DNA of 64,000 nt from Synechococcus sp. PCC 7336. GTDB lineage: Bacteria; Cyanobacteriota; Cyanobacteriia; Thermostichales; PCC-7336. Positions 1 through 64,000 of the stretch are shown here, in pieces. Within the stretch, counting starts at the first letter, position 1. Each line of letters begins with the position of its first letter. The position numbers and the translations under genes are program-made. The stretch covers positions 1,721,268 to 1,785,267 of the forward strand of contig NZ_CM001776.1 in NCBI RefSeq assembly GCF_000332275.1. The letters run 5' to 3'. A model generated the notes under the pieces. The model saw nothing but the letters and a program-made list of their open reading frames with translations, did not search any database and had not been told where the DNA came from.

Positions 1-2
1 GG

Positions 3-362
3 CTCAACCCCATGTTGAAGTGCGAGTCGGTTGGCGATTGGTCTGTGGAGGTGGGAGATCGGTTTCGCTTTAAATTAAGGATGCCGCTACTGGAACCGGC
101 ACTAGAGTGCGTGGTGGCCGAGCGCAGAGTCGGCTTAGTGGTGTGGGATTTTGCGGGGTTCTTTACAGGAAGCGATCGCTGGGAATGTCAGCCACAGTCA
201 GAAGGGACGCTGTTGCTGAATCAGTTTAGCTTCGAGATTCCCAATCCGTTGGTGGCAGCAGGATTTGAGTTGGGAGCTGCCCAATTGACTCAGCGGGATA
301 TGCGAGCGCAGTTGAGGCGGCTGCAGGCGATCGCCGAAGAGCTAGCGATGACAAGAGAGTAG
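3..362 (+). CDS. SRPBCC-family protein, 3' part only
   Basis: The reading frame is open to the left edge, so the N-terminus lies outside the window; the first ATG at 12 is internal to the protein. The visible residues resemble the C-terminal half of START/SRPBCC (polyketide cyclase/dehydrase-like) proteins: a NPMLKCESVG segment, then GDRFRFKLRM, a strand-rich middle and a long C-terminal helix (QRDMRAQLRRLQAIAEELA). These proteins bind hydrophobic ligands in a helix-grip cavity, but the ligand cannot be told from sequence. It ends about 70 bp before the toxin-antitoxin pair and is probably not part of that operon. Family assignment is by overall pattern only. Confidence 0.6.
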   Translation, partial: LNPMLKCESVGDWSVEVGDRFRFKLRMPLLEPALECVVAERRVGLVVWDFAGFFTGSDRWECQPQSEGTLLLNQFSFEIPNPLVAAGFELGAAQLTQRDMRAQLRRLQAIAEELAMTRE

Positions 363-363
363 C

Positions 364-420
364 CAAAGTGCGAGATCGCTTTCTTGTCACTTGGCAGCTA
401 CAATAAGACAAGTGGCACTT
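364..420 (+). promoter_or_regulatory. Operator-like leader of the Xre/RES operon
   Basis: Four copies of AAGTG/CACTT occur here: AAGTG at 366-370, CACTT at 388-392, AAGTG at 410-414 and CACTT at 416-420. The last two form the perfect 11-bp palindrome AAGTGGCACTT (410-420), directly in front of the Shine-Dalgarno-like agagg at 421-425. A second inverted pair is CTTGTC (383-388) and GACAAG (407-412). A TACAAT -10-like box (399-404) lies between the arms. Antitoxins of Xre/RES systems commonly repress their own operon; that this is the operator is inference. Confidence 0.5.
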
Positions 421-430
421 AGAGGGCGTC

Positions 431-793
431 ATGGGAATTAGTCTTGCCGACAAACCTGTCAAATACGAAACCTTGCAAGCCAGCGCCGCGCAATTCGACT
501 TGAACGTGCAGCAGAAGCAGCTCCTCTTCGGCCTTTCGCCGCGCACCCAGGCTCGCTACAAACAATCCAACCCGGAACTCAATCCACTAGTGGCCGATCG
601 CCTGTCCCGCTTCCAGCGCTTGACGGACCTCGCAGTAAAAGTTTTCGAGGACGAGCGAGAGGCAAAGCGATGGCTTTCTTCGCCGAAGGCTAACCTGGAC
701 AATCTAACCCCTCTCGACGCGATGGCCACAGACAGCGGTGCTACCCAAGTCGAGCAAATGCTGTATCGGATCGAGTATGGGGTATATGCCTGA
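431..793 (+). CDS. Xre/MbcA/ParS-type antitoxin (DUF2384)
   Basis: Predicted antitoxin of a RES-type toxin-antitoxin module, 120 residues. The N-terminal two thirds fit the helix-turn-helix Xre-like domain (LSPRTQARYKQ, LNPLVADRLSRFQRL). The C-terminal third carries the DUF2384 signature: a WLSSPKANLDNLTPLDAM block followed by a G..QVEQMLYRIEYGVYA tail. In known Xre/RES pairs the antitoxin both blocks the toxin active site and binds its promoter. The ATG has an agagg element about 5 bases upstream. The 3' end overlaps the toxin start by 8 bp, implying translational coupling. All expected family features are present; nothing looks broken. Confidence 0.9.
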   Translation: MGISLADKPVKYETLQASAAQFDLNVQQKQLLFGLSPRTQARYKQSNPELNPLVADRLSRFQRLTDLAVKVFEDEREAKRWLSSPKANLDNLTPLDAMATDSGATQVEQMLYRIEYGVYA

Positions 794-1253
794 ACCGCTG
801 ATGGTATGGCGGCTCAGCAAGCGGAAATATGCGCCAATGGCTTTTTCTGGAGAGGGCGGGCTCTACGTTGCAGGTCGCTGGACGCCCAAGGGATATCGAG
901 CTGCCTACACCTCCGAGAGTTTAGCGCTGGCCAGCTTGGAAGTTTTCGTCCATGCCGAAACCAACAATATCCCCCTCATCGGCATCCGAGCCTACCTGAA
1001 CGAGCCAGTGATTGAAGTCGTGCCTGTAAAGAAGCTACCGATAGATTGGCAGGAAACCTCGGCTTACCCCCAGCTCCAATCCATCGGCGATCGCTGGTTG
1101 AAGAACCTGACGGCTCCTATTCTGAAGGTTCCCTCGGCGATCGTGCCTATGGAATATAACTACATTCTGAATCCAGCCCACCCCGATTTGCAGATCGTCA
1201 CCGAGCCGCCGATAACTTTCCAATTCGACCGGCGGATGTGGAAGTCCTTTTGA
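786..1253 (+). CDS. RES-domain toxin (predicted NAD+-degrading)
   Basis: Predicted toxin of the RES family, whose characterised members degrade or phosphorolyse NAD+. The three name-giving residues are placed as expected: Arg in the N-terminal MVWRLSK, Glu in LALASLEVFVHAE and Ser in the C-terminal VPSAIVPMEYNYILNP, followed by the usual DLQIV and F.FD.R segments. The open frame runs back to 738, but ATG 786 (or 777) fits family length and gives a short overlap with the antitoxin stop. I chose 786, giving about 155 residues. The pair sits between a SRPBCC gene and cobM on the opposite strand, as an independent module. Confidence 0.88.
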   Translation: MPEPLMVWRLSKRKYAPMAFSGEGGLYVAGRWTPKGYRAAYTSESLALASLEVFVHAETNNIPLIGIRAYLNEPVIEVVPVKKLPIDWQETSAYPQLQSIGDRWLKNLTAPILKVPSAIVPMEYNYILNPAHPDLQIVTEPPITFQFDRRMWKSF

Positions 1254-1300
1254 AGCACGGTCATCTGTCTAGTTACGCCAACAGCAGAAAATTCAGCCGA

Positions 1301-2107
1301 CTAGGTAATGTCCGGGGCAAGGGTTGTGTGGGGGCGATGGGGACGGAAGAGGTGAACGTGACTGGGGCTGTAAAGTTGCGATCGCGCAGGGGCCGTCACA
1401 TCGAGCGCAGGGCTAACCAAATACAGTACCGTGCGGTTGAGTTTGGCCGACTTCGTTAAATCGTGCAATTGACTGAGGGTGCCGCTGAGGATTTGCTCGT
1501 CGGGCCAGCCGATGCGGTAGCAGATGGCGATCGCCGTTTCGGCAGGATAGTGCTCCAACAACGTTGCTTGCACGTCTTTGGCATGGTGGGCGCTGAGATA
1601 CAGACAGAGAGAGGCCCGGTGGGCCGCCAGACTGGCGAGATCCTCCGCCTCGGGCACAGCAGTTCGTCCGCTCGCCCGCGTCAAAATAATGCTCTGCACG
1701 AGATCGGGCACCGTCAGTTCCACCCCTAAGCGAGCCGCTGCCGCCTGAAACGCACTTACCCCCGGCACCACTTCGAATTCCACCCCCGCTGCCAGCAGAG
1801 CAACGGTCATTTCCTGCAGTGCGCCATACAAGCAGGGATCGCCATCTTGCAAGCGAACCACCACTTGGCCCGCTCTAGCGCGGTCCACCACGGTTGGCAA
1901 TAGCGTTTCGAGCACCTGCGATCGCGTATCGATTCGTTCTGCCTCGGGCCGGCAGTAATCCAGCATCGCTGCGGGAACAAGCGATCCGGCATACACCACC
2001 ACATCCGCTGCCTGCAGCAGGCGCATCCCCCGCACCGAAATCAAGTCGGGATGTCCGGGGCCAGCCCCCACGATATAAACCCGTCCTGCCACAACACCCT
2101 TGTCCAT
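1301..2107 (-). CDS. cobM: Precorrin-4 C11-methyltransferase
   Basis: SAM-dependent methyltransferase of the corrin ring pathway (CobM/CbiF), acting in cobalamin biosynthesis in the cytosol. Seen in order: the N-terminal VYIVGAGPGHPDLISVRG nucleotide-binding motif of the tetrapyrrole methylase fold, VVYAGSLVP, the RLQDGDPCLYGALQE motif, VVPGVSAFQAAAARLG and a C-terminal CYRIGWPDEQILSGTL. About 268 residues, normal for the family. ATG 2107 is preferred over the TTG one codon earlier. It lies 87 bp downstream of sbcD on the same strand and may be read through from it. No cobalamin riboswitch-like leader was seen in that gap. Confidence 0.92.
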   Translation of the reverse strand: MDKGVVAGRVYIVGAGPGHPDLISVRGMRLLQAADVVVYAGSLVPAAMLDYCRPEAERIDTRSQVLETLLPTVVDRARAGQVVVRLQDGDPCLYGALQEMTVALLAAGVEFEVVPGVSAFQAAAARLGVELTVPDLVQSIILTRASGRTAVPEAEDLASLAAHRASLCLYLSAHHAKDVQATLLEHYPAETAIAICYRIGWPDEQILSGTLSQLHDLTKSAKLNRTVLYLVSPALDVTAPARSQLYSPSHVHLFRPHRPHTTLAPDIT

Positions 2108-2194
2108 CAATGACCAACCTTTATGTTTGCTCTGCCAAAGTGTTTCCCCAGCATACTCGCGCTAGCAGCCGCAACTGGCGATCGCCGAATTGCT

Positions 2195-3502
2195 CTAGGG
2201 ATCGTTCTCCACCAGCAAACTCAGTTGCTCTGCCGCAGGTTCCCACAGCGCCTTGTCGCTTGGCTCCACCTTTACCCAATCGGGAATTACTTCTGCCATT
2301 AGTTGACGGGCAGCTTGCAGCATGTCGTCGTGCAAGCCAGCGAGGTCGTCGCGGGTTTGCAGGTAATGTTCGAGGGCTTCGACGGGGGTGAGATCGGTGG
2401 CAGCTAAGCCGGGAAGGCGAGTGCGATCGGCGGCGATGACTTCGGGGCTGATGGAGTAACTGGAGGCAGGTGAGAGTAATTCGTGCAGGCGGCGATCGTC
2501 GATTTCGTCGGCGCGATCGGTGCGAATGCGATAGATCGTGCGAACGACAGCCCCTTCAATCTCCCGTTCGGCGATCGCTGCTTCCAAGACAGCCATAGGG
2601 GATTCGTCTGAGTCCAACTGGGCTAAATCGACGCGGATGGTGCAGAAGTTACGCACCTCTAGCGGCACCAGCTCGTATTGGGTACCCTCGACTCGCACGT
2701 TGGCGAGGATAAAGCCTTTGGTTTCTGTTTCTTCACTGAAGTCCACCCGTTCGATGCTGCCGGGATAGATGACGGGGGGATTGTCGCAGAGCACTTGATG
2801 GCGGTGGACGTGACCGAGGGCGACGTATTGATAGGCAGGTCGGGCGAGCAGGGAAAGGGGAACGGTGAAACCTTTGCCAACGGCGAGATGGCGTTCGGCT
2901 CCGTAGCGGGCGCGATCGACCATGGCGTGGGCTAACAGAATAGCGGGGATGTCGCGATCGAGTTGGCGGGTTTCGGCTTCGAGGGCAAGGTCGAGTTTTT
3001 TGAGCAGGCTTTCGGCAACGGCAGCAGCAGATAAGCCTTCGGTGTTGGGGTTGGCGAGCAGGGCAGAGCGGTTGAGCCAGGGGAGGGTGGTGACTTGGAT
3101 GGGGCCGCTGCGGGTTTCGATTGGGAGGGTACGCAGGCGATCGCCGACAAAGAAGTTGGGGACCGATAGGGTTCTGTAAATACTGAGGCTGTTGCCTTCG
3201 AGTCCTTGTCCGTGTTGGTCGTGGTTGCCGATGAGGAGGACAGTGGGGATGTTGGCGTCGGCGAGGCGGCGAAATTGGCTGGCGAAGGCTTCTTGGTGGA
3301 GCGGGGGCGGGGTAGCGTCAGGGAAGGCGTCGCCGCCGAAGAGGACGAGATCGACGGGTTCGGAGATGGCGCGATCGATACAGTGGCTGAGGGTAGCGGT
3401 GAAATCTTCCAGGCGCGTATTGAGTCCAGTTTGGGGATTAATGCGACCGTGGCTCAACCCACTGCCCAGATGGATATCGGATAAATGTAGAACTTTGACC
3501 AC
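2195..3502 (-). CDS. sbcD: SbcD-like DNA repair nuclease subunit
   Basis: Metallophosphoesterase subunit of the SbcCD (Mre11/Rad50-type) nuclease that processes DNA ends and hairpins. The five metal-binding motifs are visible in order: LSDIHLG near the start, FGGDAF, IGNHDQH, LLAHAM and LGHVHRHQ. A C-terminal capping region of about 150 residues follows, giving 435 residues in all. The start is GTG (VKVLHLSDIH context); no ATG lies close by. The ATPase partner sbcC is not in this window. Its 5' end lies only 66 bp from the tnpB stop codon, so the insertion element occupies its natural upstream region. Expression may depend on a promoter inside or at the edge of the element (inference). Confidence 0.87.
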   Translation of the reverse strand: MVKVLHLSDIHLGSGLSHGRINPQTGLNTRLEDFTATLSHCIDRAISEPVDLVLFGGDAFPDATPPPLHQEAFASQFRRLADANIPTVLLIGNHDQHGQGLEGNSLSIYRTLSVPNFFVGDRLRTLPIETRSGPIQVTTLPWLNRSALLANPNTEGLSAAAVAESLLKKLDLALEAETRQLDRDIPAILLAHAMVDRARYGAERHLAVGKGFTVPLSLLARPAYQYVALGHVHRHQVLCDNPPVIYPGSIERVDFSEETETKGFILANVRVEGTQYELVPLEVRNFCTIRVDLAQLDSDESPMAVLEAAIAEREIEGAVVRTIYRIRTDRADEIDDRRLHELLSPASSYSISPEVIAADRTRLPGLAATDLTPVEALEHYLQTRDDLAGLHDDMLQAARQLMAEVIPDWVKVEPSDKALWEPAAEQLSLLVENDP

Positions 3503-3568
3503 GAGCCAGCTGCATAACCTCTATAGCAGTTTTACCTTGAAAGTGACGAGCTAGGGATTGATTGACGC

Positions 3569-4822
3569 TCATCCCGCTAACACTTCGCGTATAGCAGGAG
3601 ATTCCCCATTCACAGAGTCTTGGCTAGAGTGCAAAACACTCCCCGCCAGAACCTCTCCAGGGGCATTTTCAGCACTGTCCGCCCGACAGCGCTTTTTGAA
3701 CCTATTTCTCAGCACCAGGCCACTGGCGACATCTCTGGGTATTGAGCAACCACAGGTGCATTTATGCCAACGAGTTGCCAGCGTTTTGCGTACCGCTTCA
3801 TCGCAGTCAGGGCACTCCTGAGAAGTCCCCGCTGCCTTTTCTTTTACCACCACCTTGCCGCGCTTAAGGCCAATCCAGGGCAACACCGAGTTAAGGAATT
3901 GCCCGTGACCGGAATCCAGCATGTGCTTACCCAACATCCCGCGACTGAGACCAATCAGGTTTAAGTCTTCAACCACAATCACATCAGCAGCATCACAAAG
4001 CTGGTGAGCCGCCTTGAAGTGAAAGTCCTTGCGGGTATCGGCAATCCGTTCGTGCAGCCTCGCCACCTTAGCTTGAGCCTTCTTCCAATTGGCTGACCCA
4101 GGCTGCTTTCGCTTCAATCTGCGTTGCAGCAATTTAAGCTTGCGCTGCAGATCCACGAAAAACCTGGGCCGCTCTAGCTGAAGGCCGTCCGAAGTTGAGA
4201 GAAAGTATTCCAGCCCAACATCTACGCCCACTACATGACCCACCAATGGTGGTTCTGGGATGACGATATCGGCCCGAAAAGTGAGCATGACGTAATAGCC
4301 TGATGCTCGTTTGACGACCCTGGCTTGCTTGACAGTGAAGCCCTCTGGATAGGGGCGCGAATGGCGAATGGCCATCCAGCCCAGCCCTGGCAGTTTAACT
4401 GCCCCGTCTCTCAACGGAGCTTTGCCCAGTTGAGGAAAAGAGAATGACCGCATTCGCCCCGACTTCTTGAACCGGGGGAACCCAGCCCCTAGCTTTTTGC
4501 GGCGGTCAAATGCTTGGTCTAAACGCCTCAAAACTTGCTGTAACGCCTGGGCATTGACCGAGGCTAGGTCAGCGTTGAGCCGCTTCGCCTCAGTCAACCG
4601 CTGACACTGAACCTTGAAGCCAGGGTATGGAGCATCTGCCGGAATGATGTACTCGCCACACAGAGAGCAGACATTAACCGGACACTTGCGAGAAGCAACC
4701 CAGTCTTTGCGCTCTCTCAGCGCATAATTCCAAACCCGGCGGCACACCTCTAAATCGTGGTCAATTTGTTCGGCCTGCTGCTTAGTCGGTTTTAGCTTGT
4801 ACTCATACGTCAGGGTTATCAT
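3569..4822 (-). CDS. tnpB: TnpB, RNA-guided nuclease of IS605-type element
   Basis: 417 residues. The N-terminal helical domain begins ITLTYEYKLKPTKQQ. The RuvC-like active site appears complete: Asp201 in GVDVGLEYF, Glu285 in VVEDLNL and Asp364 in IPRDVASG. A zinc-ribbon (CPDC at 337-340, then CTC at 355-357) lies between the second and third motifs. The third motif reads RDVAS where many homologues have RD.NA. TnpB proteins are guided by an RNA from the element's right end and promote element retention; they are not needed for transposition. The protein looks intact, unlike the adjacent tnpA. The 3' end of this gene and the 66 bp beyond it are where a guide RNA would be expected. Confidence 0.93.
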   Translation of the reverse strand: MITLTYEYKLKPTKQQAEQIDHDLEVCRRVWNYALRERKDWVASRKCPVNVCSLCGEYIIPADAPYPGFKVQCQRLTEAKRLNADLASVNAQALQQVLRRLDQAFDRRKKLGAGFPRFKKSGRMRSFSFPQLGKAPLRDGAVKLPGLGWMAIRHSRPYPEGFTVKQARVVKRASGYYVMLTFRADIVIPEPPLVGHVVGVDVGLEYFLSTSDGLQLERPRFFVDLQRKLKLLQRRLKRKQPGSANWKKAQAKVARLHERIADTRKDFHFKAAHQLCDAADVIVVEDLNLIGLSRGMLGKHMLDSGHGQFLNSVLPWIGLKRGKVVVKEKAAGTSQECPDCDEAVRKTLATRWHKCTCGCSIPRDVASGLVLRNRFKKRCRADSAENAPGEVLAGSVLHSSQDSVNGESPAIREVLAG

Positions 4823-4850
4823 AGAGCTATTCTAGCCTTTAGTCGCTCTT

Positions 4851-5261
4851 ATGTCGCAACAGCTAAGCACCCTCCACCACTGCTCTTACAGTATTCGCTT
4901 TCACTTAGTCACCTGCACTAAATACCGCCGCAAGTGCATCACTCAGCCCATACTGGATAGGCTCAAGGAGATATTTTCAGAGACCCTTCAGAAGTGGGAG
5001 GGAGAGCTGATTGAGTTCAATGGTGAAGCGGATCGTGTCTACCTGTTAATAGCTGTAAACCCAAAGTGCCAGCCCTCTAAGTTGGTCAATAACCTGAAAA
5101 CCGTCTCTAGTCGCTTGATTCGGAAAGAGTTTGCGGAGCACCTAGGCAAGGTCTACCGCAAGCCCGTTTTCTGGAGTCGTTCGTACTGCATCATCTCCTG
5201 TGGCGGAGCACCCATTTCAGTCCTGAAGCAGTACATCCAACAGCAAGCCGAGATTGACTGA
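4851..5261 (+). CDS. tnpA: TnpA Y1 transposase, HUH motif lost
   Basis: 136-residue member of the IS200-type Y1 single-strand transposases (Y1_Tnp fold). The body is full length, from [15 protein letters not shown] through [19 protein letters not shown] and [14 protein letters not shown] to the catalytic-tyrosine helix VLKQYIQQQ. The metal-binding His-hydrophobic-His motif, expected as D-H-V-H-L-L, instead reads D-R-V-Y-L-L (Arg62 at 5034-5036, Tyr64 at 5040-5042). Both histidines are replaced, each explicable by a single base change (CAY to CGT, CAY to TAC). The product should be unable to hold the catalytic metal, so the element is probably immobile unless helped in trans. Confidence 0.9.
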
Positions 5262-7790
5262 TTGCTCCCTCCGGTCGCCCGCCGCTTCACCACCCCCCAA
5301 ACCTTCGGCTATGGGCGGAGCACTGCGACGGAATTTCGGTAGCAGTTTTTCCAGCAGTTCTACTGCAAGGTTTTTGTACTGTAAGTGGCGCAGGTCTTCG
5401 AGGAATTCTTCAGAGAGGAGGCTGATATTGGGGGTGTCTAGACCGGCTAGGGCGAAGACGTCGGTGACTCCTTCAGCGACGATCGCGTTGTCGAGAATTT
5501 GTTTGAGGGCGGAATGTTTTTCGGCTTCGGTGCGTTTGCGATCGACGGTGGTGGATTTGACGATCGCGACTTTGACGGCGGTGAAGAAGGCGATCTCTTT
5601 GCGTAGGGCAGCGGCGGCTTCGAGGGTGCTACAGAGGGAGAAGGCTTTGTTGACGGCAGTGACAGCATCGAGGAATCGCTTTTTGCCATCGGGTAAACCG
5701 AGGATGTAGTTAGCGGCTGGTATGAGGAGATCGATGGCTTTGGTTTCGAATTCGCTGTAATCGAACGGGTGGAAGAGCGATCGCAGAATTTCGATTTTTT
5801 CCCGCAGGATGGGGAGGGCTTCTCGATCGATGTTGCGGGTGGGTTGACCTTTGCCTTTGGCGTCGGTGTAGGTTTTGAGGGCGTCTTTGAGTTCGTTGGC
5901 GATGCCGATGTAATCGACGACTAGACCGGCTTCTTTGCCTTTGAAGGCGCGGTTGACGCGGGCGATCGCCTGCGTGAGGCTGTGACCGCGCATGGGTTTG
6001 TCGATGTACATGGTATGGCAGCAGGGGGCGTCGAAGCCGGTGAGCCACATGTCGCGGACGATGACGATTTGCAGGGGGTCGGCGGGGTCTTTGAATCGCG
6101 TTTCTAGGCGTTTTTTCTGGGCTTTGGAGTAGATGTGGTCTTGGATATGGGGGCGATCGGAGGGCGCTGCCGGTCATGACGATTCGGATGGCTCCGTCTT
6201 CGGAGTTGTAGCCGATTTCTTGGCCGTCTTTGACGAGTTTGGTTCCGGCCCAATCTGGACGTAAGGCGATCGGTTCGTCGAAGAGATTGACGCAGATGTC
6301 GCGGCTCATGCCGACAATCATGGCTTTGCCTTGCAGGATCTCGGTGCGGGTTTCGAAGTGGTGGACGAGGTCTGCGGCTATGGCTTTGAGGCGGGGTTCG
6401 GCTCCGACGAGTTTGGCTAGTTGTGCCCATTGGCTCTTGGTGTTTTCGCGGGTGGCGAGGTCTTCTTCGTCTTCGACGATATCTTCGACTTCTTGGTTGA
6501 GTGCTTCGATGTCTGTGTTGTTGAGGTCGAGTTTGGCGAGACGGCTTTCGTAGTAAATGGGGACGGTGGCTCCGTGTCTAGGAGTGAGAATTTCTGGACG
6601 GTGGTGAAGATGATGCCGCCGGAGGCTCGGGTGGAGAGTTTTTCGCGCAGTTGTTCGCGGCTGTCTGCTTGTTCGGGGGTGTCTTTGAACAGGTCGGTGG
6701 CTTTGCAGAATTGTTGGTAGAGTTGGCCGTCGAGGTCGTTGCGATCGGTGACGACGATCGGGGTGGGGTTTTTCATGGCGGGCTGTTGCAGGAGTTTTCC
6801 GGCGTAGCAGCACATGGAGATGCTTTTGCCTGCTCCTTGGGTGTGCCAGAAGACTCCGGCTTTGTGGGAGCCGGGTTTGACTTCCCGTCCGTAGGTGGCG
6901 CGGGTTTCTTTGAGTAGACCGGATGGTTCGGTGGGGGCGGAGGCGATGAGGGTGACGCGGATGGCTTCGCGGACGCCGTGGAATTGGTGGTATCCGGCGA
7001 TTTTTTTGACGAGGGTGTCGCCGTCTCGCTCGAACAGGATGAAGTTGCGGATGTAGTCGAGAAAGAGGTTGGGTTGGAAGAAGCCTTTGACTAGAGTTTC
7101 AAGTTGGAATTCGAGGAGTGGGCGATCGTCTTCGTTATCGACAGCCCGCCAGGGTAGGAACCATTCTTCGGTGGCGGTGAGGGAGCCGATGCGGGCGGTG
7201 ATGCCGTCGCTGATGGCGAGGGCTTGGTTGTAGACGAACAGGTCGGAGATTTCGTCTTTGTAGGTTTGCAGTTGGCGGTAAGCTTCCCAGATGTCGGTGT
7301 CTTCTTTAGCGGGGTTTTTGAGTTCGACAACTACGAGAGGTAGACCGTTGACGAATACGACGATGTCGGGGCGACGAGGGATTTTGGTGCCGGTGACGGT
7401 GAATTGATTGACGACGAGGTAGTCGTTGTTTGAGGGGGTGTGGAAGTCGATGAGTAGGGCGCGATCGCCGATGGTTTCGCCTTCTTGGTTGGTGTACTCA
7501 ACGGGGATGCCATTTTTGAGGAGGCGGTGGAAAGCGTGGTTGTTTTGGATGAGGGTGGGGTGTTCGGGGGTGGTGGCGATGTGGAGGGCTTCGGCGATCG
7601 CTGCTGGGGGAAGGGCTGAGTTGATTTGGGTGAGGGCGGTTTGGAGGCGATCGGTGAGGATAACGTCGCGGTAGTCTTTGCGCTCGGGGGTGGGGCCTTC
7701 GGGGGCTAGGTCGGGGCCAGGGATGTAGATCCAGCCGGTGTCTTGGAACCACTGGAGGCAGAGTTGTTCGAGTTGGTCTTCGGTAATCAT
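5217..7790 (-). pseudogene. hsdR: hsdR, type I restriction subunit, broken
   Basis: The remains lie in three reading frames. The N-terminal part (7790 down to about 6580) has the nuclease core (PDIVVFVNGLPLVVVELKNP) and helicase motif I (FWHTQGAGKS), ending at FTTVQKFSLLDT. It continues directly with GATVPIYYESRLAKLDL, so the segment that should hold helicase motifs II and III (roughly 80-90 residues) is deleted and the frame is shifted. A one-base surplus in GGG at 6162-6164 shifts the frame again before [20 protein letters not shown]. The last part (motif VI-like [10 protein letters not shown]) runs into insertion-element sequence after [10 protein letters not shown], near 5340, losing the C-terminal domain. 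Restriction activity should be absent. Confidence 0.9.
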
Positions 7791-8018
7791 GAGATGGCGA
7801 GTTTGTGGCTCATGGAATATCTACAAATGATTTTGTGGGTCGTGAAACGTAAAATGTGAGCAACAAGAGGGCTTTTTTGCGCAAAGGGGAATTTGCGTCT
7901 AAAGAAGGAGATGCTTAGTAAGAAGGGCTTTCTGGAATTTCGGTAGACTGAGGGTGCTTTTCGCCTAAGAAAGAAATATACAAAGATTATCTATGTAAAG
8001 TGGACTTTTTTGGGAAGG

Positions 8019-8291
8019 TTATGGGGCGGCGTTGGTTGTGGGGGTGAGTTGGCCTGAGATGGTGGCATAGAGGACGTCGGGGTCTAGGTCTGCGCCGTTG
8101 TTCCAGTAGATGGTGCCCCATTCGGGGTGGACTTGGACGGTTTGAAAGTAGGTGATGTCTTGGAGGGGGGCGAAGATGCCGGTGAATTGGATCGATTGGC
8201 TGATGTCGATGGTGCCTTCGAGTCCGTCTTCGAAGGTGAGGTGAAGTTGGTAGCCGGTTTTTGGGGTGACTTTGATGATGTCTTTTAGCAT
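8019..8291 (-). CDS. DUF2442-family small protein
   Basis: 90 residues. The pattern (ITKV-like start, LHLTFEDGLEGTIDIS, LQDITYFQTVQVHPEWGTIYWNNGADLDPDVLY) is that of DUF2442 proteins, which are short beta-rich proteins usually encoded next to a DUF4160 gene. The two are often considered a toxin-antitoxin-like pair, but no biochemical role is firmly known to me. It starts 4 bp after the DUF4160 stop and lies between hsdS and the broken hsdR, so it is embedded in the restriction-modification operon. The 228 bp between this gene and hsdR show nothing recognisable. Confidence 0.85.
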   Translation of the reverse strand: MLKDIIKVTPKTGYQLHLTFEDGLEGTIDISQSIQFTGIFAPLQDITYFQTVQVHPEWGTIYWNNGADLDPDVLYATISGQLTPTTNAAP

Positions 8292-8294
8292 GGG

Positions 8295-8555
8295 CTAGTC
8301 CAGGGGGTCGATGTTTTCGAGGGGGGTGTTTTGTCGGGCTAGTTGCCAGTTTTGTTTGAGTTCGGCTTGGTGGATTGTGGCCCATTCGATGACTAAGCCG
8401 AGAACTCTGGGTGATAGTTTCCCCTCTAGTATAGATAGGGTTTCTATGTTAATGAGTGCTTTTTGCTGGTTGTAACGGACGTGGAAGTGACTGGGGGGAT
8501 GGTCGTTGTAGTACATCGTGATGATGATGCCGAGGAAACGACTAATTTCGGGCAT
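8295..8555 (-). CDS. DUF4160-family small protein
   Basis: 86 residues matching DUF4160: MPEISRFLGIIITMYYNDHPPSHFHVRYNQQKALINIETLSILEGKLSPRVL, with the conserved Y..DH.PPHFH-type motif. Its ATG overlaps the hsdS stop (TAATG arrangement), so translation is coupled to hsdS. It is followed 3 bp later by DUF2442. Genes of this pair are widespread in cyanobacteria and often lie in defence or mobile neighbourhoods. Function is unknown; a toxin-antitoxin role is only a suggestion from pairing and size. Confidence 0.87.
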   Translation of the reverse strand: MPEISRFLGIIITMYYNDHPPSHFHVRYNQQKALINIETLSILEGKLSPRVLGLVIEWATIHQAELKQNWQLARQNTPLENIDPLD

Positions 8556-9853
8556 TATTGCACGACCTTTTGGAGTTGCTTTCCTGCACCTGAAAAGTTT
8601 ATCTCTCCAGAGAGTAACTTAGGTAGTAGGGTATAAATTAGCTCTGAAAGTATACGAATCTGATTATCATTTTTGGCAATCAGAATATCAATTGGCACTG
8701 CAATTTTTTCAAAATATTCCAATACTAATGAAGAAGGAGACAGAACAGAAAGCGTTTGCATCTCTTTCTTCGTTACTGAGTTATATATTGTTCCAGATCC
8801 GATTATATCTTCCTCTTGAAAACTATGCTTGAGGAAATAATTCAGGAATGATTGCTTATTATCTTTATGCCTTATGGCCGCTAGCCCTCGACCAATAACC
8901 ATTTTTCGATCTGCAACATTAATACGACCAACTGGGGCTCTTACTGAAAATAAGATGTCTCCTCTCTCTGCAATCCGATTTTCTACAGTACAGAAGACAT
9001 TATGCGTGGGAAAGCGAGAACCAAAATTTTTGACACCTTGATGAAAGGGCAGACCTTGACCTTCAGTGTTATAGAATTCTGACTTTGGTGACTGTCCCAT
9101 CGTCAGTTTTGCAAAGTCTATTAAGCATCCAGAATTCCATCCTAAAGGGATAATTCCAAATTCAGAGCTTGTAAGCTCATCAGGAAATAGTTTTGTGGCT
9201 GAGTTAAGGCTTTCTTGTATCTCGTTTGCCAAGAAATCTAACTTAGTAGTTGCCTTCCCACAAATCGCTGCCATCCCGGCCCGTTCGATGTCTTCTGCCG
9301 ACCCCCCAGCCTCCCGAGCCTTCTGCTTAGCCTTCACCGGCTCAAAATCCACAAACCACGACTTGAAGATTGCTTGGGCGATCGCCTCTAGCGTCTGATT
9401 CATCTGGCGATTGAGTTCGATCTTTTCGTCTAGAGTATTTAAAATATGAGCAATTAGTTTCTGTTCTTCATATCGTGGAATTTTCACCTTTGCCAAGTGA
9501 AGGTGATTACGATTGACACCAGGAACAGCCGCTTTGTCTGAATAGCTAAGATAGTCGATGGTTTCTAATAGATAGCTTATATATCGAGGATCGTTCCCTT
9601 TGAAGTCTTTAACATATAGAGTTGTATTGAGCGGCCAATAATCACCTTCTATCCAATAAACTTGTCCTAGCGTTCCATATCGGCCAGTTACAACTCCTGG
9701 GCCTGAAACTTTAGCCTCATTATGAGTATCTGAAATACCTGAAGATGAAACGATTGGTATTGTTCCATCCTTCCGATTCCTTCGTGGAAGGTCATACCCT
9801 CTTTTGAGCTCGACCACTTCACCGAGCGTTGTTTCCAGCCACTCAGATGACAT
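8555..9853 (-). CDS. hsdS: HsdS, type I RM specificity subunit
   Basis: DNA-recognition subunit of a type I restriction-modification complex, 432 residues. It has two target-recognition domains, each followed by a conserved helical spacer. The first starts at WLETTLGEVVELKRGYDLP and ends in PRYEEQKLIAHILNTLDEKIELNRQMNQTLE. The second begins near SEFGIIPLGWNSGCLIDFAKLTMGQSP and ends in a YTLLPKLLSGEI tail. Each domain reads half of a bipartite site. The frame is open throughout, in contrast to both partners. The half coding the second recognition domain (about 8570-9200) is clearly more AT-rich than its surroundings, typical of shuffled recognition domains. It overlaps the end of hsdM by 11 bp. 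Confidence 0.93.
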   Translation of the reverse strand: MSSEWLETTLGEVVELKRGYDLPRRNRKDGTIPIVSSSGISDTHNEAKVSGPGVVTGRYGTLGQVYWIEGDYWPLNTTLYVKDFKGNDPRYISYLLETIDYLSYSDKAAVPGVNRNHLHLAKVKIPRYEEQKLIAHILNTLDEKIELNRQMNQTLEAIAQAIFKSWFVDFEPVKAKQKAREAGGSAEDIERAGMAAICGKATTKLDFLANEIQESLNSATKLFPDELTSSEFGIIPLGWNSGCLIDFAKLTMGQSPKSEFYNTEGQGLPFHQGVKNFGSRFPTHNVFCTVENRIAERGDILFSVRAPVGRINVADRKMVIGRGLAAIRHKDNKQSFLNYFLKHSFQEEDIIGSGTIYNSVTKKEMQTLSVLSPSSLVLEYFEKIAVPIDILIAKNDNQIRILSELIYTLLPKLLSGEINFSGAGKQLQKVVQ

Positions 9854-11510
9854 AGCCTAAACCTTCTAAATTCTTCTTGATTTCTACTTCTAGCTCTTTA
9901 CTTTTTTCTAGTTGAACACTGAGTGTTTGAGTGAGATATTTCATTTTTTCTGCAAAGGGCTCTCCGTCATCTTCTTCAACAGCAGCCCCAACATACCTCC
10001 CTGGTGTCAACACAAAATCGCTCTCATCAATCTCATCCAACGTTGCAGACTTACAAAATCCTGCCTCGTCCTCATATCCATCCCCCGCTTCCACTTATGA
10101 AACGTCCCCGCTATCTTCTCAATATCCTCATCCGTAAAGTCCCGCAACACCCGGTCCTTCATATATCCACAATTGCGAGCATCGATAAACAATACGTCTC
10201 CAGACCGATCCCTAAGCTTACTTTCTCCGTGCGCTCTCGCCTTCTTATTCTTCGTCAAAAACCAAATACAAGCCGGAATCTGCGTATTCGTAAACAACTG
10301 CCCCGGCAGCGCCACCATACACTCCACCAAATCATTCACTAACAGCGCTCTCCGAATATCCCCCTCCCCCCGAGTATTCGAACTCATCGACCCATTCGCC
10401 AACAACAACGCCAACGACCCATTCGGAGCCAAGTGATACAGCATATGCTGCAACCAAGCAAAATTCGCATTCCTCTCTGGCGGCGTCCCATACCTCCAGC
10501 GCGGATCGTCCTCTAACTTCCCACTCCACCATTCCTTCATATTAAAAGGCGGATTCGCCATCACAAAATCCGCCCGCAAATCCGGATGCTGGTCGTTCGT
10601 AAAACTATTCGCAGGCTCCTGACCAAAATTAAAATCAATCCCCCGAATCGCCATATTCATCGCCGCCAACCGCCAAGTCGTCGGATTCGACTCCTGCCCG
10701 TACACCGAAATATTGCCAATCCGCCCCCCATGCCTCTCAATAAACCGCTCGCTCTGCACGAAGACCCCCCCCCGACCCCATTGCCGGATCGTAAACCCGC
10801 CCCCGATACGGCTCGATCGCCTCCACAATCAAAGACACAATCGACTTCGGCGTAAAATACTGCCCCCCCTTCTTCCCCTCCGCCAGCGCAAACTGCCCCA
10901 AAAAATACTCGTAAACATGCCCGAGAATATCCTTCGCCTTCAAACTCGCGTGCTCGAACGGAATCTCCGATATCAGGTCGATCGACCCAGTCAAACTTTC
11001 CGTCGGCAACTGAAGCTGCGTATACGTCTTATTCAAAACCCCCTTCAGCCGAGGATTATCCCGCTCCACCTCTCCCAGAGCATCATCAATCAGCCTGCCA
11101 ATCGACTTGAACTCGTAAACATATTTCTTGCCATTCTTCACCTCGATCTCGGTCCCTGGCGCAAGCTTGGCATTCTCCCTCAACATCGACCATCGGGCCA
11201 GCGCAGGCACCCAAAACACATTCTTCTCTAGGTAGTAATCCCGCTCCTCCAGTTCCTCCCGAACAATCGCCTCATACTCGTCATCCCCATAATCCGCCGG
11301 ATCGAGAAAGTAATCGTTGTCGCGATCGCGCAACTGCGCCTCAATTTCCCGCTGCCGCTGTGTGAATGCATCCGACACATACTTCAAGAAAATCAACCCC
11401 AACACCGCGTGCTTGTACTGAGCCGCATCCAAATTCGACCTCAGCCGATCTGCCGCTGTCCACAGCCTCTTATCCAGCCCATCCAAAAACTTCTGCTCGG
11501 CATTCGACAT
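9843..11510 (-). pseudogene. hsdM: hsdM, type I modification methylase, two frameshifts
   Basis: N6-adenine methyltransferase subunit, split in three frames. The N-terminal part has the HsdM helical domain and the SAM motif DPAMGSGG. The frame breaks at a run of nine C (10765-10773; nine G on the coding strand), where eight would keep the frame into VFVQSERFIERHGG. The middle part holds the catalytic ANPPFN motif (NPPF of adenine methylases). A second break lies at the five-C run 10082-10086, before DGYEDEAGFCKSATLDEI, and restores the first frame. Both breaks lie in homopolymers, so sequencing error or slippage-type phase variation must be considered. Start ATG 11510 is chosen over the upstream TTG. 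Confidence 0.85.
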
Positions 11511-11782
11511 CAGCAACAATTCCTACCTAACTGCCAGCCTCCCAGCGGGTAGAGCCGCATCCGTTGCATAGTAGCCGCTAAACACTCCCCTGTCCCACCA
11601 CCACAGCGATCGCGAGATATGTTAAGCCAGGCCAATCTCTCCACTCGGGCTGGAAACCGATCGCTGGCTTGAGACTTTCCCACTGCGATCGCCTGCAAAA
11701 TTGTGTACGAGCCTAAAAGGCGAGTGGTTGATATCTTGAATTCAACCGAGTTGCCAATCTACTCAGTATTTGGGGGAAGACC

Positions 11783-12586
11783 ATGCCCGAGCAATTGCAG
11801 GGACAAGTGGCCATCATCACCGGATCGAGCTCTGGAATTGGGGCCGCGATCGCCCAATGCATGGCAGCAGCAGGGGCCAAAGTCGTGGTGAACTATGTCC
11901 GCAGCTCGAAAGGGGCAGAGGAAGTGGTGGGCGAGATTGAAGCGGCGGGGGGAAAGGCGATCGCCGTTCAGTGCGATGTCAGCCAAGAAGACCAGGTCTT
12001 GAATCTATTTGCCCAGACCTACGCAGCGTTTGGGACCGTGGACATCCTCGTCAACAATGCCGGACTGCAGCGGGATGCCAAGTTTGTGGACATGACGCTG
12101 GATGACTGGAACTGGGTGATTAACGTCAATCTCACCGGTCAGTTTTTGTGCTCCCGCGAAGCCGCCAAGGAATTTATCAAGCGGGGGGTGGTGTCGGAGT
12201 GTTCCTGTGCGGCTGGCAAGATTATCTGCATTAGCTCCGTCCACGAGGTCATACCTTGGGGGGGGCACTGCAACTATGCGGCGTCGAAGGGGGGCGTACG
12301 GCTGTTGATGCAGAGTATGGCACAGGAGTTGGCCCCCCATAAAATTCGGGTGAACAGCATTGCACCGGGGGCGATTAAGACCCCCATTAACCGTTCGGCA
12401 TGGGAGACCCCGGAGGCGTTCAATGACCTACTCAGCTTAATTCCCTACAATCGCATTGGGGTGCCGGAAGATATTGGCAAAGCGGCGGTGTGGCTGGCTT
12501 CGGACGACTCCGATTACGTTCACGGGGAAGTTCTGTTTGTGGATGGGGGCATGACCCTCTATCCCGGATTTGCAACGGGAGGCTAA
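11783..12586 (+). CDS. SDR oxidoreductase, glucose 1-dehydrogenase-like
   Basis: Classical short-chain dehydrogenase of 267 residues. The cofactor motif TGSSSGIG lies near residue 15, the NNAG motif at about 90, and the active-site Tyr/Lys pair is in NYAASKGG, preceded by the catalytic Ser in ISSVHE. The C-terminus [18 protein letters not shown] is typical of the glucose 1-dehydrogenase subgroup that oxidises D-glucose to gluconolactone with NAD(P)+. Its stop codon overlaps the start of the following glucosidase gene, so the two are co-expressed, which fits glucose release followed by oxidation. Substrate specificity is inferred from the subgroup and the neighbour. Confidence 0.82.
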
Positions 12587-15291
12587 TGAATATGAACGCT
12601 GAAACTCAACGTCTCGAAGAAACCCGTCAAGGCACCACCGCTTGGAAGCGCTGGGGACCGTACCTGAGCGAGCGACAGTGGGGCACTGTACGCGAAGACT
12701 ACAGCGAAGGGGGCAGCGCCTGGGATTATTTCGGCCACGACCAAGCGCGATCGCGGGCCTACCGGTGGGGAGAAGACGGCATTTTGGGCATTTGCGACGA
12801 TCGCCAACTGACCTGTTTTGCCCTCGCCCTCTGGAACGGCAACGACGACATTCTCAAAGAGCGCATGTTTGGTCTCACGGGCAACCAAGGCAACCACGGG
12901 GAGGACGTCAAAGAATATTTTTTCTATTTGGACAGCACTCCCACCCATTCCTACATGAAAGGGCTGTACAAATACCCCCAGGCAAAATTCCCCTACAGCG
13001 AGCTAGAGCAGGAAAATGCACGGCGACTGAGTCAGCCCGACCGAGGGGGCTTTGAATACGAGTTGCTGGATACGGGCGTGTTTGAAGGCGATCGCTATTT
13101 CGACGTGTTTGTGGAGTATGTCAAAGCCGATGCAGACGACATTCTGATTCGGATTACTGCGGCCAATCGCGGTCCAGAGGCTCACCCCTTAAACCTGTTA
13201 CCCACCTTCTGGTTCCGCAACACTTGGTCGTGGGATAAAGACGAGCCCAAGCCCTCCCTGAAGCTGTTGCGATCGCAGGACAATTTCAGCGCTATCGAAG
13301 CGAACCATCCCGAGGTGGGGCAACGCTGGCTCTATTGCAAAGGGACTGCCGATCTCCTCTTTACGGAAAACGAAACCCACAACGAGCGGCTCTTCAATGC
13401 CCCCAATGCCTCTCCCTACGTGAAAGACGCCTTCCATCGCTATCTCGTTCGAGGGGAAAAATCCGCTGTCAACCCCGATCGCCGAGGCAGCAAATTTGCC
13501 GCCAATTACAGCCTCTCGATTCCCGCTGGAGCCACTGAGGTTATAGAGTTGCGGCTGTGCGATCGCCCGGATTTGCCGGAGCCCTTCGGCCCCGAGTTCG
13601 ATCGCCTCTGGCAAGCGCGAGTGCAAGAGGCAGACGAGTTTTATCGCGACATTGCCCCCTATCCCATGAGTGACGACGCTCGCAACGTGCAGCGGCAAGC
13701 CTTCGCGGGCATGATGTGGACGAAACAGTATTATCTCTATTCGGTGCAGGACTGGCTGAAGGGCGATCCCGATACTCCCTCTCCGCCGGACAGCCACAAA
13801 CAGGGCCGCAATCGCCACTGGGTTCACCTAGAAGCCCAAGAAATTCTCTCGATGCCCGATAAGTGGGAATATCCCTGGTTTGCCGCTTGGGACTTAGCCT
13901 TTCACGCTCTACCCATCGCTGTCATCGATGCCGAATTTGCCAAGCATCAACTGGATTTAATGACCCGCGAATGGTACATGCACCCCAACGGACAACTGCC
14001 CGCTTACGAATGGGCCTTTGGAGATGTCAATCCTCCCGTGCATGCTTGGGCGACGATGCGGGTTTATCAAATTGAACGGAAGATGCGGCGGCAGATTGAC
14101 CCAGACTTTAAGGGCGATCGCCAATTTCTCGAACGGGTCTTTCAAAAGCTGCTGCTCAACTTCACCTGGTGGGTCAACCGCAAAGACTTAGAAGGTAACA
14201 ATGTGTTTGAAGGGGGCTTTTTGGGGCTGGACAACATTGGCGTGTTCGATCGCAGCTCAGAACTCCCCACTGGCGGCCATATCGAGCAGGCGGACGGCAC
14301 CAGTTGGATGGGGATGTACTGCCTCAACATGCTGACCATTGCCCTAGAACTGGCCCAGGACAATCCTGTCTACGAAGATATGGCCACTAAATTCTTCGAG
14401 CACTTTATTTACATCGCCGATGCCATGAACCACATTGGTGGCGACGGCAAGGCACTGTGGGACCCAGACGACCAATTCTACTACGACGTGCTGAATATGC
14501 CCAACGGCGATCGCGTCAAGCTGCGGGTGCGATCGATGGTGGGGCTCACCCCACTTTTCGCCATTACCACCCTCGATCCAGATCTGCTCGCCAGCGTGCC
14601 TGGATTTACAGAGCGTCTCAACTGGTTTGAGGAAAATCGCCCGGAATTGCGACGCAATGTTGTCTGTACGCTCGAAGGGTCCTGTCGGGGATCTACCCGT
14701 CTACTGGCAATGGTCTGGCAAGATCGGCTGCGCCACATTCTAGAAAAGCTCTTGGATGAAGCGGAGTTCTTTGGCCCCTATGGCATCCGCGCCCTCTCCC
14801 GCTGCCACCTTGACAATCCCTACAGTTTCTACGTCAACGACACCGAATACCGCGTCGATTACGAGCCCGCCGAATCCAGTACTGGCTTATTTGGAGGCAA
14901 TTCCAACTGGCGCGGTCCGGTGTGGATGCCTGTCAACTACCTGCTGATCGAGTCCTTGCAGAAATTCCACTATTACTTTGGGGATGAGTTCACAGTGGAA
15001 TGTCCGACGGGGTCTGGCAGACAGGCCAATTTATGGGAGGTGGCTACGGAAATTTCCAAGCGGCTCAACCGGATTTTCCTACAGGACGAGACTGGCAAGC
15101 GTCCCGTTTACGGCGGTCTCGAAAAATTCCAAACCGATCCCCACTGGCAACATTACATCCTCTTCCACGAATATTTCCACGGCGATAACGGCGCAGGTGT
15201 GGGGGCCAGTCACCAAACTGGTTGGACGGGCCTGGTGGCCAAGCTGATTCAACAGGTGAGTGAATATTGCGAGGGCAAGCCGCGAGGTTAA
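12586..15291 (+). CDS. GH63/MGH1-like glucosidase
   Basis: Large glycoside hydrolase of about 901 residues (or 899 if ATG 12592 is used). The start at 12586 overlaps the SDR stop (TAATG), so translation is coupled. It shows the mannosylglycerate-hydrolase/GH63 pattern: [18 protein letters not shown] near the N-terminus, [11 protein letters not shown], an (alpha/alpha)6-type body with [31 protein letters not shown], then [19 protein letters not shown] and a C-terminal [22 protein letters not shown]63 enzymes hydrolyse alpha-glucosidic bonds with inversion. No signal peptide is seen, so it is presumably cytosolic. With the SDR it could act on compatible-solute or storage-glucan products (inference). 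Confidence 0.85.
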
Positions 15292-15445
15292 ACCATCTGC
15301 CCATCTATGCGTATAGAGACCCACGATCGACGCATCACCGCCCCCCGAGCCGGCAAAATGACTAGGGGTCGAGCCGTCGGATCGTCCAGTTGCCAGCGGT
15401 GTTCTGTGCGCAGGGTTTGAAGGCGGCAAGGGGGCAGATGCATCA

Positions 15446-16843
15446 CTAGAGGCTGCCGACGTGCAGGGTCTTTACCCATCTGAGACGCTTGGCTCGCACG
15501 CACATGCGAGCCGTTGTCAGCACCATCACTGGCACCCAGTGGAGCATGTAGATCGTCCCCACTGCGGTTGTGCGGATTAATTTCCAACCGCGCAGGCGAT
15601 GCGATCGCCGCAAACCCTGAAACATGGCGATCGTACTCATGGATATCGCCACCGAACTCAGGGGCCACAGCACCACATTGTGACGGTGGACAATCGCCAT
15701 CGCCAGATCGGGAATCGCAGCCATCGGCAATAAATATTGAATCGTGAAAAAGAGGGCCAGATCGAGGGTTTTGGCCGTCCCGAGATCGTTATTGAAAATT
15801 CCGGGCCAGTAATCGAGATAGCGCTGGTAGCCCCCCTCCGCCCAACGGTTCCGTTGCGGCCATAGGTTCTTCCAACGGGTCACCCCTTCCTCTTGCACCG
15901 CAGGGTCTGCCAAAAAGGCTACATCGCCTCCCGCGAGATGAAAGCGTATGGTCAGGTCTAAGTCGTCGGTGATGGTATCTTCGTTCCAGCCGCCTGCCCG
16001 TTCGAGGGCAGCGCGACTGACGAGCTGGCCGTTACCGCGCAATTCGCCAATGCCTCCAATCGCCCGTCGCTGCTGCTGGAAGTAGCTGTCGAGGGCCATC
16101 TCGGCCATTTGATTGCGGGTCCAAAAATTGCGATCGCTATTGGCGATCGCCTTGCGCAACTGCAGGGCTACCACCGAGGGCTTCTGCTGAAAAATCGCCA
16201 GCGATCGCCGCAGTAAATCTTCGGGCACCAATGCATCTGCATCGAATACCCCAATAATGTCGCCAAAGGTGCGGGGCAATACCTCGTTGAGGGCCGCAGA
16301 CTTGCCGCCCGTGGCTCCAGGCGATCGTTGGTGGACGTGTAACTGGGGCAGGTGCTCTTGCCACAGCGCGAGCTGAGCGGCAGTATCATCCGTGCTGGCA
16401 TCGTCAATGGCCCAAATTTCAAGGCGATCGGCAGGATAGTCTAGGTTGCTGAGGCTCTCCATCAGCGCCGGAATCACGCTCCCTTCATTCTTGGCAGGAA
16501 TTAGGATCGAGACGCGAGGGAAAGGTTGCGAGTCGGAATTCCCTAACGCCACGGTCAAGGGGGAGCCGGGATTTCCATCGAAATTTATCCCTTCACCGCA
16601 GGCCACCTCCGCTCCCAGCACGGGGGGAGGAGAGAAGGGCGAGACGCAGACCAGGCGACCGGCATACATGACCATCCCCGCAGCCAGCCCCGTCACCGCC
16701 CAGCGGGTGACGGGAACAACGTGCAGGACAACCACGGTCAGCCAGACAAAGACCATCACCAGACTGGCTTTGACGCGACGCCGTTGCGGCAGAATTCGAG
16801 GCGGACTATCAGCTTGTTCCAACGTGAAAGGGGCAGGACCCAT
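15446..16843 (-). CDS. Family 2 glycosyltransferase, membrane, cellulose-synthase-like
   Basis: Processive-type GT2, about 465 residues from ATG 16843; an 11-residue longer open frame is less likely. Two N-terminal membrane segments (VFVWLTVVVLHVVPV, WAVTGLAAGMVMYAG) precede the catalytic domain: VSILIPAKNEG, AIDDASTDDT, the metal-binding FDADALVPED, the acceptor motif TITDDLDL and the QRNRW motif (Q..RW) of synthase-like enzymes. Three or four C-terminal membrane spans follow. It probably polymerises or exports a surface polysaccharide; the sugar is not predictable. It is transcribed alone. The 155 bp up to the glucosidase stop contain nothing clear. Confidence 0.85.
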   Translation of the reverse strand: MGPAPFTLEQADSPPRILPQRRRVKASLVMVFVWLTVVVLHVVPVTRWAVTGLAAGMVMYAGRLVCVSPFSPPPVLGAEVACGEGINFDGNPGSPLTVALGNSDSQPFPRVSILIPAKNEGSVIPALMESLSNLDYPADRLEIWAIDDASTDDTAAQLALWQEHLPQLHVHQRSPGATGGKSAALNEVLPRTFGDIIGVFDADALVPEDLLRRSLAIFQQKPSVVALQLRKAIANSDRNFWTRNQMAEMALDSYFQQQRRAIGGIGELRGNGQLVSRAALERAGGWNEDTITDDLDLTIRFHLAGGDVAFLADPAVQEEGVTRWKNLWPQRNRWAEGGYQRYLDYWPGIFNNDLGTAKTLDLALFFTIQYLLPMAAIPDLAMAIVHRHNVVLWPLSSVAISMSTIAMFQGLRRSHRLRGWKLIRTTAVGTIYMLHWVPVMVLTTARMCVRAKRLRWVKTLHVGSL

Positions 16844-16987
16844 AGAGCAGACATTAACGCAACAACGAATGTGCAACTGGATTTTATCTACAGGCTACAC
16901 CCAGCACGAGCACTAGCCCCATGCTAACTAGCGCTGCGTGATTCCATTCCGCCACACTAGAGATTGCTGTAGGTCCATCGGGCAGGA

Positions 16988-17449
16988 CTAGCCCAGGTTG
17001 CCCCGGATTTCCTTAATGACTTCGTCTTCTAGAACCACTTCAACCCGCAGTTTCTCCCCTAGGTTGTCGCCGGGGCTGACGCGACAGTAGCTTTCTAGAT
17101 TGGTTTGTAACGTGACTTCCTGATTGAGTTCCATCCCGGAAATTTGGTTGAGCTGCTGCAGCAAAGCGTTCTTTTGATTGAGAATCTTTGCCTTTTGGGT
17201 GTTGACCTGAGACTTAATCGACTCGATTTGCTGAGTCGCTTCCGGTCCGGCAGGCTGAATGGTTTTCTTCTCAATTTCGGCGATCGCGCGCTTGCCTTGA
17301 AACTCCAGTTGCTGCATTTGGTTGTCGAGGGCTTGTACTTGCTGCTGTACTTGCTCTTGAGTCTTTACTTTAAACGCTTCCGTCACAATGGATTTGACGA
17401 TGACAGCGCGTTTGAGTAGCAGAGAGGGGGTTGCAGTAATGTCGTCCAT
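16988..17449 (-). CDS. YlqD-family protein
   Basis: 153 residues. The pattern MDDITATPSLLLKRAVIVKSIVTEAFK, a long glutamine-rich coiled coil (about residues 30-105: VQQQVQALDNQMQQLEFQGKR and KAKILNQKNALLQQLNQI), then a beta-type tail LRVEVVLEDEVIKEIRGN is that of the YlqD family, found in firmicutes and cyanobacteria and of unknown function. It is cytosolic and has no membrane segment. It lies between a GT2 and an acyl-ACP synthetase gene on the same strand, with gaps over 100 bp on each side, so it is probably transcribed separately. Confidence 0.8.
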   Translation of the reverse strand: MDDITATPSLLLKRAVIVKSIVTEAFKVKTQEQVQQQVQALDNQMQQLEFQGKRAIAEIEKKTIQPAGPEATQQIESIKSQVNTQKAKILNQKNALLQQLNQISGMELNQEVTLQTNLESYCRVSPGDNLGEKLRVEVVLEDEVIKEIRGNLG

Positions 17450-17553
17450 AAGTTCAGAAAAAGTGTCCGAGACTATAAATCAATGCTTGAGCGAGAAGCC
17501 TTTATCAGACTACCCTACTACCCCCTGTTTCCTCATGGAGTATCGCTCGCCTA

Positions 17554-19500
17554 CTACCCGTAGAGTTCGGAGATTTCGCGAGCGTAGCGTTCGACGACTC
17601 GATTGCGCCGAATTTTATAGGTTTGGGTCATGAGGCCGTTTTCAATCGAGAAGGGTTCGGGGACGAAGCGAAAATCCCCCAGTTGCTCGTCAGGACGGTA
17701 GCCCGGCCGCTGTTTGAGGCGCTGCTGCAGGTCAGAGAGTACGGCTGCTCGCACGGCGGGTTGCGATGTCAGTAATTCGATCGCCTCCGGCCGCTCCAGC
17801 CAGTGGGCGGGATCGTCGCTTTGGGTGAGCTGGCGCAGTTGGGGGGCGATCGCCGTGCCGAAGCTTTGAGCTACCTGCAAGAGGTTGGGATAGACGAGGG
17901 CTGCCAGTCGCTTTTGGTCTTGCCCCACCACGACAATTTGATCCACCCACGGACTTCGAGCGCAGGCATTTTCTAACGGTTGGGGTTCGATGTTTTCGCC
18001 GCTAGTCAGCACGATCGTGTCTTTAGCCCGCCCAGTTAAGACAATTTGTCCGTCAGGGGCGAGCCAGCCCAGATCGCCAGTATTGAACCAGCCCTCAGCA
18101 TCCAACACTTTGGCGGTGGCTTCTGGATTGCGATAGTAGCCCAACATAATCTGGGGACCGCGAGCGCGAACGATGCCTTTACGTTGTTTGGCAGCAGAGA
18201 GGGTGCTGGCACGGGGCAGGGGAACTAGAGTGTCGGGATCGCAAATTTGCACTTCGGTCTCTTTGAGGGGCAGCCCGGAGGTACCGCGAACGTTGTGTTC
18301 TAGCGGGCGAACGGTGAGGACGGGGGAGGTTTCGGTGAGACCGTAGCCCACCAGAATATCGATGCCGACGATTTCGTAAAAGGTTTCTAGGTGGTCCGCC
18401 AGAGCGCCGCCGCCGCTGATGGCAAAACGGAAGTTAGGACCGACAGCTTGTCGCACCTTTTGGTAGACGAGGAGATTCCCCAGGGCATGGATGGGAGTCA
18501 ATAAGGCCCTTTGCAGCCGAGCGGCGAGAGCTTGTAGAGGAGTGAGGGGATCGCGATCGAGGGAACGGTTGTGCAAGGCTCGCCCCAGTCTCACCCAGCG
18601 CTCGCTGGCCCCCAAGCAGAAGAAAATTACCTTCTGCAGCAGGGGAGATTTCTCTCGAAATTGCCGCTGCACCCCTTCGTATACCGTTTCCCAAATGCGG
18701 GGAACGGCAACCATGTAGTGGGGGGCATAGGTTTTTAAATCTTGTTTGATGGAGCGGCGGGTGGTGTAGACCAACTCGCACCCCCGCGACAGGAGAAAAT
18801 ATTCTCCCGATCGCTCGTAGGAATGCCAGGTGGGCAGGATGCTCAAAAATCGTTCGCCGGGTTGGGGCTGGACGGCTAAACCGATCGCCTCCACTTGATG
18901 CATGAAATTGCCGTGGGACAGCATCACCCCTTTCGGTCGCCCGGTGGTGCCGGAGGTGTAGATGATAGTGGCTAGCTGCGATCGCTCCAGCGCAGGGGGA
19001 TCGAACTCGCGGCTTGCCCCTCGCGCCATTAGGTCGGGATAGGAGAGGCAGCTGGGGTGGGTTTGGTCTGAGAGCAGGATGGTGGTGCGAATGCCGAGGC
19101 GCTTTAAACTGGGGTGCAGGCGCTCTAGCGTGGCCCGATCTTCAAGAATGGCCACCGAGCTGCCGCTGTGCTCCAAAATGTAGTCCAGCTCGGTCTCTGG
19201 GGCTGAAGAACTGCGGGGGACATTGACGGTGCCCGCCATGAGGCTGCCTCGATCGGCAATCAGCCAGCGGGGGGAATTGTCAGCAATCAGAGCGACGCGA
19301 TCGCCAACTTTAACCCCTACGGCCTGCAATCCACTGGCAAAACAGCAAATCTGCTCGCACATCTGGCGATAGGTGAGTTTGACTGGTGGCTCTAGGTGTG
19401 GAGCCCAGAGGGCGAGGCGATCGGCATATTGCCGGACATTCTGGTACCAAACATCGCCGAGGGCGGTCGAACGGGATTGGGGAGAAGGGGTAGCAGTCAT
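17554..19500 (-). CDS. aas: Acyl-ACP synthetase (Aas/FadD-like AMP-ligase)
   Basis: ANL-superfamily adenylate-forming ligase of 648 residues. ATG 19500 starts MTATPSPQSR; the frame continues 31 residues upstream without family similarity. Motifs in order: VALIADNSPRWLIADRGSLMAGTVNV, the P-loop-like YTSGTTGRPKG, VGYGLTETSP and GWFNTGDLGWLAPDGQIVLTGRAKDTIVL. In cyanobacteria the single FadD-like enzyme activates free fatty acids onto acyl carrier protein, recycling acyl chains from membranes, and the N-terminal segment here resembles that group. Distinction from an acyl-CoA ligase is by family membership, not by a visible residue. Confidence 0.8.
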   Translation of the reverse strand: MTATPSPQSRSTALGDVWYQNVRQYADRLALWAPHLEPPVKLTYRQMCEQICCFASGLQAVGVKVGDRVALIADNSPRWLIADRGSLMAGTVNVPRSSSAPETELDYILEHSGSSVAILEDRATLERLHPSLKRLGIRTTILLSDQTHPSCLSYPDLMARGASREFDPPALERSQLATIIYTSGTTGRPKGVMLSHGNFMHQVEAIGLAVQPQPGERFLSILPTWHSYERSGEYFLLSRGCELVYTTRRSIKQDLKTYAPHYMVAVPRIWETVYEGVQRQFREKSPLLQKVIFFCLGASERWVRLGRALHNRSLDRDPLTPLQALAARLQRALLTPIHALGNLLVYQKVRQAVGPNFRFAISGGGALADHLETFYEIVGIDILVGYGLTETSPVLTVRPLEHNVRGTSGLPLKETEVQICDPDTLVPLPRASTLSAAKQRKGIVRARGPQIMLGYYRNPEATAKVLDAEGWFNTGDLGWLAPDGQIVLTGRAKDTIVLTSGENIEPQPLENACARSPWVDQIVVVGQDQKRLAALVYPNLLQVAQSFGTAIAPQLRQLTQSDDPAHWLERPEAIELLTSQPAVRAAVLSDLQQRLKQRPGYRPDEQLGDFRFVPEPFSIENGLMTQTYKIRRNRVVERYAREISELYG

Positions 19501-19760
19501 CCTGAAGGGTTCACTAATAATGATGAATGAAATGGAGCAGGGGGCGTTGCTGGCGGGAGGATTGCGAAGGGGAGATTCGGACTCGATCCACAAACAGCTA
19601 ATTTATTTGCTTTCAGTTTGCCTGCAGTTTGCCTCGATTGAACTGCGCTTGCGCAACAGAATTTTAGCCGATGCTCGTCGAGCGTCCGGTGCGGTTTGAA
19701 GTCGAGCGGTCGATCGCCCTGCGGTGAACTACGATCGAGGGTGAAAGCTAGGGTTGAGCG

Positions 19761-21128
19761 ATGAGCTACGAATTCGATTTATTTGTTTTGGGTGCTGGTT
19801 CCGGCGGTATCGCCTCTGCGCGGCGAGCAGCCGAATACGGAGCCACCGTTGGCATTGCCGAATTCGATCGCTTGGGGGGCACTTGCGTCAATCGCGGCTG
19901 CGTTCCCAAAAAGCTATTAGTCTATGCCTCCCGCTTCCCCCATTACTTTGAAGAATCTGCAGGCTATGGTTGGACTGCACCGCTAACCAGCCTCCATTGG
20001 ACGCGCATGGTTGCCGATGTCAATGCCGAGGTCGAGCGCCTCAACAGCATCTACCAACGCATGTTGGATAACTCTAAAGTTGAAATTCTGAGGGGACGAG
20101 CCCAGTTTATCGACCCCCATACGGTGGCGGTGGGCGATCGCCAAGTGACTGCCGCGAAAATTCTGATCGCAGTCGGCGGCATCCCCATCCGACCCAGCGA
20201 TATCCCCGGCATCGAGCACGCCCTGCTTTCAGACGATATGTTTCACTTGCCCGATCGACCCAAGCACATGGTGATTTTGGGGGGCGGCTACATTGGCTGC
20301 GAGTTCGCCTGCATCCTGAACGGGTTGGGCACCGAAGTCACTCAAGTGATTCGAGCTGACAAAGTCCTGCGGGGATTTGACGAAGATCTGCGCGCCGAAA
20401 TCCAAACAGCCATGCAGGCGCACGGCATCCGCATTCTCAACTGCAGCCAAGAGATTGCGATCGCAAAACTAGATGGCGGCGTCCGGGTTACCGTTACAGG
20501 GAAAACTGAGCGGGGAGAAATTGAGCAGGTGGCGATCGCCGATGCGGTAAGCTTGGCTGCCACCGGACGCAAGCCCAATCTAGAGGGATTGGGTTTAGAC
20601 AATACGGCAGTGGAAGTAGTCGAGGGGGCGATCGCCGTTAACGAATTCAGCCAAACTCGAGAACCCCACATTTTTGCGGTAGGCGACTGTACCGATCGCG
20701 TCAATCTCACGCCAGTGGCGATCGATGAGGGGCGCGCCTTTGCCGACACCCACTTCGGCGGTAAGTCTCGACAAACCAGTTACGACAATATTCCCACAGC
20801 CATCTTTACCACCCCCGAAGCCGGGACAGTGGGTTTAACCGAGCAAGCGGCGATCGCGCAATACGGCGAAGAATCTATCCAAATCTATCGCAGCCGCTTC
20901 CGTCCGATGTACTACACTTTGGCGGGCAAGGACGAACAGACGTTGATGAAGCTGGTCGTTCACAAAGAAACCGATCGGGTGTTGGGGGCCCACATGGTGG
21001 GGGATAGTGCAGCAGAAATTATTCAAGGGGTGGCGATCGCCGTCAAGATGGGAGCTAACAAAGCTGACTTCGATGCTACTGTCGGCATTCATCCCACCTC
21101 TGCAGAAGAATTTGTCACCATGCGTTAA
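19761..21128 (+). CDS. gor: Glutathione-disulfide reductase
   Basis: FAD/NAD(P)-dependent disulfide oxidoreductase of 455 residues that keeps glutathione reduced. N-terminal FAD motif FVLGAGSGGIAS; redox-active pair GGTCVNRGCVPKK (C-x4-C); NAD(P) motif ILGGGYIGCEFA; second FAD motif FAVGDCTD; C-terminal catalytic His-Glu in VGIHPTSAEEF. Length and motif order are normal. It is a monocistronic-looking gene with its own upstream gap of about 260 bp after the divergent aas gene. The next gene (membrane protein at 21179) starts about 50 bp later on the same strand and may share transcription. Confidence 0.95.
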   Translation: MSYEFDLFVLGAGSGGIASARRAAEYGATVGIAEFDRLGGTCVNRGCVPKKLLVYASRFPHYFEESAGYGWTAPLTSLHWTRMVADVNAEVERLNSIYQRMLDNSKVEILRGRAQFIDPHTVAVGDRQVTAAKILIAVGGIPIRPSDIPGIEHALLSDDMFHLPDRPKHMVILGGGYIGCEFACILNGLGTEVTQVIRADKVLRGFDEDLRAEIQTAMQAHGIRILNCSQEIAIAKLDGGVRVTVTGKTERGEIEQVAIADAVSLAATGRKPNLEGLGLDNTAVEVVEGAIAVNEFSQTREPHIFAVGDCTDRVNLTPVAIDEGRAFADTHFGGKSRQTSYDNIPTAIFTTPEAGTVGLTEQAAIAQYGEESIQIYRSRFRPMYYTLAGKDEQTLMKLVVHKETDRVLGAHMVGDSAAEIIQGVAIAVKMGANKADFDATVGIHPTSAEEFVTMR

Positions 21129-21178
21129 GCCCGATCTCGATAGTGTGAATTGGAATACTTCATCCATTCAGATTGCCA

Positions 21179-22897
21179 ATGGCGACAAAAATCGAACAGT
21201 TATTATCCGCTAAGCAACCAGCTTTATCAGTTTGGCTTTTTTTTAGTTTGCTGATTCCAATATATTTTGGCTTGATTTCATTTCGCCATGCGATCGCCCT
21301 TCCTTATCTCATTCAAGACGATATGCGACAACATGTTGTCTGGCTGCAAACATTTGTCGATCCTCAGCTATTCCCCAACGATCTAATCGCTAACTATTTT
21401 AAGACTCTAGCTCCGATTGGCTATAAGGCTACTTATTATTTAATGGCAAAGCTAGGAGTCGAGCCTATTTCTCTTGCCAAAGCTCTGCCTGTCATACTGG
21501 GGTCAATCACTTCGTTTTATTTCTTTAAGTCTTATCTATATTTGCTCCCGTATCCTGCAGGTGCATTTCTCGCTACACTCATTTTGAATCAGAATATTTG
21601 GCTGAAAGACGATCTGATTTCGGCAACTCCAAGAGCTTTTATCTATCCGTTTTTTGCTGCTTTTCTGTTTTATCTCCTCAAGCGATCGCTTATCCCCTGC
21701 CTAATCGCGATCGCTCTTTTAGGCTTGTTTTTTCCTCAGCTAGTTTTGGTTGAAATCGCAGTTCTAACGATCCGGCTGTTTGGTTGGCGAGATGGGTGGA
21801 TTCGCCTCAGCCAAAAGTCATTAGATTACAGACTTTGGCTGTTTGGATTGTGTGTTGCATCTATTGTGATTATTCCATTTGTCTTCAACACATCTCAGGT
21901 TGGCGATAGGATTGCCGTTGCTCAGATGCAAGTGATATCTGAATTTGGCTTGAAGGGCAGGAGTCAATACTTTGGTGTCTCGCCATTAAATTTTTTGTTT
22001 GCTGGGTCTAGCGGTATCCGCTTTCCATTATTCCCACCCATCATCTGGTTTGGTTTGGGCTTGCCATTTGTGCTGAGATCGAAGCTAATACTCGCCAAGT
22101 CGGTTACCGATCGCATTGTCATTTTACCCCAGCTCGTCCTCGGATCTATTGGAGTATTTCTACTAGCACATGTCCTATTCTTTAGATTGTATTTTCCCAG
22201 TCGCTATACCTACCATACGCTACGATTTATTATGGCAATGTCAGCAGGTATTGTTGTCTTCATCTTACTCCATAGAGGCTATGACTGGCTCCGCAAGCGT
22301 CTGCAAGGCCAGCACAAACTAAAGATTAAAGAGGGGATTTCTGTAGGCTTGATAGGAATGTTTGCGATCGCATCTCTCATTGTCCCAGCTTTGCCATCTG
22401 TCTTTTTAAAATCGCATCTTTGGAGGATGGGAGAATATCCCCAGATTTATACATTTCTCGCCAGTCAGCCCAAGGATATCATCGTCGCCTCAATTGACGA
22501 TGCAGCAGATAATATTCCAGCATTTTCCCACCGCTCTGTCTTAGCATCGCAAGAGTTTGCATTTGCTTACCATCCCAACTACTACCAGCCATTTCAGCAA
22601 CGGGCGATCGATACCGTTAGAGCGCAATACAGCCCAGACATCTCGGAAGTGAAATCCATCATCTCGAAGTATGGTATCGACTTTTTTCTGGTCGATCGCG
22701 AGGCTTTTAGTGCTGGCTATTTGCTCAGTCAGAGATGGTTGACTCATAGCTCGTTCAGCGATGTTGTTGTGGATGTGGCAACTCAATTAAGTGAAGGGAG
22801 CAGACCTGCGCTTGCCAAACTCTCTGAAGTTTGTGAAGTTGCTTCGGAAGGTAATTTGCGGGTCCTGAGTGCAAGTTGTATGGTTCGGAGCGAGTGA
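21179..22897 (+). CDS. Multi-pass membrane protein, unknown function
   Basis: About 572 residues with roughly ten hydrophobic spans (for example WLFFSLLIPIYFGLISF, LIPCLIAIALLGLFFPQLVLV, LWLFGLCVASIVIIPFVF, SIGVFLLAHVLFFRLYF, GLIGMFAIASLIVPALP). A soluble C-terminal domain of about 150 residues follows. The early YLIQDDMRQHVVWLQTF, with paired acids after the first span, recalls the catalytic loop of GT-C glycosyltransferases and oligosaccharyltransferase-like proteins. I cannot assign a family with certainty. ATG 21179 is preferred to the TTG two codons upstream. Base composition is more AT-rich than its neighbours. Confidence 0.7.
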   Translation: MATKIEQLLSAKQPALSVWLFFSLLIPIYFGLISFRHAIALPYLIQDDMRQHVVWLQTFVDPQLFPNDLIANYFKTLAPIGYKATYYLMAKLGVEPISLAKALPVILGSITSFYFFKSYLYLLPYPAGAFLATLILNQNIWLKDDLISATPRAFIYPFFAAFLFYLLKRSLIPCLIAIALLGLFFPQLVLVEIAVLTIRLFGWRDGWIRLSQKSLDYRLWLFGLCVASIVIIPFVFNTSQVGDRIAVAQMQVISEFGLKGRSQYFGVSPLNFLFAGSSGIRFPLFPPIIWFGLGLPFVLRSKLILAKSVTDRIVILPQLVLGSIGVFLLAHVLFFRLYFPSRYTYHTLRFIMAMSAGIVVFILLHRGYDWLRKRLQGQHKLKIKEGISVGLIGMFAIASLIVPALPSVFLKSHLWRMGEYPQIYTFLASQPKDIIVASIDDAADNIPAFSHRSVLASQEFAFAYHPNYYQPFQQRAIDTVRAQYSPDISEVKSIISKYGIDFFLVDREAFSAGYLLSQRWLTHSSFSDVVVDVATQLSEGSRPALAKLSEVCEVASEGNLRVLSASCMVRSE

Positions 22898-22979
22898 TGA
22901 TTTTTTCGGGCTGAGAGGGTCAGCTCGCGATCGCGCATCCCCACGACAAACCCGGTATGATGCGGCTGGGAGGATAGTG

Positions 22980-23294
22980 ATGTCAGAGCAGACCCTCGAA
23001 CGAATTGAAAGTACGCTGCAAGAGTTGGTGGTTACCGTCCGCGATACCAACGAGCGCGTCGAAAAACTGGACGAGCGCGTCGAAGCCCTCGATCGCGCCG
23101 TGCGAGAAAATAGCGAGCGGATAGAAGCTGAAACGAAGCGATGGGATGAACGCTTTTTCCAGCTTGCCCGCGACAATAACGCCATCTCTCGAAACGTAAT
23201 TGTAGCTGCAGCCAGCGTTATCATTTTTGGCTCGGTGCTGAGGGCAGTCCCCGACATTTTGGAAGCGCTCGCACTGCTATCTGCTGCACGCTAG
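22980..23294 (+). CDS. Small coiled-coil protein with C-terminal membrane helix
   Basis: 104 residues from ATG 22980. An acidic/basic heptad-rich segment (residues 3-60: LERIESTLQELVVTVRDTNE, then VEKLDERVEALDRAVRE) forms a predicted coiled coil. It is followed by one hydrophobic C-terminal segment (VIVAAASVIIFGSV...ALALLSA). Such tail-anchored coiled-coil proteins are common in cyanobacteria and lack a defined role. The internal VEKLDERVEAL near-repeat comes from two similar heptad blocks. The frame extends upstream to 22869 but overlaps the previous gene and lacks coding character there. Confidence 0.65.
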   Translation: MSEQTLERIESTLQELVVTVRDTNERVEKLDERVEALDRAVRENSERIEAETKRWDERFFQLARDNNAISRNVIVAAASVIIFGSVLRAVPDILEALALLSAAR

Positions 23295-23316
23295 TAGACC
23301 ACACCCCTCAGTTCTG

Positions 23317-24342
23317 CTATTGCCCTCGCGATCGACCATAAACCGTGCGTCGCCCATAAACCGTGCGGTACCAATCCACAAATTTGCTCAGCCCCTCTTC
23401 TAGCGGAGTGGCGGGACTAAACCCAACGTCATTCATCAGATCGCCAACATCGGCATAAGTGGCCAATACATCCCCCGGCTGCACGTCCATCAGATTCTGT
23501 CGCGCTGTTTTGCCCAAGAGCTTTTCGAGCATGGCAATAAACTCCCCCAACTCCACCGGACGGTGATTGCCCAGATTGTAAATCTTGTAACGTGCCTTCG
23601 TCGGCAATCCCCCCTCTACCGGCACAGCCTCAGCAGGAAGTCGCTGCATCACCCGCACAATCCCTTCCACCACATCGTCGATATAGGTAAAATCCCGCTT
23701 CATCTTGCCGTAGTTGTAAACATCGATCGCCTCTCCCGCCTCGATCGCCCGCACAAATTTGAAATAGGCCATATCGGGTCGCCCCCAAGGACCGTAAACC
23801 GTAAAGAAGCGCAAGCCCGTCACGGGAATGCCGTAGAGATGGCTGTAGCTGTGAGCCATTAACTCATTGGCTTTTTTGCTGGCGGCATAGAGAGAGACGG
23901 GGCGATCGACCGCATCGGTGGTGGCAAACGGGATTTTGGTATTGCCGCCGTACACCGAGCTGGAGGAGGCAAAAACGAGGTGGCCGACATTGCTGTGACG
24001 ACAGCCTTCCAGAATGTTGGCAAAGCCGACCAGGTTACTGTCAATATAGGCCGCAGGGTTTTGGAGGGAGTAACGCACTCCAGCTTGAGCGGCCAAGTTA
24101 ACGACGCAATCGAAGGCTCCCTCGTCAAACAGCTTGGCGATGCCTTGGCGATCGCTCAGGTCCAATTTTTGGAATTCGAAGGCTTCCTGCCGAGCGAGGA
24201 TATCCAGCCGCGCCTGCTTGAGGGAGACATCGTAGTAATCGTTCAGATTATCGATCCCCGTGACCTTTACTCCATCGGCGAGTAGCCGCTCGGCCAAGTG
24301 AAAGCCGATAAATCCGGCAGCTCCAGTCACTAATACATTCAC
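23317..24342 (-). CDS. NAD-dependent UDP-sugar epimerase (UDP-glucuronate 4-epimerase-like)
   Basis: Extended SDR of 341 residues. N-terminal MNVLVTGAAGFIGFHLAERLL Rossmann motif; GIDNLNDYYDVSLKQARL, typical of the UDP-glucuronate/UDP-galacturonate epimerase subgroup; catalytic SSSVYGG and YAASKKANE; substrate loop FTVYGPWGRPDMAYFKF; and KMKRDFTYIDDVVEGIVR. It supplies activated sugars for surface polysaccharide or capsule. The last residues contain an exact hexapeptide duplication, RTVYGR-RTVYGR, made by an 18-bp tandem repeat (23333-23367). The gene is followed by nothing on the same strand; upstream, a lipoprotein gene lies 32 bp away. Confidence 0.88.
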   Translation of the reverse strand: MNVLVTGAAGFIGFHLAERLLADGVKVTGIDNLNDYYDVSLKQARLDILARQEAFEFQKLDLSDRQGIAKLFDEGAFDCVVNLAAQAGVRYSLQNPAAYIDSNLVGFANILEGCRHSNVGHLVFASSSSVYGGNTKIPFATTDAVDRPVSLYAASKKANELMAHSYSHLYGIPVTGLRFFTVYGPWGRPDMAYFKFVRAIEAGEAIDVYNYGKMKRDFTYIDDVVEGIVRVMQRLPAEAVPVEGGLPTKARYKIYNLGNHRPVELGEFIAMLEKLLGKTARQNLMDVQPGDVLATYADVGDLMNDVGFSPATPLEEGLSKFVDWYRTVYGRRTVYGRSRGQ

Positions 24343-24374
24343 GCTGATGGCTTCCTATTGGATGAATAGTCGAA

Positions 24375-25922
24375 CTATAGCGGATCGTCCCCCGTACCCA
24401 CGCCGGCTTTGCGATCGCGATCGGAAGCGGGCTCCATCCAAGCATAGACAAAGTGACTGATGCAACTGAGCTCCGGTAGGCTCGTTTGGAGCAACTGCAT
24501 CTGCGCTTCCAGACTGAGGTGTTCGCCAAATGGTTGCCCCCAAGTTCCCGCCAAAATAGGGCAGACGGGGGCTGTGGGTGACTGTTGCAAGACAGTTCGC
24601 ACCTGATCGGCTACACAACTGCCATCCTCGCAGATGGCGTAGGACATGGGATGCCGTTCCAGCTCGCTGGCAAAGCGATCCCAAGGTTGCATGCGGGCAT
24701 CAAAGCCGCCTGCTTCCGCTCGATTGCCACTGGGAAAGAACACGGTGGCGGCGGGAATGTCGCGATCGCGCACGGGGGCAGTGGCAAACTCGGCAAAGTC
24801 CAGCACGCCTGCATAGGCATGTGTGGTGGCGATCGTCCAGAAATGCTGTCGATATCGATCTAGGGCAACGGCATCGAGCCTTTCGAGATCGAGGTCTGCT
24901 TCGAATGGCAACGGGCTGTCGGGGAATTGGGCTGCACTCCGGCGAATATCCTCAGTGCTCAGTTCCCCCCGCTCCAGATAAACATCCATGAGGGCCCGTT
25001 CGCGATCGCCAGACAGCCGCTCTCGCAACACCTGGCGGGAGGCAGGACTGTAAATCCACAATTGTTGGGGGCGGGTGACGAGGGTATCTCGACCGAAGGT
25101 GGTGGGGTAGCGGATGTAATCGAAGAGCATGCCGTCGGGATCGCGATCGAGCAGAGCCTCCACAGCGATAAGATAATCAGCTCGAGCGGTCTCGTTGTAG
25201 GGATCGATAAACAAGTGTTCTAATTCGCTGGGGTCGAGATAAAAATCCCGTCCGTCAGACACGTCGTCGGGGTTCCAGCGGGCGTTGGCAATGCTGGTTT
25301 CCCCCCAGCCATTGCGGGCTAGCGCCGCTTGGCGATCGGGCAGGTTTGCGTAGCTCCAGCCAAAATTGAGGGCGAACATCCAGCCGTAGACTTCCAAACC
25401 GCGATCGCGCCCTTTTTGAATCGCCTCGGCCCACAAATCGTAGTTCGCATCCACCTCGCCCTCCGCCTCCGCCTCGGCCAAAATTGAGCGCCAAGGAGTG
25501 GGATTATCGGCCACGGGAAGCAGGATGCGGCCTTCGTAGAAAATTTCGATATAGACCTGGTTGTAGCCGCGATTGACAATGCGATCGAGCACGTCCTCTA
25601 AAACCCCCGCTCGAACGTCGTGGGGATATAGACGCAGCCAGACAGCTTGGGTGGAGGGCCAAGTGCGATCGCGACAGTCTGCTAAAGCACGCGCGTGAGA
25701 GGCGATCGCCGCCGCATAGTCTGCCGCCGCCGCTGTATCGGTCAGGCTTGCCTGCAGCAAATCTTGTTTGCGATCGCGTTCGGCTGCGGGCACGGCACAG
25801 GTGGGGTTGCCCCAGAGGCGTTTCGGCAAGTGGTGGCTCGCGGGCGAACGGGGAGAACAGGCGACGGCGATCGCCACCAAACTTGCCAGCCCCAATCTCG
25901 CACCCCAAAATTTTTGCTTCAC
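24375..25922 (-). CDS. GHL10-like glycoside hydrolase, lipoprotein
   Basis: About 515 residues. GTG 25922, preceded by a gagggg ribosome-binding element, gives KQKFWGARLGLASLVAIAVAC, a lipoprotein signal peptide with lipobox A-V-A-C; the upstream TTG at 25943 is less likely. The mature part matches the family-10-like (beta/alpha)8 hydrolases of the DUF187/GHL10 group: AVWLRLYPHDVRAG, VYIEIFYEGRILLP, GLEVYGWMFALNFGWSY, YLDPSELEHLFIDPYN and GMLFDYIRYPTTFG. It should be anchored on the outer side of the cytoplasmic membrane or to the outer membrane and act on polysaccharide or peptidoglycan. The substrate is unknown. Confidence 0.8.
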   Translation of the reverse strand: MKQKFWGARLGLASLVAIAVACSPRSPASHHLPKRLWGNPTCAVPAAERDRKQDLLQASLTDTAAAADYAAAIASHARALADCRDRTWPSTQAVWLRLYPHDVRAGVLEDVLDRIVNRGYNQVYIEIFYEGRILLPVADNPTPWRSILAEAEAEGEVDANYDLWAEAIQKGRDRGLEVYGWMFALNFGWSYANLPDRQAALARNGWGETSIANARWNPDDVSDGRDFYLDPSELEHLFIDPYNETARADYLIAVEALLDRDPDGMLFDYIRYPTTFGRDTLVTRPQQLWIYSPASRQVLRERLSGDRERALMDVYLERGELSTEDIRRSAAQFPDSPLPFEADLDLERLDAVALDRYRQHFWTIATTHAYAGVLDFAEFATAPVRDRDIPAATVFFPSGNRAEAGGFDARMQPWDRFASELERHPMSYAICEDGSCVADQVRTVLQQSPTAPVCPILAGTWGQPFGEHLSLEAQMQLLQTSLPELSCISHFVYAWMEPASDRDRKAGVGTGDDPL

Positions 25923-26089
25923 AATCCCCTCGCTCTGGAACAACGCAATTCGATGCTATGCCAACATGCGAAGCGATGGGTATAACGAGGCGCAAGAGGT
26001 ACTTTCCTCCATTGCAGGCTCGCAGATTGAGCCAATATTCGGCGATGGGCGCAAGATGGTGATGTCCGACGCGAACAGAGGAGCTTCTG

Positions 26090-27043
26090 ATGGATCGGAA
26101 AACCACACGGCGAGCGTTTCTGAGTGCTAGTGCGGCGATCGCAGGTGGAGTGCTGAGTGCGGCAGGCTTGCCAACATCCTCCGAGCGGCCAGCGACAGCA
26201 ATGCCCGAGCGCGAGTTGGGCAACACGGGCATACGCTTGCCCGTCTTCGGTTTGGGCGGTGCGGGGCAGACCCCCCTTTCGCGCGGGCCAGAGGCAGCAG
26301 CCTTGACGCTGGTAGAGCGCGCCCTGGAATTGGGCATTCGTTATTTCGATACAGCAGCAGACTACGGTCCCAGCGAGGCTTACTTAGGCAAGGTGTTGCC
26401 CGCCCACCGCGATCGCATCTTTTTGGCTAGCAAAACCGCCCAACGCGATCGCGACTCAGCTTGGCGCGAGCTGGAACGTTCCCTCCAGAGGCTCAACACC
26501 GATCGCCTCGATCTGTGGCAAATGCACCATGTGGCCCATGGGAGCGAGCTCGATGCACTCTTTGGCCCCGACGGAGCGATAAGGGCAGTTGAAGAAGCAA
26601 AAGCGCAGGGAGTTGTCCGTTTTGCAGGCATTACGGGACATTACGAGCCAGATGTTATCGTTGCCGGACTGGAGCGCTATCCCTTCGATACGACGCTCAT
26701 TCCCCTGAATGCAGGCGATCGCCACCATCCTCGTCCCTTTGCGCCGACTGTGCTGCCCGTAGCCCGCGAGCGAAATGTCGGCGTCATCGCCATGAAAGTA
26801 CCTGCTTACGGACGTCTGTTTCGTCCGGGCGGTCTGGACGGGATGTATCAGGCGCTTGGCTACGTGCTCTCTCAACCGGGAGTACATACCTGCGTTGTAG
26901 CAGCGGAGTCGCCGGAACAGTTGTCTGCGAATGTAGAGGTGGCGAGAGCCTTTCAGCCGCTGTCTGCAGCCGAGCTAGCCGCAATCGAGCAGCGCGTGGC
27001 AGCCATTTGGCAGGAGACGTCGTTTTATCGAAGTTGGGGATAG
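26090..27043 (+). CDS. Aldo/keto reductase with Tat signal
   Basis: 317 residues. The N-terminus RKTTRRAFLSASAAIAGGVLSAA is a twin-arginine export signal (RRAFL) with an A-rich core, so the folded enzyme should be exported with its cofactor. The aldo/keto reductase barrel follows: LGNTGIRLPVFGLGGAG, the catalytic Asp/Tyr in RYFDTAADYGPSE, Lys in FLASKTAQRD and His in LWQMHHVAHG, with the cofactor-binding VVAAESPEQL near the end. The natural substrate is unknown. It is divergent from the lipoprotein gene, with about 167 bp between the two starts. A periplasmic location with a nicotinamide cofactor is unusual and worth noting. Confidence 0.85.
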   Translation: MDRKTTRRAFLSASAAIAGGVLSAAGLPTSSERPATAMPERELGNTGIRLPVFGLGGAGQTPLSRGPEAAALTLVERALELGIRYFDTAADYGPSEAYLGKVLPAHRDRIFLASKTAQRDRDSAWRELERSLQRLNTDRLDLWQMHHVAHGSELDALFGPDGAIRAVEEAKAQGVVRFAGITGHYEPDVIVAGLERYPFDTTLIPLNAGDRHHPRPFAPTVLPVARERNVGVIAMKVPAYGRLFRPGGLDGMYQALGYVLSQPGVHTCVVAAESPEQLSANVEVARAFQPLSAAELAAIEQRVAAIWQETSFYRSWG

Positions 27044-27085
27044 GAGCGTGACTTGCTTCAAAACCTGTTTGCTGCCCGGAGAGGG

Positions 27086-27412
27086 TTAAATCCGAATGAT
27101 TTTGCGATTGACTGCCTTGAGATAAGCGTTGCACTGCGGACAGCGGCGACCTAGCGCAGGCACCGCCAACTGATAGCCACACTTGGGGCAGCGTCCCCGC
27201 GCCACCGACCATTGCAGGAGGATGCCCAACGCTGACAGCAACACCCAGAGCGGCGGAATTGCCCACAGCCAAGCACGAGGGACTTGCGGAATTAACACCA
27301 GCCCTGCACCCACAGCGAGGGACAGAACAGACCCCCAGAGCGTACCCCCCACAATCCGCATAGCGCTGGTATACTCTTCTACTTCGGTGGGGCGATCGCT
27401 CCGATCGGGCAT
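27086..27412 (-). CDS. Two-helix membrane protein with C-terminal zinc ribbon
   Basis: 108 residues: an N-terminal soluble stretch, two hydrophobic segments (GSVLSLAVGAGLVLIP and WLWAIPPLWVLLSALGILL), then a CPKCGY...CPQC zinc-ribbon-like motif (two CxxC pairs 16 residues apart) and a basic tail. This layout is common in short uncharacterised cyanobacterial membrane proteins. It lies 55 bp downstream of glgC's stop side on the same strand, convergent with the aldo/keto reductase. Function is unknown. Confidence 0.7.
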   Translation of the reverse strand: MPDRSDRPTEVEEYTSAMRIVGGTLWGSVLSLAVGAGLVLIPQVPRAWLWAIPPLWVLLSALGILLQWSVARGRCPKCGYQLAVPALGRRCPQCNAYLKAVNRKIIRI

Positions 27413-27466
27413 GGTGGCATCGGACTGGATAAACTACTGCGAGGTGGCTTTTTGCAAGACTGATGC

Positions 27467-28759
27467 TTAGATCGACGTACCGTCTGGGATAATGGAATTT
27501 CGCACAACGCAGACAATGCCATCACGAATCCAAATGCCCTCATCTTCTCGCTGGGCCTCTTGTACGCGATCTTTATTGAGGATGCGCACGTCGCGGCCAA
27601 TGCGAGAGTTCTTGTCGATAATGGCATTGCGGATATGACAATCGGGGCCAATTCCCAAGGGGGGAAGGCCCGCGTCGCGAGCGGCTTGGCGCTCGTCGGG
27701 AGACTCGTACTCGTCCGAGCCCATCACCAAGGTATTTTCGATGACGGTATTGGTTTCCACTCGAGAGCGCACCCCCAAGATAGAACCCGATACTTGCACG
27801 CCATCCTTGACAATGCAGCCGTCGCAGACAATGGACTGGCGAATGTCTGCCCCCAGAATTTTGTTGGGGGGTAAAAAGCGCGGTCGAGTGAAGATGGGGG
27901 CGGCGGCGTCGTAGAAGCTAAAGGGCGGGCTGGGTTGCTGGGTCAGGCTGAGGTTGGCACGATAAAACGCCTCAATTGTTCCAATGTCTTCCCAGTAGCC
28001 TTTGTAGAGATAAGCCTGCACCCGAAAATCCTGCATCGCTGCAGGAATGACTTCCTTGCCAAAGTCGGTGTGCTCGGGCGATCGCTTCAGCATCTCCACC
28101 AAAGCTTCGCGCCGGAAGACATAAATGCCCATTGAGGCAATATAGGGCATTTTTGCAGCGCGCTCTGCATCTAAGCCCATTGACTGGGTATCCACCTGCA
28201 TCGACTTTAGGGCTTCGCCCTCGGGCTTCTCTTCGAAGTCAATCACGCGACCGTTACGGTCAATCTTCATCAAACCGAAGGCCGAGGCGCGGGCCTCGTC
28301 AATGGGAATGACCGATAGCGTCACATCGGCATTGGTCTTGCGGTGATGTTCGATAAATGGACGGTAGTCCATCCGATAGAGGTGATCTCCTGACAGGATC
28401 AAGTATTCAGCCGCCTTCCACGACTCCATCAACCAGAGATATTGACGTACAGCATCGGCAGTGCCTTGGAACCAGTCGGGATTCTCAGCGGTTTGCTCGG
28501 CCGCCAATACATCCACAAACCCTTCCGAAAAGGGCGAAAATCGATAGGTATTTACCAGATGTCGATTGAGGGATGCAGAATTAAATTGCGTCAGTACGTA
28601 CATTTTCTGAATTCCAGAATTGATGCAATTACTGACTGGAATATCGATGAGCCTATATTTTCCGGCCAACGGCACAGCCGGTTTGGCGCGGCGTTTGGTT
28701 AGCGGGTACAGACGCGTTCCTCTGCCCCCCCCCAGAATAATTGAGAGTACGTTTCGCAT
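27467..28759 (-). CDS. glgC: Glucose-1-phosphate adenylyltransferase
   Basis: ADP-glucose pyrophosphorylase, the committed and allosterically regulated step of glycogen synthesis. 430 residues from ATG 28759 ([21 protein letters not shown]). The frame runs 62 residues further upstream without family similarity, across a conserved-looking leader hairpin. Seen: the catalytic loop [35 protein letters not shown]-type motif (here [16 protein letters not shown]), the glucose-1-phosphate site FEEKPEG and a C-terminal left-handed beta-helix ending [19 protein letters not shown], typical of the cyanobacterial/plant enzyme. Normal length. Confidence 0.96.
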
Positions 28760-28798
28760 GATTGTGCGTCCCTCCAGCAGACTGATGCATTCGGCATG

Positions 28799-28827
28799 CG
28801 TCCCCAGCATAGACCTTACTGGGGACG
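28799..28827 (-). promoter_or_regulatory. Perfect 9-bp inverted repeat in the glgC leader
   Basis: CGTCCCCAG (28799-28807) and CTGGGGACG (28819-28827) are exact reverse complements separated by 11 bases. The repeat lies 40-68 bp upstream of the glgC ATG in the transcribed direction. It could be a protein operator or an RNA hairpin in the leader. There is no U tract after it on the glgC strand, so it is unlikely to be a simple terminator. Its function is inference. Confidence 0.5.
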
Positions 28828-29020
28828 GTTTCTGAGGTTCAAATTGCAAACTCGCGAAACTACCCGAGCGCGAGATCGCCCGCGAGGGATAGTGGTAGGT
28901 ATTTGTAGAGTATTGGAGGGCTGCAGGTCGAGAGCAGAGGTTCAATGAACCCGCTCTCCATAGCTGGTCTCCCTCGCGGCGTGGGATGCTGGTAGACGCG
29001 ATCGATGTGGGGAGAGCGCC

Positions 29021-29317
29021 ATGATTTTAGAAGTTGCAACAGTTCGAGTGCAGGCGGGCAAAGAGGCTGAGTTTGAAGCGGCGATCGCCACTGCCTATCG
29101 GCTGCTTAAAGAAACTGAGGGCTATTGCAGCCATACGCTGCGCCGCTGTTTGGAACAGAGCGATCGCTATCTCCTGACGATTGAGTGGCAGACCCTCGAA
29201 GCCCATACCGTCAATTTCCGTCAATCGGATAACTTCGTCACTTGGCGCTCCATCATTGGCCATTTTTTCGCTGCCCCACCCGAAGTGCTCCATTACGAGA
29301 TCGTCCACCAGAGCTAG
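29021..29317 (+). CDS. ABM-domain (antibiotic biosynthesis monooxygenase-like) protein
   Basis: 98 residues forming a single ferredoxin-like dimeric alpha/beta barrel domain: [78 protein letters not shown]. Members include cofactor-free monooxygenases and heme-degrading enzymes, but many are of unknown role. It is divergent from glgC with about 260 bp between, and followed by DUF3119 69 bp later. The family call is clear; activity is not predictable. Confidence 0.8.
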
Positions 29318-29385
29318 ATATTGGCAGCAGCGCTAGACTGAAATCGTTCCGCCATTCCAGCAATTTTGAGTCACTTCTAACCATC

Positions 29386-29787
29386 ATGACTGCCTCTCAA
29401 CCTTCCGCGCCTACAACCGAAGCGGCGATCGCCTTGACGCCCGACTATCGCTTGCCTGCGGCGATCGCCCTCTTGGGGGCTTTGCTCTTTTTCGTCTCGA
29501 TCTGGGCGAGTGTGGCGATCGAGCTATTCGCTGTGTTTCTGAGTGTCCAAACCGCCACACTGCGGCTGGAATTTGACGCCACCACCCTCAAGGTGTATCG
29601 CAACCAAAGCCAAATTCGCGATTTTCCCTACGCCGACTGGAGCAACTGGGAGATTTTTTGGTCTCCCCTACCGATCCTGTTTTACTTCCGCGAAGTCAAC
29701 AGCATTCACTTTCTCCCCATCATCTTCAATCCCGGCGAGCTGAAACAGGCGCTCGTTCGACACGTTCCCCTCAACCGTTCAATTTGA
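29386..29787 (+). CDS. DUF3119-family membrane protein
   Basis: 133 residues from ATG 29386 (MTASQPSAP); the longer frame from 29242 overlaps the ABM gene and is rejected. A hydrophobic hairpin (LPAAIALLGALLFFVSIWASVAIELFAVFLSV) is followed by a PH-like soluble part, ATLRLEFDATTLKVYRNQSQIRDFPYADWSNWEIFWSPLPILFYFREVNSIHFLPIIF. This matches DUF3119, a protein nearly restricted to cyanobacteria and plastids, with no established function known to me. It is followed closely by a glutaredoxin-like gene and murE and may be co-transcribed with them. Confidence 0.8.
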   Translation: MTASQPSAPTTEAAIALTPDYRLPAAIALLGALLFFVSIWASVAIELFAVFLSVQTATLRLEFDATTLKVYRNQSQIRDFPYADWSNWEIFWSPLPILFYFREVNSIHFLPIIFNPGELKQALVRHVPLNRSI

Positions 29788-29806
29788 GAGCATGCATGGG
29801 AAAGCA

Positions 29807-30085
29807 ATGGTATCGGAACCGCATTTTGTCCTCTACAGCAAGCTGGGCTGCCACCTGTGCGAAGGGCTGGAAGAGAAACTCAGACAAATTCCAGCCGTGG
29901 CGGCAAGCTTGGAAATTCGCGACATCGCCAGCCGCGAGGCGTGGCTCGCTCGCTATCGCTTGGAAATCCCCGTGTTGTGCTGGGTTGAAGGCGATCGCGA
30001 AACTGAGCTGCCGAGATTTTCGCCCCGTGCTACAGTAGCCCAGATCCAAGTTCGGCTGCGTCGCTATGTCCGAGACTCTGACTGA
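29807..30085 (+). CDS. Glutaredoxin-like protein (DUF836 type)
   Basis: 92 residues from ATG 29807. A thioredoxin-fold start, FVLYSKLGCHLCEGLEEKL, carries the CxxC redox site (C-H-L-C); IPVLCWVEGDRE holds the cis-proline loop. It is a short glutaredoxin-like protein as found beside various cyanobacterial genes. Its 3' end overlaps the first 20 bases of murE in another frame, so the two are probably transcribed and translated together. Partner proteins are unknown. Confidence 0.82.
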   Translation: MVSEPHFVLYSKLGCHLCEGLEEKLRQIPAVAASLEIRDIASREAWLARYRLEIPVLCWVEGDRETELPRFSPRATVAQIQVRLRRYVRDSD

Positions 30086-31634
30086 CTTGCTGCGGGCCCT
30101 TCCCCCTGCCACGCGACAATGGGGGCCGCTCCCCGAAGCTAGGGCGATCGCGGGCTTGACCACCGATTCTCGCCAAGTGCAGCCAGGGGACATTTTTGTC
30201 GGTATGCCCGGGACTCAAACAGATGGAGGACGCTTTTGGCCCCAAGCCGCCGAACGGGGCGCGGCGATCGCCCTCGTCTCCGATACTGCTCTGGCAGACC
30301 CCTCCATCGAGCCGCCCCTGCCCCTCTGGAGTTGGCCTGCCGCACAGATGCCCGAAATCTGCGGGCGTGCGGCCACTGCCTGCTACGATTGTCCCGCCCA
30401 GCAGCTTTCGCTGGTGGGGGTGACTGGAACAAACGGCAAAACCACCGTTACCCATCTCGTCGAATTTCTGCTCAATGCCGATCGACAATCGACTGCCCTC
30501 GTCGGTACCTTGTACGAGCGCTGGCCCGGTCACAGCCGCGAAGCCGCCCACACCACCCCCTTCGCCCCCGCGCTTCAACAGAGCCTCGCCTCGGCGCTCG
30601 CCGCAGGATGCCAGCGGGCGGTGCTGGAGGTCAGCTCCCACAGTCTGGACCAACAACGGGTGTGGGGCTGTCAGTTCGACGCTGCCGTGTGGACCAACCT
30701 GACCCAGGATCATCTGGACTACCACGGCAACATGGAAGACTATTGGCGGGCTAAAGCCAAACTATTTTCGCCGCTCTATCTCAAGCCCAACAGTCGAGCC
30801 GTGCTCAATCTCGACGATCGCTGGGTACGACTGCTACTCGAACGCTGGCCGGAGGAGATCTTGCCTGCTTGGGGATTTACGCTGCAGGCGGCTGCGGCTT
30901 GGCCGTCCGATTGGCGCGATCGCCTCTTGTGGGCTAGCGACGTGGAGATGGATGCCCTACACACTCGGGCACAGTTGCACAGTCCGGCGGGCAGTATCGA
31001 GATCGAAGCCCCTCTGATGGGTCGCTTTAACTTAGCCAACTTACTGGCTGCAGTTGGGGTGGCCCTCCATTTGGGGGTCAGCTTGGCTGCGATTCAGGCC
31101 GCTTTGCCCCAGTTTGAGGGAGTTCCCGGTCGAGTGGACCCGGTGCGAGTGCCCGGTCAAGATATCGCAGTCACCATTGACTACGCCCATACCCCCGACG
31201 GGCTGCGCAACCTGTTAGAGGCCCTACGCCCCTCCGTGCGCCAGTCACTCATTTGCGTGTTTGGCTGCGGCGGCGATCGCGATCGCCGCAAGCGCCCTCT
31301 CATGGGGGAAATCGCCGCGGAACTCTCGGATGCCGTTATTGTCACTTCCGACAACCCTCGCACGGAAGATCCGCAGCAAATTCTGGCGGATATTCTGGAG
31401 GGGATCGACGGCGATCGCGCTCGATTGAGCGTGGAAGTAGACCGCAAAGCCGCAATTTTTCAGGCAATTTTGACTGCCGAACCGGGCGACACCGTAGCGA
31501 TCGCCGGCAAGGGGCACGAAACTTATCAAATTCTGGGTAACGTAAAGGTGCATTTCGACGATCGGGAAGTGGCCCGAGCCGCTTTGCAGCAACGCCTCTC
31601 CCGAATGCGACAGGACGAGGCAAGTTCTATTTAG
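30066..31634 (+). CDS. murE: UDP-MurNAc-tripeptide synthetase (meso-DAP adding)
   Basis: Mur ligase of 522 residues that adds meso-diaminopimelate to UDP-MurNAc-L-Ala-D-Glu in peptidoglycan synthesis. Seen: the N-terminal UDP-binding domain (LTTDSRQVQPGDIFVGMPG), ATP-binding VGVTGTNGKTTVTHLVE, the carbamylated-lysine region YWRAKAKLF, TIDYAHTPDGLRNLLE, FGCGGDRDRRKRPLMGEIA, and the meso-DAP-specific motif DNPR in TSDNPRTEDP. Start ATG 30066 lies inside the preceding glutaredoxin-like gene. The DNPR motif directly supports a DAP-type cell wall. Confidence 0.96.
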   Translation: MSETLTDLLRALPPATRQWGPLPEARAIAGLTTDSRQVQPGDIFVGMPGTQTDGGRFWPQAAERGAAIALVSDTALADPSIEPPLPLWSWPAAQMPEICGRAATACYDCPAQQLSLVGVTGTNGKTTVTHLVEFLLNADRQSTALVGTLYERWPGHSREAAHTTPFAPALQQSLASALAAGCQRAVLEVSSHSLDQQRVWGCQFDAAVWTNLTQDHLDYHGNMEDYWRAKAKLFSPLYLKPNSRAVLNLDDRWVRLLLERWPEEILPAWGFTLQAAAAWPSDWRDRLLWASDVEMDALHTRAQLHSPAGSIEIEAPLMGRFNLANLLAAVGVALHLGVSLAAIQAALPQFEGVPGRVDPVRVPGQDIAVTIDYAHTPDGLRNLLEALRPSVRQSLICVFGCGGDRDRRKRPLMGEIAAELSDAVIVTSDNPRTEDPQQILADILEGIDGDRARLSVEVDRKAAIFQAILTAEPGDTVAIAGKGHETYQILGNVKVHFDDREVARAALQQRLSRMRQDEASSI

Positions 31635-31677
31635 TGCCGAGTTCGCTGTACTTTTCCCCGCTGAGAGGGATTTGCCG

Positions 31678-33054
31678 GTGGTGGTTTCACTTCATAACTT
31701 ATCTATTTTTGAAGCGATTCAAACCCAATTGGGCGATCGATTCAAACCTTTTTTAGCCAGTCCGGCCACATTAGCGAGTGTCAGCCGCACACTCACCGAT
31801 TGGGTCAGCCAAAACCCATCCTCCGCCACCCTTTTTATCAGTGTTCCCAACGCCCACAGTTGGTCGGAGGTTGCCCCTTACTACGAAGCCCTCGCCCGCA
31901 GCGTCCGTTCGGTCTACATCCTCTCGAAAGACAGCTTATACACATCGGTCGGCAATCTCTATTGCTGTCGTCTCGCCCTCGATAGCAAGCTGCAGCAGGA
32001 GTATGTTTTGGGGATCTTAGCTCCCGAGCTGTCTTGCATTTTGGTGGGGCAGCAGTTGAGTCATACCTCCGGTAGCGATGCTTTCTCCCACTGTGTCACT
32101 TACTATTCCTATGCACCGGAATCGATTGCCCCAGCCTTAGAGGTGCTCCAACAGGCGATCGGCCAATCGAAGCCCGCGCTCAAACCGCAGTTGCAAGCCT
32201 GCTGCCAAGAGACCGTTCCCTGTCCCCCCTCGCCTGCTGCCGCGAGTGCCATCATCCCTCCCCTGCTGCAGTTGCTGGATACAGCCATTCAGCAGAAAAG
32301 CCAGTTGCAGAGGCAATCTCAGCATCTCGAAAATCTCCAACAGGTCAATGACGAATTGCAGAAATCTCTGCAATTCAAAGACGAGTTCATGGCTCTGGTG
32401 AGCCAGCAGTTGTGCAATCCTCTCACCAATATCAAAACGGCTATCCAGCTTTTGCGATCCCCCCGCATCAAAGATGCTCAAAAAGACAAGTACTGGGATG
32501 TTTTGCAGACGGAATGCAACCAACAAGTCAATTTGATCAATAGCTTAGTCGAACTCACTTCCCTCGATGACCCCACCCCGACCGATCGCGATTGCAGCAC
32601 CGTTTTGTTCGACCTCGTCCCCGGCATTGTCAGCACCTATCAAGCGGTGGCCCGAGAAAAAGGTGTCATGCTAGCTTACACCGTGCCTTCCGCCCTCCCT
32701 AAAGTCAATTTCCCAGCTGCAGCCCTCAAGCAGATCTTGGTCAAACTGATTGAGAACGGTCTGGAATGTACCTTGGAAGGGGGCAAAATTTGGGTCACAG
32801 CCACCGCGAACGGCAATTATGTCCAGCTCGAAATTCGCGATACAGGCATTGGCATTCCCTCCGAAGCACTCCCCAAGCTCTTCGATCGTTTCTACCGCAT
32901 CCCTCGCAGCCATTTCGCCGCAAGAGGCGTTGGCCTCGGGTTAACGATTGCTCAAAAACTAGTGCTTCAGTATGGGGGCAGCATTTCTGTGCGCAGCCAG
33001 CTCGACCGAGGCTCTACCTTCACGGTCTTGCTACCTCAGGTCGATCGCTCCTGA
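31678..33054 (+). CDS. DICT-domain histidine-kinase-like protein lacking the H-box histidine
   Basis: About 458 residues (GTG 31678, with gagaggga upstream; TTG 31672 is possible). Residues 1-175 form a DICT sensory domain, found in cyanobacteria with light-related and two-component proteins. A coiled linker (205-235) leads to a HisKA dimerisation helix and an intact-looking HATPase domain: N-box LIENGLECT, DTGIGIP, GVGLGLTIAQKL, GSTFTVLLP. The phospho-acceptor position of the H-box (normally S-H-E-L-R) reads V-S-Q-Q-L: glutamine codon CAG at 32404-32406. The protein may bind ATP but cannot autophosphorylate at the usual site. No receiver gene is adjacent; murE lies 37 bp upstream. Confidence 0.85.
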   Translation: MVVSLHNLSIFEAIQTQLGDRFKPFLASPATLASVSRTLTDWVSQNPSSATLFISVPNAHSWSEVAPYYEALARSVRSVYILSKDSLYTSVGNLYCCRLALDSKLQQEYVLGILAPELSCILVGQQLSHTSGSDAFSHCVTYYSYAPESIAPALEVLQQAIGQSKPALKPQLQACCQETVPCPPSPAAASAIIPPLLQLLDTAIQQKSQLQRQSQHLENLQQVNDELQKSLQFKDEFMALVSQQLCNPLTNIKTAIQLLRSPRIKDAQKDKYWDVLQTECNQQVNLINSLVELTSLDDPTPTDRDCSTVLFDLVPGIVSTYQAVAREKGVMLAYTVPSALPKVNFPAAALKQILVKLIENGLECTLEGGKIWVTATANGNYVQLEIRDTGIGIPSEALPKLFDRFYRIPRSHFAARGVGLGLTIAQKLVLQYGGSISVRSQLDRGSTFTVLLPQVDRS

Positions 33055-33540
33055 TCGTGCCAGCAAACTACCCCGCTGCTGAGAACTCACCTCCGACGTG
33101 GGAGAGCGGGGCGCGATTTTCAGCGCGCTGGATTATCTCTGAATCGAGGTTTCATAAGGGGTAAATATACGGACATATCAGAGATCTGCCGAACTCATTC
33201 ATGTAGAATTTAACTAAAATTTCGCTTGTAAGCCCTGAAATAGTCTGAGTAAAGTTTCTGAAGAACATTTAGAGATTAATTTTAGTCCTAACAAGTGCCA
33301 AGTCAGATAACGAAATCGCCTTTTTGGGTAATATCTTTCTGGGATTCTTGGGTCTGTTTGAGGATGACTGACAACTCCCATCCAATGCAGCCGTCGAGCC
33401 TCGCTTGTTCGCCGGCTGCTGTAACGGTAAACGCGACTTTAACGGTAAACGCGACTTTAACGGTAAACGCGACTTTGCCAGCGACGCGCCATGTTGCTCG
33501 CTAGCCATCTCCAAAACGAGCCAACCCGAGCAATAGAACA
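33055..33540. other. Intergenic stretch upstream of the wecG-like gene
   Basis: 486 bp with no supported gene. Open frames here are explained by the triplicated 18-mer (33423-33476). A weak GCGCG/CGCGC stem lies around 33112-33127, just after the kinase-like gene, and may contribute to termination. The middle (33140-33300) is AT-rich and is the likely promoter area for the polysaccharide genes that follow, though I cannot identify a convincing -35/-10 pair. Confidence 0.5.
33423..33476 (+). repeat. Three perfect tandem copies of an 18-mer
   Basis: AACGGTAAACGCGACTTT occurs at 33423-33440, 33441-33458 and 33459-33476 without a mismatch. The array ends 64 bp before the GTG start of the wecG-like gene. 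Perfect identity implies recent slippage or selection. It could be a set of protein-binding iterons for the downstream promoter, or neutral expansion. Confidence 0.95.
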
Positions 33541-34866
33541 GTGGAACAATTTCAGTTTCTCAATGCGTCACTAGATAACATCACTCGAGCACAGTTGCTA
33601 GAGCGACTGCGTTGGGGTGGCACGGTTTTCACCCTGAATGTCGATCATTTGAAGAAATTACAGCAAGATGCAGAGTTCTATCGAGCCTATACCTCAGCCA
33701 CTTACCGAGTCTGCGATAGTCAGGTTCTGACAAATTTATCCAGGCTGAGCAAACGCCCCCTGAAGGAGAAAATTGCGGGCTCCGATCTGCTCCCTGCTTA
33801 CTGCAGGTATTACCGAGACAAGTCTGAGGTGACGATGTTTCTGCTGGGGGCTGCCCCCGGAGTTGCCCAGCAGGCGCAGCAGGTCATCAATGCCAGCGCC
33901 GGACGCCAGTTGGTGGTAGACACCTATTCCCCTGACTGCGGCTTCGAGCGCGATCGCGATGAATGTCAGCGGATTGTCGATCGTATTAACGCCTCTGGGG
34001 CCACAACATTGGTGGTGGGGTTGGGAGCTCCCAAGCAAGAAATTTGGATTTATCGCCATCGCCACCAACTGGAGCGCGTAAAAGTTTTTCTAGCGCTTGG
34101 TGCTGCCATTGACTTTATCGCGGGTCAGCGAGAGCGATCGCCCCGCTGGATGAGCGACCTGGGCCTGGAATGGCTGCACCGACTGCTGCAAGAACCCAAA
34201 CGATTGTGGCGGCGCTACTTAGTGGACGGCCCGCCTATTTTCTGGATGTTTCTGCTCGATGTCTGCCATTGCTACCGTTTCCCCGTCGAGCAACGGCAAC
34301 CCCTGCAACAGTTGCTCGATGCTCAACCCATTGGTCGAGTCCTTCAGCGGGCGGGTCTACTCACAGCCGAGCGGGTCGATCGCGCCCTCACAATTCAAGC
34401 TCAGCAGCAGCCCCGCCAAAGTTTTGGCGAGATTGTGGCAGAACGGGGATGGCTCGATCGGGCGACGGTTGACTTTTTTGTGGAGCAGTTGCCAACACTC
34501 GCTCAAACTATGCGCCAGAGACCCTTGGGCCAGTATCTCAAAGCAGCGGGGTTGCTCGACGACAGCCAAATCGAGTCTATTTTGCAAGAGCAGGCGCACA
34601 CTGGGGAGCTGTTCGGACAAATTGCGGTGAAGCGGGGTTGGGTTTTCGATCGCACTGTCGAGTTCTTTTTGAACTACGTCGCTCCTGACTGCGAAACCTT
34701 GCCCTACAGCATCTTTACCTCTGCTGCAGTCGCCGAAAAACGAGTCGATTGGAGCCAAAGAGACCGAGGGAAACTGCCAACAGCAGTATCTGCCCTATCT
34801 GAAATATCTGGGATATCTGCTGTGAAGCAAGCAGGGGATTTTGAATGCTCGGGAGAGCGCGCATGA
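33541..34866 (+). CDS. WecG/TagA/CpsF glycosyltransferase fused to two MshEN-like repeats
   Basis: 441 residues, GTG start. Residues 1-245 are a GT26 transferase: TLNVDHLKKLQQD, RVCDSQVLTNLSRL, IAGSDLLPAYCRYY, TMFLLGAAPGVA, the conserved LVVGLGAPKQEIWI, and ALGAAIDFIAGQRERSPRWM. It adds a sugar to an undecaprenyl-linked intermediate of surface polysaccharide. Two about 54-residue repeats follow (263-316 and 328-380), each starting P-[IL]-G-x-x-L-x-x-A-G-L-L and containing FG-[EQ]-I-[VA]-x-x-R-GW. They resemble the MshEN/type II secretion ATPase N-domain, some of which bind c-di-GMP. The next gene overlaps by 4 bp. The fusion and possible ligand control are inference. Confidence 0.85.
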   Translation: MEQFQFLNASLDNITRAQLLERLRWGGTVFTLNVDHLKKLQQDAEFYRAYTSATYRVCDSQVLTNLSRLSKRPLKEKIAGSDLLPAYCRYYRDKSEVTMFLLGAAPGVAQQAQQVINASAGRQLVVDTYSPDCGFERDRDECQRIVDRINASGATTLVVGLGAPKQEIWIYRHRHQLERVKVFLALGAAIDFIAGQRERSPRWMSDLGLEWLHRLLQEPKRLWRRYLVDGPPIFWMFLLDVCHCYRFPVEQRQPLQQLLDAQPIGRVLQRAGLLTAERVDRALTIQAQQQPRQSFGEIVAERGWLDRATVDFFVEQLPTLAQTMRQRPLGQYLKAAGLLDDSQIESILQEQAHTGELFGQIAVKRGWVFDRTVEFFLNYVAPDCETLPYSIFTSAAVAEKRVDWSQRDRGKLPTAVSALSEISGISAVKQAGDFECSGERA

Positions 34867-35576
34867 AGGGGGGTCCGTTGAAACCATTCAAGTCTGTCGC
34901 AACCACTGCTGCTGTCAAGCAGCCGGTCGCTCCACATCTATCGCCCAAGAGGGTCGGCTCGTCAGGTCCCCATCGGTCTGCGACCAATCGCACCAAGCGG
35001 GCCATCGATATTTTGGGCGCGGCAGTGGGGTTGGTCTTGCTCGCGGCGGTCTTTGTGCCGATCGCGATCGCCATCAAGCTCAATAGTTCTGGCCCGATTT
35101 TCTTTACGCAAACCCGCTGCGGCTTGAGGGGCAGACCCTTTCAATTGTGGAAATTTCGCTCGATGGTAGTGGATGCAGATCGATTGAAACACACTGTGGC
35201 CAACCAAGCTCGCGGGCACATGTTTAAAAACGACCGCGATCCTCGGGTGACGGCTGTCGGTCGGTGGTTGCGCTGCACCAGTTTGGACGAATTGCCACAG
35301 TTTTGGAATATCCTCAGGGGCGATATGAGCTTGGTAGGAACTCGTCCCCCGACCTTAGACGAGGTTCATCAGTACAAGCTCCACCATTTCCAGCGTCTCA
35401 ATGTCAAACCTGGCTTAACGGGAGAGTGGCAGGTGCGGGGTCGGTCTAAGGTGGACAATTTTGAAGAGGTGGTTCGTCTCGACTTGGAATATCAGCAACA
35501 ATGGTCGAATCTCCGCGACCTAGCCTTAATTCTCCAAACCGTACGGGTAGTGTTGAGGCGGGATGGGGCCTACTAG
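34863..35576 (+). CDS. Sugar transferase initiating polysaccharide synthesis
   Basis: About 237 residues. ATG 34863 overlaps the previous stop (ATGA), which decides the start. Bacterial sugar transferase (PF02397-type phosphoglycosyl transferase): RAIDILGAAVGLVLLAAVFVPIAIAIKL membrane re-entrant helix, GPIFFTQTRCGLRGRPFQLWKFRSMVVDAD, RWLRCTSLDELPQFWNILRGDMSLVGTRPP (catalytic DE pair and substrate site), VKPGLTGEWQVRGRS. It transfers a sugar phosphate to undecaprenyl phosphate. With the GT26 enzyme just upstream it makes the first steps of one polysaccharide repeat. Confidence 0.92.
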   Translation: MKGGPLKPFKSVATTAAVKQPVAPHLSPKRVGSSGPHRSATNRTKRAIDILGAAVGLVLLAAVFVPIAIAIKLNSSGPIFFTQTRCGLRGRPFQLWKFRSMVVDADRLKHTVANQARGHMFKNDRDPRVTAVGRWLRCTSLDELPQFWNILRGDMSLVGTRPPTLDEVHQYKLHHFQRLNVKPGLTGEWQVRGRSKVDNFEEVVRLDLEYQQQWSNLRDLALILQTVRVVLRRDGAY

Positions 35577-35617
35577 ATCGATCTTCAAGCTCGGCGATCG
35601 ATCTCAGTACTAGGCAT

Positions 35618-36256
35618 TCATTCAGACTTGCCTTGGTTTCTTACCCATTGGCGAAACTGTTTAATTATCTTGTTCTCGCCAACAGTTGAGCGCAGGTCTA
35701 GAAACTGCGCAATATTCTCAGCGTTCAGCACTGGAATTGCAATGCTACTTTCACTCAAGACATAGCTTCCATTTTGCAAACAATGGATTTCTAAAGTACT
35801 ACCGTTATATCGCCAAATTTCTGGAACTCCCAGATCGGCATAGATGGAAAATCGGTCGAGAGAACTACTCGCAATATCAATTTCAACAGCTAGATCGGGA
35901 GGTGGAAGCTGCGCCAAGTCGATTTGTTCGGCTCTTCTCACCAGTGCCTCGTGTTGAATGTAGTAGCACTGATCTGGTTCTAATCCGCGAGCGAGATCTT
36001 GGCGATCGCAAGTTCGCGAGCCTAAACTTCGAATCTCTAAATCCAGTTCCTCAGTTGCAGCCTCAACCAGTCGTCCTAGAAGCTTCTTATAGGTTTCGTG
36101 AGGGTCGAGAGGCATGCGGATTTCAAGGGTACCGCTGTCATAAGTCAGTCGAATTGCCGGTTCCCCCTCAAAATCGCCGATGAGAGATTGATAGGTGGAC
36201 CAACTAATATTGCGAAGCAGGACCCGATCTGGACTCTGGATAAGCGTAGCTGTCAT
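35618..36256 (-). CDS. Uma2-family endonuclease-like protein
   Basis: 212 residues from ATG 36256 (MTATLIQSPDRVLLRNISW). PD-(D/E)XK-fold pattern of the Uma2 (DUF820) family, expanded in cyanobacteria: YDSGTLEIRMPLDPHETYKKLLGRLVEAATEEL, then PPDLAVEIDIASSSLDRFSIYADLGVPEIWRY with the acid-x-E core (DLAVEID). Real nuclease activity and target are unknown for nearly all members. It is distinct from the two duplicated Uma2 genes at 40.8-42.1 kb. It is convergent with the sugar transferase. Confidence 0.82.
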   Translation of the reverse strand: MTATLIQSPDRVLLRNISWSTYQSLIGDFEGEPAIRLTYDSGTLEIRMPLDPHETYKKLLGRLVEAATEELDLEIRSLGSRTCDRQDLARGLEPDQCYYIQHEALVRRAEQIDLAQLPPPDLAVEIDIASSSLDRFSIYADLGVPEIWRYNGSTLEIHCLQNGSYVLSESSIAIPVLNAENIAQFLDLRSTVGENKIIKQFRQWVRNQGKSE

Positions 36257-36333
36257 GGCATTACCCAGTAGGTCGAGAGCAACTGTAACTAGTTTAGCTG
36301 CTACCGACTGCAAGCCAATCCACCAAGAATCGA

Positions 36334-38907
36334 CTAGGTCACGACGAAGTTCACCAACTTCTTCGGTACCACGATCGCTTTGCGCAATGTTCCCTCCGCC
36401 AGATAGCGTTGTGCCGCTTCAGTAGCCTTGGCCAATTCCTCCTGCTGCGCCTTCGTCACATCTGCCGGAGCCTCAAACTCGCCCCGCCGCTTGCCGTTCA
36501 CCTGCACCACAATCGTGACGCTATCGGCCACCAAGGCGTTGGGATCGGCGATCGGCCAAGTACTGGCATGAACGGAACCTTCACACGCCAGTGCCGACCA
36601 TAGTTCTTCGGCAATGTGGGGGGCGAAGGGGGCTAATAACTGGACGAGGGTTTGCAGCCCTTCGGCATAGACAGGGGAAGCAAGCAGTTTAGCCTCATTG
36701 AGGGCGTTGCTGAGCTTCATGAGCTCGGCGATCGCCGTATTGAATTGATACCCTCCCTCCATGTCCTCAGTGGTTTCCCGAATAGCGATGTGAATCGCCC
36801 GCCGCAGATCTTTCTCCGCTTTGCTCAACTGGCCCGAACAATACACCTGGGGGCGCGAGTCTTGGGAAACAAAGGCATGTACTAGCCGCCAAACTCGATT
36901 GAGGAAGCGGAATTGACCTTCCACATCCGTATCGCCCCATTCCAGATCTTTTTCGGGGGGGGCTTTAAACAGAATGAACATGCGCGCAGTGTCAGCCCCG
37001 TAGTTCTGCAATACGCCTAGCGGATCGACGCCGTTGTACTTCGACTTCGACATCTTTTCGTAGAACACCTCCAGAGGGTTACCGGTGGTGGGACTGACGG
37101 GGCGATCGAGATTCTCGATGTCGGCGGCGGCCACATATTCGTTGGTTTGGGGGTCTTTATAGGTCAGTGCTTGCACCATTCCTTGGGTGAGCAGGCGCTC
37201 GAACGGTTCGTCAAAGTGGAGCAGATCGCGATCGCGCAACACCTTTGTAAAAAAGCGCGAATACAAGAGGTGCAAAATGGCGTGCTCGATGCCCCCGACA
37301 TACTGGTCTACGGGCAGCCAATTGTTTGCCTTGGCGGCATCGAACACCTTCTCCCCATTGGTCGCATCCGCATAGCGCAGGAAATACCAGGACGAATCGA
37401 TAAACGTATCCATCGTGTCTGTCTCGCGGCGCGCCGCAGCGCCACAGGTGGGACAGTCCACCCGAACCCAACTCTCTAGAGTTGCCAATGGCGAGCCGCC
37501 GCGACCGCTGAGTGCCACATCAGTGGGCAGTTCCACAGGCAGTTGTTCGTCGGGTACCGGTACAATGCCGCAGTCGGGGCAGTGGATGACGGGAATGGGG
37601 CAGCCCCAATAACGCTGGCGAGAAATCAGCCAGTCCCGTAGGCGATAGTTCACCTGAGCTGTGCCGATGCCTTTATCTTCCAGATATTCGACGACTGCGA
37701 CCTTGGCGTCGGAGACCGTCAGGCCGTCGAGGGGACCGGAATTGTGTAGAACGCCCGCTGCGTTGTCGCTGTAGGCTTCGGTCAACTCTGCTGCAGTGGC
37801 GGGATCGGCCTCGGGGGGGAAGACCACTGGAATAATGTCGAGGCCGAAGGTTTTGGCAAACTCGAAATCCCGGCTGTCGTGGGCGGGAACCGCCATGATG
37901 GCACCAGTCCCGTAGCCCATGAGGACGTAGTCGGCAATCCAGATGGGGATTTTGTGGTTATTGACGGGGTTAACGGCATAGCTGCCGGTAAACACGCCCG
38001 TTTTTTCGCGATCTTCGGCGGTGCGATCGATCTCGCTCTTGGCGGCGGCGGTTTCTCGATAGGCTTCCACTGCTGCTTTCTGCGCGGGGGTCGTCAGCTC
38101 GGCCACCAGCGGATGTTCGGGGGACAGCACCATGAAGGTTGCCCCCCAGAGCGTGTCGGGGCGAGTGGTAAACACAGGAATCGACTGACCGGTCGCTGCC
38201 TTAAATTCCACCCGCGCGCCAGTGGACTTGCCAATCCAGTTGGCCTGCATCGCCCGCACTTTATCGGGCCAACCGGACAGTTTCTCCAAATCCTGCAGCA
38301 GTTGTTCGGCATAATCGGTAATTTTGAGAAACCACTGGCGCAGCATCCGTTTTTGCACCACTGCGCCCGATCGCCAGGACTTGCCCTCCGCATCCACCTG
38401 TTCGTTCGCCAGTACCGTCTGGTCGATCGGGTCCCAATTCACCGCCGACTCTTTTTGGTAGGCCAAGTCCGCCTTGAAGAACTGCAGAAAGAGCCATTGG
38501 GTCCAGCGGTAGTAGTCGGGACCGCAGGTGCTGACTTCCCGCTCCCAATCGTAGGAAAGGCCGAGCCGCTGCAGTTGCGATCGCATTTGAGCAATATTCT
38601 GCTGGGTCCACACGGCGGGCGAAATACCGCGATCGATCGCAGCATTCTCTGCTGGCAGTCCAAAGGCATCCCACCCCATCGGGTGCAAGACTCGAAACCC
38701 CTGCATCCGCTTGAATCGAGCGATCGCATCCGTGATGCTGTAGTTGCGCACGTGCCCCATATGCAAATTGCCGGAGGGGTAGGGAAACATCGAGAGCGCA
38801 TAAAACTTGGGGCGCTCGCCATGCTCGGGAGTCTTGTCAGCTCCCGTTGCTTGCCACTGCTGCTGCCACTTCGGCTCAATCGCTTGGGGATTGTAGCGTT
38901 CTTCCAC
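36334..38907 (-). CDS. leuS: Leucyl-tRNA synthetase
   Basis: Class Ia synthetase of 857 residues charging tRNA-Leu. The nucleotide-binding HIGH motif appears as LHMGHVRN in [17 protein letters not shown]; the CP1 editing domain holds the [21 protein letters not shown] threonine-rich region and [19 protein letters not shown]; the zinc-binding CPTCG lies in the insertion; the second signature is [12 protein letters not shown]. The C-terminal anticodon-binding and C-terminal domains are complete. Length is normal. The long open frame on the opposite strand across 37.9-39.1 kb is a shadow. Confidence 0.97.
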
Positions 38908-38999
38908 CGGTTGCGCTCCAGATCGACATCGCGGTTACTCCTCCACATTCTAGCGATCGGTTACAGCGGAACTGTGTCGAATTTCTCAGCTTTAGCTGT

Positions 39000-39857
39000 T
39001 CATTCCCCCCACTCGATCGGATCGCCAACGCGACCTTCCACCTGGCTGGCAAAGTTGCGGGCTCCTGCATAGGTGGCAAAAACTGCTACCCGAACCAGGG
39101 GTTGACCGTTGACCTCAATCTGGCGATCGAAGGCATCGCGACAGAACATCAGGCGCACTTCCTCCAGGCGATCGAGCGGCACGAAGACCGGATACCAGAT
39201 ATCGAAGGCGTCGCTGTAGGGGGAACCGCAACTGTTGCGGGCGCGAGGGGGGGCGGCGGCGTTGCGGTAGCTGGGGGGGGAAACATCCCGACCCAGGCAG
39301 ATGCTATCGAGGCCGTAGATGGCATAGCCGGGAATGGTTTGGATATAGTAGGCTTCTGTTTCTAGGGCGTGAGTGTAGGCGTTCCGATAGCCGCCTTCCA
39401 CTTGGCTGAATCGACTGCGGGCAGAGACGGGCACGTTCAATCCGACCGCAGCGATGCTGCCCCCAATTTGCCCGGAAGCACAGTCTTGCACGACGTGAAA
39501 GGCTTCGTGTCTGAGCAGAATGAGAAATTTATCGGCTTGGGGAGAGGCTAAGGAGTGGGGGGCGATCACGAGCCTGCCGTCTCGGTAGGAGCCTTCCACA
39601 ACAAATTGGTTGCCCACTAGATGGGGGCGATCGTTGAATAGAACCTCAATCCCGACTTCAATTAGGGCGGCGATCGTGTTGTTGATTTCTAAGCGTTCTG
39701 CCGAGCTGAGGGCCCTTTGCTGGTTGGGATGCAGGCGAGAGAGCAGCGCTTGCAAGTCGTCGTCATTGGCAATGCGATGGACGGCAGCTCGGGCGGGCAA
39801 GGCAATCGGGGCAATTGCTAGTATTGCCGCAAGCCCCCATTTCAAGAATGATTTCAC
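39000..39857 (-). CDS. Secreted protein with HExxH metallopeptidase-like motif
   Basis: About 285 residues from GTG 39857, giving a clean signal peptide (KSFLKWGLAAILAIAPIALPARA-A). The open frame continues to a TTG at 39905, which adds a non-signal extension. The mature protein has LLRHEAFHVVQDCASG, an HEAFH motif as in zinc metallopeptidases, and LETEAYYIQTIPGYAIYG, whose glutamate could be the third ligand. Several cysteines suggest disulfides. The last 70 residues (VRVAVFATYAGARNFASQVEG) look like a SPOR-type domain, which would direct it to septal peptidoglycan. Peptidase function is inference from the motif and export. Confidence 0.65.
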   Translation of the reverse strand: MKSFLKWGLAAILAIAPIALPARAAVHRIANDDDLQALLSRLHPNQQRALSSAERLEINNTIAALIEVGIEVLFNDRPHLVGNQFVVEGSYRDGRLVIAPHSLASPQADKFLILLRHEAFHVVQDCASGQIGGSIAAVGLNVPVSARSRFSQVEGGYRNAYTHALETEAYYIQTIPGYAIYGLDSICLGRDVSPPSYRNAAAPPRARNSCGSPYSDAFDIWYPVFVPLDRLEEVRLMFCRDAFDRQIEVNGQPLVRVAVFATYAGARNFASQVEGRVGDPIEWGE

Positions 39858-40031
39858 TGGATCGATCCGGGTCAGAGTCCAGGTTGTGCGTTCAACCTGA
39901 TACAAGGAAGCCCAAATCAGACTGACGAACGATCTCTCCCCGTCGAGATCGGTGTTTTTGCGGAGCAGGCGATCGCTTACCCTACACGACGTCGCGAACA
40001 GAAGAGTTTACCGAGAAAGCAGTCTGTGAAT

Positions 40032-40772
40032 ATGCGCATCGCGATTTTTGTCCTAGTGTTTGCTCTGACTGGTGTGGGACTGCTGTACGTGCAGCCTCGC
40101 TGGATCTTGGGAATTGCTGGACGTCTGTCGGGCGATCGCGTCTTGTTCTTTGTGGAAACGGAACGACCGTTTGTGGCGCTGACGATTGACGACGGCCCCG
40201 ATCCGGAAACGACGGCCAAGATTTTAGCGGTGCTCGATCGCCACCAGGCCAAAGCGACATTTTTCCCGATCGGCTCGCATGTTGAAGGGAACGAGACGGT
40301 GGTGGCGGAGATGGTAGCTGCGGGTCACGAGCTGGGCAATCACATGTTGGAAGACCGGCTCAGTGCGGGGTTACCGATCGAAACGTTTGCCAGCCACCTC
40401 AAACAGACGGAGTCGTCGATCGTGTCCGCTGCCAAGGGGTTAGAAGGCTTGCATTGGTTCCGTCCGGGGCAGGGACTCTATACCCAACGCATGTTGGATG
40501 TTGCAGAAGCTGAAGGGTACCGCGCGGTTTTGGGGTCGGTGTTTCCCTACGATACGCTGTTGGGCCAACCGGGCTTTTCGGCTCGGTTTATTCGCGATCG
40601 CGTTCGACCGGGCTCGATTATTGTGTTGCACGATCGCGGCGAGCGGGGGGAACGAACGGCGATCGCTTTGGAAATACTGCTACCTCAGCTAGCAGATCGA
40701 GGCTACCGAGTGACGACTCTATCGGAATTGGTTGAGAGCGGGGCTGCAGGCAGTACGGAACGGGTGAACTAG
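40032..40772 (+). CDS. Polysaccharide deacetylase (NodB domain)
   Basis: 246 residues from ATG 40032 (GTG 40026 is possible). An N-terminal signal-anchor (IAIFVLVFALTGVGLLYVQ) leads to a NodB/CE4 domain: TIDDGPDPETT (motif 1, catalytic base and metal Asp), GHELGNHM (motif 2, metal His pair), FRPGQGLYT (motif 3), then RPGSIIVLHDRG near the end (motif 5 with Leu-His). It should deacetylate N-acetylated glycans on the outer face of the cytoplasmic membrane. Its last codons are copied into a duplication downstream. Confidence 0.88.
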   Translation: MRIAIFVLVFALTGVGLLYVQPRWILGIAGRLSGDRVLFFVETERPFVALTIDDGPDPETTAKILAVLDRHQAKATFFPIGSHVEGNETVVAEMVAAGHELGNHMLEDRLSAGLPIETFASHLKQTESSIVSAAKGLEGLHWFRPGQGLYTQRMLDVAEAEGYRAVLGSVFPYDTLLGQPGFSARFIRDRVRPGSIIVLHDRGERGERTAIALEILLPQLADRGYRVTTLSELVESGAAGSTERVN

Positions 40773-42059
40773 AGTAGAGGCACAGACATTTCAACAAGGC
40801 TATGGTTGCGAGTCCGACAGTTAACTACCTCACGCCTGAAGACTATTTAGAAGGTGAGAAAAAGAGTCCCATCAAGCACGAATACGTTCGGGGCGAGGTC
40901 TTTGCAATGGCGGGGGGGAGTGACTCCCACGCAACCATTACATTGAACTTTGCTGCTCTGCTGCGCAATCACGTTCGAGGTACGGGCTGTAAAACCTACG
41001 TTGCGGATATGAAAATCCGAGTTGAAGCGGCAGATGTGTTTTACTATCCCGATGTGTTTGTCACCTGTGACAGCGACGATCGCCCGTACGAATACTTCAA
41101 ATGCCATCCCTGTCTCGTGGTGGAAGTGCTCTCCGACTCGACTGAAAGGCTAGATCGGGGCGATAAATTTGCCAACTATCGCCAACTGGAATCTTTGCAG
41201 GAATACGTCCTAGTCAGCCAGAAGCAGCAAAGCGTCGAGCTGTTTCGGCGCGATCTCGATGGGTATTGGAAACTATATCCCCACCAGGGGGGAGATAATA
41301 TCGAGCTGACCAGCATTGGGTTTCGGTGCGCGATCGCCGACCTCTACGAGGATGTTGAGTTTGTGCCGGAAGTATAAACTCCGTATCCCAATATTCCCTC
41401 ATCAATCCCTCTGACCGGCCCTCTGGAAGATCGAGTAGGCCACAACCAGCACGGAACGGGTGAACTAGAGTAGAGGCACAGACATTTCAACAAGGCTATG
41501 GTCGCGAGTCCGGCAGTTAACCACCTCACGCCTGAAGACTATTTAGAGGGTGAGAAAAAGAGCTTCGTCAAACACGAATACGTTCGGGGCGAAGTCTATG
41601 CAATGGCTGGCGCGAGTCGAACGCACATCACCATTGCGGGGAACCTGTATAGCCGATTGCGCACTCACTGTCGCGGGACTGGTTGCCAAGCTTACATTGC
41701 GGATATGAAGGTCGATATTGAGGCCGCTGATGTTTTCTACTACCCGGATGTGGTGGTGAGTTGCGACAATCGCGATCGCCAATTCGACTATTTTCAGCGC
41801 CATCCCTGTCTCGTGGTGGAAGTGCTCTCCGACTCGACTGAAAGGCTAGATCGGGGCGATAAATTTGCCAACTATCGCCAACTGGAATCTTTGCAGGAAT
41901 ACGTCTTGGTCAGCCAGAAGCAGCAAAGCGTCGAGCTGTTTCGGCGCGATCGCGATGGGTATTGGAAACTATATCCCCACCAGGGGGGAGATAATATCGA
42001 GCTGACCAGCATTGGGTTTCGGTGCGCGATCGCCGACCTCTACGAGGATGTTGAGTTTG
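40755..42059 (+). repeat. Tandem segmental duplication, 696-bp period
   Basis: Copy A runs 40755-41363 and copy B 41451-42059, with a constant offset of 696 bp. The shared block begins inside the last codons of the deacetylase gene (ACGGAACGGGTGAAC), which shows that the sequence was duplicated from the left. Leaders and the first about 25 codons are almost identical. The middle (about 40870-41100) is strongly diverged. The last 260 bp (41104-41363 against 41800-42059) differ at about three positions. This mosaic indicates gene conversion or recombination between copies. Confidence 0.9.
40802..41377 (+). CDS. Uma2-family protein, copy A
   Basis: 191 residues, PD-(D/E)XK-like Uma2/DUF820 family: YLTPEDYLEGEKKSPIKHEY, VADMKIRVEAADVFYYPDVFVTC, PCLVVEVLSDSTERLDRGDKFANYRQLESLQEYVLV. 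The acid core is D-V-F and V-V-E-V. The ATG lies about 30 bp after the deacetylase stop and could be read from the same transcript. The C-terminal 85 residues differ from copy B at only one internal position (L/R) before diverging at the last four residues. Biological role unknown. Confidence 0.85.
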   Translation: MVASPTVNYLTPEDYLEGEKKSPIKHEYVRGEVFAMAGGSDSHATITLNFAALLRNHVRGTGCKTYVADMKIRVEAADVFYYPDVFVTCDSDDRPYEYFKCHPCLVVEVLSDSTERLDRGDKFANYRQLESLQEYVLVSQKQQSVELFRRDLDGYWKLYPHQGGDNIELTSIGFRCAIADLYEDVEFVPEV

Positions 42060-42091
42060 CTCCAGATGAAGCGGAGGCTAAGCTCAATTGA
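41498..42091 (+). CDS. Uma2-family protein, copy B
   Basis: 197 residues, paralogue of copy A. The middle third is quite different (ASRTHITIAGNLYSRLRTHCRGTGCQAYIADMKVDIEAADVFYYPDVVVSC). The end carries a longer tail (APDEAEAKLN). Because its 5' flank is a copy of the deacetylase 3' end plus the intergenic leader, it has inherited the same translation signals. It is convergent with the GT4 gene, overlapping its 3' end by 8 bp. Confidence 0.85.
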   Translation: MVASPAVNHLTPEDYLEGEKKSFVKHEYVRGEVYAMAGASRTHITIAGNLYSRLRTHCRGTGCQAYIADMKVDIEAADVFYYPDVVVSCDNRDRQFDYFQRHPCLVVEVLSDSTERLDRGDKFANYRQLESLQEYVLVSQKQQSVELFRRDRDGYWKLYPHQGGDNIELTSIGFRCAIADLYEDVEFAPDEAEAKLN

Positions 42092-43238
42092 GCTCCCAAA
42101 AAGCATTCCAGCAATTCATTGCATAGGTGGCAAACTCGCTTCGAAATTGTTCGACACTAAACCGAAGTGCATTTTCGCGGCAACTGAGCGGACGAATAGC
42201 CGTTTTTTCAAATTGCTCGATCGCAGCTTTGAGACTGGCGATCGCCTGCTCGCCAAATAACACTCCGGTCGGATTTTCTGCCTCCAACCCTTTGACCGTT
42301 TCTAAAGCTCCGCCAGCTCCATAGGCAATCACTGGGGTACCGCAAGCCTGTGCTTCCACAACCGTAATGCCAAAATCTTCCTGAGCCGCAAACACAAATG
42401 CCCTTGCTTTCTGCATGTATTCCCTCAAGCATTCCATTGACTGATATCCCAATACTTCAATATTCGACGTTGCAAGTTGTTGGACTCGTTTCAAACCCGG
42501 ACCATCCCCGATCGCCACTAACCGCTTATCCGGCATCTGCGAGAAAGCTTCTACAATCAGCTCCATCCGCTTGTAAGGCACCATCCGACAAGCAGCTAAA
42601 TAATAATCCTCGCGAGGCCCATCATACAGTTCGAACTCGTTCGCGTTCACGGGAGGATAAATGACGCGAGCAGAGCGTCGATAGATTTTCCAAATGCGAC
42701 GGGCGATGAATTGGGAATTGGCGGCGAAATAGTCTACACCACTGGCACTGTGGCGATCCCATTGACGCAAATTGTGGAGTAAATAGCGCGCTAGCCAACC
42801 TTTGGGACCGCGATCGAAGCCCGATTCCCGCAGATATTGATGCTGCAGATCCCAGGCGTAGCGCATGGGGGAGTGAACATAACTAATGTGGCATTGACTG
42901 GGGCCGGTGAGAACTCCTTTTGCCACTGCATGGGAACTGGAGAGGATGAGATCGTAGTTGGATAGATCGAGTTGTTCGATCGCCATCGGCATGAAGGGTA
43001 AGTAGTTTTGATATTTTGTCGGTCCCCACGGTAGGTTTTGAATGAATGTGGTGCGAACGGGTTTGTGTTGAATGAAACCCTTTAACTCTACAGGTAAGTT
43101 TTCGACGACTGCATACAGGTCTGCGTGCGGGAAGAGCGTTAAGAGTTGTTCCACAACTCGCTCCGAGCCAGAGTAGTCGATTAGCCATTCGTGGACGATC
43201 GCCACTTTGAGTTCGGCAAATGCGGGAATGGCAGGCAT
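42084..43238 (-). CDS. Family 4 glycosyltransferase
   Basis: 384 residues, GT-B fold. N-terminal VAIVHEWLIDYSGSERVVEQLLTLFPHADLYAVV, with the glycine-rich acceptor loop; C-terminal donor domain with YLAACRMVPYKRMELIVEAF, LVAIGDGPGLKRV and the E-x7-E motif in AAQEDFGITVVEAQACGTPVIAYGAGGALETV. No membrane span, so a peripheral cytosolic enzyme building exopolysaccharide or lipopolysaccharide. Donor sugar unknown. Divergent from the DUF721 gene. Confidence 0.92.
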   Translation of the reverse strand: MPAIPAFAELKVAIVHEWLIDYSGSERVVEQLLTLFPHADLYAVVENLPVELKGFIQHKPVRTTFIQNLPWGPTKYQNYLPFMPMAIEQLDLSNYDLILSSSHAVAKGVLTGPSQCHISYVHSPMRYAWDLQHQYLRESGFDRGPKGWLARYLLHNLRQWDRHSASGVDYFAANSQFIARRIWKIYRRSARVIYPPVNANEFELYDGPREDYYLAACRMVPYKRMELIVEAFSQMPDKRLVAIGDGPGLKRVQQLATSNIEVLGYQSMECLREYMQKARAFVFAAQEDFGITVVEAQACGTPVIAYGAGGALETVKGLEAENPTGVLFGEQAIASLKAAIEQFEKTAIRPLSCRENALRFSVEQFRSEFATYAMNCWNAFWELN

Positions 43239-43367
43239 TGACGGACAAAGGAAGTGTGCCGCGCCAATCGTACAGCATCGTACCCATTTGCCCCATCTCT
43301 CGCTAGACTCGACTGAGTTCTCAAGAACTTGTGTTCCTCTCGCGAATCGTTACGGCAGTCCCATTCG

Positions 43368-43904
43368 GTGTTTCAATCCCTCGATAATGTGTTGAAGGCT
43401 GTCAAAGCGCAGCCCACCTGGCAAGATTTCCGGCAACTGGAGATCTTGCAACAACGCTGGCCGACAATTGTGGGCAAAGCTGTTGCCCGCAACACCAGAC
43501 CCCTGCGCCTCTACCGCGACACCCTCCACGTCGCTACCTCGTCTCCCACCTGGGCTCAGAACCTTGCCTTTCAACGGGCTCTGCTCGTCGAAAAGCTCAA
43601 CCCCCACCTATCGAAACCCATCAAAGACATTCGCTTTCGACCGGCAGAATGGCACCGAAGCCAAGGAGGCGATCGCTCTGTCGTGCCGACCTCTTTCATC
43701 TCGCGCCCCAGCACTGCCCCCCAACGTCCCAGACCCGCAACCCCCCAGGAAGCCTTTGTACGCTGGCAGCAGCGGGTCAAGCAAGCCCAAGCGAACGCGG
43801 GTACGCTTTCCTGTCCGGCCTGTGGCCGACCCAGCCCTCCCCAAGAACTCGATCGCCATTATGTCTGTGGTTTCTGCTTCCGAGAAGACTCTAAAAGAAT
43901 TTAG
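43368..43904 (+). CDS. DUF721/DciA-like protein with zinc ribbon
   Basis: About 178 residues from GTG 43368 (FQSLDNVLKAVKAQPTWQ); a TTG at 43329 would add 13 residues lacking family similarity. The N-terminal DUF721 domain has QRWPTIVGKAVARNTRPLRLYRDTLHVATSSPTWAQNLAFQR. In other bacteria DciA-type DUF721 proteins load the replicative helicase. The C-terminal part adds a CPACGRPSP...CGFCF zinc-ribbon motif, which is an extension relative to the minimal domain. The helicase-loader role is a possibility from family membership only. Confidence 0.78.
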   Translation: MFQSLDNVLKAVKAQPTWQDFRQLEILQQRWPTIVGKAVARNTRPLRLYRDTLHVATSSPTWAQNLAFQRALLVEKLNPHLSKPIKDIRFRPAEWHRSQGGDRSVVPTSFISRPSTAPQRPRPATPQEAFVRWQQRVKQAQANAGTLSCPACGRPSPPQELDRHYVCGFCFREDSKRI

Positions 43905-44014
43905 CGAAATCCGATCGAGCACCGGAATTGTGGCACTGTGGCATCAGTGAACGTTGCGCTAGCGCAGAGGGTTCGGCAGCGAATTCTGCTGGGTGTGACG
44001 ACTGTTGTTGTTGG

Positions 44015-45583
44015 GTGGCGATCGCCTTGACCTCCAAAGCTTCCAATTCGATTCTGCAACGCCTGTTTGTCAACCTGATAACCGCGCTGGCCCTCTTCTT
44101 GGCTGGCACCTCTCTGTTTGACAGTTGGGTGCAACCTCCCCCGCAAACCCGTCTCGATCTGATTCAGACCAACCTGTCACTCCAGGCCGTTCGCACCCTG
44201 GACAATCCCGATTATCGAGACCTTGCCCGCACCCTCTTCGGCTCGCAAGACCCCGTTGACGGTGCCCTCAAACAATATCGCAAGGCCACAGACACTCTGA
44301 CCCAAAGAGTGGCTGAATCACGGGCGGACGATCGCTCGGAGAGTGCTGACGACCTGGCGGCTGAGACTCCCTCGCCAGAGGGGGCAGAAGCTCTGCAACA
44401 GCAACAACTCGCCCTTGACGAACTCAATTTACGCACGGGAATTTTGCTGGCCCATCAAAGTGAAGTCCTCGATGCTCAAACCTATTGGCGGGCGGTCGCA
44501 TCCGAACAGTTGCAACCCTGTGCAGAAGTACTATCGGGTCTGTGGGATCCGCAATTTCTGCGAATTGTGCCCAATGCAGAAGTCAACCTGCAGCAACACT
44601 TAGATGGCTGGTTCGAAGCCACTGCCCTAAAGCAACTCTATCGCCTGCAACAGCGTCCCGACGCCATTGCCGAACTCGATCGCGAACAAGAGCAAGCGGC
44701 GATTGAGTCTCTCGCGCGATTGTCGATTGTCAGTGGCGTTCCTGTTTCGTTTGGAATCATTGGCTTCTTAGTGCTGCTTGTCTGGTTGGTGGGGGTGGCG
44801 ATGAAGAAATGGCCCGCTGTGGGAGAAGCTTGGTCGGTGCCTTGGCCTGGTGTTGCAGTACAAGCGGCGGTCTCGCTCTGGTTTGTTGGGTTTTGGGTAA
44901 CGGGACGATTGGTGCCGGGGCTCTATTTGCTGGCGGTGGTGGGGCCGAACTTTAGTCGTGCCACTCAGTTGCAGCAGGCGATCGCCATTCTGCTCACCTA
45001 CGCAGTCGGAGCAGCGATCGGGCTAGCGCTCGTCTATTGGGCTGTGTCTCGGGCTGAGAATTCCGCAGTCGAGGCTGGCAATGGCGAGACTGATGCAAGC
45101 ACTGGCGATCTACTGCGGGTGCGCCTGTTGGATGCGTGGCCGGCATGGGGTATTGGCGGATATTTGAGTGCACTGCCATTAGTTGTGGTGGCTGGATTAG
45201 CAGCGCAATGGCTGTTACCCAATTCTGGCGGGGGAAATCCAATTTTGCCGCTAATTTTAGAGAGTCAGGGTTGGGCACCGCGCGTGATTTTCTTAATTGT
45301 GGTGGCTGTGTTTGCACCTATTTTTGAAGAAACCTTATTTCGCGGCTTTGTCCTGCCGTCACTTGCAAAAGTAATGCCTGTTTGGGGGGCCATTGTTGCG
45401 AGTGCAGTTTTATTCGCTGCCGTTCACCTCAATTTCTCCGACCTGCTACCCCTGACAGTTTTGGGTATTGTGTTGGGCTTAGTCTACAGTCGCAGCCGCA
45501 ATTTGCTAGCACCTATGCTGCTACATAGTTGCTGGAATGCAGGCACGTTTGCGACACTGCTGATTCTGGGGGGTGGCGCGTAA
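44015..45583 (+). CDS. CPBP-family intramembrane protease-like protein
   Basis: About 522 residues if GTG 44015 is the start; the open frame reaches 43928 but the extension is cysteine-rich and unconvincing. An N-terminal membrane helix (LFVNLITALALFLAGTSLF) is followed by a periplasmic or cytosolic helical region (residues about 30-220). Six or more membrane spans follow. The C-terminal CPBP/Abi domain is complete: IFEETLFRGFVLP (EExxxR), AVLFAAVHLNF (FxxxH) and LLHSCWNAG (HxxxN). The family includes CAAX-type proteases and bacteriocin-immunity proteins. The large N-terminal extension is common in cyanobacterial members. Confidence 0.83.
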   Translation: MAIALTSKASNSILQRLFVNLITALALFLAGTSLFDSWVQPPPQTRLDLIQTNLSLQAVRTLDNPDYRDLARTLFGSQDPVDGALKQYRKATDTLTQRVAESRADDRSESADDLAAETPSPEGAEALQQQQLALDELNLRTGILLAHQSEVLDAQTYWRAVASEQLQPCAEVLSGLWDPQFLRIVPNAEVNLQQHLDGWFEATALKQLYRLQQRPDAIAELDREQEQAAIESLARLSIVSGVPVSFGIIGFLVLLVWLVGVAMKKWPAVGEAWSVPWPGVAVQAAVSLWFVGFWVTGRLVPGLYLLAVVGPNFSRATQLQQAIAILLTYAVGAAIGLALVYWAVSRAENSAVEAGNGETDASTGDLLRVRLLDAWPAWGIGGYLSALPLVVVAGLAAQWLLPNSGGGNPILPLILESQGWAPRVIFLIVVAVFAPIFEETLFRGFVLPSLAKVMPVWGAIVASAVLFAAVHLNFSDLLPLTVLGIVLGLVYSRSRNLLAPMLLHSCWNAGTFATLLILGGGA

Positions 45584-46075
45584 ATTCAAGCTTCCATATT
45601 GAGACTTGGAGTTTATAGCGTTAGTGAGGGGAACTAAAAGATGCCTCATTAAAACCACAGGTTTCTGGCCAGACTGGGTTTAGATTCAACACTGTTCCAT
45701 CTCAGAGCTCAAATAAAACAACTAGAATGTTGCCTAAAGATTGAGTTAATCTTGCATATTTGACTATAACAATCATACACGATCTCACAGGACGAGGTCT
45801 AGACTGGGCAAGGATTTTATTCCCTATTTCCCTCTAGGATTGCCTGGAATTATAATAATTTATTTCATTTTATAAAAACTCCGATACGGTTCAAATAGCT
45901 TGCATACACTGGATATAGGGAGTTCTACAGACAGTTCCCTCCCTCCAAAACGAGATTTAGCCTTTAGAACTTCACTAGCGTCGAATTGAAATGGTGCCAA
46001 AGTTCTCTTTCTAGATGGAAAGACCAAAGTACGAGGTCAACTCAATCATTGTTATTTCAAAATGGGGATCGAGAT
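45584..46075. other. AT-rich intergenic region upstream of pckA
   Basis: 492 bp with no supported gene, markedly more AT-rich than the flanks. It contains a TATAAT box at 45851-45856 and other AT tracts (45840-45890), so it is the likely promoter region of pckA. I could not pair the box with a good -35. A 23-mer near the left end (45593-45615) recurs at 53808-53830 with two mismatches. The open frame of pckA begins at 45986 but the first 30 codons look non-coding. Confidence 0.5.
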
Positions 46076-47788
46076 ATGCCCGGTTTACAGAGTTCGCCAT
46101 TACTGCACAATCGCCCTGCGATCGCCGAAAATCCGGTTGCTTCAGAAGATCATCCTGCCCTTCAAACCCAGTTGGCTAGAGAAGAGAGCGCTCAATGTAT
46201 CTGCGACGATCGCGCTTGTGGCTTAGTCGATTTAGGCTTGCATAATTTGGCGCGAGTGTATCGCAACTTGCCCATAGCTGTGTTAGTAGAACATGCCCTG
46301 CTGCGGGGGGAAGGGCGATTGGCTGCCAATGGCGCTTTGGCGGTCGAAACGGGCAAGTACACCGGTCGTTCTCCCCACGACCGGTTTATTGTGATGGAGC
46401 CTGCCAGCCAAGACGCGGTCGACTGGAACCGCGATAACGTGCCGATTTCGGAAGAGAATTTCGAGCGGCTCTATCAAAAAATCTCGGCCTACGTGCAGGG
46501 GCGAGAGCTGTATATCTTCGACGGATATGTGGGGGCCGATCCCGACTACCGCTGCGGCGTCCGGGTGGTGACGGAGCTAGCCTCCCAAAGCCTGTTTGCC
46601 CAGCAGCTATTTCTGCGCCCGACAGCACAGGAACTGAGCCAGCACGAGGCGGACTTTACGGTCATTGCCGTACCTGGCTTGCATGGCGATCCCGCCACTG
46701 ACAACATCCACAGCGAAGCCTTCATCGTCTTGCACCTGACCGAGAAACTCGTCCTGATTGGCGGCTCGCGCTATTCCGGTGAAATCAAAAAGTCGATTTT
46801 CACTATGATGAATTACTATATGACGCTGCAGGACGTATTGCCTATGCACGGAGCCGCCAACATCGACGCTCGCGGCCACACTGCCCTGTTTTTCGGTCTG
46901 TCGGGCACGGGCAAAACCACTCTATCGGCCGACCCCAACTGCCATTTAATTGGGGATGACGAGCACGGTTGGTCCCCCAATGGCCTGTTTAACTTTGAAG
47001 GGGGCTGTTACGCCAAAACAATTCGGCTATCTCGCGATCGCGAGCCGCAGATTTGGGATGCCATTCGATTCGGCACGCTGCTCGAAAACGCCATCTTGGA
47101 TGGAGAGGCTCGCGCTCCCGACTACGACGACGGGCGGCTGACCGAAAATACCCGCGCGGCCTATCCGATCGACTACATCTCCAATTGCGAACTGAGCGGT
47201 GTCGGGGTCCATCCCAAAACCATCTTCTTGCTGACTGCCGATGCATTTGGGGTGATGCCCCCGATCGCCAAGCTGACTCGAGCAGAGGCCATGTATCACT
47301 TCTTGTCGGGTTACACCAGCAAACTGGCGGGCACCGAGCGGGGCATCACCACCCCTCAGGCCACCTTCTCCGCCTGCTTCGGCCAATGCTTCTTCCCGCT
47401 GCCGCCGACAGTGTATGCGGAGATGTTGGGCGAGCACCTGCAACAGCACCCCGATACCCACGTGTATTTGGTCAATACCGGCTGGTCCGGCGGGCCTTAT
47501 GGAGTGGGCGAGCGAGTCTCGATTCACCACACGCGGGCGATGGTGGCTGCCGCTCGCAACGGCACGCTAGAGCTGGCCAATTTCTGGCAGCATCCCATCT
47601 TCAATGTTTGGGTGCCCGAGGCAATTCCGGGGGTGCCCAGTGAAATTCTCGATCCAAAACGATGTTGGGACGATCCAGATGCCTACGATCGCCAAGCGCG
47701 CAAGCTGGTGCAAAAGTTTGCCGAAAACTTCAAACATTTCGGCAATGTCCGGGCTGAAATTATTGCAGCCGGACCCCAGACGAACTGA
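46076..47788 (+). CDS. pckA: Phosphoenolpyruvate carboxykinase (ATP)
   Basis: ATP-dependent PEPCK, converting oxaloacetate and ATP to PEP, CO2 and ADP. ATG 46076 gives 570 residues; the first about 40 are an extension over typical bacterial enzymes. Motifs: VETGKYTGRSPHDRFIV (substrate Arg), LIGGSRYSGEIKKSIFTMMNY, the kinase P-loop FGLSGTGKTTLS, LIGDDEHGW (metal-binding Asp pair), TENTRAAYPIDYI and FLTADAFGVMPPI-type (here FLLTADAFGVMPPIAKLT). All catalytic elements appear intact. ppsA follows 100 bp downstream on the same strand. Confidence 0.96.
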   Translation: MPGLQSSPLLHNRPAIAENPVASEDHPALQTQLAREESAQCICDDRACGLVDLGLHNLARVYRNLPIAVLVEHALLRGEGRLAANGALAVETGKYTGRSPHDRFIVMEPASQDAVDWNRDNVPISEENFERLYQKISAYVQGRELYIFDGYVGADPDYRCGVRVVTELASQSLFAQQLFLRPTAQELSQHEADFTVIAVPGLHGDPATDNIHSEAFIVLHLTEKLVLIGGSRYSGEIKKSIFTMMNYYMTLQDVLPMHGAANIDARGHTALFFGLSGTGKTTLSADPNCHLIGDDEHGWSPNGLFNFEGGCYAKTIRLSRDREPQIWDAIRFGTLLENAILDGEARAPDYDDGRLTENTRAAYPIDYISNCELSGVGVHPKTIFLLTADAFGVMPPIAKLTRAEAMYHFLSGYTSKLAGTERGITTPQATFSACFGQCFFPLPPTVYAEMLGEHLQQHPDTHVYLVNTGWSGGPYGVGERVSIHHTRAMVAAARNGTLELANFWQHPIFNVWVPEAIPGVPSEILDPKRCWDDPDAYDRQARKLVQKFAENFKHFGNVRAEIIAAGPQTN

Positions 47789-47888
47789 GTGGTGTGGGTT
47801 GAAGTCGACCCAGCCTCAGCGATCGAGATCCTTTGAATATCGATCGCTTTGAACATCGATCTTTTGAATATTGAGAAGAGGTGAACCC

Positions 47889-50402
47889 GTGGTTCAAGCA
47901 ACAGTGAAGTCCGATTTCGCCGATGTCGCGAAAGACGAAGCATTTGTCTTGTGGTTCGAACAGGTCGGGATTGACGATGTCCCCCTCGTGGGTGGCAAAA
48001 ATGCTTCTTTGGGCGAGATGATTGGGCAGTTAACCGCCAAAGGCATCGGCGTTCCCACTGGCTTCGCCACCACAGCCCGCGCCTATCGCTATTTCATGCA
48101 AGAGACGGGGTTAGAGCCGCAATTGCGCCAACTCTTTGCCGACTTAGATGTCGACAATCTCGACAGCCTGCATCGCTGCGGCAGACAGGCCCGCAATTTG
48201 GTCTTGCACGCGTCCTTCCCGCTCGAACTGGAGCAGGCGATCGCGGCAGCTTACCTGCAATTGTGCGAGCGGTATGGAGCCGAGGCTCCCCTCTGCGATC
48301 GCCTGGAGGGGGACGAGCGCGAGGTTTGCCAGCGCTACAGCTACGACACCGATGTGGCCGTTCGCTCTAGTGCCACGGCAGAAGACTTGCCCGACGCCAG
48401 CTTTGCCGGTCAGCAGGAAACCTATTTGAACGTCAGAGGGGTGCGCAGCGTACTGGAGGCCTGCCATCGCTGCTTCGCCTCGCTGTTCACCGATCGCGCC
48501 ATTTCCTACCGCACGATTCAAGGGTTCGACCATTTCGACGCGGCCCTATCGGTGGGGGTGCAAAAGATGGTGCGCTCCGATTTGGCAGCCTCGGGGGTCA
48601 TGTTCTCCATCGACACCGAAACGGGGTTTAAGAATGCCGTGTTGGTGACAGCAGCCTACGGATTGGGGGAAAACGTGGTGCAGGGCACCGTGAATCCAGA
48701 TGAATATTTTGTGTTTAAACCCACCCTCGCGCAGGGCTATCGACCCATTGTGAAAAAGAGCCTGGGCAGTAAAACCCTCAAGATGATTTACGCGCAGGGG
48801 GATAGCAAACAAACCAAAAACGTAACGGTCTCGGAGGACGATCGCGATCGCCTTGCCATTAGCGACGACGAAATTTTGACGCTGGCGAGATGGGCTTGCA
48901 CGATCGAGGATCACTATTCCGAAACCCGAGGCACTTACACGCCGATGGACATTGAGTGGGCTAAGGATGGCGAGACGGGGGAATTATTTATCGTTCAAGC
49001 TCGTCCCGAAACGGTGCAGTCGCAAAAATCTGCCACCGTGCTGCGCAACTTTTACCTACAGGAGCGGGGTGAGGTGTTGGCGGACGGTCGCGCGGTGGGG
49101 GAGGCGATCGGGCAGGGTAAAGCCAGGGTGATTTTGGACGTGAGTCACATTAAAACCTTCAAGCCAGGGGAAGTGCTGGTGACTCAGAAGACGGACCCCG
49201 ATTGGGAGCCGATTATGAAGAAGGCCAGCGCGATTGTGACCGATCGCGGCGGGCGCACCTGTCACGCGGCGATTATTGCTCGCGAAATGGGAATTCCGGC
49301 GATCGTGGGTTGCACGAATGCGACGGAGGCGATTGCCCCCGGTACCGACGTCACCGTCTGTTGTGCGGAAGGGGAAGCAGGACGCGTTTATGCCGGACTG
49401 TTACCCTTCGAGGTGCAGGAGACACAGCTCGACGAGTTGCCCCGACCGCACACTCAAGTGCTCGTGAATGTGGGTAACCCAGAAGAGGCGTTTGGCTTGG
49501 CCGCAATTCCCTGCGACGGCGTGGGGTTGGCGCGGTTGGAGTTTATCATCAACAACCACATTGGCGTCCACCCACTGTCGCTGCTGCACTTTGACGAGCT
49601 GACAGACCCACTGGAGCGAGAGGCGATCGCCCAGCTTACCGCTCAGTACGACAGCAAACCCGATTTCTTTATCGACAAACTCGCGCGGGGCGTAGGCACG
49701 ATCGCGGCGGCCTTTTACCCCAAACCGGTTGTGGTGCGCATGTCCGACTTCAAGAGCAACGAATATGCCAATCTTTTGGGGGGCAAGCAGTTCGAGCCAG
49801 ATGAGGAAAACCCGATGTTGGGCTGGCGGGGGGCGTCTCGCTATTACGATGCCAACTATCGCGAGGCATTTGGCTTGGAATGTCGGGCAATGGCGCGGGT
49901 GCGCCACGAGATGGGGCTGGTGAATGTTATTCCCATGATTCCGTTTTGTCGCACGCCGGAGGAGGGACGGCGGGTGCTGGCGGAAATGGAGCAGTACGGC
50001 TTGAAGCGAGGGGAGAACGGGCTACAGGTTTATGTCATGTGCGAGATTCCCAGCAATGTAATTTTGGCTGACGAGTTCAGTCAAGTGTTTGATGGCTTCT
50101 CGATTGGTTCGAATGACTTGACCCAGCTCACATTAGGGTTGGATCGCGATTCGGCCTTGGTGGCGCATTTATTTGACGAGCGCAATGAAGCAGTGAAGCG
50201 GATGGTGGCGAGGGCGATCGCGACGGTTCGCGCTGCCGGTCGCAAGATTGGTATTTGCGGTCAAGCACCGAGCGATTATCCCGAATTTGCCCGTTTTTTG
50301 GTGGAGGAGGGAATCGATTCCATCAGCCTCAATCCCGATACGGTGTTGAAGACTCGCTTGTACGTGGCGGAGGTCGAGCAGGAGTTGGAGGGCGATAGTT
50401 AA
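47889..50402 (+). CDS. ppsA: Phosphoenolpyruvate synthase
   Basis: Converts pyruvate and ATP to PEP, AMP and phosphate. GTG 47889 is preceded by gaagaggtg at a suitable distance; an upstream TTG (47871) has no such signal. 837 residues. Seen: the N-terminal ATP-grasp domain with GGKNASLGEM and VRSSATAEDLPDASFAGQQET, the phosphohistidine swivel motif GGRTCHAAIIAREMGIPAIVG (catalytic His) and the C-terminal PEP/pyruvate barrel with VMCEIPSNVILADEF and GSNDLTQLTLGLDRDS. Full length. With pckA it forms a PEP-producing pair. Confidence 0.97.
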   Translation: MVQATVKSDFADVAKDEAFVLWFEQVGIDDVPLVGGKNASLGEMIGQLTAKGIGVPTGFATTARAYRYFMQETGLEPQLRQLFADLDVDNLDSLHRCGRQARNLVLHASFPLELEQAIAAAYLQLCERYGAEAPLCDRLEGDEREVCQRYSYDTDVAVRSSATAEDLPDASFAGQQETYLNVRGVRSVLEACHRCFASLFTDRAISYRTIQGFDHFDAALSVGVQKMVRSDLAASGVMFSIDTETGFKNAVLVTAAYGLGENVVQGTVNPDEYFVFKPTLAQGYRPIVKKSLGSKTLKMIYAQGDSKQTKNVTVSEDDRDRLAISDDEILTLARWACTIEDHYSETRGTYTPMDIEWAKDGETGELFIVQARPETVQSQKSATVLRNFYLQERGEVLADGRAVGEAIGQGKARVILDVSHIKTFKPGEVLVTQKTDPDWEPIMKKASAIVTDRGGRTCHAAIIAREMGIPAIVGCTNATEAIAPGTDVTVCCAEGEAGRVYAGLLPFEVQETQLDELPRPHTQVLVNVGNPEEAFGLAAIPCDGVGLARLEFIINNHIGVHPLSLLHFDELTDPLEREAIAQLTAQYDSKPDFFIDKLARGVGTIAAAFYPKPVVVRMSDFKSNEYANLLGGKQFEPDEENPMLGWRGASRYYDANYREAFGLECRAMARVRHEMGLVNVIPMIPFCRTPEEGRRVLAEMEQYGLKRGENGLQVYVMCEIPSNVILADEFSQVFDGFSIGSNDLTQLTLGLDRDSALVAHLFDERNEAVKRMVARAIATVRAAGRKIGICGQAPSDYPEFARFLVEEGIDSISLNPDTVLKTRLYVAEVEQELEGDS

Positions 50403-50422
50403 ATCGTTCCAAGCCATGTCTA

Positions 50423-50457
50423 TTCCATTGCTCGTCCACTGCGGGCGAACAATGGAA
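50423..50457. terminator. Stem-loop between ppsA and the convergent ATPase gene
   Basis: TTCCATTGCTCGTCC (50423-50437), loop ACTGC, and GGGCGAACAATGGAA (50443-50457) pair over 15 positions with one G-T pair and one mismatch. It lies 20 bp after the ppsA stop and 75 bp before the convergent gene's stop. No strong U run follows on either strand, so it may be a bidirectional terminator or an mRNA-stabilising hairpin. Confidence 0.65.
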
Positions 50458-50530
50458 CTGAAACTTTCTACTCTTTCTTGAAAGGAAGATCTATCATGTC
50501 TAGCAATAGTTAGCATATAAAGATTGATAT

Positions 50531-53197
50531 TTATCTTTGGCCTTTACGAACCATACCCAAGCCATATAGGTATAGCTCGGCAACAGCATAAACTCGGGGT
50601 GGAGGATCTTGTGGTCGTGAGCGCTCTTTCAAAATCCCGGCATCCACCATCTCTTTTATACGTAAAGGCGAGATACTCTCATCAATATTCCAAATTTCAG
50701 ATAGTCTATTTTCGTCGATCGGAGATCGCTCGCCTTGCATCTTATCCAATAGTTCAGCCAGCTCTCTATATTCATTACGTACTTCATCAACCCTTTGTTT
50801 AGACACATAGGGGAAAGCATTAATAAGTGCCCGTGGTCTCAAAATAACTTTTGAACTATACGTACTAGAAAATTCCTGCTCTCTTTTTACAGACTCTTGT
50901 AGAAGTAAAATCAAACTTCTGGGAAAGCAATTGCTATTCCCATCAGCAATTCTTGTGCGTATCCAATTGTATGTATATGCTTTCTTACCTCGCCCCATAC
51001 GCTCCCCCCAAAGTGGATAGAGGCTCTTACGAAGTTGTTCTATCTCGATCATCTCAAGACGCTCAACTGTTACACCAAACTCTCTTTCAGTAGCATCTCG
51101 TAAAATCTGAGAGCTTTGCAAAGCTTGACGTAATACTAGCCTCCAAAGATCGACTTCATCCCAGCGAAGTTGAAGCGATCGAGAAATGTAATGCCCTTTA
51201 TTGATAAAATTAAGTTGGTTCCATATATCTTCGCGTAAGAAAATTTTTGGGATAATGCACTTTAAACTCATCCCATTTTCCAGCCACCAAGCAAGCAAAG
51301 CTTCAAGAGAACGCCGACGCCTCGCATAGTTTTCAGGGCCAAATCCAAAGCCAGCATCAAGTTCGTCATACAAAATCCATACATTACAATTGCGACTGGA
51401 TAATAAACTATCAATAATATATAGCTCGTCGCTAGCTTGTGGTATTGACTGGGGAGACTGGGCACGTTGTACTAGCCAACCAATAATTGATAACTGCGAT
51501 GGATTTTCTTCTGTAGATAACTTAATAAGTTGTTCGTCCAGAGCATTAACAGAGTGAATCTGTGGTTGAGAAGAGCAAAGTTGAAGAAGTGTATAGTTTA
51601 GCCAAAAAACATCCCATTTGTCCTCGCCAACTTGTTCCTCATAACTTGTCAAACTAGTACTGTTGAGAATCGGAGCATTTAAACGAGGTTCTCCATGGCC
51701 TGCAATAAAACCAAAATTAGATAGGCCAAAGTCATCTCTAGCAAGGTTTTTAGCCTTTTCAGATTGTTCTACAAAAAGTCTGAAAAGCAGACTCTTGCCA
51801 GTTCCCTTCGCACCTCTTATAAGCCAAGACTTATTACTCAAAAACTTTGGAAAATCTGCTGTTCTCTGGAAAATATCTGGAATATTTTCCGATTCCATAT
51901 CTTGTGCTCTTGCAGCTTCAAAACTAAGCTGATCTAAAACATGTCTATGCTCTTCTGAAGAAACTTCAGACTCAATAAGAGTATCTGGAAGACTGGCGTC
52001 AATAAAATCTGCCACTGACTCATATCCGTTTAAAATCTCGCGCGGAGTTTTAAGCAAGCTAGATAGACTTATGATGCTTGGGTTATAGAAAACCTTACTA
52101 TAAAGCTCCTCTATGCTTGCTTCATCAGGTAAGCCCCAGTTTTCTACAATCCAGTTTTCAGCCTTGTCTATCCAAGTTTGACTTTGCTCTTCTGAAACTG
52201 TTGGCATGGGTGTTAACAGGAACCTCAGATCGGGTTTACCTCTATAGTTAGATTGTTTTCGGATCGCCTGGACAACATAGCGCAATCCTTCAAAACTTTG
52301 ATCTGTGGGGGAAAAGCAAATGATGCCTGTATCTGCTAGGTCAAATAAAGCAATTGCACTAATATCATTAAAGCCAGGTCTAGCATCAATCAAAATGACA
52401 TCTGGATCTAAAAGTTCATTAACATCACTAATCAACATAGAAACTGGATTACGATCTCCTTGATAAAAGGATTGCCATGTCCTCCTGTCAAGCTCAGCTA
52501 ATCTGTGAATATAGTTTTCATTATACCCTCCGGCTGGAATTAGATATATCTCACCATGACCAGAAAAATTAATTTTGTAGATACAATCCTCAATATTGGG
52601 GATGTTTTCTTCGGGGGTCAAATAACGCTGATACAAATAATCTAATACTCCGTTTTCTTCTGTATTAGAAGGATCTATATCTGGTTGAAATAAAACAGAT
52701 ATTCCAGGTGCCTCAAGGTCAAAGTCAATCGTGACAACACGCCGATTTCTCTTGGCTAGTGAAATAGCTGTCATACCTAGCGCCGTGGAGCGCCCTACCC
52801 CTCCCTTAAAAGAGTAAAAGCTAACAACTTGTGGACGCTTTGGGTCGTCTTTCATGCTTAAGACTGGTTCCTCTATTTCTGGAGCCATCAGGATATCCGA
52901 CCATAGTGGCAGCTGAATATACTCGGGCTCAAGCGACTCTCCCTCCTGAGGAGTTAATAATTCATAATCAGATATCGGATATTGACCGAGATTTAATTCA
53001 ATATCTAATAGTAGGTTGTCAATTCTTTCTTCTCGTTGAATCAATGACTGATTCCTGAATATTTTTGTAATGACTCTAAGCTTAATCCATCCCAGGGAGG
53101 TTCGTTTTACAGACACTTTTGCTGCTGAATCTTGGCTCTGTAGCCTCTGAAGTAGATGGTTCTGAATCCGGGCTGAAATTATATCCGTATCTGCCAT
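50531..53197 (-). CDS. Chimeric ATPase: BolA-like, KGGVGR ParA-like, second P-loop NTPase
   Basis: 888 residues. About residues 25-85 (KLRVITKIFRNQSLIQREER ending ISDYELLTPQE) recall a BolA-like fold. Residues 122-400 are a ParA/MinD-like ATPase, but with the P-loop lysine replaced by arginine (KGGVGRS, 131-137), then VVTIDFDLEAPG and ILIDARPGFNDISA. The third part has a normal Walker A, RGAKGTGKS (461-469), and Walker B WILYDELD (607-613), resembling Sll1717-type P-loop NTPases. It is cytosolic. The gene starts 4 bp after the HEPN-like gene, with AGGAGA in front of its ATG. The base composition is AT-rich and HIP1 is absent. Domain identities are by motif; the role in cell defence is inference. 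Confidence 0.72.
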   Translation of the reverse strand: MADTDIISARIQNHLLQRLQSQDSAAKVSVKRTSLGWIKLRVITKIFRNQSLIQREERIDNLLLDIELNLGQYPISDYELLTPQEGESLEPEYIQLPLWSDILMAPEIEEPVLSMKDDPKRPQVVSFYSFKGGVGRSTALGMTAISLAKRNRRVVTIDFDLEAPGISVLFQPDIDPSNTEENGVLDYLYQRYLTPEENIPNIEDCIYKINFSGHGEIYLIPAGGYNENYIHRLAELDRRTWQSFYQGDRNPVSMLISDVNELLDPDVILIDARPGFNDISAIALFDLADTGIICFSPTDQSFEGLRYVVQAIRKQSNYRGKPDLRFLLTPMPTVSEEQSQTWIDKAENWIVENWGLPDEASIEELYSKVFYNPSIISLSSLLKTPREILNGYESVADFIDASLPDTLIESEVSSEEHRHVLDQLSFEAARAQDMESENIPDIFQRTADFPKFLSNKSWLIRGAKGTGKSLLFRLFVEQSEKAKNLARDDFGLSNFGFIAGHGEPRLNAPILNSTSLTSYEEQVGEDKWDVFWLNYTLLQLCSSQPQIHSVNALDEQLIKLSTEENPSQLSIIGWLVQRAQSPQSIPQASDELYIIDSLLSSRNCNVWILYDELDAGFGFGPENYARRRRSLEALLAWWLENGMSLKCIIPKIFLREDIWNQLNFINKGHYISRSLQLRWDEVDLWRLVLRQALQSSQILRDATEREFGVTVERLEMIEIEQLRKSLYPLWGERMGRGKKAYTYNWIRTRIADGNSNCFPRSLILLLQESVKREQEFSSTYSSKVILRPRALINAFPYVSKQRVDEVRNEYRELAELLDKMQGERSPIDENRLSEIWNIDESISPLRIKEMVDAGILKERSRPQDPPPRVYAVAELYLYGLGMVRKGQR

Positions 53198-53201
53198 TAA
53201 G

Positions 53202-53642
53202 CTACTCTCCTTGTCTATTCAGCAATAGCAAGTGTATCTTTTTTACTGCTGCGATGAACTTTTGACTTTCTAACTTGTTCCCTTGCTTATCAGAATAACG
53301 TAGCTCATCATTGCGCCAGGTGGATGTAATAGTCTTCCAAGCATTCTTGTATTTACCTGTCCGATCTAATTCAATCGTACGCTGTAACGTAGGCGACCAT
53401 TTGAGTAACTTTTGTAAGCTATGGAGGCTTGCACCTTGTAAGCCTGCCTGAAATCCACGAGTTTCTTTAAAGCTATTCTTACGCTCTTCGTAACAGATCA
53501 AAGACTTCAACGAGCATTCGATCGCATACTCTCCAAGGTAGGTAGAACCTATCCACCTCTGACTTTTATGAAGAGCTAGTGCATCTTCAAGCCTGCGACG
53601 AGAAGCCCCTAACTGACTGCGCCGGTTGTAGGTATCCCCCAA
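53202..53642 (-). CDS. HEPN-like protein, first gene of a two-gene module
   Basis: 146 residues. Start TTG 53642, with aagagg nine bases upstream; no in-frame ATG fits. Pattern ASRRRLEDALALHKSQRWIGSTYLGEYAIECSLKSLICYEER, followed later by ASLHSLQKLL, resembles HEPN proteins (A-x-E-x-x-LK-x-L-I then H-x-L-x-x-LL). The usual HEPN RNase signature (R-x4-6-H) is not evident, so an adaptor rather than a nuclease role is possible. The late WRNDELRYSDK segment is also typical of some HEPN subfamilies. It is probably co-transcribed with the 888-residue ATPase. Confidence 0.6.
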   Translation of the reverse strand: MGDTYNRRSQLGASRRRLEDALALHKSQRWIGSTYLGEYAIECSLKSLICYEERKNSFKETRGFQAGLQGASLHSLQKLLKWSPTLQRTIELDRTGKYKNAWKTITSTWRNDELRYSDKQGNKLESQKFIAAVKKIHLLLLNRQGE

Positions 53643-54024
53643 GGTAGAAAACCTCTTTTCATGACATTCAGTTGTAATCTTATGATTTTCCCGACTCTCT
53701 TGGTCTATAAGTATTCGAGAATCCTACATTCGCAACGGGCGCATCCGATGCTTAGGCGCTGGTTCAGTCGGATGTGATGAATAGCTCCAAACGCTTGCTA
53801 AACCTCATCCATATTGAGACCTGGAGTTTTCAGACATTGCACTCGGCCCCTAAATCCCCCATCCTGGGGGACTTGGCCGCAGGGTTGGATTGGCGTTAAG
53901 AGATTGAGAAGGCGATCGCTGACGTCGACTTTGCCTGGGCAGAGGAGGAATCGTGCTGCAGCTATGTAATCGATGCCAGCCATACAGGATATCCCCAGGA
54001 TTCCTGAATCGATCGCCCATACAT
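53643..54024. other. Intergenic stretch with dispersed-repeat remnants
   Basis: 382 bp without a supported gene. The first 100 bp should hold the promoter of the HEPN/ATPase pair; TATAGA on the minus strand (53702-53707) is a -10 candidate. Further right are the 23-mer shared with 45593-45615 (53808-53830) and a 7-bp stem TCCCCCA/TGGGGGA (53855-53871) of the C-rich kind often dispersed in cyanobacterial chromosomes. Small open frames across 53798-54041 have no recognisable content. Confidence 0.5.
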
Positions 54025-54387
54025 CTACCAGTCAGCCACAATCTGTTCGATCGCCAGCAAAGTTCGCTGGAGATGTTGCAGTAAGTCCCTCCCCTCCTGC
54101 TGCTGGGCTTGCCGTTCTAGTTGAGCGGCTAACTCTGCCATACCGGCAGCCCCCACATTGCCACTGGCTCCCTTCAGTTGATGGGCGATTTCGATAACCG
54201 CCTGCCAATTCGAACCTGCAAACGCTATTTCGAGTTGTTCGAGACAGATTTGAGCATCTTCTAGATAAGTTTCTAACAGTTCCCGCTCGAATTCGATATC
54301 CCCTTCCGAAAGCCGGCCGAGCAGGTCGCGGTCGATCGCGCCTGTCGAGCTTCGATCGATCAAAATGTCATCTTTCACAATGGCCAC
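54025..54387 (-). CDS. Hpt-domain phosphotransfer protein
   Basis: 120 residues, GTG start. A four-helix histidine phosphotransfer domain: LLGRLSEGDIEFERELLETYLEDAQICLEQLEIA, then the phosphorylation helix IEIAHQLKGASGNVGAAGMAEL with His69 in H-x-L-K-G-A-S. Such proteins relay phosphate between a hybrid kinase and a response regulator. A receiver protein is encoded 76 bp upstream on the same strand, so they may form one relay; the kinase is not in the window. Confidence 0.9.
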   Translation of the reverse strand: MAIVKDDILIDRSSTGAIDRDLLGRLSEGDIEFERELLETYLEDAQICLEQLEIAFAGSNWQAVIEIAHQLKGASGNVGAAGMAELAAQLERQAQQQEGRDLLQHLQRTLLAIEQIVADW

Positions 54388-54462
54388 CTAACAATCGAAT
54401 AAATTTTTTGCAGCACGGGTAGAACTAATCTTCCCCCGGTTGTTGACCTGTTTGCCCAAACG

Positions 54463-55107
54463 CTATGCACTGAGGTGCAACCAGCGGTTTAAAACCGTCC
54501 GCAAGACGCGCTCGTTAGCAGGTTTATAGATAAAATCGTCCATTCCTGCAGCCAAACAGCAATCGCGATGACCTGGAGACTTATTGGCGGTGACAGCAAC
54601 GATCACGGTATGGCGAATGTGTCCCTCCTGTTGCCGCAAGCGACGAGTGGTATCGTAGCCATTCAAAAAAGGCATTTGGCAATCCATCATCACTGCCCCA
54701 TAGACTTGGTGAGTGCAGCAGTCGAGGGCTTCTAAGCCGTTGCTGGCAGCATCCACACAGTAGCCAAGGCGCTGCAGTTGTCGCTGCAGAATTTTGCGGT
54801 TGGTTGCGATATCGTCAACCACCAAAATTGTTGTGTCTTGCGGTTTGCGTGCAACCGATCTCGGCTGTGCGTCTGAATGCGGCGCGATCGCCGCCTGCTC
54901 TATGGCCTGAAGAGCTAGACTGACTTGCTGGAACGATTGCCGCTGCTGCGACTGCAGCAGGTATTCCACGAGTAAAGGAATTTCTGCTCTCGGCCGAGAA
55001 CGGTCGGGCGATCGCCCGACTCTGACTCTAGAGGTGGGTTGAGGAATAGCGTGCAGCCCTTCAAGAGCACAGGACTGTCTTTTTGCCTCAGGGAGGTGAC
55101 TATCCAA
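54463..55107 (-). CDS. Response regulator receiver protein
   Basis: 214 residues if TTG 55107 is used; a GTG at 54969 is another option, as the first 45 residues look poorly conserved. The receiver domain (residues 93-210) is complete: VVDDIATNRKILQ (acidic pair), phosphorylation site Asp142 in MMDCQMPFLNG, AVTANKSPGHRDCCLAAGMDDFIYKP (switch Thr and Lys). No output domain follows. The short N-terminal part with QQVSLALQAIEQ may be the remnant of a hybrid kinase C-terminus. It pairs with the Hpt gene downstream. Confidence 0.82.
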   Translation of the reverse strand: MDSHLPEAKRQSCALEGLHAIPQPTSRVRVGRSPDRSRPRAEIPLLVEYLLQSQQRQSFQQVSLALQAIEQAAIAPHSDAQPRSVARKPQDTTILVVDDIATNRKILQRQLQRLGYCVDAASNGLEALDCCTHQVYGAVMMDCQMPFLNGYDTTRRLRQQEGHIRHTVIVAVTANKSPGHRDCCLAAGMDDFIYKPANERVLRTVLNRWLHLSA

Positions 55108-55463
55108 AAGCCTGACCTCAAGAAAGGACTTGCAAAAGAGAGGAGTGCTGCAGCAGCCATCCGCTGCAGCCCCCAGGACGGAGCTAAGAAGGAGTCAAAC
55201 TAGTCCCTGACTGGAATGGGGAGCGTCACTTTCGCCATCTGGGTCGGAACCATCTTCGCAACAGGCCAATTCGAGTAACTCAACTGACCATTGCTAGCAT
55301 ATCTGTATGCTCCCAATGGCCTGTGAATTATTTGTGAAGCACTCTTCTTCGCTTTACATATCCTTTATCAATGCGCCGATCGGCCAGGGAATGGCAAACG
55401 CAGCCAAACGCCAACAGTTTCAAACTGTTGGCGGAGAGCCGATGGGAATCGCATTAAAAGCTC
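55108..55463. other. Intergenic region between the receiver and coiled-coil genes
   Basis: 356 bp with no supported gene. It contains a perfect 25-bp palindrome near its right end (55409-55433) and a CTGCAGCAGCC / GGCTGCAG-type local symmetry around 55143-55171. The region between 55200 and 55380 shows nothing I can identify. Confidence 0.45.
55409..55433 (-). terminator. Perfect 25-bp palindrome, probable terminator hairpin
   Basis: CGCCAACAGTTT (55409-55420), centre C, then AAACTGTTGGCG (55422-55433): twelve paired positions with no mismatch. It lies 30 bp beyond the stop codon of the coiled-coil gene in its direction of transcription and is followed on that strand by TTTGGCTGCGTTTG. The most likely role is transcription termination; a symmetric protein-binding site is the alternative. 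Confidence 0.65.
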
Positions 55464-56471
55464 CTAGCCCCAAGGGTTTTCGTTAAAGGGGGAAGAGGGT
55501 GCTGGGGTAAATGGTTCCTGCGACGCTGGGGGCTCTTCCCGAGGCGGGGGAGGATTGTCTGCCCAAGGGTCTTTGTCAGAGGACGATTCGTCGTTGGGAT
55601 AGGGTTCGTTGGAATAAGGCTCGTTAGGATAGGGTTCGTTGGAATAAGGCTCGTTAGAGTAAGGCTCGTTGGAGTAGGACTCGTTAGGATAGGGTTCGTT
55701 GGAGTAAGGCTCGTTGGAGTAAGGCTCGCTAGCGTAAGCTGCATCCCCATAATTGGCAGGAGGTACTGGTTCTTCTGTCTGTTCGACATCCTCAAGCGTT
55801 GCAACGGCTTCCTGCAACTGCTCTTCCACCTTGGCGTCCGGTTCTCCTCCCAATTCTTGTAGTTGAGCCCGCTTTTCTTCCACCTGATCCACCAACTCAT
55901 CCAGCGTCACAGTCAGGTGAGAGACCGTCTGCATCATTTGCGATGCCTGCTGTTCGCGAGTTTCGATGACCTGCGATAATTCCTGAGTGCGTACGATAAA
56001 ATCGGCCTCTTGGCTGGTCAAATTCTCGATGGTTTGGCTGAGTACGGCTCGGCGACGTTCTAACTGCGCCACAATATCGGTCAACTGGCGCTCGCGATCG
56101 CTCAGGTTGCGCTCGCGGTTTTGAGTTTGCTCCAGTTGCATCTGGGCTTGATTGAGTTCGTCGCGCAAAAATAGCACTTGCGGCTCAATTTCGTTGCGCT
56201 CTTGATGCAGATCGAGCACCTGCGTTTCCAGGCTGCTTTTTTCCATCCGCAACGACTCGCACTCGTTCACGAGCGAGTTGTGCAGTTGGCTGAGGACTTC
56301 GGCTTCTGCCACCACCTGACTGAGTTGCGAGACCCGTTCGCCTGCTTCGGCTAACTCGCGCGCAATATTCTGACTTTCGCTGACCTCTTGTTCGACGAAG
56401 ATGTCTTTAATTTGGGTATTGTCCAGCAGTCGTTGGGTGAGCTGGCGAAATCGAATCGAAAAATCTGCCAT
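55464..56471 (-). CDS. Coiled-coil protein with pentapeptide-repeat acidic tail
   Basis: 335 residues. Residues 1-225 form a long coiled coil (SQLSQVVAEAEVLSQLHNSL, LDLHQERNEIEPQVLFLRDE, LERRRAVLSQTIENL). Residues about 240-290 are a low-complexity tract of S/P-N-E-P-Y pentapeptides, and the tail is rich in P, D and E and ends FNENPWG. It is cytosolic with no membrane span. Proteins of this layout in cyanobacteria are uncharacterised; the coil suggests a scaffold. Followed by a strong palindrome and preceded by about 246 bp before the divergent dehydrogenase. Confidence 0.75.
   Translation of the reverse strand: MADFSIRFRQLTQRLLDNTQIKDIFVEQEVSESQNIARELAEAGERVSQLSQVVAEAEVLSQLHNSLVNECESLRMEKSSLETQVLDLHQERNEIEPQVLFLRDELNQAQMQLEQTQNRERNLSDRERQLTDIVAQLERRRAVLSQTIENLTSQEADFIVRTQELSQVIETREQQASQMMQTVSHLTVTLDELVDQVEEKRAQLQELGGEPDAKVEEQLQEAVATLEDVEQTEEPVPPANYGDAAYASEPYSNEPYSNEPYPNESYSNEPYSNEPYSNEPYPNEPYSNEPYPNDESSSDKDPWADNPPPPREEPPASQEPFTPAPSSPFNENPWG
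55588..55737 (-). repeat. 15-bp tandem repeats encoding (S/P)NEPY
   Basis: About nine to ten imperfect 15-bp units encode consecutive pentapeptides: SNEPY, PNEPY and single variants PNESY and ASEPY. The DNA units on the plus strand read GGCTCGTTGGAATAA, GGTTCGTTAGGATAG and similar. The unit length keeps the frame, so copy number can vary without breaking the gene. Confidence 0.9.
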
Positions 56472-56544
56472 GGGGTAGAGTTCTGACGGTGGTGGAACGG
56501 TTCCAGTCGCTTATGTGTCAGTAGACTGGCCCATTCTATTCACT

Positions 56545-56682
56545 CTAACATTCCAGCAGAATCGTTCGAGCTTCGGCACTGAGCCGCCGCACTTGCATCG
56601 CCGAGGGATTGCGGAGAATAGCGATCGCCTTTTGCGCGAGGCCGTCTGTGCGCGAGCAATGGCCGAGCGCATAATGAACCAA
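56545..56682 (-). CDS. Possible small open frame or gene remnant
   Basis: From TTG 56682 a frame of 45 residues reads protein-like: VHYALGHCSRTDGLAQKAIA, then ILRNPSAMQVRRLSAEARTILLEC and a stop. It is predicted helical and has no ATG. It could be a short gene or the 3' remnant of a longer one; upstream in frame there is a stop near 56716. I do not recognise it, and chance cannot be excluded because it contains a HIP1 octamer that favours A-I-A codons. Confidence 0.2.
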   Translation of the reverse strand: MVHYALGHCSRTDGLAQKAIAILRNPSAMQVRRLSAEARTILLEC

Positions 56683-56717
56683 GCATGACTTCTGAAGGCT
56701 ATTGCAAGAGGTGTTTT

Positions 56718-57941
56718 ATGCAGATTCGAGTCCGATTGAAGTTCCTTGCGGCCTTATTCCCCATTACCCTTTTGCTCGGAACTCCCGCGTTGTTCGGAAC
56801 TCTCGCATTTCTCGGAACTCTCGCTGGAGCCAGCAATGCTAACCCGGTTATCTCCGACACCCATGTACCCACTGCTCGCGGCATCAGGGCGGTGACGGTT
56901 GTCAGGGGATTGCAGCATCCCTGGAGCATGACCTGGCTGCCCGATGGTTCCATCCTCATTTCCGAACGCCCGGGGCGGCTGCGCATCGTGCGAGACGGCC
57001 AACTCGATCCCGCCCCCATTGCCGGACTGCCGCCAGTCTTCGCGAGGGGTCAAGGGGGCCTGTTGGAGGTGTCGGCTCACCCACAGTTCGAGCAGAATCG
57101 CTTCCTGTATTTCACCTACGCCCAAGGCACGAGTCGATCCAATCGAACGCGACTGGCCCGGGCCAGATTTGATGGCAAAACCCTGAGCGATTGGCAGGTG
57201 CTCTTCCAAGCCTCTCCAGCTAAACCCGGTACCCAGCACTTCGGTTCCCGGCTCGCCTGGTTGCCGGATGGAACTTTGCTGATGTCGATCGGGGATGGCG
57301 GCAATCCTCCCCTGCAACTGAATGGCCGTCTCATCCGCGAGCGAGCTCAAGATCTCGACAGTCGCCTGGGCAAGATTGTGCGACTCAACGACGATGGCTC
57401 GATTCCAGCGGACAATCCCTTTGTCGCCTCTCCCGCCGCCGACCCAGCGGTGTGGAGTTACGGCCATCGCAACATTCAGGGCTTGGCTTTAGATCCCGCC
57501 AACGGCAGGGTCTGGGCTTCCGAGCACGGTGCTCTGGGCGGCGACGAACTCAACCTAGCTGCAGGGGGCCAGAATTTCGGTTGGCCCTTGGTGTCCCACA
57601 GTCGCGAGTATGCTACGGGTGCCCTCGTCTCCCAGCAGCAATCCCGTCCGGGCATGGCCGATCCCAAATTGGTCTGGCTGAGGGCGATCGCCCCCTCCGG
57701 TCTGGCGGTTTACAGAGGCGATCGCGTACCCGAGTGGCAAGGGGATTTGTTTGCGGGCGGACTGGTGGCGCAAGAGGTGCGCCAGATCGAATTGGACGCG
57801 GCCGGTAATGTCGTGCAGCAGCAGTCAATTCCCATCCCTCAGCGGGTGCGGGACGTGCGCCAGGGACCAGATGGTTTGCTGTACGTGCTGACGGATGCAG
57901 CGGCAGGCCAATTGCTGCGGCTGGAACCTGTCGCGCGGTAG
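56718..57941 (+). CDS. PQQ-type sugar dehydrogenase (sorbosone/glucose dehydrogenase family)
   Basis: 407 residues from ATG 56718, which has caagagg about seven bases upstream; the ATG at 56685 lacks this. A signal peptide made largely of three repeats of LGT-x-A-x (FLAALFPITLLLGTPALFGT) directs export. The mature beta-propeller has LQHPWSMTWLPDGSILISERPGRLRIV, GQGGLLEVSAHPQF, WLPDGTLLMSIGDGG, VWSYGHRNIQGLALDPANGRVWASEHGALGGDELN and IAPSGLAVYRGDRVPEW, typical of the soluble aldose/sorbosone dehydrogenase family that uses PQQ. Substrate and cofactor presence in this organism are not shown. Confidence 0.88.
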   Translation: MQIRVRLKFLAALFPITLLLGTPALFGTLAFLGTLAGASNANPVISDTHVPTARGIRAVTVVRGLQHPWSMTWLPDGSILISERPGRLRIVRDGQLDPAPIAGLPPVFARGQGGLLEVSAHPQFEQNRFLYFTYAQGTSRSNRTRLARARFDGKTLSDWQVLFQASPAKPGTQHFGSRLAWLPDGTLLMSIGDGGNPPLQLNGRLIRERAQDLDSRLGKIVRLNDDGSIPADNPFVASPAADPAVWSYGHRNIQGLALDPANGRVWASEHGALGGDELNLAAGGQNFGWPLVSHSREYATGALVSQQQSRPGMADPKLVWLRAIAPSGLAVYRGDRVPEWQGDLFAGGLVAQEVRQIELDAAGNVVQQQSIPIPQRVRDVRQGPDGLLYVLTDAAAGQLLRLEPVAR

Positions 57942-57947
57942 GCGGAT

Positions 57948-59828
57948 CTAGCCCAATTTAATCGTGGCCCCCGACACAGAAACCACCCCCGAGGCCGAGA
58001 CTTGAATACTGGCAGGGGTGAGAGAAATCGTACTGCCCCCCACTTTTAGATCGAGTTTTGTGCCTGCCGAGAGTTCCATTTGGGCTGCAGCTTTGATGGT
58101 GATTTTCCCCCCAGAATCCGCCAACTCGATGGAATTACTACTGGTTTTAATCTGAATTTTCTTGCCAGCATCGTCCAATTTAACGAGATTTCCCCCCGTT
58201 GATTGAATGTCGATGCTTTTAGACTGGTCGTCCATTTTAACGGTATGGCCGCCCTTGGTTTTCAGCTCGATGATTTTGTCAGAATCGTTGAGGTGCAGGA
58301 AGTGGCCATCTGCCGTATCGAGATAAACACCTTTTTTGCTGTCCTTATCGTCATCCACAAATTGCAGCACGTGACCGACGCGAGTTTTAAACGTCCGCAA
58401 CCGAACTTTGTTATTGGCCACCGAATTGTCCACACTCTCGGAGGGGGCATCTTTACCATTCCAAACTCCTCCCAAGACAAACGGACGATGAATATCGCCG
58501 TGCTCGAACCCCAATAACACCTCGTCATCCACCTCCGGCAGACAATCGAAGCCGCGATTGGCCCCCGCCCCGATCGCCACCACCCGCGCCCAATGACTTT
58601 CGTGCTCCTCAGTCAGCGTCGGATATTTCACCCGCACCCGACCCCACTTTTTGGGGTCTACATTATTGGTCACTTTGCCAATTAGCAGAGTCTGTCCCGG
58701 TTGCAGGCGCTGGGGGGGAGAGAGCGCGGAGACGAGATCGCGGTTGCGCAGGCCGCGCACGCTAAATTCGGTGCTGTAAATGCGATCGCGATAGAGATGA
58801 AGGGTTTCGGTCACGTAATAGCTGCCGCTATACTTGCCAATCTTGGCGATCTTGACCACCTGACCGGGGCGAATCTCGGGGTTGCCCTCGGCGATCGCAT
58901 CTGCTTGAATAAATTCCCCTGCCAGTTCGTCCAGCAGGGCTTGGGCGATCGTATCGGCTTCTTTACTGCTAAACACGGGTCGATCCACCACCACCATGCT
59001 CGGTTGGCTGGGCTTGCCATTAAATGCCGAGCTGACGGCACTCCCCTGGCCAAACTCATTGCTTGTTTTCACCGATGCCGAATTCTTGGTGGAGACGATC
59101 GCCTCTTTGCGCTCGAAATCCCAGCCCCGCACCTCCACCTGCTGCACCTGTTCGGCACTCGACACCCGTACTCGAAAATTGTTCAGTTCGACCAACCATT
59201 CCAATTCAATCTGGCCATCCTGTTTGGGTTTGCGAAAGTTTAGCTTATTATCCTGCACGAATAGTTCGAAGCCATTCAGGGCAGCCCGCTCCCGCAAAAA
59301 CTCCATGTGGGTTTGGTTTTCTTGAAAGACGTATTCGTGTACGGTGCTGGTGCTATCGACGGTCCCCAGTGAAATACCGACATCTGCCGCCAGTTTTTTG
59401 ACCAGGTCGCTGTCGGTGATGTCTTGGAAGGACTGGTTGTGGCGACCGCGATGGAGGCGGTGGGAGGTATCGTAGCCGCGCACGATAATGGGGGCTTGGG
59501 CGCTACTGGTGAGATGGGTTTCAATCGCAGTCACCTCCCCTTCAAACACGGTGCCTGTCTCGGCTTCAGAAAAGTCCTCGTCTTCTGTGGTGCTGGAGAC
59601 GAAGCCAATTTTGATGGTGCTGCCAATCTCGAATTTAGAGGCATGCTCCCAAATGGCATCTTCTGAGCCAGTGCCTGGGGCGGCATCGTTGCGGATTGCC
59701 AGTGTAAACATGCTGGGCAGGTGCAAACTCTCTTCCACCGAGAGCTGCAGGATGTCTTCCATCAGGTTCTCGGGGGCGGGAGAACCGTCAATGTATAGCT
59801 GCGGTTCGGCAATATAGGTGGTGGGCAT
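57948..59828 (-). CDS. VgrG-like spike protein of a contractile injection system
   Basis: 626 residues. The N-terminal part (1-380) matches gp27-like phage-late-control/VgrG folds: IRNDAAPG, VFEGEVTAIETHLTSSAQAPIIVRGYDTSHRLHRGRHNQSFQDITDSDLVKKLAADVGI, HMEFLRERAALNGFELFVQDN. Residues 395-490 form a gp5-type OB domain (GRVRVKYPTLTEEHESHWARVV, PEVDDEVLLGFEHGDIHRPFVLGGVWNGKDAP). A repeat-rich beta-helix tail of LKTKGGHTVKMDDQSKSIDI type forms the spike. Such proteins belong to phage-tail-like or extracellular injection systems. No sheath, tube or baseplate gene is in this window, so it is an orphan locally. Confidence 0.88.
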   Translation of the reverse strand: MPTTYIAEPQLYIDGSPAPENLMEDILQLSVEESLHLPSMFTLAIRNDAAPGTGSEDAIWEHASKFEIGSTIKIGFVSSTTEDEDFSEAETGTVFEGEVTAIETHLTSSAQAPIIVRGYDTSHRLHRGRHNQSFQDITDSDLVKKLAADVGISLGTVDSTSTVHEYVFQENQTHMEFLRERAALNGFELFVQDNKLNFRKPKQDGQIELEWLVELNNFRVRVSSAEQVQQVEVRGWDFERKEAIVSTKNSASVKTSNEFGQGSAVSSAFNGKPSQPSMVVVDRPVFSSKEADTIAQALLDELAGEFIQADAIAEGNPEIRPGQVVKIAKIGKYSGSYYVTETLHLYRDRIYSTEFSVRGLRNRDLVSALSPPQRLQPGQTLLIGKVTNNVDPKKWGRVRVKYPTLTEEHESHWARVVAIGAGANRGFDCLPEVDDEVLLGFEHGDIHRPFVLGGVWNGKDAPSESVDNSVANNKVRLRTFKTRVGHVLQFVDDDKDSKKGVYLDTADGHFLHLNDSDKIIELKTKGGHTVKMDDQSKSIDIQSTGGNLVKLDDAGKKIQIKTSSNSIELADSGGKITIKAAAQMELSAGTKLDLKVGGSTISLTPASIQVSASGVVSVSGATIKLG

Positions 59829-60089
59829 CGCAACAGACGAGAACTGCTTCTAGCCTAAGTAAAACAGAGGTTGCGGCACATTCCCCAAAAGTCGAGCAGA
59901 TTTACTTCAATCGTTTTCGATCGCCATCACATCCCCAACTTTGTCTATAAACCGGAGCTACTGTACCTGTTATGCTGACTCCAGTCTTAGCAAACCTAAG
60001 TCCCTCGCCCAGCAAGATGAAATGCTATCTCGTCTGTGGCCGATAGAGCCCATTTCGCTAGACTCCCAGTTCATTGAGCGGGAATTTAA

Positions 60090-60830
60090 ATGAAACTAGA
60101 CTTCTCGAACCAGACAGTATTGGTTACCGGAGCATCTCGGGGTATTGGAGCGCAAATCGCAGCAGACTTCTCAGACTGCGGGGCAAAACTGATTGTTACA
60201 GCGACAGATGAGTCTTCGGAAGCAAAAATCCGATCTCGATTGGGAGAATCGACTCAATTCCTGGCCGTCGATTTCAGCATATCTGAAAGTATCAACCACT
60301 TTCTGGCAAGCATTAGGAAGATAGACAGAATTGATGCTTGTGTCAACAATGCTGGATTGTCGCGCCATCGTCCGCTTGAAGCAGCGACTGAGGAGGAGTG
60401 GGATCTGACAAACTCTGTGAATCTCAAAGCGCCATTTCTTTTGACTCAAGCAGTCGCCGAGTCGATGAAACGCAATCTGTATGGTCGAATCGTCAATATC
60501 GCCTCCATCTGGAGCCAGATCACCATCCCCGATCGCGGTGTTTATACTGCAACCAAATTTGGACTACACGGACTCACCATCAGTTCTGCAGCTGAATTGT
60601 CTCAGTACAATATTTTGACAAATACAGTTTCTCCAGGTTTTACACTTACAGACATGTTGAAAGGCAACTATTCCAAAGAAGCTCTGCAGGCGATCGCAGA
60701 CAAAATACCGATGAAGCGTCTTGCAGAACCCGAAGAAATCTCAAAGGTCGTACTATTCCTCTCCAGCCAGCTCAATTCTTACGTCACCGGACAAAATATT
60801 CTCGTGGATGGAGGTTATTCAGTTCTGTAA
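60090..60830 (+). CDS. SDR-family oxidoreductase
   Basis: 246 residues, classical SDR: cofactor motif TGASRGIGAQIAADF near residue 14, NNAGLSRHRPLEAATEEEWD, VNIASIWSQ with the catalytic serine and YTATKFGLHGLT with Tyr/Lys. It ends GQNILVDGGYSVL. It resembles ketoacyl-ACP-reductase-like and sugar-modifying SDRs; the substrate is unknown. The next gene (Gfo/Idh/MocA) follows 46 bp later and an M20 peptidase after that, suggesting a three-gene operon. AT-content is higher than in core genes. Confidence 0.87.
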   Translation: MKLDFSNQTVLVTGASRGIGAQIAADFSDCGAKLIVTATDESSEAKIRSRLGESTQFLAVDFSISESINHFLASIRKIDRIDACVNNAGLSRHRPLEAATEEEWDLTNSVNLKAPFLLTQAVAESMKRNLYGRIVNIASIWSQITIPDRGVYTATKFGLHGLTISSAAELSQYNILTNTVSPGFTLTDMLKGNYSKEALQAIADKIPMKRLAEPEEISKVVLFLSSQLNSYVTGQNILVDGGYSVL

Positions 60831-60876
60831 GCTTAGAGTCCAATCATTCGCCAATAGCATCAGAGGGGATTTTGCG

Positions 60877-61977
60877 ATGCCAGATACGGACACTCTACGG
60901 ATTGTTTTGATTGGTTTTGGTGCAGCAGGGCAACGTTTTGCTAAAGTCTTAAAATATATTGCAGATCGCGATCGCAGCGATATTAAAGTTGTGGGAGTGT
61001 GCGATCGCAGACCCGAAGCACTGGCTGGATCTGCGAGTATGGGGTGGCCCTGTTATGACAATCTGGACACTGCGATCGCAGCAGCCCGTCCAAATGTGGC
61101 AATTGTGACGGTAAATGAAGCAGAACATCACAATGTGCTGGCTCGTTTGGGAACATTCGAGACGATCGAGCGCGTCCTTTGCGAGAAGCCACTCACTCAA
61201 ACTCTGTCTGAGGCAGAATCCTTATCAGAAGTATTTCAACACAGGCACTTATCGGTCAATTTGGTCGAGCGCTACAGTCCTATTATCGATCGCTTTTTTG
61301 AATGGCGGCGCGAGCATCCAGGATTAAAACCCACACGAGTTCAATTTTTTTGGGGCAAACATCGCGCACTAGACTCAAGACCCACCATCGGCGTTCTGAG
61401 TGAGATGATTCATCCTCTAGATCTGGTAGATTATATTTTCGGCTTTCCTCGCTGGCAAGTTAAACAATGTTTCGCTCATGTGAGCAACTTTGCGGTTGGA
61501 GATAGATGTCTTTATGACAGCATTCATGGAATTTTGGCAACGGAAGACTATATAGTTTCTGCCCATACATCATTTATTTGGCACGAACGTCGGCGAGAGA
61601 TTATTGCATTTCTCCAAGATGAAAACTCAGAGATATTTCAAGTCATCTTTAGGTTCGATTGCCCGCTATGGGATTGTGACACTATCACCGTCTATTCTAT
61701 TAATCCTCTAGATGGCAGCCGAAAAGGTGTGTTAAATTATCAAACTGACAACAGTGATTTCCCTCAACCTTTATATCAAGTCCATAAAGTCTATCAATTC
61801 CTTTTAGACGGCTTGGGCAAGCAAGATCCGTCACTCTCGCGAAAGCAAAGGGTAGACTATACGCAAGCTGTGAAGTTGCAACAGTTGCTTGAAGATATAG
61901 ATAATTTTCTCAAGCATACAGAATCTACTGTGGCAGAAACTATTTTTGGTACGCCGACTGTATCTCGCAAGAGCTAA
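60877..61977 (+). CDS. Gfo/Idh/MocA-family oxidoreductase
   Basis: 366 residues from ATG 60877, with agagggg about nine bases upstream; the longer open frame overlaps the SDR gene. N-terminal Rossmann motif RIVLIGFGAAGQRFAKVLKYI, then VGVCDRRPEAL, PNVAIVTVNEAEHHNVL and the conserved lysine region CEKPLTQTLSEAESL (E-K-P). The C-terminal substrate domain includes LSEMIHPLDLVDYIFG with the expected histidine. Members oxidise or reduce sugars and related cyclic alcohols with NAD(P). Its neighbour genes do not settle the substrate. Confidence 0.87.
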   Translation: MPDTDTLRIVLIGFGAAGQRFAKVLKYIADRDRSDIKVVGVCDRRPEALAGSASMGWPCYDNLDTAIAAARPNVAIVTVNEAEHHNVLARLGTFETIERVLCEKPLTQTLSEAESLSEVFQHRHLSVNLVERYSPIIDRFFEWRREHPGLKPTRVQFFWGKHRALDSRPTIGVLSEMIHPLDLVDYIFGFPRWQVKQCFAHVSNFAVGDRCLYDSIHGILATEDYIVSAHTSFIWHERRREIIAFLQDENSEIFQVIFRFDCPLWDCDTITVYSINPLDGSRKGVLNYQTDNSDFPQPLYQVHKVYQFLLDGLGKQDPSLSRKQRVDYTQAVKLQQLLEDIDNFLKHTESTVAETIFGTPTVSRKS

Positions 61978-62016
61978 CAATCTACAGCTTTCTCCAAACT
62001 TTTTCTCAGAGAGATT

Positions 62017-63261
62017 ATGAGTGACTTCCAAGATCTGATTTCCTCCTGGTGTTTGCAGGAGCAAGAGCGGATAATTGCTGCTTTGTGTGACTATATCGGC
62101 ATCAATACAATCTCGCCGAATGAATATGCTGCGCTCCCTTTCCTGACTCGGTATCTCGAACCTCTCGGTTTCCAGTTCGAACGTCGAGCCATTCCTGAGG
62201 CATTCTGGACTCATCCCGAACGTTGCCCCGCCCCCCTCTCAAAATTTGGCGATCGCCAATATATCCTACGCGCGACTAGACCGGGCACCATTGGTAAAAA
62301 GCGTCTGGCCATCAACTGTCACCTAGATGTCGTTCCGCTAACTTCTGGCTTTGAAGAGGGCTTTAAGGCGCGATGGAAAGGCGATTCAATTATTGGCCGA
62401 GGTGCTTGCGATACTAAGGGAAATCTGATGATGTTTGCGGAAGCCATCCGCTTTCTCGATACGCAAGCGATCGCTATCCCAGACGATCTGATTCTCGATT
62501 TGGTTGTCGAAGAGGAAATCGGCGGCAATGGCGGACTGGCTTCTGTTCTGAGTGGCCTGGATGCAAATGCAGTGTTGGCGCTAGAACCCACAGGATTCGA
62601 AGTCTTTCGAGGGCATCGAGGTTGTATCACCTTTGAAATCAACTTGTTCGGACAGTCCACCCATATGGGGGCAGCAGAAACTGGATTGAATGCGATCGAT
62701 CTAGCCTTTATGGTGATTCAAAGATTGCGAGCAATGGAGGGAGAACTCATTCAAGCAGCTCGACAGCACGAGGCTTTTGCCCGTTGGAGTAGACCTATCC
62801 AAATCAATGTTGGTCAGATAAAAGGGGGAGAGTGGCACGGTTCCGTACCAGAACACTGTCAACTGCTGGGCAATCTCGGATTCCTGCCCCATTACGGCTT
62901 GGAAGGAGCAAAAAAAATGTTGGATGGGCTTTTAGCTGAAACGGTGGGTGCGCAGGAGGGAGCTCGCTACGAGCTGACCTTCCCCGGCTTGCACAATGAA
63001 GGCTGTTTGACTGCAGCTGATGACCCTTTTATTCATACTTTTATTGAGGCAGCTCGTTGTGCTGGCTTGGAAATTGGGCGAGTCGATGCTTGGCATGTGA
63101 GTTGCGATTGCCGTCATTACAGCCGAACGCTGGGCCTGCCTACCTTAATTTTTGGCTGCGGACAGCTAGAACGCGCCCATAGCAATAACGAGCAATTGAT
63201 GCTCGCAGATCTCTATCGAGGCATTGGCATTATTTGCGAATTTCTCAAGCGAGGATTGTAG
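62017..63261 (+). CDS. M20-family metallopeptidase/deacylase
   Basis: 414 residues, ArgE/DapE/CPG2-like. Metal and catalytic motifs in order: NCHLDVVPLT (His, then Asp), GRGACDTKGNLMMF (bridging Asp), VVEEEIGGNGG (catalytic and metal Glu pair), ALEPTG (replacing the usual D/E-E-P/A ligand site), dimerisation domain with GCITFEINLFGQSTHMG, and RAHSNNEQL (last metal His). It hydrolyses an amide, perhaps removing an acyl group from an amino acid or aminosugar. It is the third gene of the SDR/Gfo-Idh cluster, 39 bp downstream. Confidence 0.87.
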   Translation: MSDFQDLISSWCLQEQERIIAALCDYIGINTISPNEYAALPFLTRYLEPLGFQFERRAIPEAFWTHPERCPAPLSKFGDRQYILRATRPGTIGKKRLAINCHLDVVPLTSGFEEGFKARWKGDSIIGRGACDTKGNLMMFAEAIRFLDTQAIAIPDDLILDLVVEEEIGGNGGLASVLSGLDANAVLALEPTGFEVFRGHRGCITFEINLFGQSTHMGAAETGLNAIDLAFMVIQRLRAMEGELIQAARQHEAFARWSRPIQINVGQIKGGEWHGSVPEHCQLLGNLGFLPHYGLEGAKKMLDGLLAETVGAQEGARYELTFPGLHNEGCLTAADDPFIHTFIEAARCAGLEIGRVDAWHVSCDCRHYSRTLGLPTLIFGCGQLERAHSNNEQLMLADLYRGIGIICEFLKRGL

Positions 63262-63352
63262 TCTAAAATTCGAGATCTTAACTCTTTCGTACAATCGTTC
63301 CTACTAGCCATTCTGGGGATAGAATTCTACTGAGTAACTGGGTTGCAGAAGT

Positions 63353-64000
63353 ATGAGTAGACTGTTGGGTCTATTGGCAGGTGGGCTAGCATGTGCCGGA
63401 CTGGCGGCATGTAGTGGCGGCTCCAATCTGACTCCTTTTGAAGAATCCGACACCGAAAATATCGATCTCGTCATTTGGTGGAATCAGGGGTTTCTGCCGG
63501 AAGAGAACGCTGTGATTACCGAACTCTTGCAGGCGTGGGAGAGCCAGAAAGAGAGGGAAACGGGAGAGGACATTACCACCGAGCTAATTTTGTTAGATCA
63601 CGACAATCTTTTGCAGAATGCAGTCAGAGCAATAGAACTGGGCGACCCTCCCGACATGATGTTTGGATGGGATGCTGAGGAATCGGGTCTGATTCCTCAG
63701 TTGGCCTGGGAAGGCCATTTGGCAAACGTTTCGGATTTAGTTGAACCGCTCGATCTCAGCTCTGCTGTCAAGCAAGCAGTTACTTATCACAACAATCAGA
63801 CGGGCGAAAGCAGTTACTTTTCGGTACCGCTCGGCCAGCAAGCAATTTATATCCATTACTGGAAGGGACTGCTGGAGGATGCCAATCTGAGTGAAGCAGA
63901 TGTGCCTCGCCAGTGGGATGACTTTTGGCAGTTTTGGCAGGATGCTCAACTAACGCTCTCGTCCGCCCGCGAGGGGGAACGGGGCGCGCAAGACGAAGGG
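63353..64000 (+). CDS. ABC transporter solute-binding lipoprotein, 5' part
   Basis: 216 codons run off the right edge without a stop. ATG 63353 begins a lipoprotein signal, SRLLGLLAGGLACAGLAAC, with lipobox L-A-A-C. The mature part starts SGGSNLTPFEESD and shows the extracellular solute-binding family 1 pattern: IDLVIWWNQGFLPEENAVITELLQAWE, DNLLQNAVRAIELGDPPDMMFGW and YFSVPLGQQAIYIHYWKGLLE. This family mainly binds sugars or sugar polyols for uptake. It is separated from the M20 gene by 91 bp and may or may not be co-expressed. Confidence 0.85.
   Translation, partial: MSRLLGLLAGGLACAGLAACSGGSNLTPFEESDTENIDLVIWWNQGFLPEENAVITELLQAWESQKERETGEDITTELILLDHDNLLQNAVRAIELGDPPDMMFGWDAEESGLIPQLAWEGHLANVSDLVEPLDLSSAVKQAVTYHNNQTGESSYFSVPLGQQAIYIHYWKGLLEDANLSEADVPRQWDDFWQFWQDAQLTLSSAREGERGAQDEG

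Follow-up and report, generated by a model that had tools for sequence, protein, structure and literature searches.

A HEPN gene paired with a fused BolA-like, two-ATPase gene in Synechococcus sp. PCC 7336, a variant of the candidate defence system PDC-M28

Introduction

The candidate systems named PDC were derived from a guilt-by-embedding analysis, and most of them await validation (PMC12988326). One of these candidates in PADLOC, PDC-M28, is composed of three components: a HEPN protein (A), a KGGVGR protein (B), and an Sll1717-like AAA protein (C). The literature searched yielded neither an experimental test of a PDC-M28 member nor a paper describing KGGVGR, PDC-M28, Sll1717 or BolA-like defence proteins. 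Related arrangements have been discussed. Dyads of a HEPN protein of the MAE_18760 family and a ParA/Soj-like ATPase were proposed as toxin–antitoxin systems (Anantharaman et al. 2013, PMC3710099), and the same work proposed for the HEPN-T and AbiV families an alternative active site composed of a conserved arginine, an upstream histidine, and an Ex3[KR] motif. ORC/Cdc6-like ATPases anchor BREX and related systems (PMC12839542).

Here we describe a two-gene locus in a 64,000-nucleotide stretch of Synechococcus sp. PCC 7336 DNA (the window), which the first-pass annotation had presented as an undescribed conflict system consisting of a HEPN-like gene and a KGGVGR-ATPase gene.

Results

Organization of the locus and its relation to PDC-M28

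Both open reading frames of the claimed gene pair were present at the reported lengths and spacing, and the motifs KGGVGRS (residues 131–137), GAKGTGKS, and ILYDELD were all found in the translation of the larger gene. The coordinates of the genes and domains are collected in Table 1.

Table 1. Features of the HEPN and two-ATPase locus, in window coordinates or protein residues
Feature	Position	Strand	Remarks
HEPN-T-like small protein (PDC-M28A-like)	53202..53642	-	146 aa, TTG start; near-invariant E42, K46, H74, R115, Y116
Intergenic gap, HEPN gene to 888-aa gene	53198..53201	-	4 bp
Fused BolA-like + KGGVGR ParA-like + Sll1717/ORC-CDC6-like AAA protein (PDC-M28B+C-like), predicted C-terminal winged helix	50531..53197	-	888 aa, ATG start
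BolA-like (class II KH-like) N-terminal domain of 888-aa protein	52931..53197	-	residues ~1-89; S76 at BolA Fe-S His position
ParA/Soj/MinD-like SIMIBI ATPase domain of 888-aa protein	51984..52834	-	residues ~122-405; P-loop Lys replaced by invariant Arg (R136)
Sll1717/ORC-CDC6-like AAA ATPase	50531..51910	-	residues ~430-888; Walker A K468, Walker B D611/D614 intact
Winged-helix-like C-terminus of 888-aa protein	residues ~829-872	-	predicted

The pair could not be retained as undescribed, because PADLOC-DB already holds its three components as candidate PDC-M28. The M28A model matched the window HEPN protein with 25.6 bits (E=3e-6) and all 18 aligned HEPN relatives (best E=2e-20), and the M28B and M28C models matched the 888-residue protein with 135.6 and 85.5 bits, respectively. 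Judged by these component-model matches, the window module is a variant of PDC-M28. The B and C parts were fused in the window protein and in 59 of 59 aligned homologues; at L054, L055, L062, and L063, the three components are split but follow the same gene order, A-B-C. The features that are new here are the B–C fusion and the BolA-like N-terminus, in place of which the examined split M28B proteins have an unrelated one.

Both arrangements were seen together in genome G122 (L054, 716–9347), where a fused module and a split A-B-C PDC-M28 share one orientation and are separated by ~2 kb. On a Calothrix plasmid (L062, 7153–12265), the split PDC-M28 genes are followed by two more uncharacterised genes on the same strand, which may be part of the split operon.

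BolA-like N-terminal domain

The BolA-like N-terminus proposed in the first-pass annotation was substantiated by profile and fold comparisons. When the N-terminus was compared with a cyanobacterial BolA profile by hhalign, the score was 58.9, with a probability of 96.9% and E=1.4e-10, far above the best of 60 column-shuffled BolA alignments (13.8) and the reversed alignment (9.6). Three subgroups of the N-terminus, each compared separately, all matched BolA (85–94%). The domain folded alone was predicted to have a helix-strand-strand-helix-strand order. With the predicted domain as the query, BolA structures formed the first 13 matches in Foldseek (best E=3.3e-4) and the first 11 rows in VIA, with Z values from 9.9 to 8.3; the best VIA match had an r.m.s.d. 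of 2.6 over 78 residues.

The conserved histidine of BolA proteins, located in the IHAL motif, is an Fe-S ligand. This residue was missing from the fused proteins, being Ser76 in the window protein and a residue other than histidine in its relatives. Given this replacement, Fe-S ligation of the kind found in BolA–glutaredoxin pairs is unlikely for this domain.

BolA kinship was also sought for the split M28B N-terminus and was not found; when three such N-termini were compared with the fused N-termini and with BolA, the hhalign probability was ~0.2%. The literature searched yielded no previous description of a defence protein containing BolA.

The two ATPase parts

The large protein was also claimed to contain a KGGVGR ParA-like domain and a second, intact P-loop NTPase, and both were recovered by family models above their curated cut-offs. 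Residues 122–312 matched the NCBIfam model AAA_KGGVGR (NF047398) with 181 bits (cut-off 90), and residues 432–860 matched ATPase_Sll1717 (NF047389) with 119.5 bits (cut-off 75). The corresponding Pfam matches were AAA_31 and ORC-CDC6-like, the latter with E=8e-9. Residues Arg136, Lys468, Asp611, and Asp614 were invariant across 59 homologues. The deviant Walker A sequence of the ParA partition ATPases, KGGxGK[ST], is not intact here and reads KGGVGR, with the arginine kept in all 59.

The AlphaFold2 model of the large protein, built from the alignment of 59 homologues, had a mean pLDDT of 86. The ParA part superposed on Soj and MinD with Z values up to 24.4 and an r.m.s.d. of 2.6 over 239 residues. 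The C-terminus was predicted to contain two helices (residues 829–836 and 843–852) followed by two strands (residues 856–858 and 869–872), and this predicted secondary structure looks like a winged helix.

A C-terminal NCBIfam match to DS-41, which was validated in PMC13092281, was weak (21 bits, cut-off 370), and kinship with DS-41 is not claimed.

The small HEPN protein

The HEPN-like identity of the small protein was supported through its relatives. The Pfam HEPN model (PF05168) was sub-threshold for the window protein alone (E=0.019), but matched 10 of 18 aligned relatives at E<0.01, the best with 4e-8. The Pfam family MAE_18760 was reported for none of the 18 HEPN proteins, a missing match that does not exclude kinship. 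No convincing match was obtained when PDB sequences were searched with the HEPN profile.

In the alignment of 92 HEPN proteins, Glu42 was present in all sequences, and Lys46, His74, Arg115, and Tyr116 were each present in 91. The classical Rx4-6H motif was not found, as no histidine followed Arg115 at a distance of 5–7 residues, and RNase activity is therefore not assured. Residues Glu42, Lys46, His74, and Arg115 nevertheless provide the elements of the alternative site proposed for HEPN-T and AbiV (PMC3710099), through which the small protein may still act as an RNase.

The chief rival reading starts from the same alignment. In it, the HEPN protein would not be catalytic but would serve as an adaptor or as a receptor for nucleic acid, and the effector would be the ATPase protein, assembling on invading DNA via its ORC-like and winged-helix half and blocking replication or transcription. 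The lack of Rx4-6H at Arg115 is consistent with this role, as are the binding roles proposed for HEPN proteins without conserved polar residues (PMC3710099) and an intact second ATPase of the type that anchors BREX. The near-invariance of Glu42, Lys46, His74, and the Arg115–Tyr116 pair, however, exceeds the needs of a pure scaffold, and we consider the adaptor role unlikely, at roughly one chance in five. A catalytic HEPN protein is the reading preferred here.

Gene linkage and spread

About 85,000 species genomes were scanned with a profile; the best 80 places were retained and gave 79 loci. Together, the scan loci and loci from related genomes supplied 83 fused genes with upstream sequence. 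Of these, 80 are immediately preceded by a HEPN gene of the same orientation, and one of the three exceptions (L096) retains a HEPN remnant. The linkage of the pair is thus conserved, and it extends over at least five phyla (Cyanobacteriota, Chloroflexota, Pseudomonadota, Thermodesulfobacteriota, and Actinomycetota). The HEPN gene and the large gene overlapped by 4 bp in 30 of the 80 pairs, a frequency in the relatives suggesting that the two genes may be translationally coupled. The distribution was patchy; close HEPN relatives (E<1e-40) were found in only 9 of 194 genomes of the window's class. A further, distant copy (G000:C1:624627-627257), ~30% identical, is present in the genome of the window and is accompanied by a HEPN gene of its own.

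Most of the fetched copies were on contigs without a plasmid label, and some were on plasmids. The plasmid-borne copies and the ParA/Soj fold would agree with a ParA-type function in DNA partition or maintenance. Against such a function stand the invariant arginine at the position of the P-loop lysine, the location of most copies, and the partner gene, since no ParB-like partner was noted while a HEPN gene is nearly universal. A partition role is accordingly unlikely in the extreme.

The pair could instead be a toxin–antitoxin system, in which the HEPN protein is the toxin, the ParA-like protein is the antitoxin, and the genes are retained for addiction and not for phage defence. The dyads of HEPN (MAE_18760) and ParA/Soj proteins were proposed as such systems (PMC3710099), and the gene order and tight overlap resemble those of such pairs. 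The 888-residue partner with two ATPase parts, however, far exceeds the usual size of an antitoxin. In addition, the large gene was interrupted by transposase-like genes in two copies (L082, 8801–9989; L085, 9779–11161), in which an intact or partial HEPN open reading frame persists upstream of the broken gene; this is difficult to reconcile with a strongly toxic HEPN protein. A pure toxin–antitoxin role is less likely, and somewhat more doubtful than the adaptor role.

Base composition and mobility

The block was described as AT-rich and devoid of the GCGATCGC site, and this was borne out. Its GC content was 40.8%, compared with 54.3% in the rest of the window, and the GCGATCGC site, with 113 occurrences in the window, was absent from it. 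None of 1094 other windows of equal length was as AT-rich or lacked GCGATCGC. In cyanobacterial hosts, the modules had ~40% GC whether their flanks had 49% or 61%.

When genome G020 was compared with its congener G039, a 4.4-kb stretch containing the module and a transposase-like gene, as read from the sequence, corresponded to 97 bp in G039, which by this comparison is an empty site. The low GC content in GC-rich hosts and the empty site in a related genome both support the acquired origin that had been claimed. A copy on a Nostoc plasmid, 64% identical, sits between hsdR and a recombinase gene. The surroundings of the window copy gave no convincing sign of a promoter, a terminator, or insertion repeats. 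No relative was found on viral contigs in the scan, which therefore gave no evidence of phage carriage. By these observations, the module is a horizontally moving cassette.

A dispersed repeat of ~120 bp was also observed, with dozens of copies in both G020 and G039 (e.g. L043, ~15500–15620).

Defence context

Among the proteins encoded nearest to the modules, a sample of 139 matched 82 PADLOC families at E<1e-15, whereas 143 control proteins, taken from randomly chosen regions in related genomes, matched 14; these counts were made over redundant HMM families and not over genes, and the enrichment is an indication only. Models of the DISARM, Zorya, Dpd, and BREX types and of type II methylases were among those matched. 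One of the split copies has a type III restriction gene nearby. This context, including the hsdR and type III neighbours, argues well for the conflict or defence role claimed for the module.

The window copy itself is flanked by ordinary or core genes, and the nearest defence genes, belonging to the decayed-looking type I restriction–modification locus described below, are ~40 kb away. It was placed earlier between ppsA and two-component genes. A ppsA-like gene does precede the block in window order, and the Hpt/response-regulator side was read from the sequence only.

Other genes of the window were also noted. Remains of a type I restriction–modification locus at 5217–12340 comprise hsdR-like sequence in two open reading frames (6417–7790 and 5217–6050), a specificity subunit (8555–9853), and a partial hsdM-like frame (10007–10828); the locus looks decayed, and a TnpB-like gene (3569–4822) lies near it. 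At 57948–59828, a 626-residue protein reads by eye like a phage late-control D/VgrG-type spike, and no other tail or injection-system gene was evident by eye beside it.

Discussion

The likeliest reading, to which we give about an even chance, is a module directed against phages or plasmids, whose two-ATPase protein would sense invasion and license RNA cleavage by the HEPN protein. Sensing and switching would both fall to the 888-residue protein. The ORC/Cdc6-like AAA part of this protein, with its winged helix, would bind DNA or a replication intermediate and hydrolyse ATP. The KGGVGR ParA-like part would bind ATP and, because arginine replaces the P-loop lysine, would hydrolyse it poorly, acting as a dimerising switch that responds to nucleotide occupancy. 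The BolA/KH-like N-terminus would dock the partner or a nucleic acid. Once the cell is infected, the co-translated HEPN protein would be released or activated by the complex; the HEPN protein would then cut RNA through its alternative HEPN-T site (His74, Arg115, Glu42, and Lys46) and thereby arrest the infected cell.

A more specific proposal is put forward tentatively, with perhaps one chance in four. The modules would form a distinct and widespread immune complex, in which a BolA-like docking or nucleic-acid module without the Fe-S histidine connects two parts, a ParA-like switch impaired in hydrolysis and a DNA sensor of the ORC-like AAA type, with a HEPN RNase that uses a non-classical His74/Arg115 site. 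So far only a catalogue entry with three matching models, PDC-M28 becomes a two-gene machine made testable by its near-obligate pairing in at least five phyla, its swapped N-terminus of the BolA fold, and its named residues. The module bears on the suggestion made in 2013 that a HEPN protein lacking Rx4-6H may cut RNA via another histidine, and it would extend BolA domains beyond iron-sulphur and stress biology.

When the module was compared with the known systems, PDC-M28 was the closest. The module matches each of its three component models and follows the order A, B, C, whereas B and C form one polypeptide in the window and a BolA-like domain replaces the N-terminus of split M28B. The ParA/Soj–HEPN dyad (PMC3710099) likewise pairs a HEPN gene with the gene of a ParA/Soj-like ATPase; however, its HEPN protein belongs to MAE_18760, whereas that of the module resembles HEPN-T (PF05168), and the ATPase of the module is fused to an ORC-like AAA part and a BolA-like domain. 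The HEPN-T (AF0298-like) and AbiV families share with the small protein the retained arginine, the histidine missing from Rx4-6H, another histidine upstream, and Ex3K, but the module HEPN gene is nearly always beside that of a two-ATPase protein and has no nucleotidyltransferase partner. The BrxC-type ORC/Cdc6 AAA proteins of BREX (PMC12839542) likewise occur in a defence context, and in them too the AAA part is followed by a winged helix, although they belong to another protein family with other partners, and the module needs no BREX genes nearby. BolA proteins share their sequence profile and fold with the N-terminus of the 888-residue protein, whereas the window domain is without the Fe-S ligand histidine at the aligned position and is fused to ATPases.
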